Shown here: positions 1 through 64,000 of the stretch, piece by piece | Position numbering within the stretch: the first letter of the stretch is position 1 | How the letters are laid out: each line of letters begins with the position of its first letter | Assembly: GCF_904831005.1 (NCBI RefSeq) | Contig: NZ_LR882982.1 | Location: 2,666,001-2,730,000, forward strand | Length of the DNA: 64,000 nucleotides | Reading direction: 5' to 3' | Source: Microbacterium hydrocarbonoxydans | GTDB taxonomy: Bacteria > Actinomycetota > Actinomycetes > Actinomycetales > Microbacteriaceae | Program-made: the position numbers and the translations under genes | Notes under the pieces: generated by a model | The model's database searches: none | Told to the model about the DNA's origin: nothing | What the model saw: the letters and a program-made list of their open reading frames with translations, nothing else

Positions 1-1
1 G

Positions 2-1015
2 CTCGACGCCTGGGTGCGAGTCGAGACCGACGGCGTCGAGACGGATGCCGCGGCGAGCTACCTCGGGCTCCGCTCGATCGACTGGACGCAGGGAGCGTTG
101 CTGCTGAACGACCGCCCGGTCACGCTGCGCTCGGTGCTCAGCCAGGGCTACTGGCCCGAATCTCACCTCGCTGCACCGTCGGCAGAGGCGCTGCGCCGCG
201 AGGCCGAGCTCATCGCGGAGCTCGGGTTCAACTCGGTGCGCATCCATCAGAAGGTCGAGGACGAGCGCTTCCTGTACTGGGCCGACCGGCTGGGCCTGCT
301 GGTCTGGGGTGAGATGCCGGCCACCTACACGTTCAGCCCCGAGTCGGTGCGGCGCACGACGGCCGAGTGGACCGAGGCCGTGATGCGTGATCGTGCGCAC
401 CCCAGCGTCATCACCTGGGTGCCGCTCAACGAGAGCTGGGGCGTGCAGCACATCGCATCGCGCGCCGATCAGCGGGCCTTCGCCGAGGGGCTGTACCACC
501 TGACGAAGGCGCTCGACCCGACCAGGCCCGTCATCTCGAACGACGGGTGGGAGCTGGGGACGTCCGACCTCTGGACGGTGCACGACTACGAATGGGACGG
601 CCAGGTGCTGACCGATCGCTACGACGTCGACGAGAGCGCGCTGCGCGAGTACATCGACGGCATCGGCCCGGCAGGGCGGCGGATCCGGCTCGAGGGAACG
701 GTCGACCGGGGGCAGCCGATCATGCTCACGGAGTTCGGCGGGGTGAAGTGGGCAGCGGATGCGGGACCCGCGAACTCGTGGGGCTACTCCGAAGCACAGA
801 GCCCCGAAGACTACGAGCGCAGGCTCGCCGAGATCCTCGGAGCCGTGCAGTCCGGCGTCCGGGACCGTCGCGGCCGCCGCGGAGGCCTCGCAGGCTGGTG
901 CTGGACTCAGCTGACCGACACGATGCAGGAGCAGAACGGTCTGCTCACCGAGGCGAGAGAACCCAAGCTCGCGCTCGAGACCTTGCGCGCCTTGATCACG
1001 GGCACGCGTTCGTAG
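2..1015 (+). CDS. Glycoside hydrolase family 2 protein (3' part only)
   Basis: The reading frame is already open at the left edge, so the N-terminal part of the gene lies outside the window; 337 codons are visible. The visible part is the (beta/alpha)8 catalytic domain of GH2 enzymes (beta-galactosidase/beta-glucuronidase type). The general acid/base Glu lies in an NESWG motif (codon at 431-433) and the nucleophile Glu in a TEFGG motif (codon at 731-733), so the active site looks intact. There is no signal peptide information. Substrate cannot be told from this part. It faces the lipoprotein gene at 1158-1868 across a shared terminator hairpin. Confidence 0.9.
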   Translation, partial: LDAWVRVETDGVETDAAASYLGLRSIDWTQGALLLNDRPVTLRSVLSQGYWPESHLAAPSAEALRREAELIAELGFNSVRIHQKVEDERFLYWADRLGLLVWGEMPATYTFSPESVRRTTAEWTEAVMRDRAHPSVITWVPLNESWGVQHIASRADQRAFAEGLYHLTKALDPTRPVISNDGWELGTSDLWTVHDYEWDGQVLTDRYDVDESALREYIDGIGPAGRRIRLEGTVDRGQPIMLTEFGGVKWAADAGPANSWGYSEAQSPEDYERRLAEILGAVQSGVRDRRGRRGGLAGWCWTQLTDTMQEQNGLLTEAREPKLALETLRALITGTRS

Positions 1016-1118
1016 CGGAGGAGATCTCTCGCTGCGAAGGACCCGTCAGCCCGGATGCTCCTTCACAGCGCGAGAAGTCCTTCCGAGCGCGCGCCGACAC
1101 GCGGCGGGTGAACGCAGA

Positions 1119-1146
1119 GCGGGCCGGGGTGAAGACCCCGGCCCGC
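1119..1146. terminator. Bidirectional hairpin terminator between convergent genes
   Basis: A perfect 12-bp GC-rich stem (1119-1130 with 1135-1146) closes a GAAG tetraloop. It lies between the GH2 stop (1015, + strand) and the lipoprotein stop (1158, - strand), so it can end transcription from both sides. There is no clear U tract on either side, which is common for actinobacterial terminators. Confidence 0.75.
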
Positions 1147-1157
1147 TGCGCGAGAGA

Positions 1158-1868
1158 TCAGACGGGTGCGACGATGTTCTGCGCGACGTCCCACTCGGTG
1201 ATCTCCATCGAGGTCTCGATGGACTGGCCACCGGCATCAGCGGATGCCGTCGATGCCAGGATCACGTAGTCGGAGGTGACCTCGTAGACGACGTCGACCG
1301 GAACGCCCTGCATGTCGGCCGTGCCGCTCACCAGGAAGACGTCCTGGCCGAGGCGGTTGCCGGTGCCGGTGACCGAGAAGTCGCCGGTCAGGCCACCTGC
1401 GGCCTCGGCGGGGTCGATGCCCTCGAGGTTGGCGGCGCTCGTGCTGAGCGCGGCGATGACGGGGTCGGACGACTGCGGGTCCGCGGCCTGCCACTCGCTC
1501 GTGGGCGACTTGACCCAGACGTCGTCGCCGATCACGATGAGCGACCCCACCGGCGAGTTCGACTCGACGGCCTTGTCGGCCGGGCTGTACTTCATGGTCG
1601 ACTCCATGCCCAGCACCGAGGTGGTGCCCGCGTAGCCCGCGGTGTCGGCCATGGCCTCGGTGATGCAGGCGCCCAGGGCTGCGCCGTCGACGGATGCGCC
1701 TTCGGCGAGCTCAGGGCAGTCGGATGCCGGTGCGGTCGTCTCCTCCTGCTCCGCGGCGGCGGTGGGCTTCTCTTCGGCAGGCTTCTCCTCCGCCCCGGCA
1801 GAGCATCCGGTGAGCAGCACGGCAGCGGTCAGGGCGAGCCCGACTCCCCACTTCTTGGAACGCATCAT
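1158..1868 (-). CDS. Lipoprotein of unknown function, LprG/LppX-like
   Basis: A 236-residue exported lipoprotein. The start at 1868 is preceded by a GGGGG-rich ribosome binding site; a second ATG follows immediately at 1865. Residues 1-22 form a type II signal peptide ending in an LTGC lipobox. A Glu/Ala/Pro-rich linker follows, then a domain with alternating short strands whose text (GxxSV near the start, a 'SLIVIGDDVWVKS'-like strand, 'QDVFLVSGTADMQG') resembles lipid- or glycolipid-binding lipoproteins of the LprG/LppX kind. That family call is inference. It is a single gene, divergent from the rpsF operon. Confidence 0.8.
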   Translation of the reverse strand: MMRSKKWGVGLALTAAVLLTGCSAGAEEKPAEEKPTAAAEQEETTAPASDCPELAEGASVDGAALGACITEAMADTAGYAGTTSVLGMESTMKYSPADKAVESNSPVGSLIVIGDDVWVKSPTSEWQAADPQSSDPVIAALSTSAANLEGIDPAEAAGGLTGDFSVTGTGNRLGQDVFLVSGTADMQGVPVDVVYEVTSDYVILASTASADAGGQSIETSMEITEWDVAQNIVAPV

Positions 1869-2044
1869 GTTTCCCCCTTCGGTCGTGCGCGCGGTGGCCA
1901 TCACCGAGCACGCATTCCAGCATGCCAAGTCCCGGCGGTACCGCGTGGAGGCAGCCCGGAGGAATCTCAGCTAGACTGTCGAGGTTGTCTGCCCTGTGGC
2001 ATCCATTCGGGAAGCCATGGCAGACGACATGCACACACCCTCCT

Positions 2045-2067
2045 GCTTCCGGGAAAGTCCCGGAAGC
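2045..2067 (+). promoter_or_regulatory. Leader hairpin upstream of rpsF
   Basis: A perfect 10-bp inverted repeat (2045-2054 and 2058-2067, 3-nt loop) lies in the 5' leader of rpsF, 26 nt before the GTG. The rpsF operon leader is the target of autogenous control by the S6:S18 complex in several bacteria, so this hairpin is a candidate regulatory structure. The published S6:S18 motif was not matched base by base. It could also be the terminator-like end of an upstream short transcript. Confidence 0.45.
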
Positions 2068-2093
2068 CGTTCTAGTCCGAAGGAGGTGGGTAA

Positions 2094-2462
2094 GTGACGC
2101 ACCAGTACGAACTCATGGTCATTCTGACCCCCGAGATCGACGAGCGCCAGGTCGCACCCACGCTCGACAAGTTCCTGAAGGTCATCACCAACGATGGTGG
2201 CTCGATTGAAAAGGTCGATGTCTGGGGCAAGCGCCGGTTCGCTTATGAGATCCAGAAGAAGACCGAGGGCATCTACGCCGTCGTGAACTTCACCGCTACC
2301 AGCGAAGCCACGCAGGAGCTCGACCGTCAGCTGAAGCTGAACGAGCAGATCATGCGCACCAAGGTGCTCCGTGCCGAGGAAGCTCAGGCAATGATCGCTT
2401 CCGAGGCGAAGCGCGCCGAGGAGAAGGCTGCCCGCAAGGCCGCCAAGGCTGCGAAGGCCTGA
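2094..2462 (+). CDS. rpsF: 30S ribosomal protein S6
   Basis: A 122-residue protein with the complete S6 ferredoxin-like fold: YELMVIL strand at the N-terminus, GKRRFAYEI in the middle, and an Ala/Lys-rich C-terminal tail. S6 binds 16S rRNA with S18 in the platform of the small subunit. The start is GTG at 2094, chosen because AAGGAGGTGG (2080-2089) sits just upstream. First gene of the rpsF-ssb-rpsR-rplI operon, which is conserved in most bacteria; only 5 nt separate it from ssb. A leader hairpin at 2045-2067 may mediate feedback control. Confidence 0.97.
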
Positions 2463-2467
2463 GTTCC

Positions 2468-2977
2468 ATGGCCGGCGAAACAGTCATCACCGTGGTGGGA
2501 AACCTCACGGCCGACCCCGAGCTGCGTTACACGCAGAACGGACTGCCGGTGGCGAACTTCACCATCGCTTCGACGCCTCGGAACTTCGACCGCGCCGCCA
2601 ACGAGTGGAAGGACGGCGAAGCGCTGTTCCTCCGCGCGTCGGTCTGGCGTGAGTTCGCCGAGCACGTGGCGGGTTCGCTGACCAAGGGAATGCGCGTCAT
2701 GGCGCAGGGCCGTCTGCGTCAGCGCTCCTACCAGGACCGCGAAGGCAACCAGCGCACCGCGATCGAGCTGGAGGTCGACGAGATCGGCCCCTCGCTCCGG
2801 TACGCGACCGCGCAGGTCACTCGGGCGGCGTCCAACGGTGGCGGTGGCGGCGGCGGACAGTCGCGCCCCGCGCAGCAGCAGCAGGTGTCGGAGGAGCCGT
2901 GGTCCACGCCCGGCTCGTCGACCAGCGCAGATGCCTGGAGCACTCCGGGCAGCTTCGGTGACGACACCCCCTTCTGA
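2468..2977 (+). CDS. ssb: Single-stranded DNA-binding protein
   Basis: A 169-residue SSB that coats single-stranded DNA in replication, recombination and repair. Residues about 1-110 form the OB fold ([12 protein letters not shown] at the N-terminus). A Gly/Gln/Ser-rich disordered linker follows, and the protein ends in the acidic DDTPF tip that recruits partner proteins, so it is the housekeeping type. Its place between rpsF and rpsR is the classical arrangement. A 71-nt spacer before rpsR is the largest gap in the operon. Confidence 0.97.
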
Positions 2978-3048
2978 GAAATCTTCTGGATCGGGTCGCT
3001 GAGTCCGTCGAAAGACTCGGTGGTCCGTCTCACAACTAAGGAAAAACA

Positions 3049-3303
3049 ATGGCTGGAAAGTCGAGCGGCGACCGCCGCAAGCCGCGGAAGGGTGGCAAGC
3101 CCACCGCTCCCGCGAAGTCGATCCGGGTCGGTCTCATCGATTACAAGGATGTCGCGACCCTTCGCAAGTTCATCTCGGAGCGTGGCAAGATCCGCGCCCG
3201 TCGTATCACCGGTGTCTCCGTGCAGGAGCAGCGTCTGATCGCCCGCGCAATCAAGAACGCTCGCGAGATGGCGCTCCTGCCCTACGCCGGCGCTGGCCGC
3301 TAA
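3049..3303 (+). CDS. rpsR: 30S ribosomal protein S18
   Basis: An 84-residue basic protein with the S18 core ([19 protein letters not shown], then [13 protein letters not shown]). It forms a heterodimer with S6 on the small subunit. There is no pair of zinc-binding cysteines, so it is the zinc-independent (C-minus) form; a zinc-binding S18 copy elsewhere in the genome would be needed to know whether the pair is zinc-regulated. An AAGGAAAAAC ribosome binding site precedes the ATG. Followed after 11 nt by rplI. Confidence 0.97.
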
Positions 3304-3314
3304 GGGGTACGGAT

Positions 3315-3767
3315 ATGGCAAAGCTGATTCTCACGAACGAGGTCGCCGGGCTCGGAAGCGCCGGTGACGTGGTCGAGGTCAAGAACGGGTACGCCCGCAA
3401 CTACCTCATCCCCCAGGGCTTCGCTACGGCGTGGACCCGCGGTGGCGAAAAGCAGGTCGCATCGATCCAGGCTGCTCGTCAGGCTCGCGCGATCCACGAC
3501 CGCGACGAGGCCGTGGCCCTGAAGAACACCATCGAGGGCACCAAGGTGCGCCTGACGGTCAAGGCAGGCAACGAGGGCCGTCTGTTCGGCTCGGTCAAGA
3601 CCGCCGATGTCGCCGACGCAGTCGCGGCAGCCGGTCTCGGCTCGATCGACAAGCGCAAGGTGCACATCGGATCGACCATCAAGGTCACCGGTGAGCACGA
3701 GGCCACGGTTCGTCTGCACGACGACGTGACCGCTGTCATCACCCTGCAGGTCGTCGCCGCCAAGTAA
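3315..3767 (+). CDS. rplI: 50S ribosomal protein L9
   Basis: A 150-residue protein of standard length. The N-terminal RNA-binding domain carries [27 protein letters not shown] text of L9 (residues about 8-30), followed by the long connecting helix and the C-terminal domain ([15 protein letters not shown]). L9 binds the L1 stalk base of 23S rRNA. Last gene of the operon; a strong hairpin at 3785-3820 ends the transcript. Confidence 0.97.
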
Positions 3768-3784
3768 GGCTCGACGCTCTCACG

Positions 3785-3820
3785 AGAACGCCCCCTGTCC
3801 TTCGGGACAGGGGGCGTTCT
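3785..3820. terminator. Strong bidirectional terminator after rplI
   Basis: A perfect 16-bp stem (3785-3800 with 3805-3820) with a TTCG tetraloop, 17 nt after the rplI stop. It also lies downstream of the convergent reverse-strand WXG100 operon that ends at 3872, so it may serve both. Confidence 0.9.
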
Positions 3821-3875
3821 GCGTGTGCTCGTCAGGTTCTGCGTGTGCTCGTCAGGTTCTGCGCGTGCTCGTCAG
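3816..3875. repeat. Three tandem copies of a 20-bp unit
   Basis: Three head-to-tail copies (3816-3835, 3836-3855, 3856-3875) of a unit reading GTTCTGCGTGTGCTCGTCAG; copies 1 and 2 are identical and copy 3 differs by one base. The first copy begins inside the 3' arm of the rplI terminator and the third contains the stop codon of the reverse-strand gene at 3872. The unit length is not a multiple of three. It looks like slippage expansion of the gene's 3' end. Confidence 0.9.
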
Positions 3876-4360
3876 GTGAGCCCGAGCTCGGTGGCGCGTC
3901 GCGGATTCGCGGGCAGCGCCGGGTCGACGTCGACCGCCCGCGTCCACCCCTGGTCGTCGAGGGGCACACCGCGCGCCGTGAAGGCGCCCACGGCGTCTTC
4001 GACCGCGTCGACGAAGTCCGCACCCACGTGTGAGCCGGCCACGAGAGAGACGATCACCCGTGCCGCGGCGTCGCTGTGATCGACGGACACGATCGCCACC
4101 CCCTTCGCCGAGAGGGGTCCGATCCTGCTCGTGATCACCGAGAGGCCACTCCCGCCGATGAGCACGTCGCCCACGGTGGAACCCCGCCGGTAGACGCGCT
4201 CGGCGCCGGAGGCGGAGGGATCACGGCGGAAGTGCGCGGCCTGCATCGTGCGGTCCAACTCGCCGAGCACGGCGCCCACCGCATCCGTCGGAACAGTGAA
4301 AGTGCGGGCGCCGTTCACCGCCCAGCGCAGACGCTTCGGATCCTCGGTCACCCCGGCCAT
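3872..4360 (-). CDS. Conserved hypothetical protein of the WXG100 operon
   Basis: A 162-residue soluble protein with no signal peptide or membrane segment and no recognised domain. It has an alpha/beta composition (VNGARTFTVP, LIGGSGLSVI, VIVSLVAGSH). It is the last gene of a four-gene operon with a WXG100 protein; its ATG (4360) overlaps the end of the WXG100 gene by 13 nt, so the two are translationally coupled. By position it could be a chaperone, an ESX-type accessory protein or an immunity-like protein, but nothing in the sequence decides this. Its stop lies in a 20-bp tandem repeat. Confidence 0.8.
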   Translation of the reverse strand: MAGVTEDPKRLRWAVNGARTFTVPTDAVGAVLGELDRTMQAAHFRRDPSASGAERVYRRGSTVGDVLIGGSGLSVITSRIGPLSAKGVAIVSVDHSDAAARVIVSLVAGSHVGADFVDAVEDAVGAFTARGVPLDDQGWTRAVDVDPALPANPRRATELGLT

Positions 4361-4638
4361 CCCTGCGCGAGCGATCGCTCGAGATCACGGAGACCGGTCG
4401 ACCATTCGTCGGCCAGCTCGCCGGCGGCCTTGGCGGTCGCGGCGAGCTCCGTCATCGAGGTCGTCCACCGGCCCTGAGCCGCTGCGTACGCCTGTTGCGC
4501 CTCACCGCTCCAGCGATGCGAGAGGTCGTCTGCGGCGGCCTGCAGCCGACCGAGTGCGGCCGAGATCTCTTCGCTGCCGGCGACGATCTCCGCCGCCAGA
4601 GCCGTGATCATCGCGGGTTCGGCCTTGAGAACAGCCAT
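4348..4638 (-). CDS. WXG100 family protein (type VII secretion target)
   Basis: A 96-residue all-helical protein of the ESAT-6/WXG100 size class. The WXG motif is WSG at residues 43-45, in the turn between two long helices, and the C-terminal half is Ala/Glu/Leu-rich. Such proteins form helical hairpin dimers and are substrates or partners in type VII (ESX) secretion. The ATG at 4638 overlaps the stop of the upstream gene by one base (TGATG), showing translational coupling. No ESX ATPase or membrane component is encoded in this window, so the secretion machinery must be elsewhere or absent. Confidence 0.9.
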   Translation of the reverse strand: MAVLKAEPAMITALAAEIVAGSEEISAALGRLQAAADDLSHRWSGEAQQAYAAAQGRWTTSMTELAATAKAAGELADEWSTGLRDLERSLAQGWPG

Positions 4639-5054
4639 CAGATGCGTCCTTCCCGTCTCGCCATGTCTCGCAGCATCGCGTCGATGCGTGCGCCGCGTTC
4701 CAGGGTCTCCGCATGAAGGGCGCGGAGCTCGGCTCCCGGGTCGCGGGGGTCGCCGGGGGCTGTGCGGCGCAGCGCGTCGACGAGCTCGCCCGATTGCCGT
4801 GCTCCGGTCTGTCGCACGAACTCCGCTTCGATCGAATCGTCTTCCCCCGAGAGGATCGCGTCGCGGGTGGTGAGATTCAGGTCGATCCGCCCCTGGAGCA
4901 CCTGCCATTCGCGGCCCAGCGCGCCCTGACGGGCCTGCACGGCGAAGGCCTCCTCGGCGTCGGCCTCCTCGCCGGGAGGGAAGAGCTCGTCGAGCTGTGA
5001 CTGCACGGCGGCGAGGCGCTCGCGCCAGGCAGCCGGATCGTTGGCGAGGGTCAT
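4638..5054 (-). CDS. Hypothetical helical protein of the WXG100 operon
   Basis: A 138-residue acidic protein predicted to be helical (LAAVQSQLDELF, then EEADAEEAFAVQARQGALG, then a C-terminal helix rich in Arg and Leu). No signal peptide or membrane segment is seen and no family is recognised. The start is ATG at 5054, which overlaps the TGA of the upstream gene (ATGA), and its own stop overlaps the WXG100 start. Its size and helical nature fit a partner of the large upstream protein in the manner of small helper proteins of type VII effectors; that is inference. Confidence 0.75.
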   Translation of the reverse strand: MTLANDPAAWRERLAAVQSQLDELFPPGEEADAEEAFAVQARQGALGREWQVLQGRIDLNLTTRDAILSGEDDSIEAEFVRQTGARQSGELVDALRRTAPGDPRDPGAELRALHAETLERGARIDAMLRDMARREGRI

Positions 5055-6253
5055 GCGTACTTCCTCGACGTCTGGACGAGCACCTGCGCGAGGTCCTCGA
5101 GGCGGAGCAGGTTCTCGACGAGCTGAGCGCGTGCCGTCACGACGCTCTCGATCACGTCGTAGATGATGTTGATGATCGAGTAGATCAGCCGGATCACCCC
5201 GAAGATCTTCGTCGCAGCGAGCGCGCCCTCGGCAGCCGCCACGATCCATCCGGCGATCGGCACCGTGGCTTCGAGAGCCATGCGCATCAGAGTCTGCGAG
5301 AGCTGGTTGATCGCGAATCCGATCGTCGCGGCGGCCGTCTTGGAGGCGAGCACGAGCTGTCCGACGAGCCCTGCGACCGAGTCCGCCACGCTGCCGAGCC
5401 CGAATGCGCCGAGGCCGATCGCGGTCATGCCGCCCTGATAGGCCGTTCCCGCGTCACCCTGCCAGAACGTGCCGGTCTCGGCGAGACCGGCGGCGTTGTC
5501 GGAGATGCCCCTCATCGCCTCTCCGACGTGGGACCACGCCTGCTGCACCTCTTCGATACCGGTCCAGTCGCCCGCGAACGGCTTCATGATGACGTCTTCG
5601 AGCAGGCTCAGGCCCACGAGCTGCTCGATCAACCAGTCGACGCCGCCCAGGATCGGGCCTGCGCCCCATCGCATGTTCTCGATCTCGCTCTTGGTCGCGT
5701 TCGGCGCGACGAGCCACGACGTCGCGTCCGACCGCTCCGACACGGCACCGGCGCCCGACCAGCCGTCGGCACGCGAGGTCGCGTCGTCGTAGAGGTCGCT
5801 GATGCCCCCTGAGACCGCGTCGGGGGTGCCGATGATCTCGGAGATCAGATCGGGTTCGGCGCTGCCATGGTCACTCGGAGCCCCAGAACCCGCCGCACCG
5901 AGCGTCGGAGGCGCGGAGGGCCCCTGGTACGGGGGCAGGCTCAGCCCGAGCTGCTGCAGGAGCGCCTGTGCCGCCTCGTGCGCCTGCTTCTCGTGCGCCT
6001 CGTATGCGCGGGCCGCATCGTCGACGCGGTCGGCAGCGAGACTGCAGACCTGCCCGAACATGTCGGATGCCTGCACGCCCAGCATCGCCACCGCCAACGA
6101 GACGCCGGTGAACGGCAGCATGACGATACCGGTGTCGGACGGCGTGAGGATGCCGTACCTCTGGATGTACTCGCTCACCGCTCGAGTGTGTGATTCCTGT
6201 TGCCTCCGCAGCACCTGCGACGCGAGCGAAAGCTGACCGTAGTCGACCTGCAT
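5051..6253 (-). CDS. Large WXG100-type protein with hydrophobic C-terminal region
   Basis: A 400-residue protein. Start at 6253 is preceded by GGGGAGG. Residues 1-110 form an N-terminal helical domain like the T7SS target region of long WXG100/LXG proteins. A Pro/Ala/Ser linker follows (about 120-160). A second WXG-like domain contains FWQGDAGTAYQG (about residue 265). The last 120 residues hold Ala/Ile-rich helices (TAAATIGFAINQL, IAGWIVAAAEGALAA, IRLIYSIINIIYDVI) that could insert in a membrane. First gene of a four-gene operon. The layout suggests a secreted membrane-active effector; no catalytic domain is seen. Confidence 0.8.
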   Translation of the reverse strand: MQVDYGQLSLASQVLRRQQESHTRAVSEYIQRYGILTPSDTGIVMLPFTGVSLAVAMLGVQASDMFGQVCSLAADRVDDAARAYEAHEKQAHEAAQALLQQLGLSLPPYQGPSAPPTLGAAGSGAPSDHGSAEPDLISEIIGTPDAVSGGISDLYDDATSRADGWSGAGAVSERSDATSWLVAPNATKSEIENMRWGAGPILGGVDWLIEQLVGLSLLEDVIMKPFAGDWTGIEEVQQAWSHVGEAMRGISDNAAGLAETGTFWQGDAGTAYQGGMTAIGLGAFGLGSVADSVAGLVGQLVLASKTAAATIGFAINQLSQTLMRMALEATVPIAGWIVAAAEGALAATKIFGVIRLIYSIINIIYDVIESVVTARAQLVENLLRLEDLAQVLVQTSRKYA

Positions 6254-6770
6254 GGTGACCTCCCCGAAAGAGTCTAGGCAGGGGTTCGGGTTCTGTTCGC
6301 ATCCGAACCCCATGACTCTGCCGAGGACCAAATCCGCAGGTCGTGACCGTGTGTTCCGAAGTGCGGCCGAGTGTGACGCGCCCGGTGAAAACTCGGCTTG
6401 ACTTTCCCCAGGTTCTACACATCCCCCCAGCGGGTGAACAAACCTTAAACGCGCAGTTGAACCACGTTCTCATCCACAGGTTGGGGAAACGCAAAACCCC
6501 AGATAGAGGGCGATAAACCCAGTTCTATATCGGGTAGTCCACCGGGTTATCCACAGCGGTTGTACACAGACACTCCGGAATTCTCCGCACACTTTCCACA
6601 TAGTTATCCACAGGGTGTGTTGCGACCGTAAATCGCCGCTCGTAGCGTGGTCGAGCGACCCGATGTCGGTGGCTGCTGGTTCGCTGTGCAGACGGCGTCG
6701 AATGGCCGCGACAGCGCAGCACGACATCCGGGCAGCGCCCCACCACGCTCGTCGCATCGAAGGGAACACT
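6254..6770. other. 517-nt intergenic region with DnaA-box cluster and dnaB promoter
   Basis: No credible gene lies here. The region separates the divergent WXG100 operon and dnaB. It is less GC-rich than the surroundings between about 6440 and 6615 (runs such as CAAACCTTAAAC and GATAAACCCAG), and holds DnaA-box-like nonamers. A TTGACT element at 6398-6403 could be a -35 box, but no good -10 could be assigned. The dnaB leader (6613-6770) is long. Confidence 0.8.
6470..6612 (+). promoter_or_regulatory. Cluster of DnaA-box-like sites upstream of dnaB
   Basis: Two perfect TTATCCACA nonamers (6547-6555 and 6604-6612) and two one-mismatch sites (TCATCCACA at 6470-6478, TTGTACACA at 6560-6568) all point in the + direction within 143 bp; a two-mismatch site lies at 6592-6600. 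TTATCCACA is the consensus DnaA box. The cluster suggests either DnaA control of the dnaB promoter or an origin-like or DnaA-titrating element. Whether it is oriC itself cannot be told, since dnaA and dnaN are not in the window. Confidence 0.7.
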
Positions 6771-8144
<1,374 letters not shown>

Positions 8145-8157
8145 TGTAGGGATCGGT

Positions 8158-8622
8158 ATGGTGCGCGTGCTGATCACCGGTATGTCCGGGGTAGGAAAGT
8201 CGACCTTACTGGGTCGGCTCGCGCAACGAGGGCACCGCACGATCGACACGGACTACGACGGGTGGCAGCTTGCCGACGGAACCTGGGACGAGCCTCGAAT
8301 GGCCGCGCTTCTCGCTCACGAGAGTTCAGTGGTCGTGTCGGGCGCCGCGGAGAACCAGGGACGTTTCTATGACCGGTTCGAGTACGTCGTGCTGCTCAGC
8401 GCCCCAGTCGATCTGTTGCTCGAGCGTGTCCGCGCTCGCTCGAACAATCCGTACGGAAGGTCGGCACAGGATCAGGAAGAGATCCGCCGCTACGTGATCG
8501 AGGTGCAGCCTCTGCTGCGCTCCGGCGCGGATCTCGAGCTCGATGCTCGCAGGTCCGTCGATGACCTGGCAGATGAGATCGAGTCTCTTCTGGGGCCCGG
8601 CACAGCAACGCCGTCACAGTAG
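8158..8622 (+). CDS. P-loop NTPase, small nucleoside/shikimate-kinase-like protein
   Basis: A 154-residue single-domain P-loop protein with Walker A GMSGVGKST at residues 8-16, a DTDYDGW segment matching the substrate-binding aspartate region of small kinases, and an R-rich LID (VRARSNNPYGRS). This size and layout match adenylate/shikimate kinase-like ATPases often annotated as AAA family. Substrate is unknown. It starts 13 nt after the dnaB stop and is probably co-transcribed; a functional link to replication is not established. Confidence 0.85.
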   Translation: MVRVLITGMSGVGKSTLLGRLAQRGHRTIDTDYDGWQLADGTWDEPRMAALLAHESSVVVSGAAENQGRFYDRFEYVVLLSAPVDLLLERVRARSNNPYGRSAQDQEEIRRYVIEVQPLLRSGADLELDARRSVDDLADEIESLLGPGTATPSQ

Positions 8623-8663
8623 GAGTCCGCAGTCCCGTGGGGGCTTCCGCAGAGCTCGGCCGT

Positions 8664-9314
8664 TCACTCGAGGTCGCACTTCCAGCCCACGCATGGGAGC
8701 TTCGGATCGCGCGCGACCTCGCCTTCGGGAACCGTCAGCATCTGCTCCGACCGGGGGATGCTGAACATCTGCAGCCCGTCGGTGGTCATCAGAGTGCGCC
8801 ACGAGTCGCAGGCGGGATCGAACGGCGGCTGCTCGTAGTCGAAGGGCCGCAGCACCTCGGGTGAGCGGGAATCGCGGAGAGCCTTCAGGTCATCCCACAT
8901 CGGGTCATCGCTGAGTTCGGTCTCGGGCTCGGGTCGTACGAGCTGCACTGTGGCGACCTGAGCGTCCATCACGGTCGGATCGGAGAAGATCGGGATCCGC
9001 GGACCCCGCACGGTGAAGTCATAGGTCACGCCGGCGACGAGGTGCACGGTGCGCGACGGATCGGCGGCGCAGGTCACCTCGCTGTTCGCGTAGTAGACGC
9101 CGCAGTCCGTGGTGATCGTGGAGTAGTCCGGACCTCTGCGGACGTGATGATCGTCGACGCCGTCCGTCAGCGTGCACGAGGTCTCGGCGGTCGCGGGGAA
9201 CAGAGGATTCACGAATCGAAGCCCTGCGAGAGCGACGAGGGCGAGGAACACCCCGACACCGATGAACGTCCAGACCCTGCGCGCTGTGCCTGACGACGAG
9301 TCCCCCCGAACCAT
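8664..9314 (-). CDS. Hypothetical membrane-anchored protein
   Basis: A 216-residue protein with one N-terminal transmembrane helix (FIGVGVFLALVALAGLRF, about residues 17-34) and an extracytoplasmic domain holding six cysteines (SCTL, DCGVYY, VTCAA, PACDS, PCVGWKC), a pattern that suggests disulphide bonds outside the cell. No family is recognised. It converges with the P-loop gene at 8158-8622 and has no operon partner. The region upstream (9315-9599) has no gene and no obvious site. Confidence 0.8.
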   Translation of the reverse strand: MVRGDSSSGTARRVWTFIGVGVFLALVALAGLRFVNPLFPATAETSCTLTDGVDDHHVRRGPDYSTITTDCGVYYANSEVTCAADPSRTVHLVAGVTYDFTVRGPRIPIFSDPTVMDAQVATVQLVRPEPETELSDDPMWDDLKALRDSRSPEVLRPFDYEQPPFDPACDSWRTLMTTDGLQMFSIPRSEQMLTVPEGEVARDPKLPCVGWKCDLE

Positions 9315-9599
9315 GCACCGATCATCGCAGATGCGGCTGCCGGATGCGGCGGCCCGACGGTGTCGAGTCGAGGGAGACGGGACGCCCCCACCACGGGGGA
9401 GGCGGCGGAAAGGGCGCCCCGTCAGACGTCGTCATTCGGACGGCGCCGCGGCCGCCGCGTCGAGCGCGACAGTGCTGCTCACCTAGGGTGACACCCGATC
9501 AGAGCCGACACAAGTGACCCTTTGGCCAGTCCTGCGCCCGATCCGGTCGGCCGTCATGTCGTCGCGCGAGGCGGGGCCGCGTCACCGGCCGCCTCGTGA

Positions 9600-10355
9600 C
9601 TATGCGCGCGGCGGGTTCAGCGGCAGCCACTCCTCGAGCGTCGTCTCGAAGATGTGCGCGCCCTCGACGGGGATGAGAGTGCGCTCCTCGATCTGCGCAC
9701 CGTAGTACGGAGCGCTGTCATCGCGGACGACCGTGCGCGGGTCGCCGCGGAACGCGAGGGCGCGGCGCGCGAACTCGTCCATGCCGAAGGCTTCGGGGCC
9801 GGCGATCTCGATGTCGCCGGTCGGCGCACCGGCAGCCGCGCGGGCCACGGCGGTGGCGACGTCGTCAGCCGCGATCGGCTGGATCAGCGCGCCGGGCAGG
9901 GTCACGGTGTCGCCCTCGGTCGAGATGTCGGCGATGCTGCCCACGAACTCGAAGAACTGCGTGGCGTGCACGAGCGAGTAGGCGATGCCCGAGTCGCGGA
10001 TCAGCTTCTCCTGCGCGGTCTTCGCCGCGAAGTAGGCGATGTTCTGCGGACGGTTCGTGCCGACGATCGTGAGTGCGACGTGGTGCGTGACACCGGCCGC
10101 GGCTTCGGCGGCGAGCAGGGTGCGGGTCGACGTGGTGAAGAACTCGAGCACGTCGTCGGGCGCGAACGAGGGGGAGTTCGACACGTCGACCACCGTGTCG
10201 GCTCCCACGAGGACCTCTGCGAGCCCTTCGCCGGTGAGCGCATTCACGCCGGTGTTCGGCGACGCGGCGACGGCCTCGTGGCCGTGCTCGGTCAGCTTCG
10301 CGACGACTTTCGAGCCGATGAGGCCGGTGCCTCCGATGACGATGATCTTTGCCAT
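9600..10355 (-). CDS. NmrA-like SDR, NAD(P)-binding oxidoreductase
   Basis: A 251-residue atypical short-chain dehydrogenase. The N-terminus has the extended-SDR dinucleotide motif GGTGLIG (residues 8-14) and the fold continues with VALTIVGTN and the HATQFFEF motif shared by this NmrA-like group. The start at 10355 follows a GAAAGG site. It is a paralogue of the gene directly upstream (10411-11205) and of the SDR at 37144-37905. A putative ECF41-type promoter (10404-10431) gives it its own start, inside the 3' end of the upstream gene. The substrate is unknown. Confidence 0.88.
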   Translation of the reverse strand: MAKIIVIGGTGLIGSKVVAKLTEHGHEAVAASPNTGVNALTGEGLAEVLVGADTVVDVSNSPSFAPDDVLEFFTTSTRTLLAAEAAAGVTHHVALTIVGTNRPQNIAYFAAKTAQEKLIRDSGIAYSLVHATQFFEFVGSIADISTEGDTVTLPGALIQPIAADDVATAVARAAAGAPTGDIEIAGPEAFGMDEFARRALAFRGDPRTVVRDDSAPYYGAQIEERTLIPVEGAHIFETTLEEWLPLNPPRA

Positions 10356-10403
10356 GTCCACGCCTTTCGTTGGGGGGACGCCGGGGATGGCGTCTGTCAG
10401 ATG

Positions 10404-10431
10404 TGACCGCTCAGGGAGCCGAGATGTGACG
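10404..10431 (-). promoter_or_regulatory. Putative ECF41-type promoter of the SDR at 9600-10355
   Basis: On the - strand CGTCACA (10431-10425) is followed after 15 nt by CGGTCA (10409-10404). The same word pair with the same spacing occurs twice in the ECF41 intergenic region at 11251-11321. ECF41 sigma factors are known to use a TGTCACA-type -35 and a CGTC-type -10. The -35 word is inside the coding end of the upstream SDR. Confidence 0.65.
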
Positions 10432-11205
10432 CCGTCCCGACTCTCGGGCGACGACCGGCGTCCTGACCCTCCAGTCGTGATACCTGGTGGGGGCGATCGT
10501 CGCGGTCGCCTCGGGCAGCAGGTCGCGGATGGCGAGGTGCGCACCGAAGTACGTTCCGAGCGGGTCGGCCACGACCTCGCGATCGTCTTGTCTCGCCCGC
10601 AGGTCGAGGGCAGCGAGCTCGGTCAGGCTGAACACCTCGGGGCCGCCGAATTCGATCATCCCGAAACGGGGCTCTGCGAGTGCTGCGGACGCGACCGCAG
10701 CGGCGACGTCATCCGCCGCCATCGGCTGCACCAGCACATCGGCGACATGCGCTGCTCCCTCTCGCAGCGCATGGTCGGTGATGTGGCGGATGAACTCGAA
10801 GAACTGCGTCGCGTGAACCAGCGTGTACGGTCGGCCGGATGCTGCGATGAGGCGCTCCTGTTGCGCTTTGGCGATGAAGTATCCGCCCTGGGCTCGGGCG
10901 AGGCGGTCGGTGCCCACGACCGACAGAGCCACGTGATGCGCCACACCCGCGGCCTCGCCGTAGGCGAGGAGGTTCATGGTCGAGGTCGAGAAGAACTCCT
11001 GGGCGCCGGCCTCGTCGGTATACGACGAGTTCGAGACGTCGACCACGACCGATGCTCCGGCGAGGGCGTCTGCGAGGCCCTCGCCGGTGAACGAGTTCAC
11101 CCCGGTGGCGCGGGACGCGATGACGATGTCGTGCCCCGCGTCGTTCATGACGCGCGCGACTCGGGTGCCGATCAACCCGGTGCCGCCGATGACCGTGATT
11201 CTCAT
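10411..11205 (-). CDS. NmrA-like SDR, NAD(P)-binding oxidoreductase
   Basis: A 264-residue SDR with GGTGLIG at residues 7-13, VALSVVGTDRL, and YTLVHATQFFEF, very like its downstream neighbour at 9600-10355. These proteins bind NAD(P) and may act as reductases, or as redox sensors as NmrA does. It is divergent from the ECF41 sigma factor gene, and SDR/epimerase-type genes are the usual genomic partners of ECF41. Its promoter (11251-11279) is a mirror image of the sigma factor promoter. The C-terminal 20 residues are Arg-rich and not shared with the paralogue. Confidence 0.88.
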   Translation of the reverse strand: MRITVIGGTGLIGTRVARVMNDAGHDIVIASRATGVNSFTGEGLADALAGASVVVDVSNSSYTDEAGAQEFFSTSTMNLLAYGEAAGVAHHVALSVVGTDRLARAQGGYFIAKAQQERLIAASGRPYTLVHATQFFEFIRHITDHALREGAAHVADVLVQPMAADDVAAAVASAALAEPRFGMIEFGGPEVFSLTELAALDLRARQDDREVVADPLGTYFGAHLAIRDLLPEATATIAPTRYHDWRVRTPVVARESGRRHISAP

Positions 11206-11250
11206 GTCGCTCCTTCGATCGATTGGTGCGGGTCTGCCCGCCTGTGACTG

Positions 11251-11279
11251 ATGACCGCTCGAGAGTTCGAGTTGTGACG
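11251..11279 (-). promoter_or_regulatory. Putative ECF41-type promoter of the SDR at 10411-11205
   Basis: On the - strand CGTCACA (11279-11273) precedes CGGTCAT (11257-11251) with a 15-nt spacer. It is followed by a leader of about 40 nt to the ATG at 11205. It is one of a divergent pair with the + strand copy at 11294-11321. Confidence 0.7.
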
Positions 11280-11293
11280 AATTCGCGTGGCAT

Positions 11294-11321
11294 CGTCACA
11301 GATCGCCGAATCGAGCGGTCA
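11294..11321 (+). promoter_or_regulatory. Putative autoregulatory ECF41 promoter
   Basis: CGTCACA (11294-11300) is followed after 15 nt by CGGTCA (11316-11321), ahead of the sigma factor gene. Identical words and spacing occur on the opposite strand at 11251-11279 and at 10404-10431. ECF sigma factors usually transcribe their own gene. Confidence 0.7.
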
Positions 11322-11365
11322 GAGCTGTAGACGGGAGCGCGGGGAGCGCAGAAAGGGGAGTGCGC

Positions 11366-12304
11366 GTGCGACGACCTCTGGTGCAGAGTGAAGGCGTGAC
11401 CGAGACGACTGACGAGCGCGGCGGGCCGAACGCCGACCTCGGCACCGCCGTGGCGGTGTTCGCGGCCCAGCGCCGACGCCTGTTCGGCATCTCCTATCGG
11501 ATGCTCGGCACGGTTGCTGATGCCGAGGACATCGTGCAGGAGACGTGGATCCGCTGGCAGAACACCGATCGGACGCAGGTACAGGAGCCCGCTGCCTTCC
11601 TCACCACCATCACGACCCGTCTCTGCATCAACGTCCTGCAGTCGGCTCATGCGAAGCGGGAGACGTACATCGGACCGTGGTTGCCCGAGCCCGTCAACAC
11701 CGACGACGATCCGGCGCTGGGAGCCGAGCGCGCCGAGGCGCTGCAGTTCGCGATCCTCTTGACGCTCGAGAAGCTCACCGCGACCGAGCGCGCGGCGTAC
11801 ATTCTGCGCGAAGCGTTCGACTACCCCTATCCCCGCATCGCCGAGGTCATCTCGTGCAGTGTCGTGAGCGCTCGACAGCTGGTGAGCCGTGCGCGGGCGC
11901 ACCTGGTCGCAGAGAAGCAGACGACTGTCGATCCTGCGCATCAGCGGCGCCTGCTCGAGGCATTCCTGACCGCCGCACGACAGGGCGACGCCCAAGAACT
12001 CGAGCGGCTCTTCGCCGACGACGTGGTCAGCTACACCGATGGCAACGGCGTGAAACTGGCTGCGCGGATCCCGGTGATCGGTCGTGGCCGCGTGGCGCAG
12101 TTCGTCGCGGCGTTCGCGGGTCACTTCTGGACCGGGAAGTCGATCGGCTGGGTGGAGGTCAACGGCCAGCCCGCCGCGACGCTCACCGAGAACGGCGAAG
12201 TCACCACGATCGTCACCGTGACGGCCTCGGGCGAGGGCATCGAGCAGCTCCTCTGGGTGATGAGTCCGCAGAAGCTGGGCCATGTCACCGCGGTCGGGGC
12301 ATGA
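11366..12304 (+). CDS. ECF41-family RNA polymerase sigma factor (SigJ-like)
   Basis: A 312-residue sigma factor if started at GTG 11366, chosen because AAAGGGGA (11352-11359) ends 6 nt before it; GTG 11360 and a GTG at 11396 are alternatives. Residues about 20-90 hold region 2 (RRLFGISYRMLG, ADAEDIVQETWIRWQ) and about 125-175 region 4. Between them is GPWLPEPV, the signature of ECF41. The C-terminal 120 residues form a fused SnoaL-like domain, which in this family controls sigma activity in place of an anti-sigma factor. The usual NPDKL motif reads MSPQKL here. Its stop overlaps the next start (ATGA). Confidence 0.92.
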   Translation: MRRPLVQSEGVTETTDERGGPNADLGTAVAVFAAQRRRLFGISYRMLGTVADAEDIVQETWIRWQNTDRTQVQEPAAFLTTITTRLCINVLQSAHAKRETYIGPWLPEPVNTDDDPALGAERAEALQFAILLTLEKLTATERAAYILREAFDYPYPRIAEVISCSVVSARQLVSRARAHLVAEKQTTVDPAHQRRLLEAFLTAARQGDAQELERLFADDVVSYTDGNGVKLAARIPVIGRGRVAQFVAAFAGHFWTGKSIGWVEVNGQPAATLTENGEVTTIVTVTASGEGIEQLLWVMSPQKLGHVTAVGA

Positions 12305-12735
12305 CGCGCAGGCGGTCGTCGGCGCGAGTGCGCCGGCGACGTGATGGTGCGCCCGCCGTGCCCGCCGTGCCCGCCGGCGAAACCGTGCGACTCGACGACC
12401 TCGCGCGGGCGCTCGACGGGAGCGACCGGACCGGCATCCGTTCGATGCTGCACCCCGATGTGGTGCTGATCATCGACAGCGGCGGCCGCATGCCGGAGTC
12501 GTCGACGACTGTGATCGGGCGTGCGGCAGCATCCGCAGGGCTCGCGGCGCTGATGACGACCGGGACCAGCATCGCGATGGCGTCGATCAACGGCGTCCCC
12601 GGCATGGTGGTCATGCGGCAGGGCGCGACTGTTGCAGCTGTCTCCGTCGAGAGTCGGTCAGGACTGCTCTCGAGTGTCTGGATCGTCTGCAACCCCGACA
12701 AGCTCACCCACTGGAACCGGCCGGTCGGCGACTAG
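12301..12735 (+). CDS. Stand-alone SnoaL-like protein coupled to ECF41 sigma factor
   Basis: A 144-residue protein whose ATG at 12301 overlaps the stop of the sigma factor gene (ATGA), so it is translationally coupled. After a basic N-terminus, residues about 25-140 look like a SnoaL/NTF2-like fold (LARALDGSDRTGIRSMLHPDVVLIIDSGG). It ends with WIVCNPDKLTHW: NPDKL is the motif normally found in the C-terminal domain of ECF41 sigma factors themselves. It therefore looks like a second, detached copy of the sigma factor control domain. Role as a regulator is inference. Confidence 0.85.
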   Translation: MTRRRSSARVRRRRDGAPAVPAVPAGETVRLDDLARALDGSDRTGIRSMLHPDVVLIIDSGGRMPESSTTVIGRAAASAGLAALMTTGTSIAMASINGVPGMVVMRQGATVAAVSVESRSGLLSSVWIVCNPDKLTHWNRPVGD

Positions 12736-13517
12736 AGCGTGATGTCCGAGGCCGAGGCGAGTGCCCGCCACTCTGTGGACCGCGCCGTGCGCGCGGCGAG
12801 CACGTCGGCGTCGAGGAGAGGGCCGACGTCGAGCCCCGTCATCCGCACGATCTCGGTGAGCGGAACCTGGAAGGTGCGGAAGCCCCCGAGCGGTGGCGCG
12901 GCGAACAGGCCGTCGGGCGACTCGACGAGCTCGGACTGATCGAGCACGAACCCCGCGGCTGCCAGCCCGTCTGGTCCCTGCCAGGCCGCGATCTTCCAGA
13001 ACAGCAGAGGAACGCGGATGCCGCGGTACGGCGGGTCGTCGTCTCCCAGCACGGGGGCCGTGAACACCGAGATCCGCTGATCGGTGGTCTCGGCATATTC
13101 GAGCACGTGGTCTTCCAGACCGAGCCACAGCTCTGCGGACTGATTGAAACCGGCGGCCTGCGGGGCGGCGTTCGGATAGAAGAACGTCGCCTCGGTCGCC
13201 GCCCGGGCGTCGTCGGCATCGCCCCAGCCGGGGTCGCGACGGCGCACGAGGTGGCCGCGATCGAGGTCGTTGCGCGCGTACACCTCGGGTCCGGTCTGCA
13301 GGGCGGCCTCCACCCGGGGGTCGAGCTGCCAGTCCCCGGTGCGGGGCAGCTCGCGCAGCAGCGCGCCGTCGATGTTCACGCCCGTCACTGCGGCCAGGCG
13401 GCGTTCGCCGTCGAGCAGCACGCTGAAGTGCGGGTACGTCAGCTCCGTCGCATCGCGTGCCGGCCTGGGCAGGGGAACCCGCGTCGGAAGGAAGTCGAGG
13501 TCGTATCCGTCTGCCAT
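12732..13517 (-). CDS. DNA/RNA non-specific endonuclease (NUC1 family)
   Basis: A 261-residue beta-beta-alpha-metal nuclease. The DRGH catalytic motif (NDLDRGHLVRR, around residue 84) supplies the general-base His, and the downstream NAAPQAAGFNQ supplies the metal-binding Asn found in the family. These enzymes cut DNA and RNA without sequence preference. There is no signal peptide, so it would act in the cytoplasm or be exported by another route. It ends within 4 nt of the convergent SnoaL gene and overlaps its stop region slightly. A terminator-like hairpin lies upstream at 13568-13612. Confidence 0.9.
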   Translation of the reverse strand: MADGYDLDFLPTRVPLPRPARDATELTYPHFSVLLDGERRLAAVTGVNIDGALLRELPRTGDWQLDPRVEAALQTGPEVYARNDLDRGHLVRRRDPGWGDADDARAATEATFFYPNAAPQAAGFNQSAELWLGLEDHVLEYAETTDQRISVFTAPVLGDDDPPYRGIRVPLLFWKIAAWQGPDGLAAAGFVLDQSELVESPDGLFAAPPLGGFRTFQVPLTEIVRMTGLDVGPLLDADVLAARTARSTEWRALASASDITL

Positions 13518-13567
13518 ACCGACATACTGCCTGGTTCCACCGACATCGCCCCGGGCGTGACCGCACG

Positions 13568-13612
13568 CGAGAACGCCCCCTCCCGAAGCGAGCCAGGGAG
13601 GGGGCGTTCTCG
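13568..13612. terminator. Hairpin terminator downstream of the SDR at 13622
   Basis: A perfect 17-bp stem (13568-13584 with 13596-13612) with an 11-nt loop, 9 nt after the stop of the reverse-strand SDR gene. The outer stem shares 14 nt (GAGAACGCCCCCT plus context) with the rplI terminator at 3785-3820. Confidence 0.85.
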
Positions 13613-13621
13613 ATCAGCGAC

Positions 13622-14518
13622 TCACGGGGTGGGCATGCCGCCGTTGACGTTGAGCGTCTCACCGGCGACGTAGCTCGACTCGGGCGAGGCGAGGAAGACG
13701 TAGGCCGGTGCCAGCTCGGCGGGCTGCCCCATGCGTCCGAGCGGAGTGTCCTCGCCGAATTCCGGCAGCTTCTCCTGCGGCTGTCCGTCGCTCGGCTGCA
13801 GCGGCGTCCAGATCGGCCCGGGCGCCACGGCGTTGACACGGATGCCCTTCGGCGCGAGCTGCTCGGCGAGGCCCTTCGTGAACGCGTTGATCGTCGCCTT
13901 GGTCGAGGCGTAGTCGACGAGGATCCCCGACGGGGAGTACGCCTGGATCGACGTGGTGTTGATGATCGTCGAGCCTGCCGGGAGGTGCGGCAGCGCTGCC
14001 TTCGTGATCCAGAACATCGCGTAGACGTTGGTCTTGAAGGTGTCGTCGAACTGCTCGTCGGTGATGTCGGTCAGCGACTCCTTGTAGATCTGCTTGCCGC
14101 CGTTGTTGACGAGGATGTCGAGGCCGCCGAGAGCACCGACCGCCTCGGAGACCAGGGTGCGGCAGTACTCGGGATCCCGCAGATCGCCGGGGATCTGGGC
14201 CACGGTGGCGCCCGCCTCGCGCAGGATCCCGGCGATGCGCGCGGCATCCTCCTCCTCTTCGGGCAGGTACGAGAGCGCGACGTCGGCGCCCTCACGTGCG
14301 AAGGCGATCGCGGTCGCCGCGCCGATGCCGGAGTCGCCGCCGGTGATGAGGGCCTTGCGCCCGGTCAGTCGACCGGTGCCGCGGTAGCTCTCCTCGCCGA
14401 GGTCGGCCTTCGGACCGAGGTCGGCATCGAGGCCGGGCTCGGGCATGTGCTGCTTCTCGGGTTCGATGTCGGAGTAGAGCTCGGCCGGGTTGGTGAAGGT
14501 GTACTGGTCGCGAGACAT
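13622..14518 (-). CDS. SDR family oxidoreductase, YghA/stress type
   Basis: A 298-residue classical SDR with an N-terminal extension of about 45 residues (YTFTNPAELYSDIEPEKQ) typical of the YghA/general-stress subgroup. The cofactor motif GGDSGIG is near residue 60, the catalytic YxxxK reads YASTK, and the NNGG motif follows the usual NNAG position. Members are NAD(P)H-dependent aldehyde or alcohol oxidoreductases; the true substrate is rarely known. Single gene ended by the hairpin at 13568-13612. The 250 nt upstream hold only GC-rich sequence with no clear site. Confidence 0.92.
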   Translation of the reverse strand: MSRDQYTFTNPAELYSDIEPEKQHMPEPGLDADLGPKADLGEESYRGTGRLTGRKALITGGDSGIGAATAIAFAREGADVALSYLPEEEEDAARIAGILREAGATVAQIPGDLRDPEYCRTLVSEAVGALGGLDILVNNGGKQIYKESLTDITDEQFDDTFKTNVYAMFWITKAALPHLPAGSTIINTTSIQAYSPSGILVDYASTKATINAFTKGLAEQLAPKGIRVNAVAPGPIWTPLQPSDGQPQEKLPEFGEDTPLGRMGQPAELAPAYVFLASPESSYVAGETLNVNGGMPTP

Positions 14519-14771
14519 GGGGTTCCTCTCGGTCGCTGGTCTGGGGGTGGGGCTCCAGCGTGCGCCGAGGCCGGATTGTGGGCCAGCGCCTTGCGTCTCG
14601 GGCCGAGGGTCGCTAGGGGCCGTCTCGGGACCGCCCGAGGTCGCGTGAGGAGGAGATCACCCCCTAGGGCGGAGAGACGCGCGGAATTCCTCCTCCCGAA
14701 CGGCGGATCTCCTCCCGAGAGGGCGAGGCGAAGGGGTCGCCACGGCCGGATGCCGGGAGTAGCCTCGCGGC

Positions 14772-15329
14772 ATGGGCCGACTCATCTACTCAATGATCAC
14801 GTCGCTCGACGGCTACGTCAGCGGACCCGACGGCGGGTTCGACTGGGCGCTCGACGAAGAGCTGCACGACTTCATCAACCGGCAGTTCGCCGACGTCGGC
14901 ACCTATCTCTACGGGCGACGCATGTACGAGACGATGGTCTATTGGGAGACCGCTCACCTCGAGCCCGATCAGCCGCAGGTCGGCATCGACTACGCGCGCG
15001 TGTGGCAGGCCGCCGACAAGGTGGTGTTCTCGACGACCCTGCCCGACGTGTCGAGCGAGCGCACGCGGCTCGAGCGCGCGTTCGACCCCGAGGCGATCGA
15101 ACGGTGGAAGGCCGAGTCCGACAGTGATTTCACCGTCGACGGCCCCACGCTCGCTGCACAGGCGATCCGCGCCGGGCTGGTCGACGGGTTCGGCTTGTTC
15201 ATCGGACCGGGCATAGTCGGAGGCGGCAAGCCGTTCTTCCCCGAAGGGGTGCACGTCGATCTGGAGCTGCTCGACGACAAGCGGTTCCCCAGCGGAGTGA
15301 TGTTCCTCCGCTACGCCACCCAGCGGTGA
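14772..15329 (+). CDS. Dihydrofolate reductase family protein (RibD C-terminal domain)
   Basis: A 185-residue protein of the RibD_C/DHFR-like fold: SMITSLDGYVSGPDGGFDW at the N-terminus carries the conserved SLDG motif, and the C-terminal part has the FIGPGIVGGGKPFF glycine motif that binds NADPH. Stand-alone members are NADPH-dependent reductases of unknown substrate; they are not the folate enzyme FolA. Monocistronic, convergent with the S4-domain gene 9 nt away. Confidence 0.92.
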   Translation: MGRLIYSMITSLDGYVSGPDGGFDWALDEELHDFINRQFADVGTYLYGRRMYETMVYWETAHLEPDQPQVGIDYARVWQAADKVVFSTTLPDVSSERTRLERAFDPEAIERWKAESDSDFTVDGPTLAAQAIRAGLVDGFGLFIGPGIVGGGKPFFPEGVHVDLELLDDKRFPSGVMFLRYATQR

Positions 15330-15338
15330 CGAGCGCCC

Positions 15339-15566
15339 TCAGGGGCGCACACGCACGGTGCGGCCCTCGAACGTGACCAGGTCGCCGTCGTGCAGCTGGC
15401 GGCCGCGTCGCCGATCGACCTCGTCGTTGACCTTCACGAATCCGTCGATCACGACCTCTTTGGCGTTGCCGCCCGAGTCGAGCAGCCCCGAGTACTTCAG
15501 GAACTGGCCGAGGCGGATCATCTCTCCGCCGATGGAGACGTCGTCGATCCGACCGGAATTCGTCAT
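15339..15566 (-). CDS. Small S4-domain RNA-binding protein (YbcJ-like)
   Basis: A 75-residue protein consisting almost only of an S4 RNA-binding domain (IRLGQFLKYSGLLDSGGNAKE, VNDEVDRRRGRQLHDGD). Relatives such as YbcJ and RqcP bind structured RNA or ribosomes. It stands alone 24 nt after the ROK regulator gene on the same strand and may be co-transcribed with it. Confidence 0.92.
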   Translation of the reverse strand: MTNSGRIDDVSIGGEMIRLGQFLKYSGLLDSGGNAKEVVIDGFVKVNDEVDRRRGRQLHDGDLVTFEGRTVRVRP

Positions 15567-15590
15567 GACTGAAATGGTATCGGGCGCCGG

Positions 15591-16742
15591 TCAGCCGCGA
15601 GCGAGCGCCGCGTTCACGGCCGCTGCCGAGTACTCGCGCTCGACGACCATGGCCGCGAGACCCACGGCTGTCGCCTTCTCGCCCAGTGTCGACTGGCTGA
15701 TGCTCAGGTGCCGGGTCGCACGGGGGAGCGATCGTGGATAGAGAGTCTCGCGCACACCTGCCAGCAGTGGCGGCGATGCCAGCATCCCGCCGAGAACCAC
15801 CTCTGAGGGGTTGAGGAGCGAGACGACGGTCGCGACGACCTCGCCGATGACTCGGCCCGCCTCCTGCGTGAGCCGCGCGGCATCGGGGTCTCCGTCGGCG
15901 AGGTACGTGCCGACATCCGATGCCGACGAGGCTGGCTTGCCGAGTTCGGTGAGCGCTCGGGCCACGGCACGGCCTGATGCCGCTGCCGCGAGGCATCCGC
16001 GCGCTCCGCACTGGCACAGCAGGTCATCGTGCCCGGCGATCTTCACATGGCCGATGTCACCGGCACCTCCGTCGGTGCCTCGGTAGGCTCGACCGCCCAG
16101 CACGATGCCGGTGCCGATGCCCGACGACACCTTGATGAAGCACAGGGAGCGTGAATCGGGGTGCGCTGCGCGCTGCTCGCCCAGGGCAGCGGCGTCGGCG
16201 TCGTTCGAGACCAGCACGGGGACTCCGAGCGCGTCGTGCAGGTGATCGGGGATCGGGTAGGCGTCCCAGCCGGGCATGATCGGCGGCTGCGAGGGGCGCT
16301 CGGTGTCGGGGTCGACAGGACCGGGGATGCTGAGCGCGATCGCCGCCACGTCTTCCCGGCGGATGCCGGCCTGCGACAGCAGGCGCCCGGCGTGCTCGGC
16401 GATGGCGTTGAGGGTCGCGTCGGGACCGTCGGCGACGGCGACCTCGATGCGCTCCTCGGCAGTCACTCGGCCGGCGAGATCGGTCAGCGCGACGGTGGTG
16501 TGCGTGGTGTCGACGTTGGCGGCGATCACGTGCGCGTGCGCGGTGTTGAACTCGAGGCGACGTGACGGTCGACCCGAGGTGACCTTCTCGGTTCCCGACT
16601 CGATGATGAGTCCGGCCTCGAGAAGCGCGTCGATGCGCGTGGCGACGGTCATCCGCGACATCCCGGTGATGTCGAGCACGTCGCCGCGCGTGAAGGCGCG
16701 GCGCTCCCTGATGAGATCGAGGACTTCACCTGGACCGGACAT
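15591..16742 (-). CDS. ROK family transcriptional repressor of the adjacent glycoside operon
   Basis: A 383-residue regulator. An N-terminal winged helix-turn-helix (FTRGDVLDITGMSRMTVATRI, residues about 18-38) binds DNA. The ROK sugar-binding domain follows with the DxGxT-like segment and the zinc motif CQCGARGC. It is divergent from the seven-gene operon starting at 16867. The shared 124-nt gap contains an 8-bp palindrome (16780-16802) directly after a TTGACA box, a typical repressor site. The inducer should be a sugar or sugar phosphate made by the operon. Confidence 0.93.
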   Translation of the reverse strand: MSGPGEVLDLIRERRAFTRGDVLDITGMSRMTVATRIDALLEAGLIIESGTEKVTSGRPSRRLEFNTAHAHVIAANVDTTHTTVALTDLAGRVTAEERIEVAVADGPDATLNAIAEHAGRLLSQAGIRREDVAAIALSIPGPVDPDTERPSQPPIMPGWDAYPIPDHLHDALGVPVLVSNDADAAALGEQRAAHPDSRSLCFIKVSSGIGTGIVLGGRAYRGTDGGAGDIGHVKIAGHDDLLCQCGARGCLAAAASGRAVARALTELGKPASSASDVGTYLADGDPDAARLTQEAGRVIGEVVATVVSLLNPSEVVLGGMLASPPLLAGVRETLYPRSLPRATRHLSISQSTLGEKATAVGLAAMVVEREYSAAAVNAALARG

Positions 16743-16774
16743 CGAACCTCCTGACGACGAGTTCAGCCTAATGC

Positions 16775-16803
16775 TTGACAGCTAGACGACTTATGTCTAG
16801 CTT
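16775..16803 (+). promoter_or_regulatory. Promoter and ROK operator of the glycoside operon
   Basis: A consensus -35 box TTGACA (16775-16780) is followed 17 nt later by TAGCTT (16798-16803), a fair -10. A perfect inverted repeat AGCTAGAC-N7-GTCTAGCT (16780-16802) fills the spacer between them, so a bound protein would block RNA polymerase. The ROK regulator transcribed the other way is the obvious candidate. Confidence 0.8.
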
Positions 16804-16866
16804 TTAGTCTTAATGGGAGCCGGCCCGACGGCTCAGTCCTGCATTTCCAGCGCAAGGAGGCGCATA

Positions 16867-18255
16867 GTGAATACCCGTGCGACAGCAGCAGCAATGGCCG
16901 CGGTGTGCGTGACGGCGCTCGCCCTCACCGGATGCACGAGCTCCGGCGACGACGACGGCGGCGATGCCGGCATCACCTTCTGGTTGCAGGAGGACCTTCC
17001 TGACCGCGTGGCCGCCACGCAGGAGATCGTCGATGCGTTCACCGACGAGACCGGCATCGAGGTCGAGGTCGTCTCGGTCGCCGAAGACCAGTTCGCCCAG
17101 CTCATCACCTCGTCTGCTGCGGCCGGCGACCTGCCCGACGTGATCGGCGGGATCTCGCTGCCTCAGGTGCGCACGCTGTCGGCCAACGAGTTCGTCGACA
17201 CAGATGCCGTCGCTGCGACGATCGACGCGCTCGACCCGTCGACGTTCTCCGAGAACGCGCTCGCGCTGACCTCCGACGGGGACACCAGCCTGGCGATCCC
17301 GAGTGAGTCGTGGACTCAGATGCTCTTCTACCGCACCGACCTCTTCGAGGCTGCGGGCCTGGATGTCCCCGACTCGTACGAATCGATCCTCGAGGCCGCG
17401 AAGACCCTCGACTCGCCGGAGGTCGCCGGTTTCGTCGGCGCCACCGCCCCGGGAGACGCCTTCACAGAGCAGACCTTCGAGCAGATCGCGCTCGGCAACG
17501 GGTGCGAGCTCGTGAACGAAGACGGTGACGTCGAGCTCGATTCGGATGCCTGTGTCAGCGCGTTGGAGTTCTACGGCGAGCTGACCGGCGACTACTCGGT
17601 GCCGGGCGCTCAAGACGTCGACACGACCCGCGCCACGTACTTCGCGGGCGACGCGGCCATGTTCATCTGGTCGAGTTTCGTGCTCGACGAGCTGGCGGGC
17701 CTGCGTGAGGACGCGAAGCCCTCGTGCCCCGAGTGCCTTGCCGACCCCGCCTTCCTCGCGGCGAACACCGGTGTGGTCACGTCGATCGCCGGACCCGATT
17801 CCGACGCCGCGGCGCAGTTCGGCGAGATCACCTCGTGGACCATCACCGAGGGAGCCGCCACCGACGCGTCGCAATCGTTCGTCGAATACATGATGAGCGA
17901 CGGCTACGAGCCCTGGATCGCGATCGCTCCCGAGGGCAAGGTTCCCGTGCGAACCGGTACCCCCGAAGAGCCGACGGCGTTCTCCGACATGTGGGCCACG
18001 CTGCCCGCCGGAGTCGACACCAAGGCTCCTCTGTCCGACTTCTACGCACCCGAGGTCCTCGATGCTGTGGCCGCAGGGCCCGAGGATCTCGCCCGCTGGG
18101 GCATCACCCAGGGTCAGGGCTCGCTGCTCGGCGCGCTGCAGGGCGAGCTCCCCGTTGCGACGGCGGTGAGCGATGTCGCCCAGGGCGGTGACCCGGCTGA
18201 CGCCGCGTCGACCGCCGCCGAGACCGTGCGTTCGATCGCAGAGTCGCTGAAGTGA
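16867..18255 (+). CDS. ABC transporter sugar-binding lipoprotein (family 1 extracellular solute-binding)
   Basis: A 462-residue lipoprotein. The GTG at 16867 was chosen because AAGGAGG (16854-16860) precedes it by 6 nt. The signal peptide ends in LTGC. The mature part has the MalE-like fold (ITFWLQEDLPDRVAATQEIVDAF, later VEVVSVAEDQF and GDLPDVI). It captures a carbohydrate outside the cell for the two permeases that follow. Its stop overlaps the permease start (GTGA). Equivalent in place to YcjN of E. coli. No ATPase gene is in the operon, so a shared MsmK-type ATPase is likely. Confidence 0.93.
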   Translation: MNTRATAAAMAAVCVTALALTGCTSSGDDDGGDAGITFWLQEDLPDRVAATQEIVDAFTDETGIEVEVVSVAEDQFAQLITSSAAAGDLPDVIGGISLPQVRTLSANEFVDTDAVAATIDALDPSTFSENALALTSDGDTSLAIPSESWTQMLFYRTDLFEAAGLDVPDSYESILEAAKTLDSPEVAGFVGATAPGDAFTEQTFEQIALGNGCELVNEDGDVELDSDACVSALEFYGELTGDYSVPGAQDVDTTRATYFAGDAAMFIWSSFVLDELAGLREDAKPSCPECLADPAFLAANTGVVTSIAGPDSDAAAQFGEITSWTITEGAATDASQSFVEYMMSDGYEPWIAIAPEGKVPVRTGTPEEPTAFSDMWATLPAGVDTKAPLSDFYAPEVLDAVAAGPEDLARWGITQGQGSLLGALQGELPVATAVSDVAQGGDPADAASTAAETVRSIAESLK

Positions 18256-19280
18256 GCAGAGTCGTCGAAGGGTCCGGGCTCGGGGCACAGCGCCCCGAGC
18301 CCGGCACCACGCCGCCGAGACCGACCGGCGCAGTGAAGCCGCGGCGCGGGTCGAGGCACAGTCGGGAGGAGAACCGGGCGGGGCTGCTGCTCATCTCGCC
18401 GACCTTCATCATCATCGTGGTCGCCGTCGTCCTGCCGATCATCTGGGCGATCTCCCTCGCGTTCCAGGACGTCCGTCTGATCAACATCCGCGGCACCGGC
18501 ATCATCGGCGACTACACACTCGACAACTTCATCGACGTGCTGACATCGCCCGGCTTCTTCAGCGCGCTGTGGACCACGATCGTCTACGCCGTGTGCGGTA
18601 CGGCGCTCGCGATCGGCATCGGCCTCGCCGCCGCCCTCGCCCTGCGCAAGCCGTTCCGCGGGCGCGGTCTCGTGCGCGCCTCGCTGCTGCTGCCGTACGT
18701 GGCCCCGGTCGTGGCCGCGACGTTCGTGTGGTCGACCATGCTCAACCCGCAGTTCGGCATAGTGAACTGGTTCGGCACCACCGTGCTCGGTTGGGAGGAG
18801 CCGATCGCGTTCCTCTCCGACCGCGCTCTGCCCGTGAGCATCTTCGGCTGGCAGGTCGAGCTGCCGATGGCGCTGATCACCGTCATCCTGTTCGAAGCCT
18901 GGCGATCCTTCCCGTTCGCCTTCCTGTTCCTGACCGCCCGACTCGAGGCGGTGCCCGGCGTGCTCGACGAGGCGGCGAGGGTCGACGGTGCGACCCCGAC
19001 GCAGCGCTTCCGTCACATCCTTCTGCCCCAGCTGCTGCCGACGATCGCGGTGCTCTGCGTGCTGCGTTTCATCTGGACGTTCAACAACTTCGACGACATC
19101 TACCTGCTGACGGGCGGCGGAGCCGGCACAGAGGTCGTCTCGGTGCGGGTGTTCGATCTGCTCACCGCGCGCGGTGACATCGGCGCCGCGGCAGCGCAGG
19201 CCCTGGTGCTCGCGGCCATTCTCGCCGTGCTCGTCGGCGTCTATCTCAAGATCTTCGGTCGACAGGAGGAGCAGGCATGA
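18252..19280 (+). CDS. Carbohydrate ABC transporter permease, MalF-like
   Basis: A 342-residue inner-membrane permease. After about 45 basic, soluble residues there are six transmembrane segments (the first is LLLISPTFIIIVVAVVLPII). The EAA loop reads EAARVDGATPTQRF near residue 240 and contacts the ATPase. The GTG start overlaps the binding-protein stop by 4 nt. Equivalent in position to YcjO. It forms a heterodimer with the next gene product. Confidence 0.93.
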   Translation: MSRVVEGSGLGAQRPEPGTTPPRPTGAVKPRRGSRHSREENRAGLLLISPTFIIIVVAVVLPIIWAISLAFQDVRLINIRGTGIIGDYTLDNFIDVLTSPGFFSALWTTIVYAVCGTALAIGIGLAAALALRKPFRGRGLVRASLLLPYVAPVVAATFVWSTMLNPQFGIVNWFGTTVLGWEEPIAFLSDRALPVSIFGWQVELPMALITVILFEAWRSFPFAFLFLTARLEAVPGVLDEAARVDGATPTQRFRHILLPQLLPTIAVLCVLRFIWTFNNFDDIYLLTGGGAGTEVVSVRVFDLLTARGDIGAAAAQALVLAAILAVLVGVYLKIFGRQEEQA

Positions 19281-20194
19281 GTGCGACGACAGACGCCGCC
19301 ATCGGGGCCCGACCCACCAGGCGGGGGATCGACCGCGACACCTTCGAGAACGCCCTGTTCCGCATCCTGCGCCCGATCGTGATCGTGCTGCTGGTGCTCG
19401 CCGCGGTCGTGCCGTTCTACTACATGGTGCTGCTGAGCTTCCGCTCGCTCGACTCGCTGCTGCAGAACCCGGGCGCGCTGTGGATCACGATCGAGGAGCT
19501 CGACCTCTCGACCTATCTCGACGTGCTGGCGCCCGTCGACGCCGGCGGGCAGGGCTTCATCGTCTTCATGCGCAACTCGCTGCTGGTTGCACTCGCGACG
19601 GTCGTGCTGACGCTCCTGGTGTCGATCCCCGGCTCGTATGCCGTGAGCAGGCTGGCCTTCTTCGGTCGCCGACAGGTCTCCGGGCTGTTCCTCGCGGTCT
19701 ACTTCTTCCCGGCGATCCTGCTGGCGGTGCCGCTGTTCGTGTTCTTCACGCAGATCGGACTGCGCGGCTCGCTCGTCGGACTGCTGATCGTCTATGTGTC
19801 GCAGGTGGCGGCTGTGTCGATCTACACACTGCGCAACTACTTCGCCACGATCCCGGTGTCGCTCGAGGAGGCCGCGGCACTCGACGGGTGCACCCGGTTC
19901 CAGATCATGCGCCGGGTCAGCATCCCGCTCGCCATGCCTGCGATCGTGTCGAACGGCCTCTTCATCTTCATGATCGCGTGGAACGAGTTCCTGTTCGCGC
20001 TGCTGTTCCTCGTCGAGAAACGCGATTCATGGACGGTCTCGCTGGGCCTCTCCCAGCTCTCCGGCAGCATCGAGGTGCCGACCACGGTGCTCATGGCCGG
20101 TTCCGTGATCCTGACCCTGCCCATCATCATCCTCTTCTTCGCCTCCGAGCGGCTCCTCGTCGGAGGCCTCACCGCCGGTGCGGAGAAGGGCTGA
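19277..20194 (+). CDS. Carbohydrate ABC transporter permease, MalG-like
   Basis: A 305-residue permease with six transmembrane segments and the EAA loop EEAAALDGCTRFQI. It pairs with the MalF-like protein. The ATG overlaps the previous stop by 4 nt. Equivalent in position to YcjP. A 25-nt gap before the dehydrogenase gene is the only non-overlapping joint in the operon. Confidence 0.93.
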   Translation: MSATTDAAIGARPTRRGIDRDTFENALFRILRPIVIVLLVLAAVVPFYYMVLLSFRSLDSLLQNPGALWITIEELDLSTYLDVLAPVDAGGQGFIVFMRNSLLVALATVVLTLLVSIPGSYAVSRLAFFGRRQVSGLFLAVYFFPAILLAVPLFVFFTQIGLRGSLVGLLIVYVSQVAAVSIYTLRNYFATIPVSLEEAAALDGCTRFQIMRRVSIPLAMPAIVSNGLFIFMIAWNEFLFALLFLVEKRDSWTVSLGLSQLSGSIEVPTTVLMAGSVILTLPIIILFFASERLLVGGLTAGAEKG

Positions 20195-20219
20195 ATCCCC
20201 GCTGGAAAGAAGGCCCCCC

Positions 20220-21278
20220 GTGCCCCACGTCGTGCAGTTCTCCGCCGTCCGAGAGGTCGAGCTGGTCGAGATCGCGCCGCAGTCGCTCACACCCGGAAGC
20301 GTGCGGATCTCCACCTGGTACTCGGGCATCTCGGCCGGCACCGAGCTCACCGCCTACCGCGGAACCAACCCGTATCTCACCTCGACCTGGGACTCCGACC
20401 GGCGGCTCTTCGTGCCGGGCGAGCCCAGCTTCGGATACCCGGTCTCCGGCTGGGGGTACTCCGAGGTCGGCGAGGTAACCGAGGTCGCCGACGACGTGAG
20501 CGGGGTTCGGGTCGGAGACGTCGTGCACGGCATCTGGGGCCACCGCAGTGACGCCGTCGTGCCGGCATCCGCGGTCGTGGGGCGGATCGTGCCCGACGGC
20601 GCCGACCCCGTGCTCGGGACGTTCGCGCGGGTGGGAGCGATCGCTCTGAACGCCGTGCTCGCCGCCGACGTGCGGCTCGGCGAGCAGGTCGCGGTGTTCG
20701 GGCAGGGCGTGATCGGACTGCTCGCTACCCGCCTCGCCACGCGCGCCGGTGCACGAGTCACGGCGGTCGACACGCTCGCGACCCGCCTGGCGATGGCCGA
20801 GGTCTTCGGCGCGCGGCACACGGTCGACGCGCTGCGGCCGGGCGGTGCGGGCGAGCTGATCCGCGAGCTCACGGGCGGCGGCGCCGACAGCGCGATCGAG
20901 CTGTCGGGTACCGATCGCGCCCTGCATGAGGCGATCCGAGCGGTGATGACGGAGGGGCTCGTCGCCGCCTCCGGCTTCTACCAGGGGGGTGGTGCCAACC
21001 TGCGCCTGGGGGAGGAGTTCCACCACAACCGCGTGCGGATCGTCGCCAGCCAGATCTCCGGAGTGCCCGTCGCTCTCGGCGGCCGATGGGACCAGGCTCG
21101 CCTCGTGCGCACCGTCATGGCGCTCATCTTCGACGGATCGGTGGATGCCGGGGTGCTCGTGTCCGACATCGCGGCGGCGGCCGATGTCGCCGAGGTCTTC
21201 GAGAGGCTCGACGCGGGCGACCCCGACATCATGCAGGCCGTGCTCCGCTTCGACGCCGCCCCCGAGCGTCTCCGGTGA
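20220..21278 (+). CDS. MDR-family dehydrogenase, YcjQ-like
   Basis: A 352-residue medium-chain dehydrogenase. The GTG start at 20220 follows GAAGG. The N-terminal GroES-like domain has SGISAGTELTAYRG where zinc ADHs carry the catalytic Cys, so the first zinc ligand is not a cysteine. The Rossmann motif GQGVIG lies near residue 162. The C-terminal FHHNRVRIVASQIS resembles a segment of E. coli YcjQ as I recall it. YcjQ oxidises position 3 of gulosides with NAD. By place in the operon this protein may oxidise or reduce the 3-position of a glycoside; that is inference. Confidence 0.85.
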   Translation: MPHVVQFSAVREVELVEIAPQSLTPGSVRISTWYSGISAGTELTAYRGTNPYLTSTWDSDRRLFVPGEPSFGYPVSGWGYSEVGEVTEVADDVSGVRVGDVVHGIWGHRSDAVVPASAVVGRIVPDGADPVLGTFARVGAIALNAVLAADVRLGEQVAVFGQGVIGLLATRLATRAGARVTAVDTLATRLAMAEVFGARHTVDALRPGGAGELIRELTGGGADSAIELSGTDRALHEAIRAVMTEGLVAASGFYQGGGANLRLGEEFHHNRVRIVASQISGVPVALGGRWDQARLVRTVMALIFDGSVDAGVLVSDIAAAADVAEVFERLDAGDPDIMQAVLRFDAAPERLR

Positions 21279-22372
21279 GCGGCATCCCCGACCATCGCCC
21301 GCGCTTCCCGGATCGCCGTCGCACGATCGGGATCATCGGCGCGGGTGCGATCGCCCGCAGCGCCCACCTTCCTGCATACGGCGCATGGGACCTCCCCGTC
21401 GTGGCCGTGGCCTCGCGAAGTCGCGGTGACGCCGAAGCGCTCGCCGCCGACTACGGCATCGAGACCGTCCACGACTCCGTCGAGGCCCTGCTCGCGGATC
21501 CTCGCGTCGAGATCGTCGATCTGGCGACCGGGCCGACGGGTCGTGTCGAGCTGATCGCCGCGGCGGTCGCAGCCGGCAAGCACGTGCTCGCCCAGAAGCC
21601 GCTCATCAGCGACCCCGCCGACCTGCCCCGCCTGCTCGAGGTGCTCGCCGATGCTCGTGCACACGGAGTCCGCGTGGCGGTGAATCAGAACGCGCGTTGG
21701 GCTCCGGCCTGGCGCCTCGCGTCTCTGCTGATCCGCGACGGCCGGATCGGCGAGGTGGTGGGGGTCACGCATCTGCACGACAAGCCGCTGCCGCCACTCG
21801 TGGGCACGCCCTTCGACGACGTGCCGCACATGCTCCTGAACGACTACCTCGTGCACTGGGTCGACATCACCCGCTGCTGGCTCGAAGGATCCCGGGTGGT
21901 CGAGATCGCGGCCCGCGACCACCGCGTTCCCGGCCAGCCCGCCGCCGCCCGGAACTCGTGGGGGGCAGACCTGCGGATGCAGACGTCGACGGGGGCGAGC
22001 GCATCGATCCGCATCGTGGGCAGTGCCCGCACAGACGCCGGCGGATGCCCGTTCTGGATCCACGGGACCGAGGGAACCATCCGCGGCAGCATCCTGCTCG
22101 GCTCCGACCGCCTGGTGCTCGAGCGCGACGGAGAGAGCAGCGAGTTCGACCTCCACGGCCAGTGGTTCACTGACGGATTCGCGGGCGCAATGGGCGAGCT
22201 GCAGTGCGCGATCGACGAGGAGCGTGAACCCGAGAACTCGGCCGAGCACGTCGTCGCCACGGTGCGCGCGACCTTCGCCGCCGTCGAATCCGCCGAACTC
22301 GACGGCGCACCCGTGCGCCCCCACGACCTCGAACTGACGACAGCCCTCGCCGGGCGGAGTGGAGCAGAGTGA
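21275..22372 (+). CDS. Gfo/Idh/MocA family dehydrogenase, YcjS-like
   Basis: A 365-residue NAD(P)-dependent oxidoreductase starting at GTG 21275, which overlaps the previous stop by 4 nt. The N-terminal Rossmann domain has GAGAIARSAHLPAY; the catalytic Lys is in AQKPLI, where the family norm is EKP, so Glu is replaced by Gln. The C-terminal alpha/beta domain contains the DYLVHWVDITRCW segment with the catalytic His/Asp pair region. E. coli YcjS reduces 3-keto-glucosides. The pairing of this gene with a YcjQ-like gene points to a two-step oxidation and reduction at C3 of a sugar. Confidence 0.87.
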   Translation: MSGIPDHRPRFPDRRRTIGIIGAGAIARSAHLPAYGAWDLPVVAVASRSRGDAEALAADYGIETVHDSVEALLADPRVEIVDLATGPTGRVELIAAAVAAGKHVLAQKPLISDPADLPRLLEVLADARAHGVRVAVNQNARWAPAWRLASLLIRDGRIGEVVGVTHLHDKPLPPLVGTPFDDVPHMLLNDYLVHWVDITRCWLEGSRVVEIAARDHRVPGQPAAARNSWGADLRMQTSTGASASIRIVGSARTDAGGCPFWIHGTEGTIRGSILLGSDRLVLERDGESSEFDLHGQWFTDGFAGAMGELQCAIDEEREPENSAEHVVATVRATFAAVESAELDGAPVRPHDLELTTALAGRSGAE

Positions 22373-23670
22373 GCGTCCTCGATGAGATCCCCGTCGGGCC
22401 CGACGCCCGGGTGTACGCGGAGGGCTGGCAGAGCTGGAGCCCGACCACGTGGCACGGCCAGGGCGACCCGATCCTCCGGCCGGCCGAGCCGTGGCAGCAC
22501 GCCATGCGCTTCCGTCCGGGAACCGAGGTGGCGACGGATGCCGTGCAGGGCGAAGGGCTGCTCGTCGTCGATCCGGGCGACGGTGCTCCCGCTCGGGTCT
22601 TCGGCACGCTCGACGCCCGACGCGAGGTGCCCACACTGCGCGCCCGCTGGCACGGCGACCGGGTGATCGTGGACGCGATCGGCGATGTCGCCGACGTCTC
22701 GTCGTGGACTCCGGATGCCGGTGGCGACGACACGGGTCTCGCCGCGCTCGCCGCGTTCGGCGATCGATTCGGCGCGGCCGCCGGGGCCAGGACCGCCGCT
22801 CGATCACCTCGCGTGTGGTGCACCTGGTACGAGTACTTCGAAGAGGTGCGGGACGCAGACGTGTTCGAGAACCTCCATGCGATCGACGATCGGGGACTCG
22901 ACGTCGACGTGGTGCAGATCGACGATGGCTGGAGCCTGGGCACCGGCGAGTGGACCGCGCCCCACCCGCGCTTCGGTTCTCTTCGGGCCGTGGTCGACGC
23001 GATCCGCGAGAGCGGGCGCCGTGCGGGCATCTGGGCCGCGCCCTTCTCGGTCGGCGCCGGCTCGACCGTCGCCCGGGAGCACCCCGACTGGCTCGTCGGC
23101 GATGCGGGGCGCAACTGGGACGACGACCTCAGGGGTCTCGACCTGACGCATCCGGGTGTCCGTGACTACCTCGCGAGCGTCTTCTCCGGCATCCGCGATC
23201 TCGGCATCGACTACGTCAAGCTCGACTTCCTCTACTCCGGTGCGATCCCGGGGGCACGGTGGGACTCGGATGCCACGCCGATCTCGGCCTACCGCTCGGG
23301 CGCCGAGCTCATCCGCGAAGTGCTCGGCGACGACGCCTTCATGCTCGGGTGCGGTGCCCCGATCCTCCCCAGCGTCGGACTGCTCGACGGCATGCGGGTC
23401 TCGGGCGACACCTTCCACGAGGGCGGCGAGGACGGCTCCCAGGGGCTCCGCGGGCGAATGTCGCTGGAGGCCAGGTCGTGGCAGCACGGGCGGTTCTGGG
23501 TCAACGACCCCGATTGTCTGGTCGCGCGGCCGGAATTCGCCCTTCGCGACGAGTGGGCTGAAGTGGTTCTCGCGGCACCCGGAATCCGTGGGTTCTCCGA
23601 TCGCATCGACGGCCTCGATGCACGCGGCATGCAGCTCGTCCGCGAGCTTCTGAAGGAGTCGGTGGCATGA
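22369..23670 (+). CDS. GH36-type alpha-galactosidase-like glycosidase
   Basis: A 433-residue glycosidase with the GH36 core: an N-terminal GWQSWS motif, VQIDDGW near residue 184, GIWAAPF, and YVKLDFLY with the catalytic nucleophile Asp (about residue 284). The acid/base Asp should be in RVSGDTF. It is much shorter than classical GH36 enzymes of about 700 residues because the N-terminal beta-sandwich is reduced to about 140 residues and no C-terminal domain is seen. No signal peptide, so it acts on an imported substrate. GTG start overlaps the previous stop. Alpha-galactosidase activity is the family default, not proven here. Confidence 0.88.
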   Translation: MSVLDEIPVGPDARVYAEGWQSWSPTTWHGQGDPILRPAEPWQHAMRFRPGTEVATDAVQGEGLLVVDPGDGAPARVFGTLDARREVPTLRARWHGDRVIVDAIGDVADVSSWTPDAGGDDTGLAALAAFGDRFGAAAGARTAARSPRVWCTWYEYFEEVRDADVFENLHAIDDRGLDVDVVQIDDGWSLGTGEWTAPHPRFGSLRAVVDAIRESGRRAGIWAAPFSVGAGSTVAREHPDWLVGDAGRNWDDDLRGLDLTHPGVRDYLASVFSGIRDLGIDYVKLDFLYSGAIPGARWDSDATPISAYRSGAELIREVLGDDAFMLGCGAPILPSVGLLDGMRVSGDTFHEGGEDGSQGLRGRMSLEARSWQHGRFWVNDPDCLVARPEFALRDEWAEVVLAAPGIRGFSDRIDGLDARGMQLVRELLKESVA

Positions 23671-25364
23671 AGACCATGATTCAGCTCGAGCAGCGCCTGG
23701 CGCCCCTGGTCGCGCAGCTCTATCCGGAAGCCGCTCCCTCGGTGCTCGCGGCACTGCTCGAGCTCGCCGCGACGTGGCGCGCCCGACTGTCGCCGGCGGC
23801 GAAAGCACGACCGGATGAGAGCACGGCCTACCTGATCACCTACGGAGACTCGTTCCGTCGGGCCGGCGAGGCGCCGCTGCACACCCTCGCGGGAGTGCTG
23901 CGGGAGCACATCGGCGACGTCATCAGCGACGTGCACCTGCTGCCCATCTACCCGTGGACCTCGGACGACGGCTTCGGCGTGCTCGATCACCGTGAGGTGA
24001 ACCCGGCGCTGGGCACGTGGGACGACGTCGCCGACCTGCGTGAGGAGTACGCCCTCGCCCTCGATTTCGTCGCCAATCACATCTCGAGCTCGTCGCACTG
24101 GTTCCGCGGCTGGCTCGAGCGCGACGAGCGGTTCGCCGGGTACTTCCTCGACCCCGCTCCCGACTTCGATCTCTCGCACGTCGTGCGCCCGCGCACCACC
24201 CCGCTCGTCCACGAGTACACGCGCCCCGACGGCTCGACAGCCCGGGCGTGGACGACCTTCGGAGACGACCAGATCGACGTCGACCCGAGCACGCCCGCGG
24301 TGCTGCTCGACCTCACCGACATCCTGCTCGGCTACCTCGCTCACGGAGCGACGACCGTGCGCCTCGACGCGATCGGCTACCTCTGGAAGGAGTCGGGCAC
24401 CAGCTGCATCCACCTGCCGCAGACCCACGCGATCATTCGCATCTGGCGCGCCCTGGTCGACGAGCTGGCTCCCGGCACGATGCTGCTCACCGAGACCAAC
24501 GTCCCCCACGCCGACAACATCACCTACTTCGGCGACGGCGATGACGAGGCGAACATGGTCTACCAGTTCGCCCTGCCCCCGCTGGTGCTGCACGCGTTCG
24601 TGACCGGTCGGGCGACGGCGCTCGCCGCGTGGGCGAGCAGGGTGGGGCCGGTGAGCGGCACCGCCACCTGGTTCAACTTCCTCGCCAGTCACGACGGCAT
24701 CGGGCTGCGCCCCACAGAAGGGCTGCTGACCGACGATGATCGCGCCCTGCTCGTGGAGCGCACCCTGGCCCGCGGGGGCCGGGTCTCGATGGCACGTCGC
24801 CCCGACGGCAGCGAAGGCGTCTACGAGCTCAACACGAACTACCTCGAGGCGCTCGTCGATCCGCACGACCCCGACCCCGACGCATCGGCCGTCACCCGCG
24901 GCCTCGCGGCGCACGCGATCCTGCTGTCGGTGGTCGGCGTGCCCGCGATCTACCACCACTCGCTGTTCGGTTCCGAGCAGGACCACGCGGGGGTGCAGGA
25001 GAGCGACATCGCGCGACGCATCAATCGGGAGGTGCTCGACGCCGACCGCCTGCGCGACGAGCTGCGTGTCTCGCACCGTCGAGCGGGCATGCTCGACGGT
25101 GTGCGGACGATGCTGGCGGTGCGGCGCGAGGTCGCCGCGTTCTCTCCGTTCGCGTCGCAGCAGATCGAGTCGCTCGACGACCGCGTGCTCGTGATCCGTC
25201 GGGCGGCCGGCACCCCGGATGAGGTGACGGCGGTCGTGAATGTCAGCGACTCGACGGTCGATCTGCCGTCGTTGAGCGGCACCGACCTGCTCACGGATGC
25301 TCGTCACGAAGGGCTTCGCATCGCACCCTTCGGCTACGTCTGGCTCGCCACGACGTCACGCTGA
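23667..25364 (+). CDS. GH13_18 phosphorylase, YcjM/glucosylglycerate phosphorylase-like
   Basis: A 565-residue GH13 subfamily 18 enzyme. Recognisable blocks are AYLITYGDSFR, HLLPIYPWTSDDGFG, DFVANHISSSSHWF, VRLDAIGYLWKESGTSCIHL (nucleophile Asp) and LLTETNVPHADN (acid/base Glu). These, and the length, resemble E. coli YcjM and glucosylglycerate phosphorylases more than the shorter sucrose phosphorylases. Such enzymes split a glucoside with phosphate to give alpha-glucose 1-phosphate. The ATG overlaps the GH36 stop (ATGA). Last gene of the operon, followed by a terminator. Alternative: sucrose phosphorylase, which would fit raffinose use with the GH36. Confidence 0.88.
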   Translation: MKTMIQLEQRLAPLVAQLYPEAAPSVLAALLELAATWRARLSPAAKARPDESTAYLITYGDSFRRAGEAPLHTLAGVLREHIGDVISDVHLLPIYPWTSDDGFGVLDHREVNPALGTWDDVADLREEYALALDFVANHISSSSHWFRGWLERDERFAGYFLDPAPDFDLSHVVRPRTTPLVHEYTRPDGSTARAWTTFGDDQIDVDPSTPAVLLDLTDILLGYLAHGATTVRLDAIGYLWKESGTSCIHLPQTHAIIRIWRALVDELAPGTMLLTETNVPHADNITYFGDGDDEANMVYQFALPPLVLHAFVTGRATALAAWASRVGPVSGTATWFNFLASHDGIGLRPTEGLLTDDDRALLVERTLARGGRVSMARRPDGSEGVYELNTNYLEALVDPHDPDPDASAVTRGLAAHAILLSVVGVPAIYHHSLFGSEQDHAGVQESDIARRINREVLDADRLRDELRVSHRRAGMLDGVRTMLAVRREVAAFSPFASQQIESLDDRVLVIRRAAGTPDEVTAVVNVSDSTVDLPSLSGTDLLTDARHEGLRIAPFGYVWLATTSR

Positions 25365-25381
25365 TCCGCCAGGCAACGCGG

Positions 25382-25414
25382 CGAGCCGCCGACCCGGTGC
25401 GGGTCGGCGGCTCG
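25382..25414. terminator. Terminator between the glycoside operon and the PepSY gene
   Basis: A perfect 14-bp stem (25382-25395 with 25401-25414) with a 5-nt loop, 17 nt after the stop of the last operon gene and 33 nt from the stop of the convergent PepSY gene. Confidence 0.85.
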
Positions 25415-25447
25415 GAGAACGACGTCGGGGACTCCTGTGCAGAGCGC

Positions 25448-26278
25448 TCAGTCGTCGGTGTCGGTGCCGACCACGGCGAAGTCGGCGCCGAAGTCGATGT
25501 CGACCGAGCGGTTGTCGCTCGTGAGCACCGACGCGTCGTAGGGGCTGACCTCGTCGTTGTCGGCGTCGAGGTCGGTGATCATGCCGTCGGCCTCGGCCAG
25601 GGCGGCGTCGACCAGCGCGCGGATGGTCGCCTCATCGAGCGTGCTCGTCGGGGCCGAGTCGTCATCCTGCTCGGTCGAGATGACAGTGGCCACGAGGTCG
25701 GCGTCCACCCGCACCTCGGTCTCGCTGCCGTCCGCTGCGATCAGCTGCACCTCCCAGGTGCCGTCGCGCTTGGCGTCGATCGAGGTGACGTCGCCGTCGA
25801 CGGCTGCACGGGCGGCGTCCGCGATCTCGACGAGCTCGTCGGCGGAATCGGTGCCGATGCCGGTCACCGGGCCTTCGCCCTGCGACGGGCGCTGGCCGTC
25901 GTCGTCGCGGTCGCCGTCGCGGTCGTCGTCGCCGGGCTGTGCGCCGCGGTCGTCGTCGTCACGCGGTCCGTCCGAGATCGAGGGGCGATCGTCGTCGTCA
26001 CCGAACTCGTCGCCGACGGCTGCACCCACAGCCACGCCGCCACCGACGAGCACCACCGCCGCGGCGATTCCGCCGCCGATCAGCAGGGCGCGCTTGCGGC
26101 CGCGCGTGGCGGGTGCCGCAGGTGCGGCAGACGTGTCGGCGGCACGCGGCTCGACGGGGACGGTCTGGGCATCCGATGCCTGTGCGGAAGGCGCCGGGGG
26201 AGCGGGCGGTGCCGGGGGAGTCGCTCCTGCGGGCAGGTTCTCGGGCGTCTGGTCGGGGGTGGGGTTCTTGTCGTTCAT
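25448..26278 (-). CDS. Membrane-anchored PepSY-domain-like protein
   Basis: A 276-residue protein with its start at ATG 26278. Residues 1-58 are a Pro/Ala-rich cytoplasmic segment, about 60-82 a transmembrane helix (ALLIGGGIAAAVVLVGGGVAV), then an Asp/Arg-rich linker. The last 150 residues hold two PepSY-like repeats (SADELVEIADAARAAVDGDVTSID with GTWEVQL; and the second starting at LDEATIRALVDAA). PepSY proteins are extracytoplasmic and often controlled by two-component systems. Three TTCAG direct repeats just upstream match repeats ahead of the response regulator gene at 28856-29533. Confidence 0.85.
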   Translation of the reverse strand: MNDKNPTPDQTPENLPAGATPPAPPAPPAPSAQASDAQTVPVEPRAADTSAAPAAPATRGRKRALLIGGGIAAAVVLVGGGVAVGAAVGDEFGDDDDRPSISDGPRDDDDRGAQPGDDDRDGDRDDDGQRPSQGEGPVTGIGTDSADELVEIADAARAAVDGDVTSIDAKRDGTWEVQLIAADGSETEVRVDADLVATVISTEQDDDSAPTSTLDEATIRALVDAALAEADGMITDLDADNDEVSPYDASVLTSDNRSVDIDFGADFAVVGTDTDD

Positions 26279-26301
26279 GTCTCGATGCTCTCGCGACAGT
26301 G

Positions 26302-26327
26302 CTGAAGCCACCCTGAAGCCTCCTGAA
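26302..26327 (-). promoter_or_regulatory. Three TTCAG direct repeats upstream of the PepSY gene
   Basis: On the - strand TTCAG occurs at 26327-26323, 26317-26313 and 26306-26302, spaced by 10 and 11 nt, about one helical turn each, starting 24 nt upstream of the ATG. OmpR-family regulators bind such direct repeats. The same TTCAG-N6-TTCAG pair lies upstream of the response regulator gene. Confidence 0.55.
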
Positions 26328-26353
26328 GCCGCTTTCAGGAAGGAACGGCGGGG

Positions 26354-27476
26354 TCAGCCGCGCACAGCGCTCGCCACGTCGGAGAAGGATGCCGGCACGA
26401 AGCCGCCGTGCGCCTGCTCGCCGTGCACGAGCTCGCCCGATCCGGTCTCGGCGCTGCCGAGCACGCCCCAGGGATCCACGATCCGCACGTCGTGCCCGTC
26501 GAGGTGCAGCCGGCGGATCCCCTCGAGCATCATCCGCCGGGCGATGCTGTTCGCGCGCTGCACACGATCGAGGTCGACGACGACCGGTCCGTCTCCCGAG
26601 GGCTCCTCGGTGAAGCCGCGAAGCACCCGCTCCGCCTCCATGAAGTGCAGATCTCCGGCGATCTCGTGCACCGCCGCACCGTCGTGCTCCACCCGCCGTG
26701 ATACCGACCGCGACGAGTCGGTCGACGTCATCAGGTGCAGGCCGAGGTCGTGGTTCATGCGCTCGAACATCCGCACGCCGCGGGTGCTGTTGCCGTGCGG
26801 GTCGAGACGAGGCGAGAACGCGGCGATGCCGACCTGCCCCGGCAGCACGCCCATCAGGCCGCCCGCGACGCCGCTCTTCGCCGGGATTCCCACCGAGGTC
26901 AGCCAGTCACCTGCGGAGTCGTACATGCCGCAGGTCGTCATCACGCTGAGCACCTGCCGATTGACGACGGGGTCGATCACCTGGTCTCCGTCGGGGGTGC
27001 GACCACCCGCGGCGAGCACGGATGCCATGCGCGCGAGGTCGCGCACGGTGACCGACACCGAGCACTGCCGGGTATAGCCGCGCACGGCGTCGGCCGGGTC
27101 GACGTCGAGGGTGCCGACCGTGCGCAGCATGTAGGCGAGGGCCATATTGCGGTCGGCGGACGCGAGCTCGGACTCGAACACATCCTCAGCGATCGAGAGC
27201 TCGCGGCCGGCGAGTCGGCTGTAGAGCTCGACGATGCGCTCGACGCGTGCGTCCGCATCGTCGCCACCGACCAGCGCATGGGAGGCGATCGCTCCGGCGT
27301 TGATCATCGGGTTGCGCGGCCGACCCGTCTCGGGCTCGAGAGAGATCTCGTTGAACGCGTCACCGGACGGCGTGGGCGAGTTCGGGGATGTACGAGGCGA
27401 CCTCGCCCGCATCCGATCCGCATGACTCGAGCAGCGCGGTGAGGTAGTCGATCATGGGGGTCTGCATGTGCTCCAT
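26354..27476 (-). pseudogene. glsA: Glutaminase remnant with internal deletion and frameshift
   Basis: Two pieces of a glutaminase with C-terminal STAS domain. The first 30 codons (from ATG 27476 or 27467, MIDYLTALLESCG...YIPELAHA) are in one frame and stop at 27360. The rest resumes in another frame at PSGDAFNEISLE (about 27380) and continues normally through NPMINAGAI and the STAS domain. The family has about 60-70 residues between these blocks, including the SxSK-type motif with the nucleophile serine. All of that is missing and the frame changes at the junction, so no active enzyme can be made. Glutaminase converts glutamine to glutamate and ammonia. Confidence 0.8.
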
Positions 27477-27519
27477 GCTCCCATGCGGCGTCGCGGCGAT
27501 CCGCCGGCGCGGATCCTGC

Positions 27520-28855
27520 TCAGGTCGCGAGCGGAAGAGTGACGACGAAGCGCGCGCCGCCCCAGCGGGAGTCGTCGACCGAGACGGTTCCCCCACTCGC
27601 GGCGGCGATCCCCTGCACGATGGCGAGCCCGAGGCCGCTGCCGCCGGCGTCGCGGCTGCGAGCCTCGTCGAGCCGCACGAAACGCTCGAAGATGCGATCG
27701 CGCTCGTCGGCAGGCACGCCGGCGCCGTCGTCCTCGACGGTCACGAAGACCCACGAGCCCTGCGGGATCACGCTGATCGCCACGTGTCCTGAGCTGTGCC
27801 GGGCGGCGTTGTCGGCGAGGTTGCGCAGCAGCTGGCCGAGAAGCCTCGGGTCGCCCTCGACACGAGCGGCACGGATGCCGGAGCCGTCGACCCCGATCCC
27901 CCGCGCGCGCAGCCGGCGCACCTCGCCGAGAGCCACGTCGTCGAGATCGACGGCCTCGTCGTGCGTGCCGCCTCCTTCGTCGAGGCGGGCCAGGAGCAGC
28001 AGCGACTCGACGATCCCCTGCAGCCGCAGGCCCTCATCCGAGACGACCTCGGCGAGTTCGCCGATGCTGGTGGTGGCCGGGTGGGCCTGCGCGAGCTCTG
28101 CATGCTGACGGATCGTGGCCAGAGGCGAACGCAGCTCGTGCGAGGCATCCGACACGAAGCGGCGCTGCGCGGTCGCCGAGGCGTCGAGCCGGTCGAGCAT
28201 CCGGTTCATCGTCGTCGCGAGCGCAGCGATCTCGTCGGACGACGGCGGCACCTCGACCCGATTGTGCAGGTGCTCGGCGGTGATGCCGTCGACCTCTTCG
28301 CGGATGCGCGTGACCGGTTTCAGCGCCCGACCCACGACGAGCCAGGTCGTGACCGCGACGAGCGCGAGCAGCAGGGGCAGCGCGATCGCGAGCAGCACCG
28401 CGACCGTCGAGAGCGTCTCGTCGTCGCCGTCGATGGGGACGGCGAGCACGAGCGTCTCGTCGTCGTCGAGGTCGTCGGAGACGACGAGCATCGGCGAGCC
28501 GTCGATCATCACCCGCTGCGGGTCGTCGGAGATCGGAAGGGCCCGGGAACCCAGATCGTCTCGAGCATCCTCGCTCGCCGAGCGGATCGAGCCGTCGGCA
28601 CCGATGATCTGCACGAGCTCGTCGTCGAGGTTCTCGATGCCTCGACCTGCGCCGGGGCCTCCGTCGGGGCCTCCGTCGGGGCCGTCGAGGCGCTGGGTCA
28701 GCTCGTCGAGGCGCTGCTCGGCTGCGCGTTCGGCGCTTGCATGGATGCTCGAGCTCAGGATGCTGTAGAACGAGAACGCCCCCACGATCAGCGCGACCGC
28801 CACGACGAGGGTCGCGCCGAGGGTGGTTCTGGCGCGCACCGACTTCCACGCACGA

Positions 28856-28863
<8 letters not shown>
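27520..28863 (-). CDS. Two-component sensor histidine kinase
   Basis: A 447-residue membrane kinase. The GTG start at 28863 overlaps the response regulator stop. Two transmembrane segments (about residues 13-33 and 145-170) flank an acidic extracytoplasmic sensor of about 110 residues that contains a GPDGG repeat. A HAMP domain, then the HisKA phosphoacceptor (FVSDASHELRSPLATI) and the HATPase domain (LLRNLADNAARH, DDGAGVP, GGSGLGLAIV) follow. The acidic sensor suggests a cation or peptide signal, as in PhoQ or MprB; this is inference. Its partner is encoded directly upstream. Confidence 0.93.
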
Positions 28864-29533
<670 letters not shown>

Positions 29534-29556
29534 TCCTCCAGTGTGGCGGGCGCACG

Positions 29557-29572
29557 CTGAATCCGCGCTGAA
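29557..29572 (-). promoter_or_regulatory. TTCAG direct repeat upstream of the response regulator gene
   Basis: On the - strand TTCAG occurs at 29572-29568 and again at 29561-29557, with an 11-nt period. The same word and period occur three times upstream of the PepSY gene (26302-26327). Suggests autoregulation by the encoded OmpR-type protein. Confidence 0.5.
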
Positions 29573-29642
29573 GCGGCGCCACTCCTCCCATGCGTGCGGG
29601 GAGAGGGTTGGCCTGCACCTGGCCCTGTGGTTGCATGAGGGC

Positions 29643-30179
29643 ATGACCGGAATCCGGGGGGACAGGTCGAGAGGCGCAGGTCTGCTTCTCGTGATCGCGA
29701 CGACAGCGCTGCTCGCAGGGTGCGCGACGGCGACCGCGGGTCCGCCTGCTGCCTCGCCGACGGCGAGCCCGAGCCCCACTCCCACTGCGGCCTGCCCTCA
29801 GGTGGAGGGTGTCGACCTCCCACCCGAGTGCGCGCCATACGATCCCGATCACGCCATGGCGCAGAACGAGCGCTATCGCGACCGGGTGGAACTGGCCGAA
29901 GAGAGTCGCGCAGCCGCCGAAGAGCCGGCGGAGTCAGTGCGCGCGGCGCTCGAGACCCTCCGCGCGTCGGGCTCGCTATCCGTCGCGGCCGTGGAGGATG
30001 CGTTCGCGGATGCCGGCCTCACCGACATCCAGACGATCGGCGATGAGCGAGCCGTCGCCTTCGGCGCCGCGGCACCGAAGGGCGGATGCATCTTCGGCGA
30101 GGTCTCGGCAGAGACGCTGTCGGTCGAGATCGGCGGTGTCATCCTCGACGGCGGATGCCTGCCGGCCGTCGGCCACTGA
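29643..30179 (+). CDS. Lipoprotein of unknown function
   Basis: A 178-residue lipoprotein with a type II signal peptide ending in LAGC (about residue 26), then a Ser/Pro/Thr linker and a small acidic domain with CPQVEGVDLPPEC and two later cysteines in GGC motifs. The middle (LAEESRAAAEEPAESVRAALETLR) is helical. No family is recognised. It is divergent from the two-component genes and could be a target of them. It converges on the CDGSH gene with 14 nt between the stops. Confidence 0.82.
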   Translation: MTGIRGDRSRGAGLLLVIATTALLAGCATATAGPPAASPTASPSPTPTAACPQVEGVDLPPECAPYDPDHAMAQNERYRDRVELAEESRAAAEEPAESVRAALETLRASGSLSVAAVEDAFADAGLTDIQTIGDERAVAFGAAAPKGGCIFGEVSAETLSVEIGGVILDGGCLPAVGH

Positions 30180-30193
30180 CCCGGGCTCGTCGA

Positions 30194-30400
30194 TCACACG
30201 TCGGTGCGGAACCCTGAGGCCTTGTGTGTGCCGTCGCAGAACGGCTTGATCGTCGAGAGACCGCAGCGGCACAGCGCCACGGTGCGGCGCTTCACCTCGA
30301 TCGGCTCGCCGTCGGACGACTCCAGCACCGCCGCGCCCCGCACGAGCAGCGGTCCGTCGGGGTAGGCGGTGATGGTGACGGCATCCTCGCGCGCGCTCAT
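30194..30400 (-). CDS. CDGSH-type iron-sulfur protein (mitoNEET-like)
   Basis: A 68-residue protein with the [2Fe-2S]-binding pattern CRCG...KPFCDGTH: three Cys and one His in the C-x-C-x-n-P-x-C-D-G-x-H arrangement. Such proteins bind a redox-active, labile cluster. The ATG at 30400 overlaps the stop of the upstream redox-enzyme gene by 4 nt, so the two are made together and may act as an electron-transfer pair; the pairing is seen, the function is inferred. Confidence 0.93.
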   Translation of the reverse strand: MSAREDAVTITAYPDGPLLVRGAAVLESSDGEPIEVKRRTVALCRCGLSTIKPFCDGTHKASGFRTDV

Positions 30401-31437
30401 CGGGCGTCCCTCGGCCGCAGCGAGGATTCTCCGCGCGTCCAGGAGTCGAGCATGTGGCCAGCCGCCCAGCCGTCGACCGTCAGGCAGGCGGCCGCGCCGA
30501 ACATGATGTCGGGCAGCAGCTCGGGGTGATCCTCGGCCAGCCCGCCGGCGAGGTCGCGCGCCGCGATCTGCTCATGCACGGCATCCGCCTCGACGTGCTC
30601 ATCGAAGTAGTCGGTCACGTCGTCACCGAACCCGAGGCGCCGCAGGCCGTCGGCATACAGGCGGTTGGGGATCGACGAAGTCATCTCGAACGCCGCCAGG
30701 TGGCCGACGATCGCGCCGACGAGGCGGCGGTTCACTCCGAACATCGACATCGAGTTCAGCGAGGCGAGGGTGATGGCCGGCACGTCGTCGACGTATGCGC
30801 CATAGGTGTCGTCGAGCCCGGCGCCACGCATCGCGCGCGCGAAGATCGTGGCATGCACACGGTCGGCCCGCCCGCCGCCGTACTCGTCGGACTGGATCTC
30901 GACGAGCGCCGCCTTCGCGCGGCCGTGCAGCCGGGGGATCGCCCACGAGTGCGGATCAGCCTCGCGCAGCGTGTAGATCGAGCGCTGCATGAAGAACTCG
31001 TGCATCTGCTCGTCGGTCGCCTTCTTCGCGACGTAGCGCGACAGGCTCGGGCCGGTGTCGGCCTCAGCGAGAGCGAACAGGGCGCGTCCGACCGCGTCGA
31101 CTGTCGGCTCAGGCAGATCGGGCATCGGCACGGTCGCGCGCAGCGCCCGCTCGAACGCCTGCTCGAGCAGCGCTCGGGTGGCGATGAGCGCCGGGTCCCA
31201 CTCGAGGTCGGGGTCGAGCTCGGAGAGCGACCCGTACGACGACGCGTACAGGACGAAGAGCGCGAGCTGGATGTCGTCGTCGCGCACGATGTCGTCACTC
31301 GTGGCGAGCGCGGCCTCTGCCCTGGCACCGAGGTCGTCGACGTCGCCGCCGGTCAGCCGGTCGATGACGGCATCGCTGAGCGGACCGCGAGAGGTGACGC
31401 CGTGAAGGGCGGACGGGGTGAGAGCCGGTGCAGACAT
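30397..31437 (-). CDS. Iron-containing redox enzyme family protein (heme-oxygenase-like fold)
   Basis: A 346-residue, mainly helical protein with the spaced Glu/His residues of heme-oxygenase-like di-iron enzymes (LLEQAFERAL, EIQSDEYGGG, HATIFARAM, YFDEHVEADAVHEQIA). Members bind a non-heme di-iron centre and carry out oxidations or oxygenative cleavage. The substrate is unknown. The start ATG at 31437 begins MSAPALTP. It is the first gene of a two-gene operon with the CDGSH protein that could feed it electrons. Confidence 0.87.
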   Translation of the reverse strand: MSAPALTPSALHGVTSRGPLSDAVIDRLTGGDVDDLGARAEAALATSDDIVRDDDIQLALFVLYASSYGSLSELDPDLEWDPALIATRALLEQAFERALRATVPMPDLPEPTVDAVGRALFALAEADTGPSLSRYVAKKATDEQMHEFFMQRSIYTLREADPHSWAIPRLHGRAKAALVEIQSDEYGGGRADRVHATIFARAMRGAGLDDTYGAYVDDVPAITLASLNSMSMFGVNRRLVGAIVGHLAAFEMTSSIPNRLYADGLRRLGFGDDVTDYFDEHVEADAVHEQIAARDLAGGLAEDHPELLPDIMFGAAACLTVDGWAAGHMLDSWTRGESSLRPRDAR

Positions 31438-31560
31438 GCTCGCAGTCTCACCCCGGGATCCGCGCACGGGAAGGGACTTGACGGCGACGTACCGGATGCG
31501 GAAGGACGGATGCCGCAGCACCCGGATCTGTGACGTCGCCGCGCCGCCTAGGCTGGAAGC

Positions 31561-31740
31561 ATGAACAAGAACTCGCTCTGGACCATCGTCGGCGTCGTCC
31601 TCGCCGTGGTGATCGCGTGGTGGATCGTCAGCGCGCTGTTCTCGATCCTGTGGTTCATCGCGAAGCTCGCGATCGTGCTCGTCGTCGCGGTCGTGGTCTT
31701 CCTGGTGCTGCGGGGGCTGTTCAGCTCGAAGGCCGAGTGA
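31561..31740 (+). CDS. Small membrane protein (59 residues)
   Basis: A 59-residue protein (MNKNSLWTIVGVV...) with two hydrophobic stretches: residues about 7-30 and 32-52, ending with LFSSKAE. The ATG lies 11 nt after a TAGGCTGGA sequence. It is short enough to be missed by length cut-offs. Codon use is normal for the window, with G or C at most third positions. Function unknown; similar small hydrophobic proteins are common in Microbacteriaceae. Confidence 0.75.
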   Translation: MNKNSLWTIVGVVLAVVIAWWIVSALFSILWFIAKLAIVLVVAVVVFLVLRGLFSSKAE

Positions 31741-31785
31741 TCGCTCCGACCTCACATCGCGCGGTCGGGCGTCGTCGTATGGAGT

Positions 31786-32256
31786 ATGAGACGACTCCAC
31801 ACCTTCGCCCTCGCGCTCTCGGCTCTGCTCGGCCTGTTCGTCGGCGGATGGGCGTACTTCGCCCCGCAGAGCTTCTATGACTCTTTCCCCGGCGTGCTCG
31901 GCTCATGGGTCTCGGTCGACGGACCATACAACGAGCACCTGGTCCGCGACGTCGGGGCGATGTATCTCGCGCTCGCCGCAGCCAGCATCGGAGGCGTGAT
32001 CTGGCGCAGCGCGATCGGGTTCCGCGTGCTCGGCCTCGCCTGGGTCGTGTTCGGCGGGACGCACTTCGCGTACCACGCGTGGCACCTCGAGCACATGGCG
32101 CCCGCGTCGGCGGTCGGCGAGATGGTCGCGCTCGGAGTGAGCCTGGCACTCGGCGTCGTGCTGCTGATCCCCGAGCGGTCGTCGTCGCGCGAGCGATCCG
32201 CGCGCTCGCGCGACGACCGTGATCAGGCCACGGGGACGTTCGCTCCGATCCGATAG
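31786..32256 (+). CDS. Hypothetical integral membrane protein
   Basis: A 156-residue protein with four predicted membrane helices (LHTFALALSALLGLFVGGW, VGAMYLALAAASIGGVIW, LGLAWVVFGGTHFAYHAW, MVALGVSLALGVVLLIP) and an Arg/Ser-rich cytoplasmic tail. It resembles small DUF4345/DoxX-like membrane proteins in size and layout, but no specific family is claimed. It starts 46 nt after the small membrane protein. Its last 34 nt overlap the 3' end of the convergent monooxygenase gene. Confidence 0.8.
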   Translation: MRRLHTFALALSALLGLFVGGWAYFAPQSFYDSFPGVLGSWVSVDGPYNEHLVRDVGAMYLALAAASIGGVIWRSAIGFRVLGLAWVVFGGTHFAYHAWHLEHMAPASAVGEMVALGVSLALGVVLLIPERSSSRERSARSRDDRDQATGTFAPIR

Positions 32257-33608
32257 CGCGCCGCGCGATGCGTGTCCTGCACGCGGTCGCCCTTGCCCTG
32301 CAGCTTGTTGCGCAGGGTGCCCGGCGCGTACTCCTCGGGATAGACGCCGCGCTCGCGCAGCACCGGGATGACGTGTTCGATCACGTCCTGCCAGGTGCCG
32401 GGGGTGACCGCGTAGGCGAGGTTGAACCCGTCGATGTCGGTCTGCTCGACCCACGACTGCAGCTCGTCGGCGATCTCGACGCCCGAGCCGATGATGGTCG
32501 GGCCGAGGCCGCCGATCGCATTGTGGCGTCCGAAGTCGCCGACGGTCCACTCGCGTCCGAGGTCGGCCTCCTCCTTCAGGTGCTGGAGCACCGACTGGAT
32601 GGCGTTCGACTCGACGTTTCCGACCGGCTCGTCCTCGGCGTACTGCGACAGGTCGACGCCCATCCAGCCCGACATGAACGTCAGCGCGCCCTCGGGGCTC
32701 GCATACGACAGGTACTCGGCGTGCTTCGCCGCAGCATCCTCGCTCGTGGCCCCGGTGATCACGGTCAGCAGCGTGTAGATCTTCGCGTCGTAGCGGTCGC
32801 GTCCGGCCGCTTCGAGGGCGTCACGGATGCGCTTCACCGTGCCGGCGAGCACCTCTTTCGACGGGGCGGCGACGAAGATCGCCTCGGCGTTCTCCGAGGC
32901 GAAGCGCACGCCGCGGGGGCTGGCGCCGGCCTGGTAGATGACGGGGGTGCGCTGCGGCGACGGCTCGGAGATGTGGATGCCGGGAACGCTGTAGTGCGTG
33001 CCCTCGTGACCGATCGGGTGCACTTTCGACGGATCGGTGAAGATGCCGCGCTCACGGTCCTCGACGACCGCGTCGTCTTCCCACGACCCCTCCCAGAGCT
33101 TGTAGAGCACCTCGACGTATTCGTCGGCATGGTCGTAGCGGTCGTCGTGTGCGAGCTGATCCTCCTGACCCATGTTGCGCGCGGCGCTGGGCAGGTAGCC
33201 GGTCACGACGTTCCAGCCGACGCGTCCGTTGGTCAGGTGGTCAAGGGTGCTCAGGCGGCGGGCGAAGGGGTACGGATGCTCGAACGCGGTGCCCGCGGTG
33301 ATGCCGAATCCGAGGTGCTCGGTGACGGCGGCCATGGCGCTCACCAGCAGGATCGGGTCGTTGACCGGCACCTGTGCGCCGTTGCGGATCGCCGCCTCGT
33401 TCGTGCCGCCGTAGACGTCGTAGGTGCCGAGGACGTCGGCGATGAAGATGCCGTCGAAGGTGGCGCTCTCGAGCAGCTTCGCGAGGTCGGTCCAGTACGA
33501 GATGGTGTTGTAGTGGCGTGAACGGTCGTCCGGATGCCGCCACAGACCGGACGACTGGTGGGCGACGCAGTTCATGTCGAAGGCGTTGAAGCGGATCTGA
33601 CGGGTCAT
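32223..33608 (-). CDS. FMN-dependent monooxygenase, NtaA/SnaA/DszA family
   Basis: A 461-residue luciferase-like flavin monooxygenase starting at ATG 33608. Marker text: QIRFNAFDMNCVAHQSSGLW at the N-terminus, SATFDGIFIADVLG, GRVGWNVVTGYL, and YQAGASPRGVRFASENAEAIF. The family uses FMNH2 from a separate reductase to oxidise nitrilotriacetate, sulfur heterocycles or related compounds; the substrate here cannot be told. No reductase or sulfur-transport genes lie nearby. Its end overlaps the convergent gene by 34 nt. Confidence 0.93.
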   Translation of the reverse strand: MTRQIRFNAFDMNCVAHQSSGLWRHPDDRSRHYNTISYWTDLAKLLESATFDGIFIADVLGTYDVYGGTNEAAIRNGAQVPVNDPILLVSAMAAVTEHLGFGITAGTAFEHPYPFARRLSTLDHLTNGRVGWNVVTGYLPSAARNMGQEDQLAHDDRYDHADEYVEVLYKLWEGSWEDDAVVEDRERGIFTDPSKVHPIGHEGTHYSVPGIHISEPSPQRTPVIYQAGASPRGVRFASENAEAIFVAAPSKEVLAGTVKRIRDALEAAGRDRYDAKIYTLLTVITGATSEDAAAKHAEYLSYASPEGALTFMSGWMGVDLSQYAEDEPVGNVESNAIQSVLQHLKEEADLGREWTVGDFGRHNAIGGLGPTIIGSGVEIADELQSWVEQTDIDGFNLAYAVTPGTWQDVIEHVIPVLRERGVYPEEYAPGTLRNKLQGKGDRVQDTHRAARYRIGANVPVA

Positions 33609-33707
33609 GGGGACTAGCAAACCCGCCGATCGCGGGCTCGGCCACCCCTGCGACACGCGCCGACATATTCGGGCTGCCGCCTGCCACATGCTCTCGATTC
33701 GAAAGCG

Positions 33708-34439
33708 TCAGTCGTGGTCGCCGTCGACGGTCTTCATCGTGGAGGTGATGGGCCGGGGATCGGGCATGATCGTGTCGACCTGCGGTTTGGCGTTCGCCTG
33801 CGCGCGGCACCAGACGACGAAGCCCACCGCGGTGAAGACGCCGTAGAACACGTACATGAACCCGGTCGCGTAGAAGCCCGAGCTGAAGAGCAGGGGCACG
33901 CCCACGATGTCGACCGCGATCCAGATCAGCCAGAACTCGGTCCACCCCTTGGCCATGCCGTAGGTGGCGAGAAGTGAGCCGACGAACGTCCAGGCGTCCG
34001 CCCACACGGGCTCGTACGAGCCGAGCAGACGGAACAGCGGTGTCAGGGCGACCGTGCCGATGACCATCGCCAGCACCAGGCCGATGCGGGCGCTGTTCGG
34101 AGCCCATCGCGGAGTCACTCGGCCGCCGTCAGACGACGCCTGGCGCCAGCGCACCCATCCGTAGATCGCGACGACGATGAACATGACCTGGCGACCGGCC
34201 TGGCCCAGCAGGTGCGGCAGCTCATGGTCGGGGTTGAGGATGGTGCCGAGGAATACGGTGAGCAGCAGCAGGTTGCCGACGATGCCGACGGGCCATGCCC
34301 AGATCTTGCGCTGCATGCCGCCGAGGGCGCTGGCCAGGCCGAAGGCGTTGCCCACGACCTCGCGGATCAGCAGCACCTGCCCGCCCGGGAGCACCCACTG
34401 TGAGTTGAACGCGTCGACGAGCCAGAGGAAGGCGTTCAT
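33708..34439 (-). CDS. pnuC: Nicotinamide mononucleotide transporter PnuC-like
   Basis: A 243-residue membrane protein with about seven helices and PnuC hallmarks (GNAFGLASALGGMQRKIWAWPVGIVGNLLLL, then IYGWVRWR and the later WTEFWLIWIAVD). PnuC carries nicotinamide riboside or related vitamins by facilitated diffusion. The ATG overlaps the GNAT gene stop by 4 nt. No NAD biosynthesis gene or riboswitch is visible nearby, so the substrate is inferred from the family only. Confidence 0.9.
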   Translation of the reverse strand: MNAFLWLVDAFNSQWVLPGGQVLLIREVVGNAFGLASALGGMQRKIWAWPVGIVGNLLLLTVFLGTILNPDHELPHLLGQAGRQVMFIVVAIYGWVRWRQASSDGGRVTPRWAPNSARIGLVLAMVIGTVALTPLFRLLGSYEPVWADAWTFVGSLLATYGMAKGWTEFWLIWIAVDIVGVPLLFSSGFYATGFMYVFYGVFTAVGFVVWCRAQANAKPQVDTIMPDPRPITSTMKTVDGDHD

Positions 34440-34963
34440 GCGCGCCGGTCCGGGAAGGGGCGTTCGTCGAGCACCAGCTGCAGGAACGTGAGGTCGAGCC
34501 AGCGATCGAACTTCGCGCCGACCTGCGGCATGCGTCCGACCTGCATGAAGTCGAGGCGCTTGTGCATGATGATCGACCCCGTGTTGCTGCTCTCGATCGC
34601 CGCGACCATGACGTGCTTGCCAAGTCTGCGCGCGCGGTGGATGAGCTCGAGCATGAGCGCCTTGCCGATGCCGCGACCTCGCTGCCCCTCGCGCACGTAG
34701 ACGGAGTGCTCGACGGTGTGACGGTAGCCACTGTGCGGACGCCAGTCGCCGAAGGTCGCGTAGCCGAGCACGCCCGTGTCATCGACCGCGACGAGCACCG
34801 GATAGCCGCGCTCGGTGCGCTCGGCCAGCCAGGCGGTGCGATCGTCGACCGTGACCGCCTCTTCATTCCAGATCGCGGTGGTGGTCAGCACCGCGTCGTT
34901 GTAGATGGCCGTGATCGCCTCGGCGTCGGTGGTCTCGGCATCCCGGATCTGGTGGTCGCTCAT
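34436..34963 (-). CDS. GNAT N-acetyltransferase, phosphinothricin acetyltransferase type
   Basis: A 175-residue acetyltransferase starting at ATG 34963. It opens with IRDAETTDAEAITAIYNDAV and continues with VLGYATFGDWRPHSGYRHTVEHSVYV, the pattern of the Pat/YncA group, and has the acetyl-CoA loop RGRGIGKAL. Such enzymes acetylate the amino group of small molecules such as phosphinothricin or methionine sulfone. Co-transcribed with pnuC (4-nt overlap); a functional tie is not evident. Confidence 0.92.
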   Translation of the reverse strand: MSDHQIRDAETTDAEAITAIYNDAVLTTTAIWNEEAVTVDDRTAWLAERTERGYPVLVAVDDTGVLGYATFGDWRPHSGYRHTVEHSVYVREGQRGRGIGKALMLELIHRARRLGKHVMVAAIESSNTGSIIMHKRLDFMQVGRMPQVGAKFDRWLDLTFLQLVLDERPFPDRRA

Positions 34964-35044
34964 CGGGTCTCCTGCATCTGCGCTCGGGTGCGCACTGGAC
35001 GACGGTAGCAGGATGCCGGGGTGGGGATGCGGGAGACTGGCGTC

Positions 35045-35980
35045 ATGTCTCTCGCTGAAACGGTTCGCGACCGCATCGTCCGTGCGATCGACGACGAGCA
35101 GCTGGGCGCATACGGTCTTCATGTGCTCGTCGGTCACGAATCAGCCCGGCATCGCTGGCGCAGCGACGATCGGGTGAACCTGTATTCGGTGTCCAAGGGG
35201 GTGAGCGCACTCGCGGCGGGGATCGCCGTCGACGAAGGCGTCGTGTCGCTCGATACCCGCGCAGTCGACGTGCTCGATGTGCCCGAGCCCGGTGCAGGCA
35301 GCGACGCGGTGACCCTCGAACATCTCCTCACGATGACGAGCGGGATCGACTTCGAGTGGTTCGGGGATGAGGAGGCGCCCTGGCCCGACCTCGCCGTCGA
35401 GATGCTCTCGCGCCCGAGTCGAGGTGCGGGGGAGCGCTTTCAGTACTCGGATGCCAGCACCTACGTCGCCATGAGAATGCTCGGGGCGGCCGTCGGCGAT
35501 GTGCGGGAGTGGCTGATGCCCCGACTGTTCCAGCCGCTCGGCATCCACAATCCGCAATGGTTGAGATGTCCGCTCGGCTGGATCGTGGGCGGAAGCGGGC
35601 TGGAGCTCCGCACCGAGGAACTGGCTCGAATCGGACGCGTGCTTCGTGATGGCGGGCGCGTCGGGGGCGATCGTATCGTGGCGCAGAGCTGGATCGATCG
35701 GATGCATTCCGAGTGGGTCTCGTCGGGGGCAGGTGGCCTCTACTCCTCCTACGGATTCGCCGCCTGGCGTGGGCCGCGCAACGGCTGGCGTCTGGACGGG
35801 CGGTACGGACAGTACGTCTTCATCGATGACGCTGCCGATGCGGTCGTCACGATCACGGCGCATGAGGAGAAGAGCGATCAGCGGCTCGTCGAGATCGCGG
35901 CTGACGCCGTCGCCGAAGCGCTGTCAGGCGATGGGTCGTCGGGCGCCGGTGTGTCGGGCGACGCTGGCTCGAGCCGCTGA
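35045..35980 (+). CDS. Serine hydrolase, class C beta-lactamase fold
   Basis: A 311-residue soluble protein of the penicillin-binding-protein/AmpC fold. The catalytic SxxK reads SVSK (about residue 55) and the tyrosine motif reads YSD (about 137). The fold includes the typical LEHLLTMTSGID and LMPRLFQPLGI segments. There is no signal peptide, so it would act inside the cell on an ester or peptide bond. Start ATG 35045. Divergent from the GNAT gene and convergent with the sigma factor gene. Confidence 0.9.
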   Translation: MSLAETVRDRIVRAIDDEQLGAYGLHVLVGHESARHRWRSDDRVNLYSVSKGVSALAAGIAVDEGVVSLDTRAVDVLDVPEPGAGSDAVTLEHLLTMTSGIDFEWFGDEEAPWPDLAVEMLSRPSRGAGERFQYSDASTYVAMRMLGAAVGDVREWLMPRLFQPLGIHNPQWLRCPLGWIVGGSGLELRTEELARIGRVLRDGGRVGGDRIVAQSWIDRMHSEWVSSGAGGLYSSYGFAAWRGPRNGWRLDGRYGQYVFIDDAADAVVTITAHEEKSDQRLVEIAADAVAEALSGDGSSGAGVSGDAGSSR

Positions 35981-35997
35981 CAGCTGAACCTCGGCGC

Positions 35998-36924
35998 TCA
36001 CTCCGCCGGTCGCTGCGGCGTGGGATTCCAGTAGCTGAGCTTCGCGGGCGAGAGCACGATCCAGAGCTGGGTGATCGCACCCGCCTCGACATGCAGGTTC
36101 ATGACCGAGTGCACCTTCTCTTCGTCGCGGAACACCAGGCCGAGACCGTCGCCGAGCTGCCACTCCTCGGCGGTGAAATGCGGGTTCTTGGCTGCGATCC
36201 CGAGCAGGAAGCGCGCGACGTTGTCGGCACCGCTCACGACGTTGCGTGCTGCGCTGACCACGCCGCCTCCGTCGCTGCGCAGTTCGACGTCGGGTGCCAG
36301 GAACTTCAGCAGCGGGGCGACTTCGCCCGTGCGCGTCGCCTGCTGGAAGGCACGCACCACGCGGTCGTGCTCGCCGCGGGGCACGGCGGTCGCCCGGTTC
36401 TCGCGCACGTGACGACGAGCGGATGCCGCGAGCTGCCGGACTGCGGCGGAGGAACGGCCCACGACCTCGGCGATCTCGTCGAACGGCACGGCGAAGACGT
36501 CGTGCAGCACGAAGGCCACGCGCTCGGCCGGAGTCATCGCCTCGAGCACGACGAGCAGCGCGGTCGAGACATCGTCGTCGAGAGTGACGCGATCGAGGGG
36601 ATCCTCGGGTGTGGATGCCGTGCGCGATCCGATCGCTCCCGAGAAGAGCTCGGCCGGAACGGGCTCCGGCAGCCACGGCCCGACATACTGCTCTCTCCTG
36701 CGCCGAGCCGAACCCAGAAGATCGAGGGCGACGCGTCCTGCGACGGTCGTGAGCCAGCCTGGCGGGTTCGCGATCGACTCGCGCTCGGCCTCGGTGAGCC
36801 GGTACCAGCGCAGGTACGTCTCCTGCACGACATCCTCAGCATCCGCCAGCGTGCCGGTCATCCGATAGCCGAGCGCCAGCAGGCGGCGACGCTCGCGGAA
36901 GACGTCGTCCAGGTCGTCATCCAT
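35998..36924 (-). CDS. sigJ: ECF41-family RNA polymerase sigma factor (SigJ-like)
   Basis: A 308-residue sigma factor with start ATG 36924 after GAAAGG. Region 2 is RRRLLALGYRMTG with ADAEDVVQETYLRWY, region 4 follows, and the ECF41 signature GPWLPEPV lies between. The C-terminal SnoaL-like domain ends with WIVLSPAKLSYWN, where NPDKL is expected. It is the second ECF41 factor in this window and again is divergent from an NmrA-like SDR gene. The promoters of the two genes overlap at a palindrome (37015-37072). Confidence 0.93.
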   Translation of the reverse strand: MDDDLDDVFRERRRLLALGYRMTGTLADAEDVVQETYLRWYRLTEAERESIANPPGWLTTVAGRVALDLLGSARRRREQYVGPWLPEPVPAELFSGAIGSRTASTPEDPLDRVTLDDDVSTALLVVLEAMTPAERVAFVLHDVFAVPFDEIAEVVGRSSAAVRQLAASARRHVRENRATAVPRGEHDRVVRAFQQATRTGEVAPLLKFLAPDVELRSDGGGVVSAARNVVSGADNVARFLLGIAAKNPHFTAEEWQLGDGLGLVFRDEEKVHSVMNLHVEAGAITQLWIVLSPAKLSYWNPTPQRPAE

Positions 36925-37014
36925 GGGGTGCCTTTCGGGTGGTGCGATCGCGAGGTGTTCGTGCTGGTGGTGTTGTGCTGGTGGTGGGCTCATCGTGTTG
37001 TGCCTTCGCAGGAT

Positions 37015-37043
37015 ATGACGATGCAGGGGGGCGAGGTGTGAGG
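37015..37043 (-). promoter_or_regulatory. Putative autoregulatory ECF41 promoter (second locus)
   Basis: On the - strand CCTCACA (37043-37037) is followed after exactly 16 nt by CGTCAT (37020-37015). It is the mirror image of the promoter at 37044-37072; the two -35 words together form the palindrome TGTGAGGCCTCACA (37037-37050). Confidence 0.72.
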
Positions 37044-37072
37044 CCTCACATTTCCGGACGCCGTCTCGTCAT
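37044..37072 (+). promoter_or_regulatory. Putative ECF41-type promoter of the SDR at 37144
   Basis: CCTCACA (37044-37050), then 16 nt, then CGTCAT (37067-37072), about 70 nt before the ATG. Matches the divergent copy word for word, and the known ECF41 promoter type (TCACA and CGTC). Confidence 0.72.
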
Positions 37073-37143
37073 CTCCTTCAGACGGTGCGCGGTGGGCGTA
37101 CGCGGGGTGCGCATGCGCGCCGCCGGAGTGGAGAGGGAGTCGC

Positions 37144-37905
37144 ATGAGGATCGCAGTCGCAGGAGGAACGGGAGTGGTGGGTCGGTATGCCGTCGAGGCG
37201 GCGCGGGATGCGGGCCACGATGTTGTCGTGCTCTCGCGTTCGGCCGGTGCTGACGTGATCACCGGTGCCGGACTCGCCGACGCGCTGCAGGGTGTGGATG
37301 CTGTCGTGGACGTCACGAACACGACCACCCTGTCGGCCGCGAAGGCGGTCGGGTTCTTCGAGACGGCGACCAGGAATCTGCTCGCCGCGGAGCACACCGC
37401 GGGCGTCGGGCATCATGTCGCGCTGTCGATCGTGGGGATCGACGGGATCGACTCCTCCTACTACGCGGGCAAGCTCGCGCAGGAGCGCGCGGTGGCCGCG
37501 GGCTCGGTGCCGTTCACCATCGCTCGGGCGGCGCAGTTCCACGAGTTCGCGGGGCAGCTGCTGTCGGGTATGTCCGGCCCCGTGGCGGTCATGCCGAAGC
37601 TGCTGATGCGCCCCGTGGCGGCGCGCGAGGTCGGTGCGCATCTGGTGCGTGTCGCCTCGGGTGCGGCAGTGGGGCGTGCGCGCGATCTGGTCGGGCCGCG
37701 TGATGAGGTTCTCGTGGATGTGGCGAGACGGCAGCTGGCTTTCGACGGGGTGCGGCGGCTGGTGCTCGGGGTGCGGCTGCCCGGCGCGTACGGGAAAGGG
37801 CTCGCGTCGGGGTCGCTGCGCGGCGGGGCCGATGCTCTGCAGGGGGAGGTCACGTTCGACGAGTGGCTGGGCAGTGAGGATCACGCCCGCGAGGAGCGGG
37901 CATAG
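37144..37905 (+). CDS. NmrA-like SDR, NAD(P)-binding oxidoreductase
   Basis: A 253-residue SDR with GGTGVVG at residues 7-13, VALSIVGIDG, and FTIARAAQFHEF in place of the HATQFFEF of the two paralogues at 9600-11205. The start is ATG 37144. It is divergent from an ECF41 sigma factor and shares its type of promoter. The three paralogues are the best candidates for the output of the ECF41 regulon. Function may be reduction of a quinone or electrophile; that is a guess from the fold. Confidence 0.9.
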   Translation: MRIAVAGGTGVVGRYAVEAARDAGHDVVVLSRSAGADVITGAGLADALQGVDAVVDVTNTTTLSAAKAVGFFETATRNLLAAEHTAGVGHHVALSIVGIDGIDSSYYAGKLAQERAVAAGSVPFTIARAAQFHEFAGQLLSGMSGPVAVMPKLLMRPVAAREVGAHLVRVASGAAVGRARDLVGPRDEVLVDVARRQLAFDGVRRLVLGVRLPGAYGKGLASGSLRGGADALQGEVTFDEWLGSEDHAREERA

Positions 37906-37938
37906 CCATCGATCGTATGGCGGCATACCGACCGAAAT

Positions 37939-37954
37939 TCGAACATATCTTCTA
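37939..37954 (+). promoter_or_regulatory. LexA-like (SOS box) site upstream of the DUF222-HNH gene
   Basis: TCGAACATATCTTCTA differs at two positions from the perfect actinobacterial SOS palindrome TCGAACATATGTTCGA. It lies 10 nt before the ATG. Genes of the related 13E12 repeat family in mycobacteria are known LexA targets, which supports the reading. Confidence 0.5.
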
Positions 37955-37964
37955 AACTGGAGGC

Positions 37965-39314
37965 ATGTCGAATCCCCGTCTGTCTCCGATCCTCGCGGCC
38001 GTCGAGCGCCTCGGCGACGCATGGGCGGATGCCGAGAGAGGCTGCGATCTGTCTTGCCGCGAACTGCTCGATGCGCACCGTGCGGTGAGCCAGGCGCAGC
38101 GATGCCTCGACGGGCTCCACGCAGAACTCGCCGCTGCGATCGCGCACGAATCACGACCGGAACTGGGCTCGGACGGGCTCGCGAAACAGCAGGGCTTCCG
38201 GAGCGCGGCGACGATGATCGCAGCGACGACCGGCGGGGCGCCGGGAGACGCGAAGCGCTTCATCACGGTCGGTCGGGCTGCAGCACCGCGCACCGACCTG
38301 CTGGGTGAGGTGCTGCCGGCGAAGTATCCCGGGTTGGCGGCAGCGCTCGCCGCGGGGGACATCTCTGTGGCTGCTGCCGCGCTCATCGTCAGCCTGCTCG
38401 AGCGTATCCGGCTCAAGGTGGGGTCGGCCCGGGTCGACGAGGCCGAGCGTCTGCTCGTCGAGCGGGCGGCGGGCATGTCCCTCGGCGACGTCGGCAAGCT
38501 GGTGTCCCGTGCCGAAGCCTGGCTCGACCCCGACGGCGTCGCACCCAAAGAGCGCGAGGCTCGCGACCGTCGTTCGCTGACGATGTTCGAGCGCGATGGT
38601 TCGCTTCATCTCGTCCTGCAGACCGACATCGCATCGGGGGCGCCGATCAAGGCCGCGATCCAGGCATATGTGGCGGCTTCGTTTCAGTCGCGGATCACCG
38701 CGACAGACCCCGACGCGCCGGATGCCGATCGCCGTTCGGTCGCGATGATCCAGGCCGACGCGCTGACCGCCATCTGCGAGCACGCGATCGCCTGCGACAA
38801 CGGCGGTATGCCTGCATCGGGTGCGACCGTGGTGGTGCGCGTGAACCTCGATCAGCTCACCTCAGGCGAGGGCGGCGCGACGATCGACGGCAGCGACCAG
38901 CCCGTAAGCGTCAGCACCTGCCGTCGGATGGCCGCTGGTGGCGGCATCATCCCCGTGGTCCTCGGATCAGCGGGGGAGATCCTCGACTGGGGCCGAGAGA
39001 AGCGGCTCTTCACTCGCGCACAGCGATTGGCGCTGGTCGAGCGAGACGGAGGATGCGTGATGTGCGGTCTCCCGCCGCAGATGACGAAGGCGCATCACAT
39101 CAGGTGGTGGCAGCGAGACACCGGACCCACCGACCTGAACAACGGCGTGCTGCTGTGCGAGTCGTGTCACCACCGCATCCACGACAACGGGTGGGATATC
39201 CGCATCGACGGGGTCGGTGGCGCCGGGCGAGTGTGGCTCATCCCACCTCGGAGCATCGATCTCGAGAGGACGCCGCGCCTCGGAGGCAGGGCGCGTTATG
39301 ACATCGCGGCCTGA
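37965..39314 (+). CDS. DUF222 / HNH endonuclease (13E12 repeat family-like)
   Basis: A 449-residue protein. Residues about 1-300 form the DUF222 domain (LGDAWADAERG, AAALAAGDISVAAAALI, VPKEREARDRRSLTMFERDGSLHLVL-like region). The C-terminal HNH domain has CVMCGLPP, AHHIRWW, and LLCESCHHRIHD, giving zinc cysteines and the catalytic His. Such proteins are multicopy in many actinobacteria; their role is unknown, and DNA damage response has been proposed. The start at 37965 follows TGGAGG. A LexA-like site overlaps the leader. Confidence 0.92.
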   Translation: MSNPRLSPILAAVERLGDAWADAERGCDLSCRELLDAHRAVSQAQRCLDGLHAELAAAIAHESRPELGSDGLAKQQGFRSAATMIAATTGGAPGDAKRFITVGRAAAPRTDLLGEVLPAKYPGLAAALAAGDISVAAAALIVSLLERIRLKVGSARVDEAERLLVERAAGMSLGDVGKLVSRAEAWLDPDGVAPKEREARDRRSLTMFERDGSLHLVLQTDIASGAPIKAAIQAYVAASFQSRITATDPDAPDADRRSVAMIQADALTAICEHAIACDNGGMPASGATVVVRVNLDQLTSGEGGATIDGSDQPVSVSTCRRMAAGGGIIPVVLGSAGEILDWGREKRLFTRAQRLALVERDGGCVMCGLPPQMTKAHHIRWWQRDTGPTDLNNGVLLCESCHHRIHDNGWDIRIDGVGGAGRVWLIPPRSIDLERTPRLGGRARYDIAA

Positions 39315-39336
39315 CGTCCGTTCTGCAGCGCCCGTG

Positions 39337-40254
39337 TCAGACGTGCACGTCGGCGGGCGATTCCTCGCCCTCGTGGAAGTTCGGCTTCTTGCCGATCAGG
39401 CGGCCGATGCCGAGGATGATCCCCACGATGAGCAGGCCCGCGATCAGGCCGGCGATGGCCGAGAAGAGTGTGTCGCCGATCCAGACGATCACGCCACCGG
39501 CCGGCTCGAGGAAGTGCTCGATGCCGTGCAGGATGTCGGCGCCGAAGTGCACCCCGACCTCGCCGAGGTTCACGAGCAGCAGATGCCCACCGACCCACAG
39601 CATGGCCACAGTGCCGAGGATGCTGATGAAGCGGAACACCGCAGGCATCGATCGGACGATGCGAGTACCCGTGTGACGGACGCGCTTCGAGGGGTTCTTC
39701 GCCATCTTCAGACCGATGTCATCGATCTTCACGAGCAGCGCCACGGCGCCGTAGACGACACCGGTCATGAGCAGCGCGATCACCGCGAGGATAGCGAGGG
39801 TGGTCCAGATGTCGAGACCGGCCTCGAGGTTCGCGAGCGAGATCAGCATGATCTCCGTCGACAGGATGAGGTCGGTGCGCACCGCTCCCCACACGAGCTT
39901 GTTCTCGTTGCGGGCGCTCTCGTCGGCGTGACCGTGCTGCACTCCGAACCACTCGAGCACCTTCTCGGCGCCCTCGAAGCACAGGTACGCGCCACCGAGG
40001 ATGAGCAGGTACGGCAGAACCCACGGCGCGAACGCGGTCAGCAGCAGAGCGATCGGGATGATGATGACGAACTTGTTGGCGAGCGAGCCGAGTGCGATCT
40101 TCGCGACGACCGGCAGCTCGCGAGCGGGAGTGATGCCCTGCACATACTGCGGGGTCACGGCGGCATCGTCGATCACGACTCCCGCAGCCTTGGCCGAGGC
40201 CTTCATGGCCGCGCTGAGGATGTCATCGACGACGGCGAGCAGTCCAACCGACAT
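39337..40254 (-). CDS. DUF808 family membrane protein (YedI-like)
   Basis: A 305-residue protein with about seven membrane helices and the DUF808 opening GLLAVVDDILSAAMKASAKAAGVVIDDAAVTPQYVQG. Further family text is ELPVVAKIALGSLANK and VLPYLLILGGAYLCFEGAEK. The function is unknown; E. coli YedI is the reference member. Monocistronic. It converges with the DUF222-HNH gene and is divergent from the glycosyltransferase gene. Confidence 0.92.
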   Translation of the reverse strand: MSVGLLAVVDDILSAAMKASAKAAGVVIDDAAVTPQYVQGITPARELPVVAKIALGSLANKFVIIIPIALLLTAFAPWVLPYLLILGGAYLCFEGAEKVLEWFGVQHGHADESARNENKLVWGAVRTDLILSTEIMLISLANLEAGLDIWTTLAILAVIALLMTGVVYGAVALLVKIDDIGLKMAKNPSKRVRHTGTRIVRSMPAVFRFISILGTVAMLWVGGHLLLVNLGEVGVHFGADILHGIEHFLEPAGGVIVWIGDTLFSAIAGLIAGLLIVGIILGIGRLIGKKPNFHEGEESPADVHV

Positions 40255-40359
40255 GTGCGTCTCCCTGTTGTGTATGGCGGAGCAACTCTATCGACTGCAC
40301 CGCACGCTCCTGCGTCAAGCCCCGTTCGGCGGACCGATCGTGGCATCTATCGTGCGCCC

Positions 40360-41145
40360 ATGCCTTCACCCCAGACCGTGGCCGTGGTGATACCCGCCCG
40401 TGACGATGCTCGCCTGCTCGCCCGGTGCCTCGACGCGCTCTCCGAGCAGACGCGACCGCCCGACGAGGTCATCGTGGTCGATGACGGCTCCACCGACGAC
40501 ACCGCCCGCACCGCGCGCGCGTTCGATGCCAGGGTGGTCCGCCTCGATGGCGAGGGCATTCCCTCGGCCAGTGCTGCCGGGTACGACGCGGCGACCGCCG
40601 ACATCATCTGTCGACTCGATGCAGACAGCGTCCCGCCGCCCCGATGGCTCGCGGTGATGGCGGGCGAACTCGAAGAGCGCCCCGAGCTCGTCGCCCTGAG
40701 CGGAACAGCGCGCAGCGTCGACGGTCCCGAGCCGCTGCGAGCCATCGTGCCGGTGCTGTACCTCGGCGCCTACCGTCTCATCCTCACGCCCACTCTCGGG
40801 CATCCGCCGCTCTTCGCCTCGGCTCTGGCGCTGCGTGCCGACGCCTGGCGCGCGGTGCGCCACGAGGTCCACCGTGGCGACCCGCAGGTGCACGACGACC
40901 TCGACCTCGCCTTCCACCTGGGCGCTGTGGGACGCATCGCCTTCCGCACCGGGATCCCCGTCGGCATCTCTTCGCGATCGTTCCGCGGGCTGTCGTCGTC
41001 GCTCGTGCGGGTCAGACGCGGGTTCCACACCGTTCTGGTCCATTGGCCGCGCGATTTCCCTCCGCTGCGCTGGTTCCGGCTGCGCCGAAACTCACAGCGC
41101 GCTCACAGTCCCGGGGGACCAAAACGGCGCATCCGGCGGTTGTGA
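40360..41145 (+). CDS. Glycosyltransferase family 2
   Basis: A 261-residue GT-A fold glycosyltransferase starting at ATG 40360. It has VVIPARDD, the nucleotide-binding DDGSTDDT and the metal-binding DADS motif (about residue 91), and a later HDDLDL segment in the place of the catalytic ED motif. The donor and acceptor cannot be predicted. There are no clear membrane helices at the C-terminus, which is instead Arg-rich ([10 protein letters not shown]). No other cell-wall or glycan gene is next to it. Confidence 0.9.
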
Positions 41146-41189
41146 TCTATGACGCCGCAGCCAGCCGCGTCGGACAAAGGAGACACACC

Positions 41190-41657
41190 ATGTCGAACGA
41201 GTACAGCAAGACCCCCGGGGCCGTCAGCGACCTCACGCACCTGCAGTACGAGGTCACGCAGGAGGACGCGACCGAGCCGCCCTTCCGCAACGCGTACTGG
41301 AACAACCACGACGACGGCATCTACGTCGACGTCGTCTCGGGCCAGCCGCTCTTCGCGTCGACCGACAAGTTCGACAGCGGCACCGGATGGCCGAGCTTCA
41401 CCAAGCCGATCGATGCCGATGCCGTCACCACCCGCACCGACCGCACTCTCTGGATGAAGCGCACCGAGGCTCGCTCCAGCGGGGCCGACAGCCACCTCGG
41501 GCACGTCTTCGACGACGGTCCCCGCGACGCCGGAGGGCTCCGATACTGCATGAACTCCGCGGCCCTGCGGTTCATCCCGGCTGACAGCCTGGAAGATGAG
41601 GGGTACGGTCGCTACCGTCACCTCTTCCCCACCCCGAACTCTGAGGAGATCTCATGA
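41190..41657 (+). CDS. msrB: Peptide-methionine (R)-S-oxide reductase
   Basis: A 155-residue MsrB starting at ATG 41190 after AAAGGAG. It reduces the R epimer of methionine sulfoxide in proteins. Family blocks are [22 protein letters not shown] and the active-site [11 protein letters not shown]. The two CxxC zinc-binding motifs found in many MsrB proteins are absent, so it is the metal-free form. Translationally coupled to msrA (ATGA). Confidence 0.96.
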
Positions 41658-42199
41658 CCGACACCGGACACATCACCCGCACCCCCGGCACCGAGACCGC
41701 CGTGCTCGCCGGCGGATGCTTCTGGGGCATGGAAGACCTCATCCGCCGCCAGCCCGGCGTGCTCGACACCCGCGTCGGCTACACCGGCGGCAGCAACGAG
41801 CACGCGACCTACCGCAACCACCCGGGTCACGCCGAGGCTGTGGAGATCGTCTTCGATCCCACGAAGACGACGTATCGCGACATCCTGGCGTTCTTCTTCC
41901 AGATCCACGACCCGTCCACCAAGGACCGTCAGGGCAACGACATCGGCTCGAGCTACCGCTCGGCGATCTTCCCGCTCAGCCCCGAGCAGGAGTCCGTCGC
42001 GCGCGACACCATCGCCGACGTCGACGCCTCCGGCCTGTGGCCGGGCAAGGCCGTGACCACGATCGAGCCCGCGGGTCCGTTCTGGCAGGCCGAGGAGGAG
42101 CACCAGGACTACCTGATCAAGTACCCGAACGGCTACACCTGCCACTTCCCGCGTGCGGGATGGGTGCTGCCGAAGCGCGAGCAGAGCGCGACGGTCTGA
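41654..42199 (+). CDS. msrA: Peptide-methionine (S)-S-oxide reductase
   Basis: A 181-residue MsrA that reduces the S epimer of methionine sulfoxide. The catalytic motif GGCFWGMED lies at residues 20-28, followed by TRVGYTGG and [11 protein letters not shown]. The ATG overlaps the msrB stop by 4 nt. Resolving cysteines would have to come from C-terminal Cys (CHFPRAGW) or from thioredoxin. Together with msrB it repairs both sulfoxide forms. Confidence 0.96.
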
Positions 42200-42247
42200 C
42201 CGACCGTACCCAGCTCTCTGCGCGCGCAGCGAAGGAGTTGCGGGCGG

Positions 42248-43057
42248 TCAGCCTTCAGACAGAAAGGCCAGTGCGGCCTCTTTGAAGGCGCGGGATCCCG
42301 GAGCGTTGAAGTGATGACGGTCCGGGATCTCGAAGAAGCGTCCCTGGGGGGCAGCGGTCGCCAGGGTGCGGGAGCCCTCGATGATCGCATCCTTCGACCC
42401 CGTCGCGAACAGGATCGGGGCCGCGGGAGCGTTCGACGGGTCAGGGTCGATCGTCCGTGACGAGCGCAGGCCCCCGGCCAGCGCCACGAGCGCGCCGAGA
42501 TCGTTGCCGGGCACGCGCTCGGTCAGCGTGATGTAGTTCTGCGTCGTCGGATCAGAGACGGGCGTGCCATCGACCAGATACCTGCGCACCTGGTCGAGAT
42601 CGAGCCGGGCGAGAGGGATGCCGTCGGGCACTCCGCCCAGCACTGCGCGCCCGATGCGGTGCGGGAGGTCGCGCACCACCTCCCAGCCGACCCTCGCGCC
42701 GAGCGAGTACCCGACGTAGAGCGCTTCGTCGACGAGGTACGTGTCCATGACCGTCTCGACGTCGGTCGCCAGGGTGCGGATGCCGTAGGCGTCGGCCTGG
42801 TGCGGCTTCTCGCTGAGACCATGACCGCGCTGGTCGAGCGCGAGCACCCGATAGCCGGCTTTGGTCAGCTCGCGCACCCACCCGGTGAGCACCCAGGTGT
42901 CACGCGCGCTCGAGGCGAAGCCGTGCACGATGACCACGACCGGTGCATCGATGTCGCCCCAGGTGTAGGTCGCGAGACGAGTGCCGTCAGCCGCGTGCAC
43001 CTGCTGGGGATCGGGCATGTCGGTCAGGTCGGAGAGAGGTACAGCCACGGCATCCAT
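42248..43057 (-). CDS. Alpha/beta hydrolase
   Basis: A 269-residue alpha/beta hydrolase starting at ATG 43057. VIVHGFASSARDTW gives the oxyanion region and VGYSLGARVGWE the nucleophile elbow, G-Y-S-L-G with Ser about residue 113. The catalytic His should be in DRHHFNAPG. The substrate is unknown. It is transcribed away from a block of 31-bp repeats that lies directly upstream. Confidence 0.92.
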   Translation of the reverse strand: MDAVAVPLSDLTDMPDPQQVHAADGTRLATYTWGDIDAPVVVIVHGFASSARDTWVLTGWVRELTKAGYRVLALDQRGHGLSEKPHQADAYGIRTLATDVETVMDTYLVDEALYVGYSLGARVGWEVVRDLPHRIGRAVLGGVPDGIPLARLDLDQVRRYLVDGTPVSDPTTQNYITLTERVPGNDLGALVALAGGLRSSRTIDPDPSNAPAAPILFATGSKDAIIEGSRTLATAAPQGRFFEIPDRHHFNAPGSRAFKEAALAFLSEG

Positions 43058-43091
43058 TGTCCACCTGCCCGCTCCGGGTCGTCGCATCTTC

Positions 43092-43238
43092 GTCGTTGAG
43101 CGAGGCGCGAAGCCTGCTTCCGGTCGTTGAGCGAGGCGCGAAGCCTGCTTCCGGTCGTTGAGCGAGGCGCGAAACCTGCTTCCGGTCGTCGAGCGAGGCG
43201 CGAAGCCTGCTTCCGGTCGTTGAGCGAGGCGCGAAGCC
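43092..43238. repeat. 31-bp tandem repeat array (4.7 copies)
   Basis: Four full copies (43092-43122, 43123-43153, 43154-43184, 43185-43215) and a 23-nt partial copy (43216-43238) of a unit beginning GTCGTTGAGCGAGGCGCGAA. Copies differ at one or two positions only. The last copy runs into a perfect 18-bp hairpin (43243-43286). The unit is like short palindromic intergenic elements that are frequent in Microbacterium genomes, as far as I recall. Confidence 0.92.
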
Positions 43239-43242
43239 CCGA

Positions 43243-43286
43243 GACGAAACGCGGTGACGTACCCCTGCACGTCACCGCGTTTCGTC
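43243..43286. terminator. Terminator hairpin after katA
   Basis: A perfect 18-bp stem (43243-43260 with 43269-43286) with an 8-nt loop, 12 nt after the catalase stop on the - strand. It is joined to the 31-bp repeat array. Confidence 0.85.
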
Positions 43287-43297
43287 TTGCCTACGGG

Positions 43298-44761
43298 TCA
43301 GACGCGGGCGCGCAGCGCCTCGCCGAGACCTGCGTCGACGTTCGTCCAGTACTGGAAGAAGCGCTCGCGGATCACGTCGATCGTGATGCTCTTGCCCTGA
43401 CCGGTGAGGGTGTCGATGAACCGCGCACGCGCCTCATCGTCGAACACCTCGCGGTACAGGGTTCCGGCCTGGCCGAAGTCATCGTCATCGGCGCGCAGCG
43501 TCGCCGCGGCGCGCATCAGCTCGCCGTCCGACTCCCAGCTCGCCTCGACACCCGCGACCGGGTCGGCCGTCGGTCCACCGGCGGGGCCGTAGGAGTTCGG
43601 CGTGTAGACGCGGTGCTCGGCCGGGTTGAACTTGTACTGCATCTGGCCCTCGTGCATGTAGTTGCGCACTTCGGCCGCGTGCGGCTGGTTGACCGGCAGC
43701 TGGTTGTAGTTCGCGCCGATGCGGTAGCGCTGAGCATCCGAGTAGGCGAACACGCGAGCCATGAGCATCTTGTCGGGCGAGATGCCCGTGCCCGGAACCT
43801 GGTTGCCGGGCGAGAAGGCGGCCTGCTCGATCTCGGCGAAGAAGTTCTGCGGGTTGCGGTCGAGCGTGAACGTGCCGACCTTGATGCGCGGGTAGTCCTT
43901 CTTCGACCACGTCTTGGTGAGGTCGAACGGGTTGAAGCGATACGTCTTGCCCTCTTCGTACGACATGATCTGCACGTAGACGTCCCACGAGGGAGCCTCG
44001 CCGCGAGCGATCGCGTCGAACAGGTCGCGGCGGTAGTAGTCGGCGTCCGATCCGGCCAGCTTCTCGGCCTCGGCGGCATCCATGCGCTCCACGCCCTGCT
44101 TCGACAGGAAGTGGTACTGCACCCAGAATCGCTCGCCGGCGGCGTTGACCCACTGGTACGTGTGCGAGCCGTAGCCGTTCATGTGGCGCCAGCTGCGGGG
44201 CAGGCCGCGGTCGCCCATGAGGTAGGTCACCTGGTGCGCGGTCTCGGGGGAGAGCGTCCAGAAGTCCCACTGCATGTCGGCGTTGCGCAGACCGGAGTCT
44301 CCGAGGCGCTTCTGCGAGTGGATGAAGTCCGGGAACTTCATCGCGTCGCGCAGGAAGAACGTCGGGGTGTTGTTGCCGACGATGTCGAGGTTTCCCTCGC
44401 TGGTGTAGAACCGCAGCGCGAAGCCGCGCACGTCGCGCCAGGTGTCAGGAGAGCCCTGCTCGCCGGCGACCGACGAGAAGCGCAGCAGCGTCTCGCTCAC
44501 GGCACCGGGCTGGAACGCCGCGGCGCGGGTGTAGGCCGACACGTCTTCGGTCACGGTGAACGTTCCGAAGGCTCCGCCGCCCTTGGCGTGGGGGTTGCGC
44601 TCCGGCACGCGCTCGCGGTTGAACGACGCGAGCTTCTCGACGAGGTAGCGGTCGTGCAGAACGGTGGGGCCGTCGGCTCCGACGGTGAGCGAGTGAGCGT
44701 CGCTGGCGACGGGCGTTCCCGTCTGCGTCGTGGTGGCGGGGGTGATCGATGGGTCGGTCAT
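43298..44761 (-). CDS. katA: Monofunctional heme catalase
   Basis: A 487-residue clade 3 (small subunit) catalase that turns hydrogen peroxide into water and oxygen. The active-site His region is [20 protein letters not shown], and the distal Asn is in [14 protein letters not shown]. The proximal heme Tyr is in [14 protein letters not shown]. The start ATG 44761 follows AAGGAGA. It lies 63 nt after a Fur-family regulator gene on the same strand, the classical fur-katG/katA arrangement, so peroxide-responsive control is likely. Confidence 0.97.
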
Positions 44762-44824
44762 GTTCTTCTCCTTCTGCACGCAGGCACGATGAGCATCCCG
44801 GGTGCCCGGGATGCGCGGCGGATG

Positions 44825-45247
44825 CTACTGCGCGCCGTTCTGGCAACTGGGGCATAGGCCCCAGAAGGTCACTTCGGCTGTCTGGACGGTGAATCCCCCC
44901 GCCGAAGACGGGGTGAGGCACGGCGCTTCGCCGACCACGCAATCCACGTCACCGATCGCACCGCACTGGGTGCACACGATGTGGTGGTGGTTGTCGCCGA
45001 TGCGCCGCTCGTAGAGCGATGCGGATCCCGCCGGTTCGATCCGGCGGAGCAGCCCCGCCGTCGTCAGGTCCGCGAGGATGTTGTGCACCGACTGGATCGA
45101 CGTGGTCGGAAGCACCTCGGACACGGCGCGGTAGACCCGCTCCGCGTCGGTATGGGGCATGGATTCCATCGCCTCCAGCACTGCCACGCGGCCCGCGGTG
45201 GCCCGCAGTCCCGCATCGCGAAGCGCGGAGTCGAAGTCGGTGTCCAT
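44825..45247 (-). CDS. Fur/PerR-family metal-dependent regulator
   Basis: A 140-residue regulator. The winged helix (LRATAGRVAVLEAME, SIQSVHNILADL) binds DNA. The regulatory metal site is in HHHIVCTQCG, and the structural zinc site uses CTQC and the C-terminal CPSC pair. The start is ATG 45247. It is upstream of katA on the same strand, like furA-katG of mycobacteria, so it probably represses both genes until peroxide oxidises the metal site. A palindrome at 45266-45282 is a possible autoregulatory operator. Confidence 0.94.
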   Translation of the reverse strand: MDTDFDSALRDAGLRATAGRVAVLEAMESMPHTDAERVYRAVSEVLPTTSIQSVHNILADLTTAGLLRRIEPAGSASLYERRIGDNHHHIVCTQCGAIGDVDCVVGEAPCLTPSSAGGFTVQTAEVTFWGLCPSCQNGAQ

Positions 45248-45265
45248 GACCCCAGAGTACTCGTT

Positions 45266-45282
45266 TTTTGAGTTATTCAAAA
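45266..45282 (-). promoter_or_regulatory. Candidate Fur-type operator
   Basis: A perfect inverted repeat TTTTGA-N5-TCAAAA, 18 nt upstream of the regulator ATG. It is AT-rich in a very GC-rich context, as expected for a Fur/PerR-type operator, and overlaps the likely -10 region. Confidence 0.55.
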
Positions 45283-45339
45283 GACCCGCGTGTCGGCTGC
45301 GGCGGTTGCATCGACTCGGCTCTTCCGTAGCGTGGAGGG

Positions 45340-45876
45340 ATGACGACGAGACGAGCGGTGACGATCGGACTGATCCTGGCGGCGGGCGTGGCGCTCGCCG
45401 GATGCACCGGGGGGCCTTCACAGTCGGCGAGTGAATCGGCGTCGTCTTCACCGTCACCGTCACCGTCGAGCTCGGCGTCGACCGCGACTCCGGATGCCGA
45501 CTCAGACGAGGCACTGCTCCCGCTGCCCGTCGACGAGATCCCCGAATGGGCGCAGACGGCGGTGCCGGGCTCAGAGGCGCCGGGATACGTCTTCGGCTTC
45601 TCCGGCTGGATGAGCGAGAACAGCTCTGCGAACGACGTGACCAGCTTCACGTCGCTCGAGCCCGGGTCGTATCAGGGGCAGTTCGCGTGCAGGGGGGAGG
45701 GGACGATCGTGCTCACCGCGAGCGAGCTCGACGAGGGGTCTCCGTCCGAGCCGATCGCCTGCACGAACGAGACGATCGCGTTCGACGTCTCGACAGTTCG
45801 CCCCGGCGTGCGCTTCGCGCTCGCCCTCGAGGGGCCTCCCACGATCCACGCTCTGTCGCTCGTGAAGGTGCCGTGA
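45340..45876 (+). CDS. Lipoprotein of unknown function
   Basis: A 178-residue lipoprotein: signal peptide with an LAGC lipobox (about residues 19-22), a Ser/Pro linker of 30 residues, then a beta-rich domain with two cysteines (FACRGEG and IACTNE) that may form a disulphide. No family is recognised. Divergent from the Fur-family gene, with 92 nt between the starts. Convergent with the phosphatase gene. Confidence 0.82.
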   Translation: MTTRRAVTIGLILAAGVALAGCTGGPSQSASESASSSPSPSPSSSASTATPDADSDEALLPLPVDEIPEWAQTAVPGSEAPGYVFGFSGWMSENSSANDVTSFTSLEPGSYQGQFACRGEGTIVLTASELDEGSPSEPIACTNETIAFDVSTVRPGVRFALALEGPPTIHALSLVKVP

Positions 45877-45906
45877 GCGCACGGCCGTCGCGATGTGCGA
45901 CCGACG

Positions 45907-46572
45907 TCACGACTCCGAGGGCGCGAGCGGAAGCTCGAGGCCGTAGTTCCACGTCAGGATCGCCGGCTGCTCCCGGTAGAAGCTCAGCACCGACACCGAT
46001 CCGGCATCCAGAGTGATCTGAGCGCCGAAGCGCGGAGCCAGCCGCAGGTACACCGCGGTCAGGATGCGCAGGAAGTGCCCGTGCGCCACCAGCGCCACAT
46101 CCCCTTCCGCCAGCGCCGGCATGACCCGGGTGAGCACGCGAGACGCGCGGGCGGCGACCTCTTCGACGGTCTCGCCCGGCGTCGCGCCGCGGATCACACC
46201 GTGCGTGAAGGCGCTCCAGTCGTAGCCCAGCTCCTCCCGGATGTCCTTCGTCGTTCGTCCCTCGTATCCGCCGTAGTCCCACTCGACGAGCAGTGGATCG
46301 ACCTCGGCGTGCAGTCCTGCGAGCTCGGCGGTGCGCCGGGAGCGCTCCAGGGGCGACGACAGCACGAGCGAGAAGTCGTAGTCGGCCACCAGCCGTCCGG
46401 CATTGCGCGCCAGGTCCTCGCCACGCGCGGTCAGCGGGATGTCGGTGAGACCGGTGTGCTTGCCCGCTTTCGACCACTCGGTCTCGCCGTGGCGCAGGAG
46501 CACGAGCTTTCCCGAGGGGTTGTCAGGCGCGGGGCGGTCGGGAAGCGGGTCGTGGTCGGGGAGCGCAGGCAC
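45907..46572 (-). CDS. Histidine phosphatase family protein
   Basis: A 221-residue phosphatase of the phosphoglycerate-mutase-like superfamily. The catalytic His is in LLRHGETEWS, and the second His in VALVAHGHFLR. The substrate is unknown. GTG 46572 is taken as the start; GTG 46605 would add 11 residues and cannot be excluded, since neither has a clear ribosome binding site. Confidence 0.92.
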   Translation of the reverse strand: MPALPDHDPLPDRPAPDNPSGKLVLLRHGETEWSKAGKHTGLTDIPLTARGEDLARNAGRLVADYDFSLVLSSPLERSRRTAELAGLHAEVDPLLVEWDYGGYEGRTTKDIREELGYDWSAFTHGVIRGATPGETVEEVAARASRVLTRVMPALAEGDVALVAHGHFLRILTAVYLRLAPRFGAQITLDAGSVSVLSFYREQPAILTWNYGLELPLAPSES

Positions 46573-46765
46573 ACCGCAACCGTAGTCCGCGCGCTGCCGG
46601 GACACGACTCATCGCCGAGAGCTTCTGTCCCGAATCGCGGAGGTTGCCCCGATCTGCACACGAAATGCCCGAAAGGCCACGCGAATCGGGACGACGTCCG
46701 CGGAACGGGCGGATGCACGGGAGGATGCAGGGGCGGATGCCGGGCGGATGCCGGAAGGGGCCGGC

Positions 46766-47695
46766 TCAGACGAAGGTGACGGTCTGCTGCAGTCGGGTGC
46801 GCACATCGAACAGCTCGTTGCCGCCGATCGCCCGAGCGCCGGGCACTCCCTGGCGCAGCACCATCGCGAGCGCGCTGCGGCGCACGACGACCACCGGCAC
46901 ACCACGGCTGCTGCCGAGCGGCGTGACCGCCTGCGACAGGTCGTCGTCGGGGAGCACCATGATGACGCCGCCGAACTTCACCCGCGCGGCCTTGGCGACC
47001 GACCGCATGCGAGAGAGCGCCGCCGTCACGGGGGCTCTCGTGCCGAGGCTGGGGCCGGTGATCTCGCCCCGGCGGAATCCGACGACGCCGCCGAAGTCCT
47101 CCGACATCACGGCGTACAGACCCGACGGACTCAGCACCACGTGGTCGAGCTTGTCGTCGGGATCCGCGCCCGTGGCCACGTCATGCCACACCGTGAAGCC
47201 CATGCCGAGGGCGCTCACCGTGCGGGCGGTCGCCTCTTCGGCGAGGGCATCGGCGAGCAGGCGGCGGAGATCGCGCGGGGCCGAGCGCACCAGCGCGGGG
47301 TCGTAGGGGTCGGGCACGTCGACGCCTCGTCCGGCCCACTCCCGGATCAGCACCAGATAGCGCTCGCGCCGCCAGCCGCCGGGATGCCCGTACGAGCGAG
47401 CCCGCGGGCGGGTGTCGGTGCGCGTGGCGCTCTGCGGACGCCATCCGCTCGATTCGGAGTCGGCCTGCACGCCGGGATGAACCCCGCTGCGGCGATCGTA
47501 GGCGGCACGGTCGTGCGGCGTGCCGACCAGCTCCCACGCGCGCTGCACCTGGATGAAGACCGCCGCATCACCGCCCGTGTCGGGGTGGGTCTGGCGCAGA
47601 CGGAGGCGATAGGCGCGGCGCAGCTCGCCGTCGTCGACGGCGGGGTCCACGCCGAGGATCTCGTAGGCGGACGCCGAGAGCGGGCTGTCGAACAT
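46766..47695 (-). CDS. J-domain protein with NERD-like C-terminal region
   Basis: A 309-residue protein. Residues 8-65 form a J domain (SAYEILGVDP, HPD at 37-39), which stimulates an Hsp70. After an Arg-rich linker, the C-terminal 190 residues look like a NERD (nuclease-related) domain: GFTVWHDV, then DKLDHVVLSPSGLYAVMSED. In active NERD proteins the last strand ends in ExK; here that position reads SED, so nuclease activity is doubtful. The role is unknown; recruiting DnaK to a nucleic acid or membrane target is one option. Confidence 0.85.
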   Translation of the reverse strand: MFDSPLSASAYEILGVDPAVDDGELRRAYRLRLRQTHPDTGGDAAVFIQVQRAWELVGTPHDRAAYDRRSGVHPGVQADSESSGWRPQSATRTDTRPRARSYGHPGGWRRERYLVLIREWAGRGVDVPDPYDPALVRSAPRDLRRLLADALAEEATARTVSALGMGFTVWHDVATGADPDDKLDHVVLSPSGLYAVMSEDFGGVVGFRRGEITGPSLGTRAPVTAALSRMRSVAKAARVKFGGVIMVLPDDDLSQAVTPLGSSRGVPVVVVRRSALAMVLRQGVPGARAIGGNELFDVRTRLQQTVTFV

Positions 47696-47746
47696 CGCTC
47701 TCCTTCCGAGATCGCGGCATCCAGGATATCCGCCGCAGGTTATGGG

Positions 47747-50967
<3,221 letters not shown>

Positions 50968-51115
50968 CGATCGAACCTCCGGTGTTCCGTGCCGCGACCC
51001 GCTGCGGCATCCTTCCGACCGTACTTGCCGAGCCGGTCTTCCCGAAACCGGATCGAATCGATATGCCGGAACCCCACTGCGTCGCGGATCTCCGGCCGCA
51101 GGCATTCGTCGTCTC

Positions 51116-51892
51116 TCAGGGCCCCTGCATCGCGGACGGGCCGCGATAGGTGCCGATGATCGCGGCGATGAGGTCTGAGTATGCGGCGTCCTGACTGGCG
51201 AACGACCCGTTGTTGCGGCCGTGGCGGAGCACCTCGACCCGATCCGACACCGCCTGCACATCGGCGATGTTGTGGCTGATGAAGACGACGCCGAGCCCGA
51301 GTTCGCGCAACTGCTCGATGTGCGTGAGCACGTCGGCCGTCTGCGCGACGCTGAGAGAGGCGGTGGGCTCGTCAAGCACCACGATGCGCGGCTGGCTGAT
51401 GAGCGTGCGGGCGATCGCAACCGCCTGACGCTGGCCGCCCGAGAGGGTGTTCAGGGGCGATCGGATCGACGGGATGTGCGCAGCGAGGTCGCTGAGCGCC
51501 TGCCGCGTGGCCTGCTCCATCTCGCCTTCACGGAGCATGCCGCTGGGGGTCTTCAACTCCCTGCCGAGGAAGACGTTCGCGGTGACGTCGAGGTTCTCGC
51601 AGACGGCGAGGTCCTGGAACACGGTCGCCACTCCGAGCCGGTGCGCCTCGGCCGGGGTCGGGATGTCGACGCGCTCTCCGTCGATGCGGATCTCGCCCGA
51701 GGTGGGGGTCAGGGCTCCCGCGATGATCTTGGCCAGGGTCGACTTGCCGGCCGCGTTGTCGCCGATGAGGCCGACGACCTCGCGGGAGTGCACCGTGAAA
51801 TCGACGTCGGTGAGCGCTTCGACCGCCCCGAACCGCTTTGAGACGCCGCGCAGGGTGAGCAGCGGTTCCGCCTGCGCCGCCGTGACGTTCAC
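51116..51892 (-). CDS. Single-domain sugar ABC transporter ATPase (FrcA-like)
   Basis: A 258-residue ATPase: Walker A GDNAAGKST (about residue 43), signature LSGGQRQ, Walker B VVLDEPTASL, and the switch His in FISHN. The DNAAGKST variant is typical of the FrcA/fructose-ribose class that has one nucleotide-binding domain. The GTG start at 51892 overlaps the ROK gene stop. The same operon already has a two-domain MmsA-like ATPase, so this one is surplus; it may assemble with the same permease under other conditions, or serve another transporter. Confidence 0.92.
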   Translation of the reverse strand: MNVTAAQAEPLLTLRGVSKRFGAVEALTDVDFTVHSREVVGLIGDNAAGKSTLAKIIAGALTPTSGEIRIDGERVDIPTPAEAHRLGVATVFQDLAVCENLDVTANVFLGRELKTPSGMLREGEMEQATRQALSDLAAHIPSIRSPLNTLSGGQRQAVAIARTLISQPRIVVLDEPTASLSVAQTADVLTHIEQLRELGLGVVFISHNIADVQAVSDRVEVLRHGRNNGSFASQDAAYSDLIAAIIGTYRGPSAMQGP

Positions 51893-53067
51893 GAGCGGTC
51901 CTCGAGCAGCTGCGACGGATCCGTCGACTGGAGTATGTGGATGATGGCCCCGATGAGCACGGCGTCTCTGCCGAACGACGACGGAACGGGGTCGCGCCGC
52001 GGAACGAGGCCCTGGGGCGCGTTGTCGCGGATCGCCGCAGCGAACGGCAGCAGGAAGACGGGCCCCGCCTCGATGAGCTCGCCTCCCACCGTGATCACCT
52101 CGGGCGCGAGCGCCTGCTGGGTCGCAGCCACCACGCGCCCGAGAGCTGTGGCGGCGTCGGCGACGACGCGGGCGCATCCGGGGTCGCCCCCGCCTGCTCG
52201 CGCGATCACGTCCTTGAAGGTCACCTGGCCGAAGGTGGCGCGCAGGGGAGCGGTGACGGCCTCGGCGCCGGCGACCGTGTCGAGGCATCCGCGCTGTCCG
52301 CAGGTGCAGATCGATCCTGCGGGATCCACCTGCACGTGACCGATCTCGCCCGCGGTGCCGGAGCGTCCGCGGTAGATCTGCGAGTTCAGCACGATGCCTG
52401 CGCTCGCCGTGTACGACGCGTGCACGAACAGGCTGTCCCGCACGTCGCGCGCCGTGCCGAGCGTCGCCTCTGCGAGAGCCGCGAGATTGGCATCCTTCTC
52501 CACCAGCACCGAGCAGCCGATGCGCTGCCGCACGACCTCGGCGACCGCCTGGGTCTCCCAGCGGCGCATCACCCCGCGGTATGCGATCAGCCCCGTGTCC
52601 GGGTCGATCGGAGCCGGCAGGGCGATGCATACGCCGATCAGGTCGTCGGCGTCTGCGGCGATCATCCCGAGCATGTCGATGATGAGCAGGGTGATGCGGT
52701 CGAGCACCGTGTCTTCGGCGTGATCCACCGGCAGGGGCATGGCACGGTCGGCCAGAACGTCCTGCCCCACGTCCGACAGGCGCACACGCATGCTGCGGCT
52801 GCCGATCTGCACCGCGGCGACGAGTCCGGCTCGACGCGCGATGGTGACCAGCTGCGCGCGGCGCCCGCTGCGCGAGGTCGGATGGGTCTCGACGAGTCCC
52901 GAGAGGCTGAGCTCCTTGACGATGGCCGAGACGGTGGCGGTCGACAGGCTGGTCGCTTCGGCGAGCTCGACCTGGGTGAGCCCGCCGAAGCGCTTGACGG
53001 CGTCGACGATCTTCGCGGTGTTGGCCTCGCGCAATCCCGACTGGGATCCCGCGGGCCATCTGCTCAT
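51889..53067 (-). CDS. ROK family transcriptional regulator of the sugar operon
   Basis: A 392-residue repressor with an N-terminal winged HTH (LTQVELAEATSLSTATVSAIV, about residues 30-50) and ROK domain with GTAGEIGHVQV and the zinc motif CTCGQRGCL. Start ATG 53067. It lies in the operon downstream of the permease gene (37-nt gap), so it is made with its targets. Two matching palindromes in front of the operon (57133-57145, 57237-57249) are probable operators. XylR-like function is inferred. Confidence 0.93.
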   Translation of the reverse strand: MSRWPAGSQSGLREANTAKIVDAVKRFGGLTQVELAEATSLSTATVSAIVKELSLSGLVETHPTSRSGRRAQLVTIARRAGLVAAVQIGSRSMRVRLSDVGQDVLADRAMPLPVDHAEDTVLDRITLLIIDMLGMIAADADDLIGVCIALPAPIDPDTGLIAYRGVMRRWETQAVAEVVRQRIGCSVLVEKDANLAALAEATLGTARDVRDSLFVHASYTASAGIVLNSQIYRGRSGTAGEIGHVQVDPAGSICTCGQRGCLDTVAGAEAVTAPLRATFGQVTFKDVIARAGGGDPGCARVVADAATALGRVVAATQQALAPEVITVGGELIEAGPVFLLPFAAAIRDNAPQGLVPRRDPVPSSFGRDAVLIGAIIHILQSTDPSQLLEDRS

Positions 53068-53104
53068 AGCGGGAGCATATCGCGCGCGGATGCCGTCTTC
53101 CGGG

Positions 53105-54283
53105 TCAACGGTTGGCACCTGCGCGACGCTTGTTCCACACGTCGAAGGCGACGGCGATCAGCAGCACGAGCCCCTTGACGACCTGCTGGGTCGCCTGGTC
53201 GAGTCCCATCAGCTGCATGCCGTTGCTCATGACCGCCATGATCAGACCGCCGACGATCGCTCCGCCGACTCGGCCGACGCCACCCGTCACCGCCGCGCCG
53301 CCGATGAAGCAGGCGGCGATCGCGTCGAGTTCGAACATGTTCCCGGCGCCGGGCTGGGCACCGTTCGTGCGCGAGGAGAACACGACGCCGGCGATACCGG
53401 CGAGCAGGCCCATGTTCACGAAGATCCAGAAGTTGACCCTGCGCACGTTGACGCCGCTGAGCAGGGCCGCGTGCAGGTTGCCGCCGATCGCGTAGACGTG
53501 ACGGCCGAACACGCTCTTCTGCGTGATGACCGAGTACGCGATGATCAGCACCGCGAGGATGATCAGCACGAACGGCAGGCCGCGACTGATCGAGAGCTGA
53601 TAGCCGAACCACATCACGACCGCGGCGACGATCCCGATCTTGGCGATGAACCAGCCCAGCGCCTCCACCGACTGCTGGTGGGCGAGCTTCGATCGACGCC
53701 CGCGCACCTGCCAGACCGCGTACCCGACCACGCCGATCGCGAAGATCACGAGCGTGAACACGTCGACCCCGTACCCGCCGAACAGCCCGTTTATGAACCC
53801 GTTCGCGATCGAGTAGTACGTTCCGCCGAACGGCGAGAGCGAGACGTTGCTGAGCACGATGAACGTGAGTCCACGGAACAGCAGCATGCCGGCGAGCGTC
53901 ACGATGAACGCCGGGATCCCGACGTACGCCACCCAGAAGCCCTGCCACGCTCCGACGAGCAGACCCACGGCGATCGCCGCGAGCACTCCGACCCACCAGG
54001 GCTGCTGCCCTCGGATCACGATGACCGCGGCCGTCGCGCCGGTGAGGGCGACCACCGAGCCCACCGACAGGTCGATGTGCCCCGCGATGATCACGATCAC
54101 CATGCCGATCGCGAGGATCAGGATGTAGGAGTACTGCAGGATTATGTTCGTGAGGTTGCCCGGCGAGAGGAACGTCGGGTTGAGGATCGCGAAGAACGCG
54201 ACGATCGCGATGAAGGCGACGAGGATGCCGCTCTGACGGAGGTTCCGCGTCGCGAGGCTGAAGAGGTTGCTGACGCCGGTCAT
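53105..54283 (-). CDS. Sugar ABC transporter permease, MmsB/XylH-like
   Basis: A 392-residue permease with about ten membrane helices and the family motifs [16 protein letters not shown] and [12 protein letters not shown] and [27 protein letters not shown]. It pairs with the MmsA-like ATPase. Its ATG overlaps the ATPase stop by 4 nt. It would move a pentose or a galactose-like sugar. Confidence 0.95.
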
Positions 54284-55821
54284 CGCGTGGCCGTCCTTTC
54301 GAGGGTCATGAGGTGCATGAGGTTCTCCTGTGTGGCTTGTGCGGCAGGGAGTTCGCCGGTGATCCTGCCGAAGGCCAGCGTGTAGATGCGATCGCAGATC
54401 CCGAGGAGCTCGGGGAGCTCCGACGAGATCACGAGCACGGCCTTCCCCTCGGCGACCAGGCGGTTGATGATCGTGTAGATCTCGTACTTCGCGCCGACGT
54501 CGATGCCGCGAGTCGGCTCATCGAGGATCAGGACGTCGGGTGCGGTCTGGATCCACTTGCTCAGCACGACCTTCTGCTGGTTTCCTCCCGAGAGGTTGCC
54601 GACGAGCTGGAGCACGCTGGGCGTCTTGATGTTCATCTCGGCGCGGTACTGCTCGGCGACCTGCAGTTCGCGGTTCGCGTCGACCCAGCCTCCGGGGCTG
54701 ATGAGCCGCAGCGAGGCCATGGTGATGTTGTGCCTGATGTCGTCGATGAGGTTGAGGCCGAACCGCTTGCGATCCTCGGTCGCGTAGGCGATGCCTGCGC
54801 GGATCGCCGCGCCCGTGGTCGAGGTGTTCACCTCTTCGCCGCGGATGAACACCTTGCCTCGGGCATGGCGCCCGTAGGTGCGCCCGAAGACGCTCATGGC
54901 GAGTTCAGTGCGCCCGGCTCCCATGAGCCCGGCGATGCCGACCACCTCGCCCGCTCGCACGGTGAGAGAGGCGTCTTCGACCATGACCCGGCCCGGCTGC
55001 GTCGGGTGGCTCACCGACCAGTTCTCGATGCGCAGCACCTCCTCGCCGGGGTTCGAGATGCGCTCGGGGTAGCGATGCGCCAGATCACGACCGACCATGC
55101 CGCGGATGATCCGCTCCTGGGTCGACGCGGGATCCTTCATGTCGAGGGTCTCGATCGACCTGCCGTCGCGGATGATCGTGGTGCGGTCGGCGATAGCAGC
55201 GATCTCATTGAGCTTGTGCGAGATGATGATCGACGTCATGCCGTCGGCACGCAGTCGACGCAGCAGATCGAGCAGATGCGCGGAGTCGGTGTCGTTCAGT
55301 GCCGCCGTCGGTTCGTCGAGGATCAGCAGTCGCACGTTCTTCGAGAGCGCCTTGGCGATCTCGACGAGCTGCTGCTTGCCGACGCCGAGCTGCATGACGG
55401 GTGTGGTCGGGTTCTCGTCGAGGCCCACCTGGGCGAGCAGGGCGGATGCCTCGGCGTTCGCCCTGTCCCAGTCGATGAGCCCGTTCCTTCCCCGGCGCTC
55501 GTTGCCCAGGAAGATGTTCTCGGCGACGCTGAGATGGGGGATCAAGGCGAGTTCCTGGTGGATGATCACGATCCCCTTCTGCTCGGAATCGGTGATGGCG
55601 CCGAAGGCAGCCACCTCGCCTTCGTAGACGATCTCGCCTTCGTAGGTGCCGTGAGGGTAGACGCCCGAGAGCACCTTCATCAGGGTGGATTTGCCTGCGC
55701 CGTTCTCGCCGCAGATCGCGAGGATCTCGCCGCGGTTCACATCGAGGCTGACGCCCTGGAGCGCCTTCACGCCCGGGAAGCTCTTCTCGATCTCCCGCAT
55801 CTGCAGAATCGGTGTCGTCAT
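54280..55821 (-). CDS. Sugar ABC transporter two-domain ATPase, MmsA/XylG-like
   Basis: A 513-residue ATPase with two nucleotide-binding domains. The first has [10 protein letters not shown] and [10 protein letters not shown]; the second has the degenerate Walker [10 protein letters not shown], signature [10 protein letters not shown], and [13 protein letters not shown]. The split of strong and weak sites is typical of the monosaccharide class. The start ATG 55821 is 62 nt from the binding-protein gene, and that gap holds a strong hairpin. Confidence 0.95.
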
Positions 55822-55845
55822 GACCCGATGTCCTTTCGTGGAGTC

Positions 55846-55876
55846 GGGGCGTGCCGCCTGCTCGGCGGCACGCCCC
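55846..55876 (-). promoter_or_regulatory. Intercistronic hairpin between the binding-protein and ATPase genes
   Basis: A perfect 13-bp stem (55846-55858 with 55864-55876) and a 5-nt loop. Placed just after the binding-protein stop inside an operon, it probably stabilises that mRNA segment or partly terminates, so that more binding protein than transporter is made. Confidence 0.75.
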
Positions 55877-55883
55877 AGGGAGA

Positions 55884-57038
55884 TTACTCGGAGACGCCCG
55901 AGTCGACCTCGGCCTGCGTCCAGTAGCCGGAGTCGACGAGCAGAGACGTGATGTTGTCGCTGTAGACGATGTCGGACTGCAGCAGGTATGACGGCACGAC
56001 CTTCACGCCGTTGTCATACGTCTCGGTGTCGTTGGCCTCGGGCTCCTCGCCCTCGAGCATCGCCTCAGCCGCCACGACCGACTGCTCGGCCAGCTTGCGG
56101 GTGTCCTTGAAGATCGACGAGAACTGCACGCCCTTGTCGATCAGCGAGATCGACGCGATCTCGGCGTCCTGACCGGTGACGACCGGCAGGCCGTCGGCGA
56201 TGGTGGCGCCGAACCCGCCGGTGCCCTGCAGCGCCGTGATGATGCCGCGCGAGAGGCCGTCGTACGGCGACAGCACCCCGTCGAGCTTCGCCCCGTTGCC
56301 GTAGGTCGACGTCAGCAGATCCTCCATGCGCTTCTGCGCGGTCTCCTGCTGCCAGCGCAGAGTCGCGGCCTGTTCGATCTCGACCTGACCCGACGGCACC
56401 GAGAGCACGCCGTCGTCGATGAAGGGCTGGAGCGTGTCCATCGCGCCCTGCCAGAAGAAGTGCGCGTTGTTGTCGTCGAGCGACCCGGCGAACAGTTCGA
56501 TGTTGAACGGGCCCTTCTCGCCCGTCTCCGCGCCGTCGGCGTCGAGCACACCGAGACCCACCAGCAGCGACGTCGCCTGCTGCACACCGACCTTGTAGTT
56601 GTCGAACGTCACGTAGAAGTCGACGTGCTCGCTGTCTCGGATCAGCCGGTCGTACGAGATGACCGGGATGTTCGCCGCTGCGGCGGCATCGAGCTGCGAC
56701 GAGAGTGCGGTTCCATCGATCGCTGCGATGATCAGCAGGTCGGCGCCCTTGGTGATCATCTGGTCGATCTGCTGACCCTGTGTCGGGATGTCGTCTCCTG
56801 CGTACTGCAGCTCGACCTGGTATCCGGCGTCTTCCAGGCCGGATTGCACGGCGTCGCCGTCGGCGATCCACCGCTCCGAGGTCTCCGTCGGCATCGAGAC
56901 GCCGATGAGCATGTCGCCCTTGTCGCCGCCTTCGGAGCCGGCGGATCCGCCGGACGACCCCGCGCCGCTTCCGCCACAGCCGGCGAGAGCGAGCGCTCCC
57001 ACGAGTCCGAGTGCGGCCAGTGCATACTTCTTCTTCAT
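55884..57038 (-). CDS. Sugar-binding lipoprotein, ChvE/XylF-like
   Basis: A 384-residue lipoprotein. Start ATG 57038 follows AAGGAGCT. The signal peptide ends in LAGC, then a Gly/Ser-rich linker. The body is a type 1 periplasmic binding fold ([57 protein letters not shown]), which is closest to the ChvE/xylose/galactose group. First gene of the operon. It feeds the MmsB-type permease. Confidence 0.95.
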
Positions 57039-57132
57039 CACGAGCTCCTTCGCTGTGCATGCTTCGGGCGTCTTCGCCCCGAGATCGGAATCCCGGCCAT
57101 TCGGGACTCGCTCCGCAGACACTTTCGTTGAG

Positions 57133-57150
57133 TTCGAGTCTCGAAGTCAA
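57133..57150. promoter_or_regulatory. ROK operator copy 1
   Basis: TTCGAGTCTCGAA (57133-57145) is a perfect 13-bp palindrome and is followed by GTCAA. Identical flanks recur at 57237-57254. It lies about 36 nt downstream of the -10 box of the sugar operon. Confidence 0.6.
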
Positions 57151-57185
57151 GAGGTCGTGACCTTTTCGTGATTTCCAGCGCTGTC

Positions 57186-57215
57186 GTCATATGACGCTTT
57201 TGTCACGTCAATCAA
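57186..57215 (-). promoter_or_regulatory. Promoter of the sugar operon
   Basis: On the - strand TTGATT (57215-57210) and TATGAC (57191-57186) are 18 nt apart. The -10 box overlaps the palindrome CGTCATATGACG. It is bracketed by the two TTCGAG-N3-CGAA elements. Confidence 0.5.
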
Positions 57216-57236
57216 CGACCGCTCCCGGAATGTCGA

Positions 57237-57254
57237 TTCGAGATACGAAGTCAA
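57237..57254. promoter_or_regulatory. ROK operator copy 2
   Basis: TTCGAGATACGAAGTCAA; the 13-bp core deviates from a palindrome by one pair. It shares 15 of 18 positions with copy 1, which lies 104 nt away, close to ten helical turns. Paired sites about the promoter suggest DNA looping or a double block. Confidence 0.6.
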
Positions 57255-57361
57255 CCAGCTCCCGCCCCCACATCGGTGCGGCCGGCCCTTCCGAGGAGCC
57301 GAAACGATTCGATATCCTGGTATGACCCCCGATCCCCCAGCTTTCTGCGAGTCGCTTCCCC

Positions 57362-58834
57362 ATGGCCACCCCTCTCACCACGGGCCGCCCGTGGCGTGTC
57401 ATCCTGTCGTTCTCGATCCCCCTGCTGCTCGGCAACGTCGTGCAGCAGATGTACCAGTTCGCCGATGCCGTCGTCGTCGGTCGCCACCTCGGCGTCCAGT
57501 CCCTCGCCGCAGTCGGCGCGACGGGCAGTCTGCTCTTCCTCCTCATCGGCTTCGCGTGGGGCCTCACGAGCGGATTCGCCATCCCGATCGCGCAGGCGTT
57601 CGGTGCCGGCGACGCCGCGGGCGTGCGCCGCTCGGTGGCGACGGGGGTGATCCTGACGGGCGTCACGAGTGTCGTCCTCACGATCGTCGCCCCGCTCATC
57701 GCGCGTCCCGTGCTCGAACTGCTGCAGACGCCGTCCGAGCTCATGCCCGAGGCGACGATCTTCACCCAGATCAGCTTCATCGGCGCGAGCGCGACGATGT
57801 TCTTCAACTACCTCTCGGCGATCATCCGCGCGATCGGCGACTCCCGCACCCCGCTGATCTTCCTCACCGTGTCGTGCGTGCTCAACGTCGGCCTGGTGAT
57901 CCTCCTGGTCGGGCCGCTCGAATGGGGTGTCGGCGGAGCAGCGCTCGCGACCGTCGTGGCCCAGGCGGTGTCGGTCGTGCTGTGCCTCGAGTTCGTGCGT
58001 CGTCGCCTGCCCATCCTGCATCTGCGCCGTGCAGACTGGCAGGTCACCGGCGACGACTTCCGCGAGCACCTGCGCCTCGGGCTGCCCATGGGGTTCCAGG
58101 CCTCGATCATCGCGATCGGCACCCTCGCGGTGCAGGTGGCGCTCAACACGCTCGGCTCGGACGCCGTCGCCGCCTATACGACGGCGTCTCGTGTCGACGG
58201 GCTCGCTGTGGCCTTCCTGTCGTCGCTCGGCCTCGCGGCCTCGATGTACGCGGCGCAGAACCTCGGCGGACGCCGCCCCGACCGCATCCGTCGCGGTGTG
58301 ATCGAGGGCACCTGGATGGCGGTGATCACCGGTGCGCTGCTCGGCGTGATCATCATCGCCTTCGGCACCCCGATGGTGCGCCTGTTCATCGGCGAGGGAT
58401 CCGACGAGGTGGTCGAGCTCGCGCACCTCATGCTCATCATCAACGGCTGCGGCTATTGGGTTCTCGGCATCCTCTTCGTGCTGCGCGGCGCGCTGCAGGG
58501 CCTCGGGCACACGCTGGTGCCGACCGTGACGGGCGTGATCGAGCTCGTGATGCGCGTCGGCGCGGCCGTCGTCCTCGGTGCTCTCATCGGCTTCGCGGGC
58601 GTCGCGCTCAGCAATCCGCTCGCCTGGGTCGGCGCGATCGTGCTGCTCGTGCCGGCGTACATCCGCGCGCACCGCGCCCTCGCGACCATGCCGGTCGAGC
58701 CGCTCGAGACGACAGAGACCTCGGCGATCGCGATCGTCGGACCGACCGACGGATCCATGGTCGTGGATGCCGTGATCACGCAGTCGGTGCCGGTCGTCCG
58801 CGGTTCGCGCTTCGCGTGGTTGAAGCGCCGCTGA
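57362..58834 (+). CDS. MATE family efflux transporter
   Basis: A 490-residue transporter with 12 membrane helices in two halves of six. Family text at the N-terminus: ILSFSIPLLLGNVVQQMYQFADAVVVGRHLG; in the second half YTTASRVDGLAVAFLSSLGLAASMYAAQNLG. It exports cationic drugs or metabolites using a proton or sodium gradient. The DinF/NorM subgroup cannot be decided. The ATG 57362 lacks a clear ribosome binding site. Monocistronic. Confidence 0.94.
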   Translation: MATPLTTGRPWRVILSFSIPLLLGNVVQQMYQFADAVVVGRHLGVQSLAAVGATGSLLFLLIGFAWGLTSGFAIPIAQAFGAGDAAGVRRSVATGVILTGVTSVVLTIVAPLIARPVLELLQTPSELMPEATIFTQISFIGASATMFFNYLSAIIRAIGDSRTPLIFLTVSCVLNVGLVILLVGPLEWGVGGAALATVVAQAVSVVLCLEFVRRRLPILHLRRADWQVTGDDFREHLRLGLPMGFQASIIAIGTLAVQVALNTLGSDAVAAYTTASRVDGLAVAFLSSLGLAASMYAAQNLGGRRPDRIRRGVIEGTWMAVITGALLGVIIIAFGTPMVRLFIGEGSDEVVELAHLMLIINGCGYWVLGILFVLRGALQGLGHTLVPTVTGVIELVMRVGAAVVLGALIGFAGVALSNPLAWVGAIVLLVPAYIRAHRALATMPVEPLETTETSAIAIVGPTDGSMVVDAVITQSVPVVRGSRFAWLKRR

Positions 58835-58937
58835 ACGACGCGTCACGGTTGGGGAACATCATCCTTCAGATGGATGCCGCATCACCCGATACTTCGTAAT
58901 CTTGGTGGTGCGGAGATACCGCTGACGGGGGGTCGTC

Positions 58938-59363
58938 ATGACGTCATCGAGGATGGCACACGAGTTGGCAGCATTCCTGGTTCCACTGGGATTCTTCGGA
59001 GCAGCTGTGGCCGTGCTGTGCGCGGTCATCGCCGGCATCGCGATCGCACGCGGAGCCGGTGGTCTCGCCGGCGGAGCGGTGGGTCTGTGGATCCCCGCCG
59101 CACTGCTGAGTCTCACGGCGTCGTTCGCGCAGCAGTGGACTCCGCTCATCGTTGCGGGAGCGGGGCTCGTCGGAATGCTCGTGGTCGGTGGGGTGCTGAG
59201 GGCGATCATCGGCTCGGCCGATTCGCGGGCGTCGGCACGCCCCGTCCCGTCCCGGGTCGAGACCCCGACGGTCCCTGCGCCGTCATCCGCACCCGTGGCG
59301 ACCGTCACGCCGCGAGCCGTGACGTCGACGAGCACGGGCAGCCTGCCCGCTCTCGCGAGCTGA
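58938..59363 (+). CDS. Hypothetical membrane protein
   Basis: A 141-residue protein with three predicted membrane helices (FLVPLGFFGAAVAVLCAVIAG, GLAGGAVGLWIPAALLSL, PLIVAGAGLVGMLVVGGVL) and a Pro/Thr/Ser-rich C-terminal tail of 45 residues. No family is recognised. It starts 104 nt after the MATE gene and converges with the acyl-CoA synthetase gene, with 6 nt between the stops. Confidence 0.78.
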   Translation: MTSSRMAHELAAFLVPLGFFGAAVAVLCAVIAGIAIARGAGGLAGGAVGLWIPAALLSLTASFAQQWTPLIVAGAGLVGMLVVGGVLRAIIGSADSRASARPVPSRVETPTVPAPSSAPVATVTPRAVTSTSTGSLPALAS

Positions 59364-59369
59364 CCCACG

Positions 59370-61079
59370 TCAGCGGTAATCGCGGTCGCGGTGCTGCCCG
59401 GCATCATCTCCCGAAGCCGCCCGCTCGGCCTCTCGGGCGCGCAGTTCGACGCGACGGATCTTGCCCGAGATCGTCTTGGGCAGCTCTGGCACGAACTCGA
59501 TGATCCTCACCCAGAGGTGCGAGGACAGGCGGTCGTGGGCATACGTGAAGATCGACCGCGCGGCGTCCGCCTCGGCATCCGTGGCATCCGCGCGCAGGCA
59601 CACATAGGCCTTCGGCACGGCCAGACGTGTCGGGTCGGGACTCGGGATCACCGCCGCCTCGACGACGAGGTCATGCTCGAGCAGCACCGATTCGAGCTCG
59701 AACGGCGAGATCTTATAGTCCGAGGCCTTGAACACGTCGTCCGCCCGACCGATGTAGGTCAGGTAGCCCTCGTCGTCGCGCACGGCGATGTCTCCGGTGT
59801 GGTGATATCCGCCCTCCCGTGACTCTGCGGTCTTCTCGGGGTCGCCGAAGTAGCCGGCCATCAGTCCCGCGGGCGCCTGGGCGAGGTCGAGAGCGATCTC
59901 GCCCTCTGCCTCGGTGACTGATCCCGTCGCGGGATCGAGCAGCACCACCGGATATCCGGGCAGCGGGCGCCCCATCGAACCGACCTTCACCGCCTGCCCC
60001 GGCGAGTTGCCGATGCAGGCCGTCATCTCGGTCTGCCCGAAGCCGTCGCGGATCGTTCCGCCCCAGGCCTCGCGCACGCGATCGATGACCTCGGGGTTCA
60101 GCGGCTCGCCGGCGCCCACCAGCTCGCGCGGCGGGTGCGCGAGACGGGCGAGATCGGCCTGGATCAGCATCCGCCACACGGTGGGCGGAGCGCAGAAGGT
60201 GGACACCTCATGCGTGTCCATGACCTGCATGAGGGTGTTCGGATCGAAACGGTCGTAGTCGTACACGAACACCGTCGCCTCAGCGAGGAACGGCGAGTAG
60301 AAACTCGACCAGGCGTGCTTCGCCCACCCGGGAGACGAGATGTTGAGGTGCACGTCGTCGGGACGCACGCCCAGCCACCACATGGTCGAGAGGTGCCCGA
60401 TCGGGTACGAGACGTGCGTGTGCTGCACGAGCTTGGGACGGCTCGTCGTGCCGCTCGTGAAGTACAGCAGCGCCGTGTCATCGGCAGGAGTGGGGGCATC
60501 CGGTTCGAAGACAGCCGGAGCGCTCGACGACTCGGCGAATGCGCACCACGTCGGCGGGATGGCCTCGCCGACGCCGATCCGCAGCACATCGGCGTCGATG
60601 TCGGCGACGCGTTCGGCGAGAGCTCCCGTGGTCACGATGGCCCTGGCCCTGCCGTACTCGACGCGGTATGCGAGATCGGCGGCCGAGAGCAGTGTCGAGG
60701 TGGGGATCGACACCGCGCCGATCTTGGTGATCGCCAGCATCACCTCCCACAGCTCGATCGTGTTGCCCAGCATCACGATCACGTGATCGCCGCGGTGGAT
60801 GCCGATCGAGGTCAGCCACGCGGCGACCTGGTCAGATCTCGACGAGAGCTCGCCGTAGCTCCAGGTGCGCAGGCTCAGGTCGGCGTCGACGATCTGCACC
60901 GCCGGGCGGTCGGGGTTCTCGGCCGCGATCACGTCGAACCACTCGAGCGCGAAGTTGAACTCCCCGGGCGTCGGCCAGGAGAAGCCCGCGCGGGCGGCGT
61001 CGTAGTCCGTGGCGTGCGCGAACAGGAAGTCGCGCATCTCGCGGATCGCGGTGGTGGCTGCTGTGGCGCTGCGGCTCAT
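59370..61079 (-). CDS. AMP-dependent acyl-CoA synthetase
   Basis: A 569-residue adenylate-forming ligase. The P-loop-like motif is YFTSGTTSRPK, the A5 region has GFGQTEMT, the hinge HTGDIAVRDDEGYLTYIGRADDVFK-type block is present, and the catalytic Lys is in PKTISGKIRR near the C-terminus. It makes acyl-CoA from an acid, ATP and CoA; the text is closest to acetyl-/medium-chain (BCAT-like) synthetases. A thioesterase gene follows upstream on the same strand (76-nt gap), so acyl-CoA levels may be set by the two together. Confidence 0.94.
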   Translation of the reverse strand: MSRSATAATTAIREMRDFLFAHATDYDAARAGFSWPTPGEFNFALEWFDVIAAENPDRPAVQIVDADLSLRTWSYGELSSRSDQVAAWLTSIGIHRGDHVIVMLGNTIELWEVMLAITKIGAVSIPTSTLLSAADLAYRVEYGRARAIVTTGALAERVADIDADVLRIGVGEAIPPTWCAFAESSSAPAVFEPDAPTPADDTALLYFTSGTTSRPKLVQHTHVSYPIGHLSTMWWLGVRPDDVHLNISSPGWAKHAWSSFYSPFLAEATVFVYDYDRFDPNTLMQVMDTHEVSTFCAPPTVWRMLIQADLARLAHPPRELVGAGEPLNPEVIDRVREAWGGTIRDGFGQTEMTACIGNSPGQAVKVGSMGRPLPGYPVVLLDPATGSVTEAEGEIALDLAQAPAGLMAGYFGDPEKTAESREGGYHHTGDIAVRDDEGYLTYIGRADDVFKASDYKISPFELESVLLEHDLVVEAAVIPSPDPTRLAVPKAYVCLRADATDAEADAARSIFTYAHDRLSSHLWVRIIEFVPELPKTISGKIRRVELRAREAERAASGDDAGQHRDRDYR

Positions 61080-61155
61080 TCGGGGCTCCCTTGCTCGACG
61101 TGGTCCATCCTCGCACCGTCCGCCCCCGGATGTCCTGCGGCGACTCCGCTCGCTC

Positions 61156-61623
61156 CTACGGCAGGCGGATCGTGCCCGTCGCGATGCTCTCGGTCGGCAT
61201 CCGGTCGCGGTTGTACGTGATCTCGCTGTAGCCGTGCGGGGTGGGGATGCCGTCGTCGTCGAGGCTCACGAACACGATCTTCTCGATCGTCAGGATGCTC
61301 TTGCGGGTGATCATGTTGCGCGCGACCGCACGCATGGTGAGCGAGGTCCGCCCGAAGTGCGTGGCCTGCAGGCCGATCTCGATCAGGTCGCCCTGCACGG
61401 CCGAGGCCTCGAAGTTGATCTCCGAGATGTGCTTGGTCACCGCGCGGTAGTTGCCCAGCTGCACGATCGCGTAGATCGCGGCCTCCTCGTCGATCCACTT
61501 CAACAGGCTGCCGCCGAACAGCGACCCGTTCGCGTTGAGGTCTTCGGGCCGCACCCACTTGCGGGTGCGGAAGTTGATGCCGTCGTCGGACCACTGCCAT
61601 TCGGGTGTCTTCTGATTCGCCAT
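61156..61623 (-). CDS. Acyl-CoA thioesterase, hotdog fold
   Basis: A 155-residue hotdog-fold thioesterase of the YciA/cytosolic acyl-CoA hydrolase group. Text: RKWVRPEDLNANGSLFGGSLLKWIDEEAA with the catalytic Asn/Asp region, and HISEINFEASAVQGD. It hydrolyses acyl-CoA to free acid and CoA. Start ATG 61623. It precedes the acyl-CoA synthetase gene on the same strand. Confidence 0.94.
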   Translation of the reverse strand: MANQKTPEWQWSDDGINFRTRKWVRPEDLNANGSLFGGSLLKWIDEEAAIYAIVQLGNYRAVTKHISEINFEASAVQGDLIEIGLQATHFGRTSLTMRAVARNMITRKSILTIEKIVFVSLDDDGIPTPHGYSEITYNRDRMPTESIATGTIRLP

Positions 61624-61762
61624 GATCCGAGCGTAGAAGCCTCGTGAGTCGAGGGTGTTACGAGTGCACATCCGTGCATGCGGCGCGCATCGTCTGCCGT
61701 GAGCGGATCCGCCCAGGGCCGATCCGGTTCCCCCTCGCCGACGCGCGACGGATGCTGATGGC

Positions 61763-62377
61763 ATGAGCGAAGACAACCCCATCCCGCAGTTCGGTCCCGA
61801 GGCCAGACGAGCGCTGTTCCACGAGCGTGTGCTCGTGCTCGACGGCGCTCTCGACGACGACAACGGCACGCTGCTCATGACGCAGCTGCTCACGCTCTCG
61901 GCGGAGGATCCGACGACCGACATCGCCCTGTGGATCCACTCGCCCGGCGGTTCCGTTCCGTCGATGCTCGCGATCCGCGACCTCATGACGCTCGTGCCCA
62001 ACGACGTGTCGACCCTCGCGCTCGGCCTCGCCTGCAGCGCCGGTCAGTTCCTGCTCTCCGCGGGAGCCCGCGGCAAGCGACGAGCGCTGCCCCACGCGCG
62101 CATCCTCATGCACCAGGGCTCCGCCGGGATCGGCGGCTCGGCGGTCGAGATCGAGACGCAGGCCGACGATCTGCGGCACATGCGCGACACCGTGCTGGGG
62201 CTCATCGCCGCCGACACAGGCCAGCCCAGAGAGCGCATCTTCGAGGATTCGCTGCACGACCGCTGGTACACCGCGACCCAGGCGAAGGAGTTCGGCTTCA
62301 TCGACGAGATCGTCGACTCGCTCTCGGGGCTGATGCCCAGGCGTCGCGCCCGGGTCGGGCTGGGGGCGAGCGCATGA
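61763..62377 (+). CDS. ClpP-family protease subunit (active-site serine present)
   Basis: A 204-residue ClpP-like serine peptidase. The oxyanion loop is SPGGSV (residues 60-65), the nucleophile is Ser92 in ACSAGQF, and the catalytic His is H117 in LMHQ. The text CSAGQF differs from the usual ASMGA. The protein lacks a leader. Start ATG 61763. It forms an operon with a second clpP-like gene (ATGA overlap). It is most likely an accessory pair like ClpP3/ClpP4 of Streptomyces and not the housekeeping ClpP1/ClpP2, which usually sit with tig and clpX. Confidence 0.9.
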   Translation: MSEDNPIPQFGPEARRALFHERVLVLDGALDDDNGTLLMTQLLTLSAEDPTTDIALWIHSPGGSVPSMLAIRDLMTLVPNDVSTLALGLACSAGQFLLSAGARGKRRALPHARILMHQGSAGIGGSAVEIETQADDLRHMRDTVLGLIAADTGQPRERIFEDSLHDRWYTATQAKEFGFIDEIVDSLSGLMPRRRARVGLGASA

Positions 62378-62967
62378 GCGGCTACACGATCCCGAACGTG
62401 ATCGCGCAGCATCCGCGCGGCGACCGCGTGATGGACGTCTACTCGCACCTGCTCGCCGAGAGGGTGATCTATCTCGGCACCGCGATCGACGCCGGCGTCG
62501 CCAATGCGCTCATCGCCCAGCTGCTGCACCTGGATGCCGACAGCCAGGACTCCGGCGTGCAGTTCTACATCAACAGCGAGGGCGGCGATCCCGGTGCAGC
62601 GCTCGCGATCTATGACACGATGCAGCACATCCGCCCGGCCGTCGCGACCACCTGCGTCGGACAGGCGATCGGTCCCGCGGCACTGCTGGTCGCTGCCGGA
62701 GCGCCGGGACAGAGAGCGGCGCTCGCCCACGCGCGAATAGTGCTGCACCAGCCCGTCGGACAGTCGCGAGGGGCGATCCCCGATCTCATCCTCGCGGCCG
62801 ACGAGGTCGTGCGCGTGCGCTCCGACATGGAAGCGATCCTGGCCCGTCACAGCGGCCGTTCGCTGAGCGAGCTGCGCGCCGACACCGACAGGGACCGCGT
62901 GTTCACGGCATCCGGCGCCCTCGACTACGGCCTGATCGACACCGTGCTGGGTGAGCGGACCGACTGA
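62374..62967 (+). CDS. ClpP-family protein lacking the catalytic serine
   Basis: A 197-residue ClpP-fold protein. The His motif VLHQP (H125) and the DTDRDRVFTA region are normal, but the nucleophile position reads VGQAIGPAA (residues 95-103) where VGQAASMGA is expected, so Ser is Gly100. It would be catalytically dead and may serve as a structural or regulatory ring with the active upstream partner. ATG 62374 overlaps the previous stop by 4 nt. The claim needs alignment, but the neighbouring residues match well. Confidence 0.88.
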   Translation: MSGYTIPNVIAQHPRGDRVMDVYSHLLAERVIYLGTAIDAGVANALIAQLLHLDADSQDSGVQFYINSEGGDPGAALAIYDTMQHIRPAVATTCVGQAIGPAALLVAAGAPGQRAALAHARIVLHQPVGQSRGAIPDLILAADEVVRVRSDMEAILARHSGRSLSELRADTDRDRVFTASGALDYGLIDTVLGERTD

Positions 62968-62972
62968 GCCGC

Positions 62973-63341
62973 TCAGGCGGCGAGGGCGAACGCGCCGCGC
63001 GTCGCAGACACCGCAGCCGACACTGCAGCGGATGCCGGAGCCGGCGTCGCCTGACGCAGCTCGTCGGCCACGGCGCTCGTCAGTTCGATCAGCGAGGTGT
63101 CGAGCGCTCCGGCGATGGCGGCGATCATCTCGCTCGACGGCTCTTTGAGGCCGCGCTCGACCTCGGAGAGGTACTGCGGCGAGACGCCGGCGTTCGCGGC
63201 GGTCTCGGTGAGCGTCTCGTCGCGATCGTGTCGGCGGCGGCGCAGCTGGTCGCCGAGCAGGTGGCGCCAGAGCGGCTCGGGGTCACCCGGGCGAGGGCGG
63301 GCGGGACGAGGGGTGCGGGAGAAAGTGACGAGGTCGGCCAT
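62973..63341 (-). CDS. XRE-family regulator, ClgR/PopR-like
   Basis: A 122-residue protein with a helix-turn-helix. The core LLGDQLRRRRHDRDETLTETAANAGVSPQYLSEVERG-type text with LKEPSSEMIAAI closely resembles actinobacterial ClgR and PopR, activators of clp protease genes. It ends in an Ala-rich tail (GAFALAA), which resembles degradation tags seen by Clp; ClgR and PopR are themselves ClpP substrates. It is convergent with the clpP pair, with 5 nt between the stops. Control of that operon is inferred from this placement. Confidence 0.87.
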   Translation of the reverse strand: MADLVTFSRTPRPARPRPGDPEPLWRHLLGDQLRRRRHDRDETLTETAANAGVSPQYLSEVERGLKEPSSEMIAAIAGALDTSLIELTSAVADELRQATPAPASAAVSAAVSATRGAFALAA

Positions 63342-63403
63342 GCCTCACGATAATCCGCGGTCCGGCGGATGCTCGAGCCCTTCTGCTCAGAGCAGAACGA
63401 GCC

Positions 63404-63859
63404 TCAGCCGAGCGGCAGCGCGCCGTCGTCGACGACCTTGCGCATCACGAGCGTCGAGCTCACCCGCTGCACGCCGGGCAGGGCGGTGAGCTGCTCGTCG
63501 TACAGGCGCTGGAAGTGCTCGAGATCGGCGGCGACGACGCGCAGCAGGTAGTCGGGGTCGCCGAACAGGCGGTGCGCGAGAGTGATGTTCGGGATGCGGG
63601 TCACGGCCTCCTCGAACGGGATGATCGAGTCGCGGTTCGCCTCCTTCATGGTGACGAAGACCAGCGTCTCGAACCCCAGCCCGAGCGCGTGCGGCGAGAG
63701 CGTCGCGTGATACCCGGTGATGACACCGGAGCGCTCCAGTTCACGCAGTCTGCGATGGCACGGCGAGACGCTCAACTGCACCCGCTCGGCGAGCTCGGTG
63801 ATGCTCAGGCGTCCATCGCGCTGCATCTCGGCAAGGATCTTCCGGTCGATCGCGTCCAT
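63404..63859 (-). CDS. Lrp/AsnC family transcriptional regulator
   Basis: A 151-residue regulator. The start ATG 63859 gives the typical MDAIDRKILAEMQRDGRLS. The HTH lies at about residues 18-40 (ITELAERVQLSVSPCHRRL) and the RAM ligand-binding domain follows (FETLVFVTMK, GDPDYLLRVVAAD). It senses an amino acid and is divergent from the gene that starts at 63973, its likely target. A CTTGCG/CGCAAG inverted pair lies in the intergenic region. Confidence 0.95.
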   Translation of the reverse strand: MDAIDRKILAEMQRDGRLSITELAERVQLSVSPCHRRLRELERSGVITGYHATLSPHALGLGFETLVFVTMKEANRDSIIPFEEAVTRIPNITLAHRLFGDPDYLLRVVAADLEHFQRLYDEQLTALPGVQRVSSTLVMRKVVDDGALPLG

Positions 63860-63869
63860 GCTCAAGATT

Positions 63870-63907
63870 CTTGCGCAGAACGGCGCTCTACGTGCAAACA
63901 ACGCAAG
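63870..63907. promoter_or_regulatory. Possible Lrp/AsnC binding region
   Basis: CTTGCG (63870-63875) and CGCAAG (63902-63907) are inverted about a 26-nt spacer that also contains GTGCAAACAACGCAAG. The region lies between the Lrp-type gene and its divergent neighbour. Evidence is weak. Confidence 0.35.
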
Positions 63908-63972
63908 CACTTTCCGGCTGTTCGTTCCTAGAGTTGCCTCGCACGCCGACTGCACGACGAAAGAGAACAGCG

Positions 63973-64000
63973 ATGGCACTCACCGCGATCACGGCCTTCT
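63973..64000 (+). CDS. Start of an unidentified gene cut by the window edge
   Basis: An ATG at 63973, preceded by a GAAAGAGA purine run, opens a frame reading MALTAITAF before the window ends. Its placement opposite an Lrp/AsnC regulator suggests an amino-acid transport or metabolism gene. The nine visible residues do not identify it. Confidence 0.4.

Follow-up and report, generated by a model that had tools for sequence, protein, structure and literature searches.

A ycj-like operon of Microbacterium hydrocarbonoxydans with a predicted glucosylglycerate phosphorylase and a putative accessory dehydrogenase–GH36 cassette

Introduction

Which compound would be taken up and broken down by an operon that resembles ycjMNOPQRSTUV-W of E. 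coli and yet carries a GH36 enzyme in place of the YcjR epimerase and the YcjT kojibiose phosphorylase? This question is raised by a cluster in a 64,000-nucleotide stretch of the genome of Microbacterium hydrocarbonoxydans, referred to below as the window. A recent ligand screen of E. coli YcjN is reported to have identified none; the compounds tried included kojibiose and glucose, with glucosides outside that set (PMC11543891). A search of the open-licence literature yielded no paper joining glucosylglycerate, an ABC transporter and glycerate kinase.

The operon and its relation to E. coli ycj

Seven genes on the plus strand (positions 16867–25364) follow one another in the order given by the sequence-only reading, that is, binding protein, permease, permease, MDR, Gfo/Idh, GH36 and GH13_18 (Table 1), and 4-bp overlaps are present at five of the six gene junctions. 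Judging from the starts of homologues, the MDR gene most likely begins with the GTG at 20220, 25 nt past permease 2. The same gene set was found in Microbacterium, Nocardioides and other actinobacteria of the same order, and this recurrence indicates that the grouping did not arise by chance.

Table 1. Features of the operon and of the adjoining regulatory region (window positions)
Feature	Position	Strand	Evidence
Sugar-binding protein, YcjN type, lipoprotein-like start	16867..18255	+	PF01547
ABC permease 1, YcjO type	18252..19280	+	PF00528; 36% to YcjO
ABC permease 2, YcjP type	19277..20194	+	PF00528; 36% to YcjP
MDR dehydrogenase, YcjQ-related family	20220..21278	+	PF00107; 30% to YcjQ
Gfo/Idh/MocA dehydrogenase	21275..22372	+	PF01408, PF22725; GTG start 21275
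Short GH36 alpha-galactosidase-type enzyme	22369..23670	+	PF02065; 1zy9 match
GH13_18, predicted glucosylglycerate phosphorylase	23667..25364	+	41% to YcjM, TETN, loop-A Glu, tree
ROK-family repressor, divergent from operon	15591..16742	-	PF00480 E 3e-48
Operator-like perfect inverted repeat, ROK/binding-protein gap	16780..16802	no strand	AGCTAGAC-N7-GTCTAGCT

The homology to the ycj operon that had been proposed from the letters alone was borne out, as the GH13, the MDR, the binding protein and the permeases matched YcjM, YcjQ, YcjN and YcjO/YcjP, respectively, and a YcjN-O-P transporter, a YcjQ-related MDR and a YcjM-type GH13 were thus found together in the window. The GH13 enzyme shared 41% identity with YcjM over 561 aa and the binding protein 27% with YcjN over 368 aa; E. 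coli YcjN (8vqk) was the best solved-structure match of the binding protein (E 2e-33), in the translation of which a lipobox was spotted by eye. The order of binding protein, permeases, MDR and Gfo is shared with E. coli, as is a GH13 of the YcjM type, whereas the YcjR epimerase, the YcjT kojibiose phosphorylase and the YcjU mutase are lacking and GH36 is present instead. No match to YcjR, YcjT or YcjU was detected within positions 8001–34000 of the window, in agreement with the earlier statement that the epimerase and the kojibiose phosphorylase are missing. The window also differs from E. coli in that its regulator is a ROK protein, which did not align to YcjW past 20 residues, and in that its Gfo is not close to YcjS. 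In Pseudalkalibacillus, genes of the ycjN-U and ycjM types occur together on a plasmid (NZ_CP156675).

The kinship of the MDR to YcjQ is at the family level and extends to shared gene partners, with only 30% identity over 332 aa and a long branch in the tree. Its catalytic zinc ligands have apparently been lost. The similarity between the Gfo/Idh protein and YcjS (31%) was confined to the 150 N-terminal residues, and the overall identity to two YcjS proteins was 20% and 22%, although K110, D192 and H196 are common to YcjS. A close kinship to YcjS, as implied by the sequence-only reading, was thus not supported. According to the annotation of NC_000913.3, YcjQ and YcjS are guloside and glucoside 3-dehydrogenases, respectively, and E. 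coli YcjR acts on 3-dehydro-gulosides. For the two dehydrogenases of the window, we infer a redox reaction at C3.

The GH13_18 enzyme

Two published fingerprints of glucosylglycerate phosphorylases, given in PMC7178133, are a TETN motif and a Glu that replaces Gln in loop A; the same text gives N(L/V)D(I/L/V)YQ as the loop-A motif of sucrose phosphorylases. The window enzyme contains TETN (LLTETNVPH) and has the Glu in loop A (VYELN). In our alignment, TETN was present in 48 of 49 YcjM-like rows and the loop-A Glu in all 49, and neither was found in the five rows on the side of sucrose and glucosylglycerol phosphorylases, all five of which have Y-Q in loop A. In the tree, a 100/100 split separated the sucrose phosphorylases from the YcjM-type enzymes, and the window enzyme was among the latter; the Pseudalkalibacillus GH13 was the sister of its group (100/100). 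The contrary outcome raised by the sequence-only reading, a grouping with sucrose phosphorylases, was thus not obtained; the sucrose phosphorylase loop-A motif was likewise absent from the enzyme. The fingerprints and the tree position suggest that this GH13 is a glucosylglycerate phosphorylase (EC 2.4.1.352), and the glucose 1-phosphate-releasing phosphorylase expected at the outset is retained as a prediction. It resembles glucosylglycerate phosphorylases of GH13_18 in TETN, the loop-A Glu and tree position, and differs, with its activity predicted, in being tied to an importer and to a dehydrogenase–GH36 cassette.

A glycerate kinase gene adjoins the GH13 gene in six of 45 GH13 loci (Pfam-confirmed in four, called by blast in L008 and L065), with the cassette in L007, L008 and L062 and without it in L063–L065. 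The window operon has no glycerate kinase; the single PF02595 match of the genome lies at about 3.10 Mb.

A putative accessory cassette of MDR, Gfo and GH36

MDR and GH36 co-occur in the same 17 of the 45 GH13 loci, and seven other loci possess the transporter genes plus GH13 but neither of the two. On these grounds, MDR, Gfo and GH36 appear to form an accessory cassette added to a core for glucosylglycerate. The locus of Microbacterium suaedae (L005) has no such cassette. Gfo is present in 15 of the 17 loci, divided over two frames in L050. Its absence from L057 and L088 indicates that the pair of dehydrogenases is not obligatory. Elsewhere in the Gfo-less genomes, the best relatives were one of 35% identity over part of the protein (G326) and one of 38% over 132 residues (G1123, a genome only 87% complete). 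The MDR and GH36 of L057 are under purifying selection (dN/dS 0.20–0.35 in four pairs): values were 0.22–0.35 for MDR and 0.20–0.28 for GH36 in pairs with L057, slightly higher than those without it (0.10–0.24 and 0.13–0.24). The missing Gfo of L057 may be a sign that the cassette is decaying there.

When YcjR homologues were sought with ten query proteins in the 17 loci with MDR and GH36 (E 1e-3), the window and 15 other loci gave no match. In L088, a remnant of a YcjR homologue, 102 residues from its N-terminus, lies between MDR and GH36, as though GH36 had displaced YcjR; this locus is itself without Gfo. YcjT had no match in any of the 17. In the tree, MDRs beside GH36 formed one side of a 98/96 branch, apart from MDRs beside YcjR.

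The cassette also occurs beside PF22422 enzymes in L133 and L134, where the fetched stretch had no GH13 match. The first PF22422 enzyme of L133 gave strong matches to hydrolases of mannosylglycerate (2z07, E 5e-101) and of glucosylglycerate (5ohc, E 1.5e-82). An enzyme related to the mycobacterial glucosylglycerate hydrolase (GH63, MhGgH) accompanies the cassette in L133, as it does by blast in L134, whereas the window operon has no counterpart. L088 contains a PF22422 enzyme, GH13, MDR and GH36.

The GH36 protein matched the Thermotoga alpha-galactosidase 1zy9 (E 3e-61). Its QIDDGW, KLDFLY, GCG and RVSGD motifs align with 1zy9 and include the retaining Asp pair and galactose-binding motifs; we take the aligned residues to have these catalytic and galactose-binding roles. 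The acid/base Asp aligns with an Ala of the 6gta chain. Despite this likeness in the catalytic site, the window protein is shorter than the Thermotoga type, lacks three residues of the acid/base loop relative to the other GH36 rows compared, and is clustered with dehydrogenases.

A proposed pathway and its alternatives

Considering these data, we give about even credence to the proposal that the operon serves to take up and break down a glycosylated 2-O-alpha-glucosylglycerate by way of C3 redox, GH36 and glucosylglycerate phosphorylase. Sequence comparison supports its enzyme families, the predicted phosphorylase assignment and the accessory nature of the cassette. The binding protein and two permeases would take up the compound, presumably with a shared ATPase; the MDR and Gfo/Idh would oxidise the outer sugar and then reduce it again, with C3 as the most likely site, to the alpha-galacto configuration; GH36 would hydrolyse off the alpha-galactosyl unit to leave glucosylglycerate; and GH13_18 would phosphorolyse this to glucose 1-phosphate and glycerate, the latter to be processed further by glycerate kinase. 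We infer which outer sugar is involved, that it reacts at C3, in what sequence the steps run, how the operon is controlled and what the actual substrate is; to our knowledge, neither a galactosyl- nor a gulosyl-glucosylglycerate is known from nature.

A specific form of this pathway, which we regard as tentative and on balance unlikely, starts from alpha-gulosyl-glucosylglycerate. A 3-keto-guloside and a 3-keto-galactoside are one compound, and so the MDR and Gfo, with opposite facial choice, could invert C3 to give the alpha-galactosyl form at no net redox cost, before GH36 and the phosphorylase act. The C4 epimerase YcjR and the gluco-specific YcjT would then be dispensable, with GH36 in their place; the YcjR fragment of L088 would be a relic of this replacement, and E. 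coli, too, would use its ycj operon to feed on a glycosylated glucosylglycerate. The two Gfo-less loci among the 17 speak against it.

Alternatively, the dehydrogenases may act on galactose or another sugar freed by GH36 rather than on the intact glycoside, GH36 merely trimming alpha-galactosyl-glucosylglycerate. The persistence of MDR and GH36 where Gfo is absent and the ordinary alpha-galactosidase motifs of GH36 are consistent with this. However, YcjR homologues lie near eight of the 12 closest MDR matches outside the window, E. coli YcjR carries the 3-dehydro-guloside annotation, and GalT is close to two other GH36 genes, in L188 and L193; these belong to relatives (41–46%) that adjoin a GH42 beta-galactosidase in L183, L186, L188 and L193, a setting that also counts in favour of the pathway proposed above. 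We consider this order of events possible but doubtful.

It is rather improbable that the redox step assists cleavage itself, with the MDR forming a 3-keto glycoside, GH36 cutting that form and Gfo reducing the freed 3-keto sugar. In favour of this reading, GH36 is accompanied by MDR in all 17 loci and mostly by Gfo, and 18 of 19 GH36 proteins beside an MDR share the shortened acid/base loop and a conserved His (F/Y-H signature), found in none of 15 others. The retaining pair and the alpha-galactosidase pocket motifs are kept, however, and these do not need a keto group.

The proposed specificity for glucosylglycerate could also be too narrow if the GH13_18 enzyme accepts other or further acceptors, sucrose included, as described for XpGP, a sucrose-active glucosylglycerate phosphorylase (PMC11009771, with the organism spelled Xylanomonas proteatiae) whose sequence is outside our tree. 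TETN, the loop-A Glu and the glycerate kinase neighbours make this quite improbable.

Use of raffinose-type sugars, with GH36 freeing galactose from raffinose and GH13 phosphorolysing sucrose, had been offered as the simpler reading and follows from the family names alone, but the 100/100 split and the lack of the sucrose phosphorylase motif (PMC7178133) make it highly improbable; it also leaves the glycerate kinase and glucosylglycerate-hydrolase-type neighbours unexplained, and sits badly with the seven GH36-less loci.

The actinobacterial variants hint that glycosylated glucosylglycerates may be a food common to these operons and E. coli ycj. They offer separable enzymes, and they put in doubt the names that some members bear in databases, sucrose phosphorylase and bacteriochlorophyllide dehydrogenase among them.

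The ROK repressor and a candidate operator

The divergent ROK repressor gene, which the sequence-only reading did not mention, travels with the module: a ROK relative scoring more than 250 bits was found in 21 of the 45 GH13 loci. The ROK protein would repress the operon until a ligand or product shows up. With up to two substitutions allowed, the inverted repeat in the gap between the ROK and binding-protein genes is the sole such site in the window. Its 6+6 core (at most one substitution) was found at or adjoining the corresponding gap in five of 26 other loci scanned, L005, L052, L054, L055 and L057.

Operon structure and relation to ycj

Seven tightly spaced genes and a divergent ROK repressor gene made up the locus (see table), which is part of a single-contig genome of 3.72 Mb, and 4-bp overlaps were present at five of the six operon junctions. 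The binding protein reads like a lipoprotein. No second copy of the inverted repeat preceding the operon was detected elsewhere in the window with up to two substitutions; when 26 other loci were scanned for its core, allowing one substitution, five of them (L005, L052, L054, L055 and L057) had it at or adjoining the corresponding gap.

Coordinates of features in the window, its genome and related loci
Feature	Sequence	Position	Strand	Remark
Window	genome	2.67-2.73 Mb
Single PF02595 (glycerate kinase) match	genome	~3.10 Mb		unlinked to the operon
PF01223 DNA/RNA non-specific endonuclease family protein	window	12732-13517	-
Seven-gene operon plus divergent ROK repressor	window	15591-25364	+ (operon)
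Perfect inverted repeat	window	16780-16802		AGCTAGAC-N7-GTCTAGCT, between ROK and operon
Binding-protein start codon	window	16867	+	GTG
Most likely MDR start	window	20220	+	GTG, 25 nt past permease 2
Gfo split between two overlapping frames	L050 (G373)	9153-10285
YcjR-homologous fragment	L088 (G1123)	8056-8361		102 N-terminal residues
GDE_N_bis/MGH1-like glycosidase	L063	11308-13320
GDE_N_bis/MGH1-like glycosidase	L136	4664-6583

Compared with E. coli K-12, the GH13_18 protein shared 41% identity with YcjM (561 residues), the YcjQ-related dehydrogenase (MDR) 30% with YcjQ, the binding protein 27% with YcjN, and the permeases 36% with YcjO and YcjP; the Gfo/Idh/MocA dehydrogenase (Gfo) aligned with YcjS over 150 N-terminal residues only. 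YcjN (8vqk) was also the closest solved structure for the binding protein. A Pseudalkalibacillus plasmid carries the order N-O-P-Q-R-S-T-U-M, with roles taken from the product names in its record, and its GH13_18 protein was sister to the window's group with 100/100 support. Therefore, the operon is of the ycj type, but lacks the YcjR epimerase, YcjT kojibiose phosphorylase and YcjU mutase and has a GH36 enzyme. The ycj-like set with GH36 and without YcjR and kojibiose phosphorylase, recognized in the sequence-only reading, is confirmed. In the accessible part of PMC11543891, all four YcjN clusters studied have YcjO/YcjP genes, and two have YcjM. Glucosylglycerate phosphorylase (GGaP), glucosylglycerate hydrolase (GgH) and the ycj enzymes are already known in the literature searched; neither the variant with GH36, nor its association with glycerate kinase and GgH, nor the MDR-Gfo-GH36 cassette was described in the portions seen. 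There is a reasonable prospect that this variant will point to the substrate of ycj.

The GH13_18 protein

Judged by its sequence, the GH13_18 protein is a predicted GGaP. The marks of this specificity, as given in the available part of PMC7178133, are (T/S)ETN at the beta-5 tip and a loop-A Glu replacing Gln, and both were observed in the window's protein (LLTETNVPH and VYELN). Among 49 aligned YcjM-like rows, two of which contain an internal stop (written X), TETN was present in 48 and the loop-A Glu in all, whereas none of five rows from the sucrose/glucosylglycerol side had either mark and all five had Y-Q. Those five rows comprised three solved chains, one of which, 7qqi, bears a name that carries no specificity, and two plasmid genes with the annotation gtfA. 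The tree placement suggested by the sequence-only reading, made with 54 rows and without the bifunctional XpGP (PMC11009771, seen in part), parted the window's protein and the other YcjM-like rows from the sucrose/glucosylglycerol side at 100/100. The one YcjM-like row lacking TETN, L086, reads AEVN there, sits on the tree's longest terminal branch and possibly represents a further specificity. The closest named relatives come from Microbacterium. On a Pseudoalteromonas megaplasmid (L149), an unannotated YcjM-like frame, interrupted by a single internal stop, lies beside HAD-IIB and glycosyltransferase genes, surroundings that look like a glucosylglycerate synthesis cluster.

A probable accessory cassette

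At E 1e-60, GH13_18 relatives were detected in 13 of 149 genus, 12 of 396 order, 6 of 296 class and 19 of 396 phylum genomes, the window's own genome being included in every count. Four initial loci and the matches from these searches gave 45 loci, window included, with L005 and G138 (the same genome) counted once and some stretches stopping at contig ends. At the set score limits, MDR was present in 17 loci and GH36 in the same 17, 15 of which also had Gfo. The three transporter genes occurred in 24 loci, including seven without MDR and GH36 (L005, L060, L063, L064, L065, L067 and L082); in the remaining 21, GH13_18 was found in other settings. L005 and L060 were nested among cassette-bearing loci in the GH13_18 tree and therefore look like cassette losses in which transporter and GH13_18 were retained. 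In the genomes of L060, L063, L064 and L065, the GH36 search gave a single 19-bit match, not a real relative, and the best MDR match (34% over part of the protein, E 2e-19) was not close; G138 had neither at the limits of the genome searches. Hence, transporter and GGaP seem to be useful by themselves, with MDR-Gfo-GH36 as an accessory cassette.

A glycerate kinase gene, found in 6 of the 45 loci, adjoined GH13_18 both with the cassette (L007, L008 and L062) and without it (L063, L064 and L065); L008 and L065 were called by blast and the others by Pfam PF02595. This neighborhood points to glycerate as a product. In L133 and L134, loci of MDR relatives, a PF22422-type hydrolase is followed by the permeases, another PF22422 enzyme, GH36, MDR and Gfo; the fetched stretches contained no GH13_18 match. 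The first L133 hydrolase had matches to mannosylglycerate hydrolase of Thermus (2z07, E 5e-101) and mycobacterial GgH (6g3n, E 8e-84; 5ohc, E 1.5e-82; 5ohc is a MhGgH entry according to the part of PMC6608630 seen), whereas matches of the second enzyme to these families were weak (E 7e-22 and 1.5e-16). The classification of L134 came from blast and, for its second enzyme, from Pfam. The cassette thus accompanies either route of glucosylglycerate breakage, the hydrolase apparently replacing GGaP in these two loci. In L136, MDR, YcjR and a PF22422 hydrolase stand with transporter genes that share 50-61% identity with those of the window. L063 and L136 also each have a GDE_N_bis/MGH1-like glycosidase close to the glucosylglycerate genes (42% identity to each other over 372 residues).

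GH36 and the epimerase

The GH36 protein matched the Thermotoga alpha-galactosidase 1zy9 (E 3e-61), with QIDDGW, KLDFLY, GCG and RVSGD conserved or nearly so. The acid/base Asp corresponds to the position occupied by Ala in the 6gta chain. Of 356 genomes, 32 had GH36 relatives; 16 regions were fetched, one being L088 again. A GH42 beta-galactosidase lay beside GH36 in four of five Pfam-scanned loci (L183, L186, L188 and L193), with GalT close by in L188 and L193, and L182 had neither. Given the supported branches of the GH36 tree, the state "beside MDR" must have changed at least twice, because L088, albeit on a long branch, lies apart. A catalytic loop shortened by three residues, in which F/Y-H follows the acid/base Asp-Thr, was seen in 18 of 19 MDR-adjoining rows, L088 being the one without it, and in none of 15 others, and is a possible substrate marker.

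A search of 392 genomes gave 54 MDR matches at 1e-25, the window's included, and we read the neighborhoods of 15 of the other 53: the 12 closest (47-60% identity; 11 newly fetched, the twelfth being L088) and three more distant. YcjR homologs were present in 8 of the 12, adjoining MDR in L136-L140, L142 and L143 and approximately 4 kb away in L141; GH36 was present in three (L133, L134 and L088), and L135 had neither. Of the distant loci, L144 and L145 had YcjR and L146 had neither. In a tree of 33 MDRs, a branch (98/96) parted 19 GH36-adjoining MDRs from 12 labeled YcjR-associated; L146 fell on a long branch among the former, its placement unsure. Ten YcjR proteins, searched at E 1e-3 against the 17 MDR- and GH36-bearing loci, the pair L133 and L134, and the seven loci that have the transporter genes without MDR and GH36, matched only L088. 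There, a fragment 45-56% identical to actinobacterial YcjRs directly follows MDR and stops just before the GH36 frame. Since YcjR has approximately 260 residues, the fragment looks like an epimerase remnant, as would be expected if GH36 had replaced the epimerase, although the L088 genome is in 210 contigs and 87% complete.

Proposed pathway

The pathway would probably begin with import of a glycoside and C3 redox of its outer sugar; an alpha-galactosyl unit would then be removed, glucosylglycerate phosphorolysed and glycerate phosphorylated. Action at C3 is suggested by the YcjQ/YcjS annotation, at a kinship of 30% and less. In a bolder reading, because 3-keto-guloside is also 3-keto-galactoside, MDR and Gfo could together invert C3 and supply a galactoside to GH36, making YcjR needless. 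Against such inversion, L057 and L088 lack Gfo, their genomes having just distant relatives at other sites, and in L057 purifying selection still acts on MDR and GH36. The split Gfo of L050, which reflects either gene breakage or an error in sequencing, also counts against it. Such loci would need a single-dehydrogenase mode or substitution by another Gfo. The MDR family has SGISAGTEL and GWGYSE at the sites of the Cys and His zinc ligands of zinc-dependent members, so it may be zinc-free; its database names are zinc-binding or bacteriochlorophyllide dehydrogenase.
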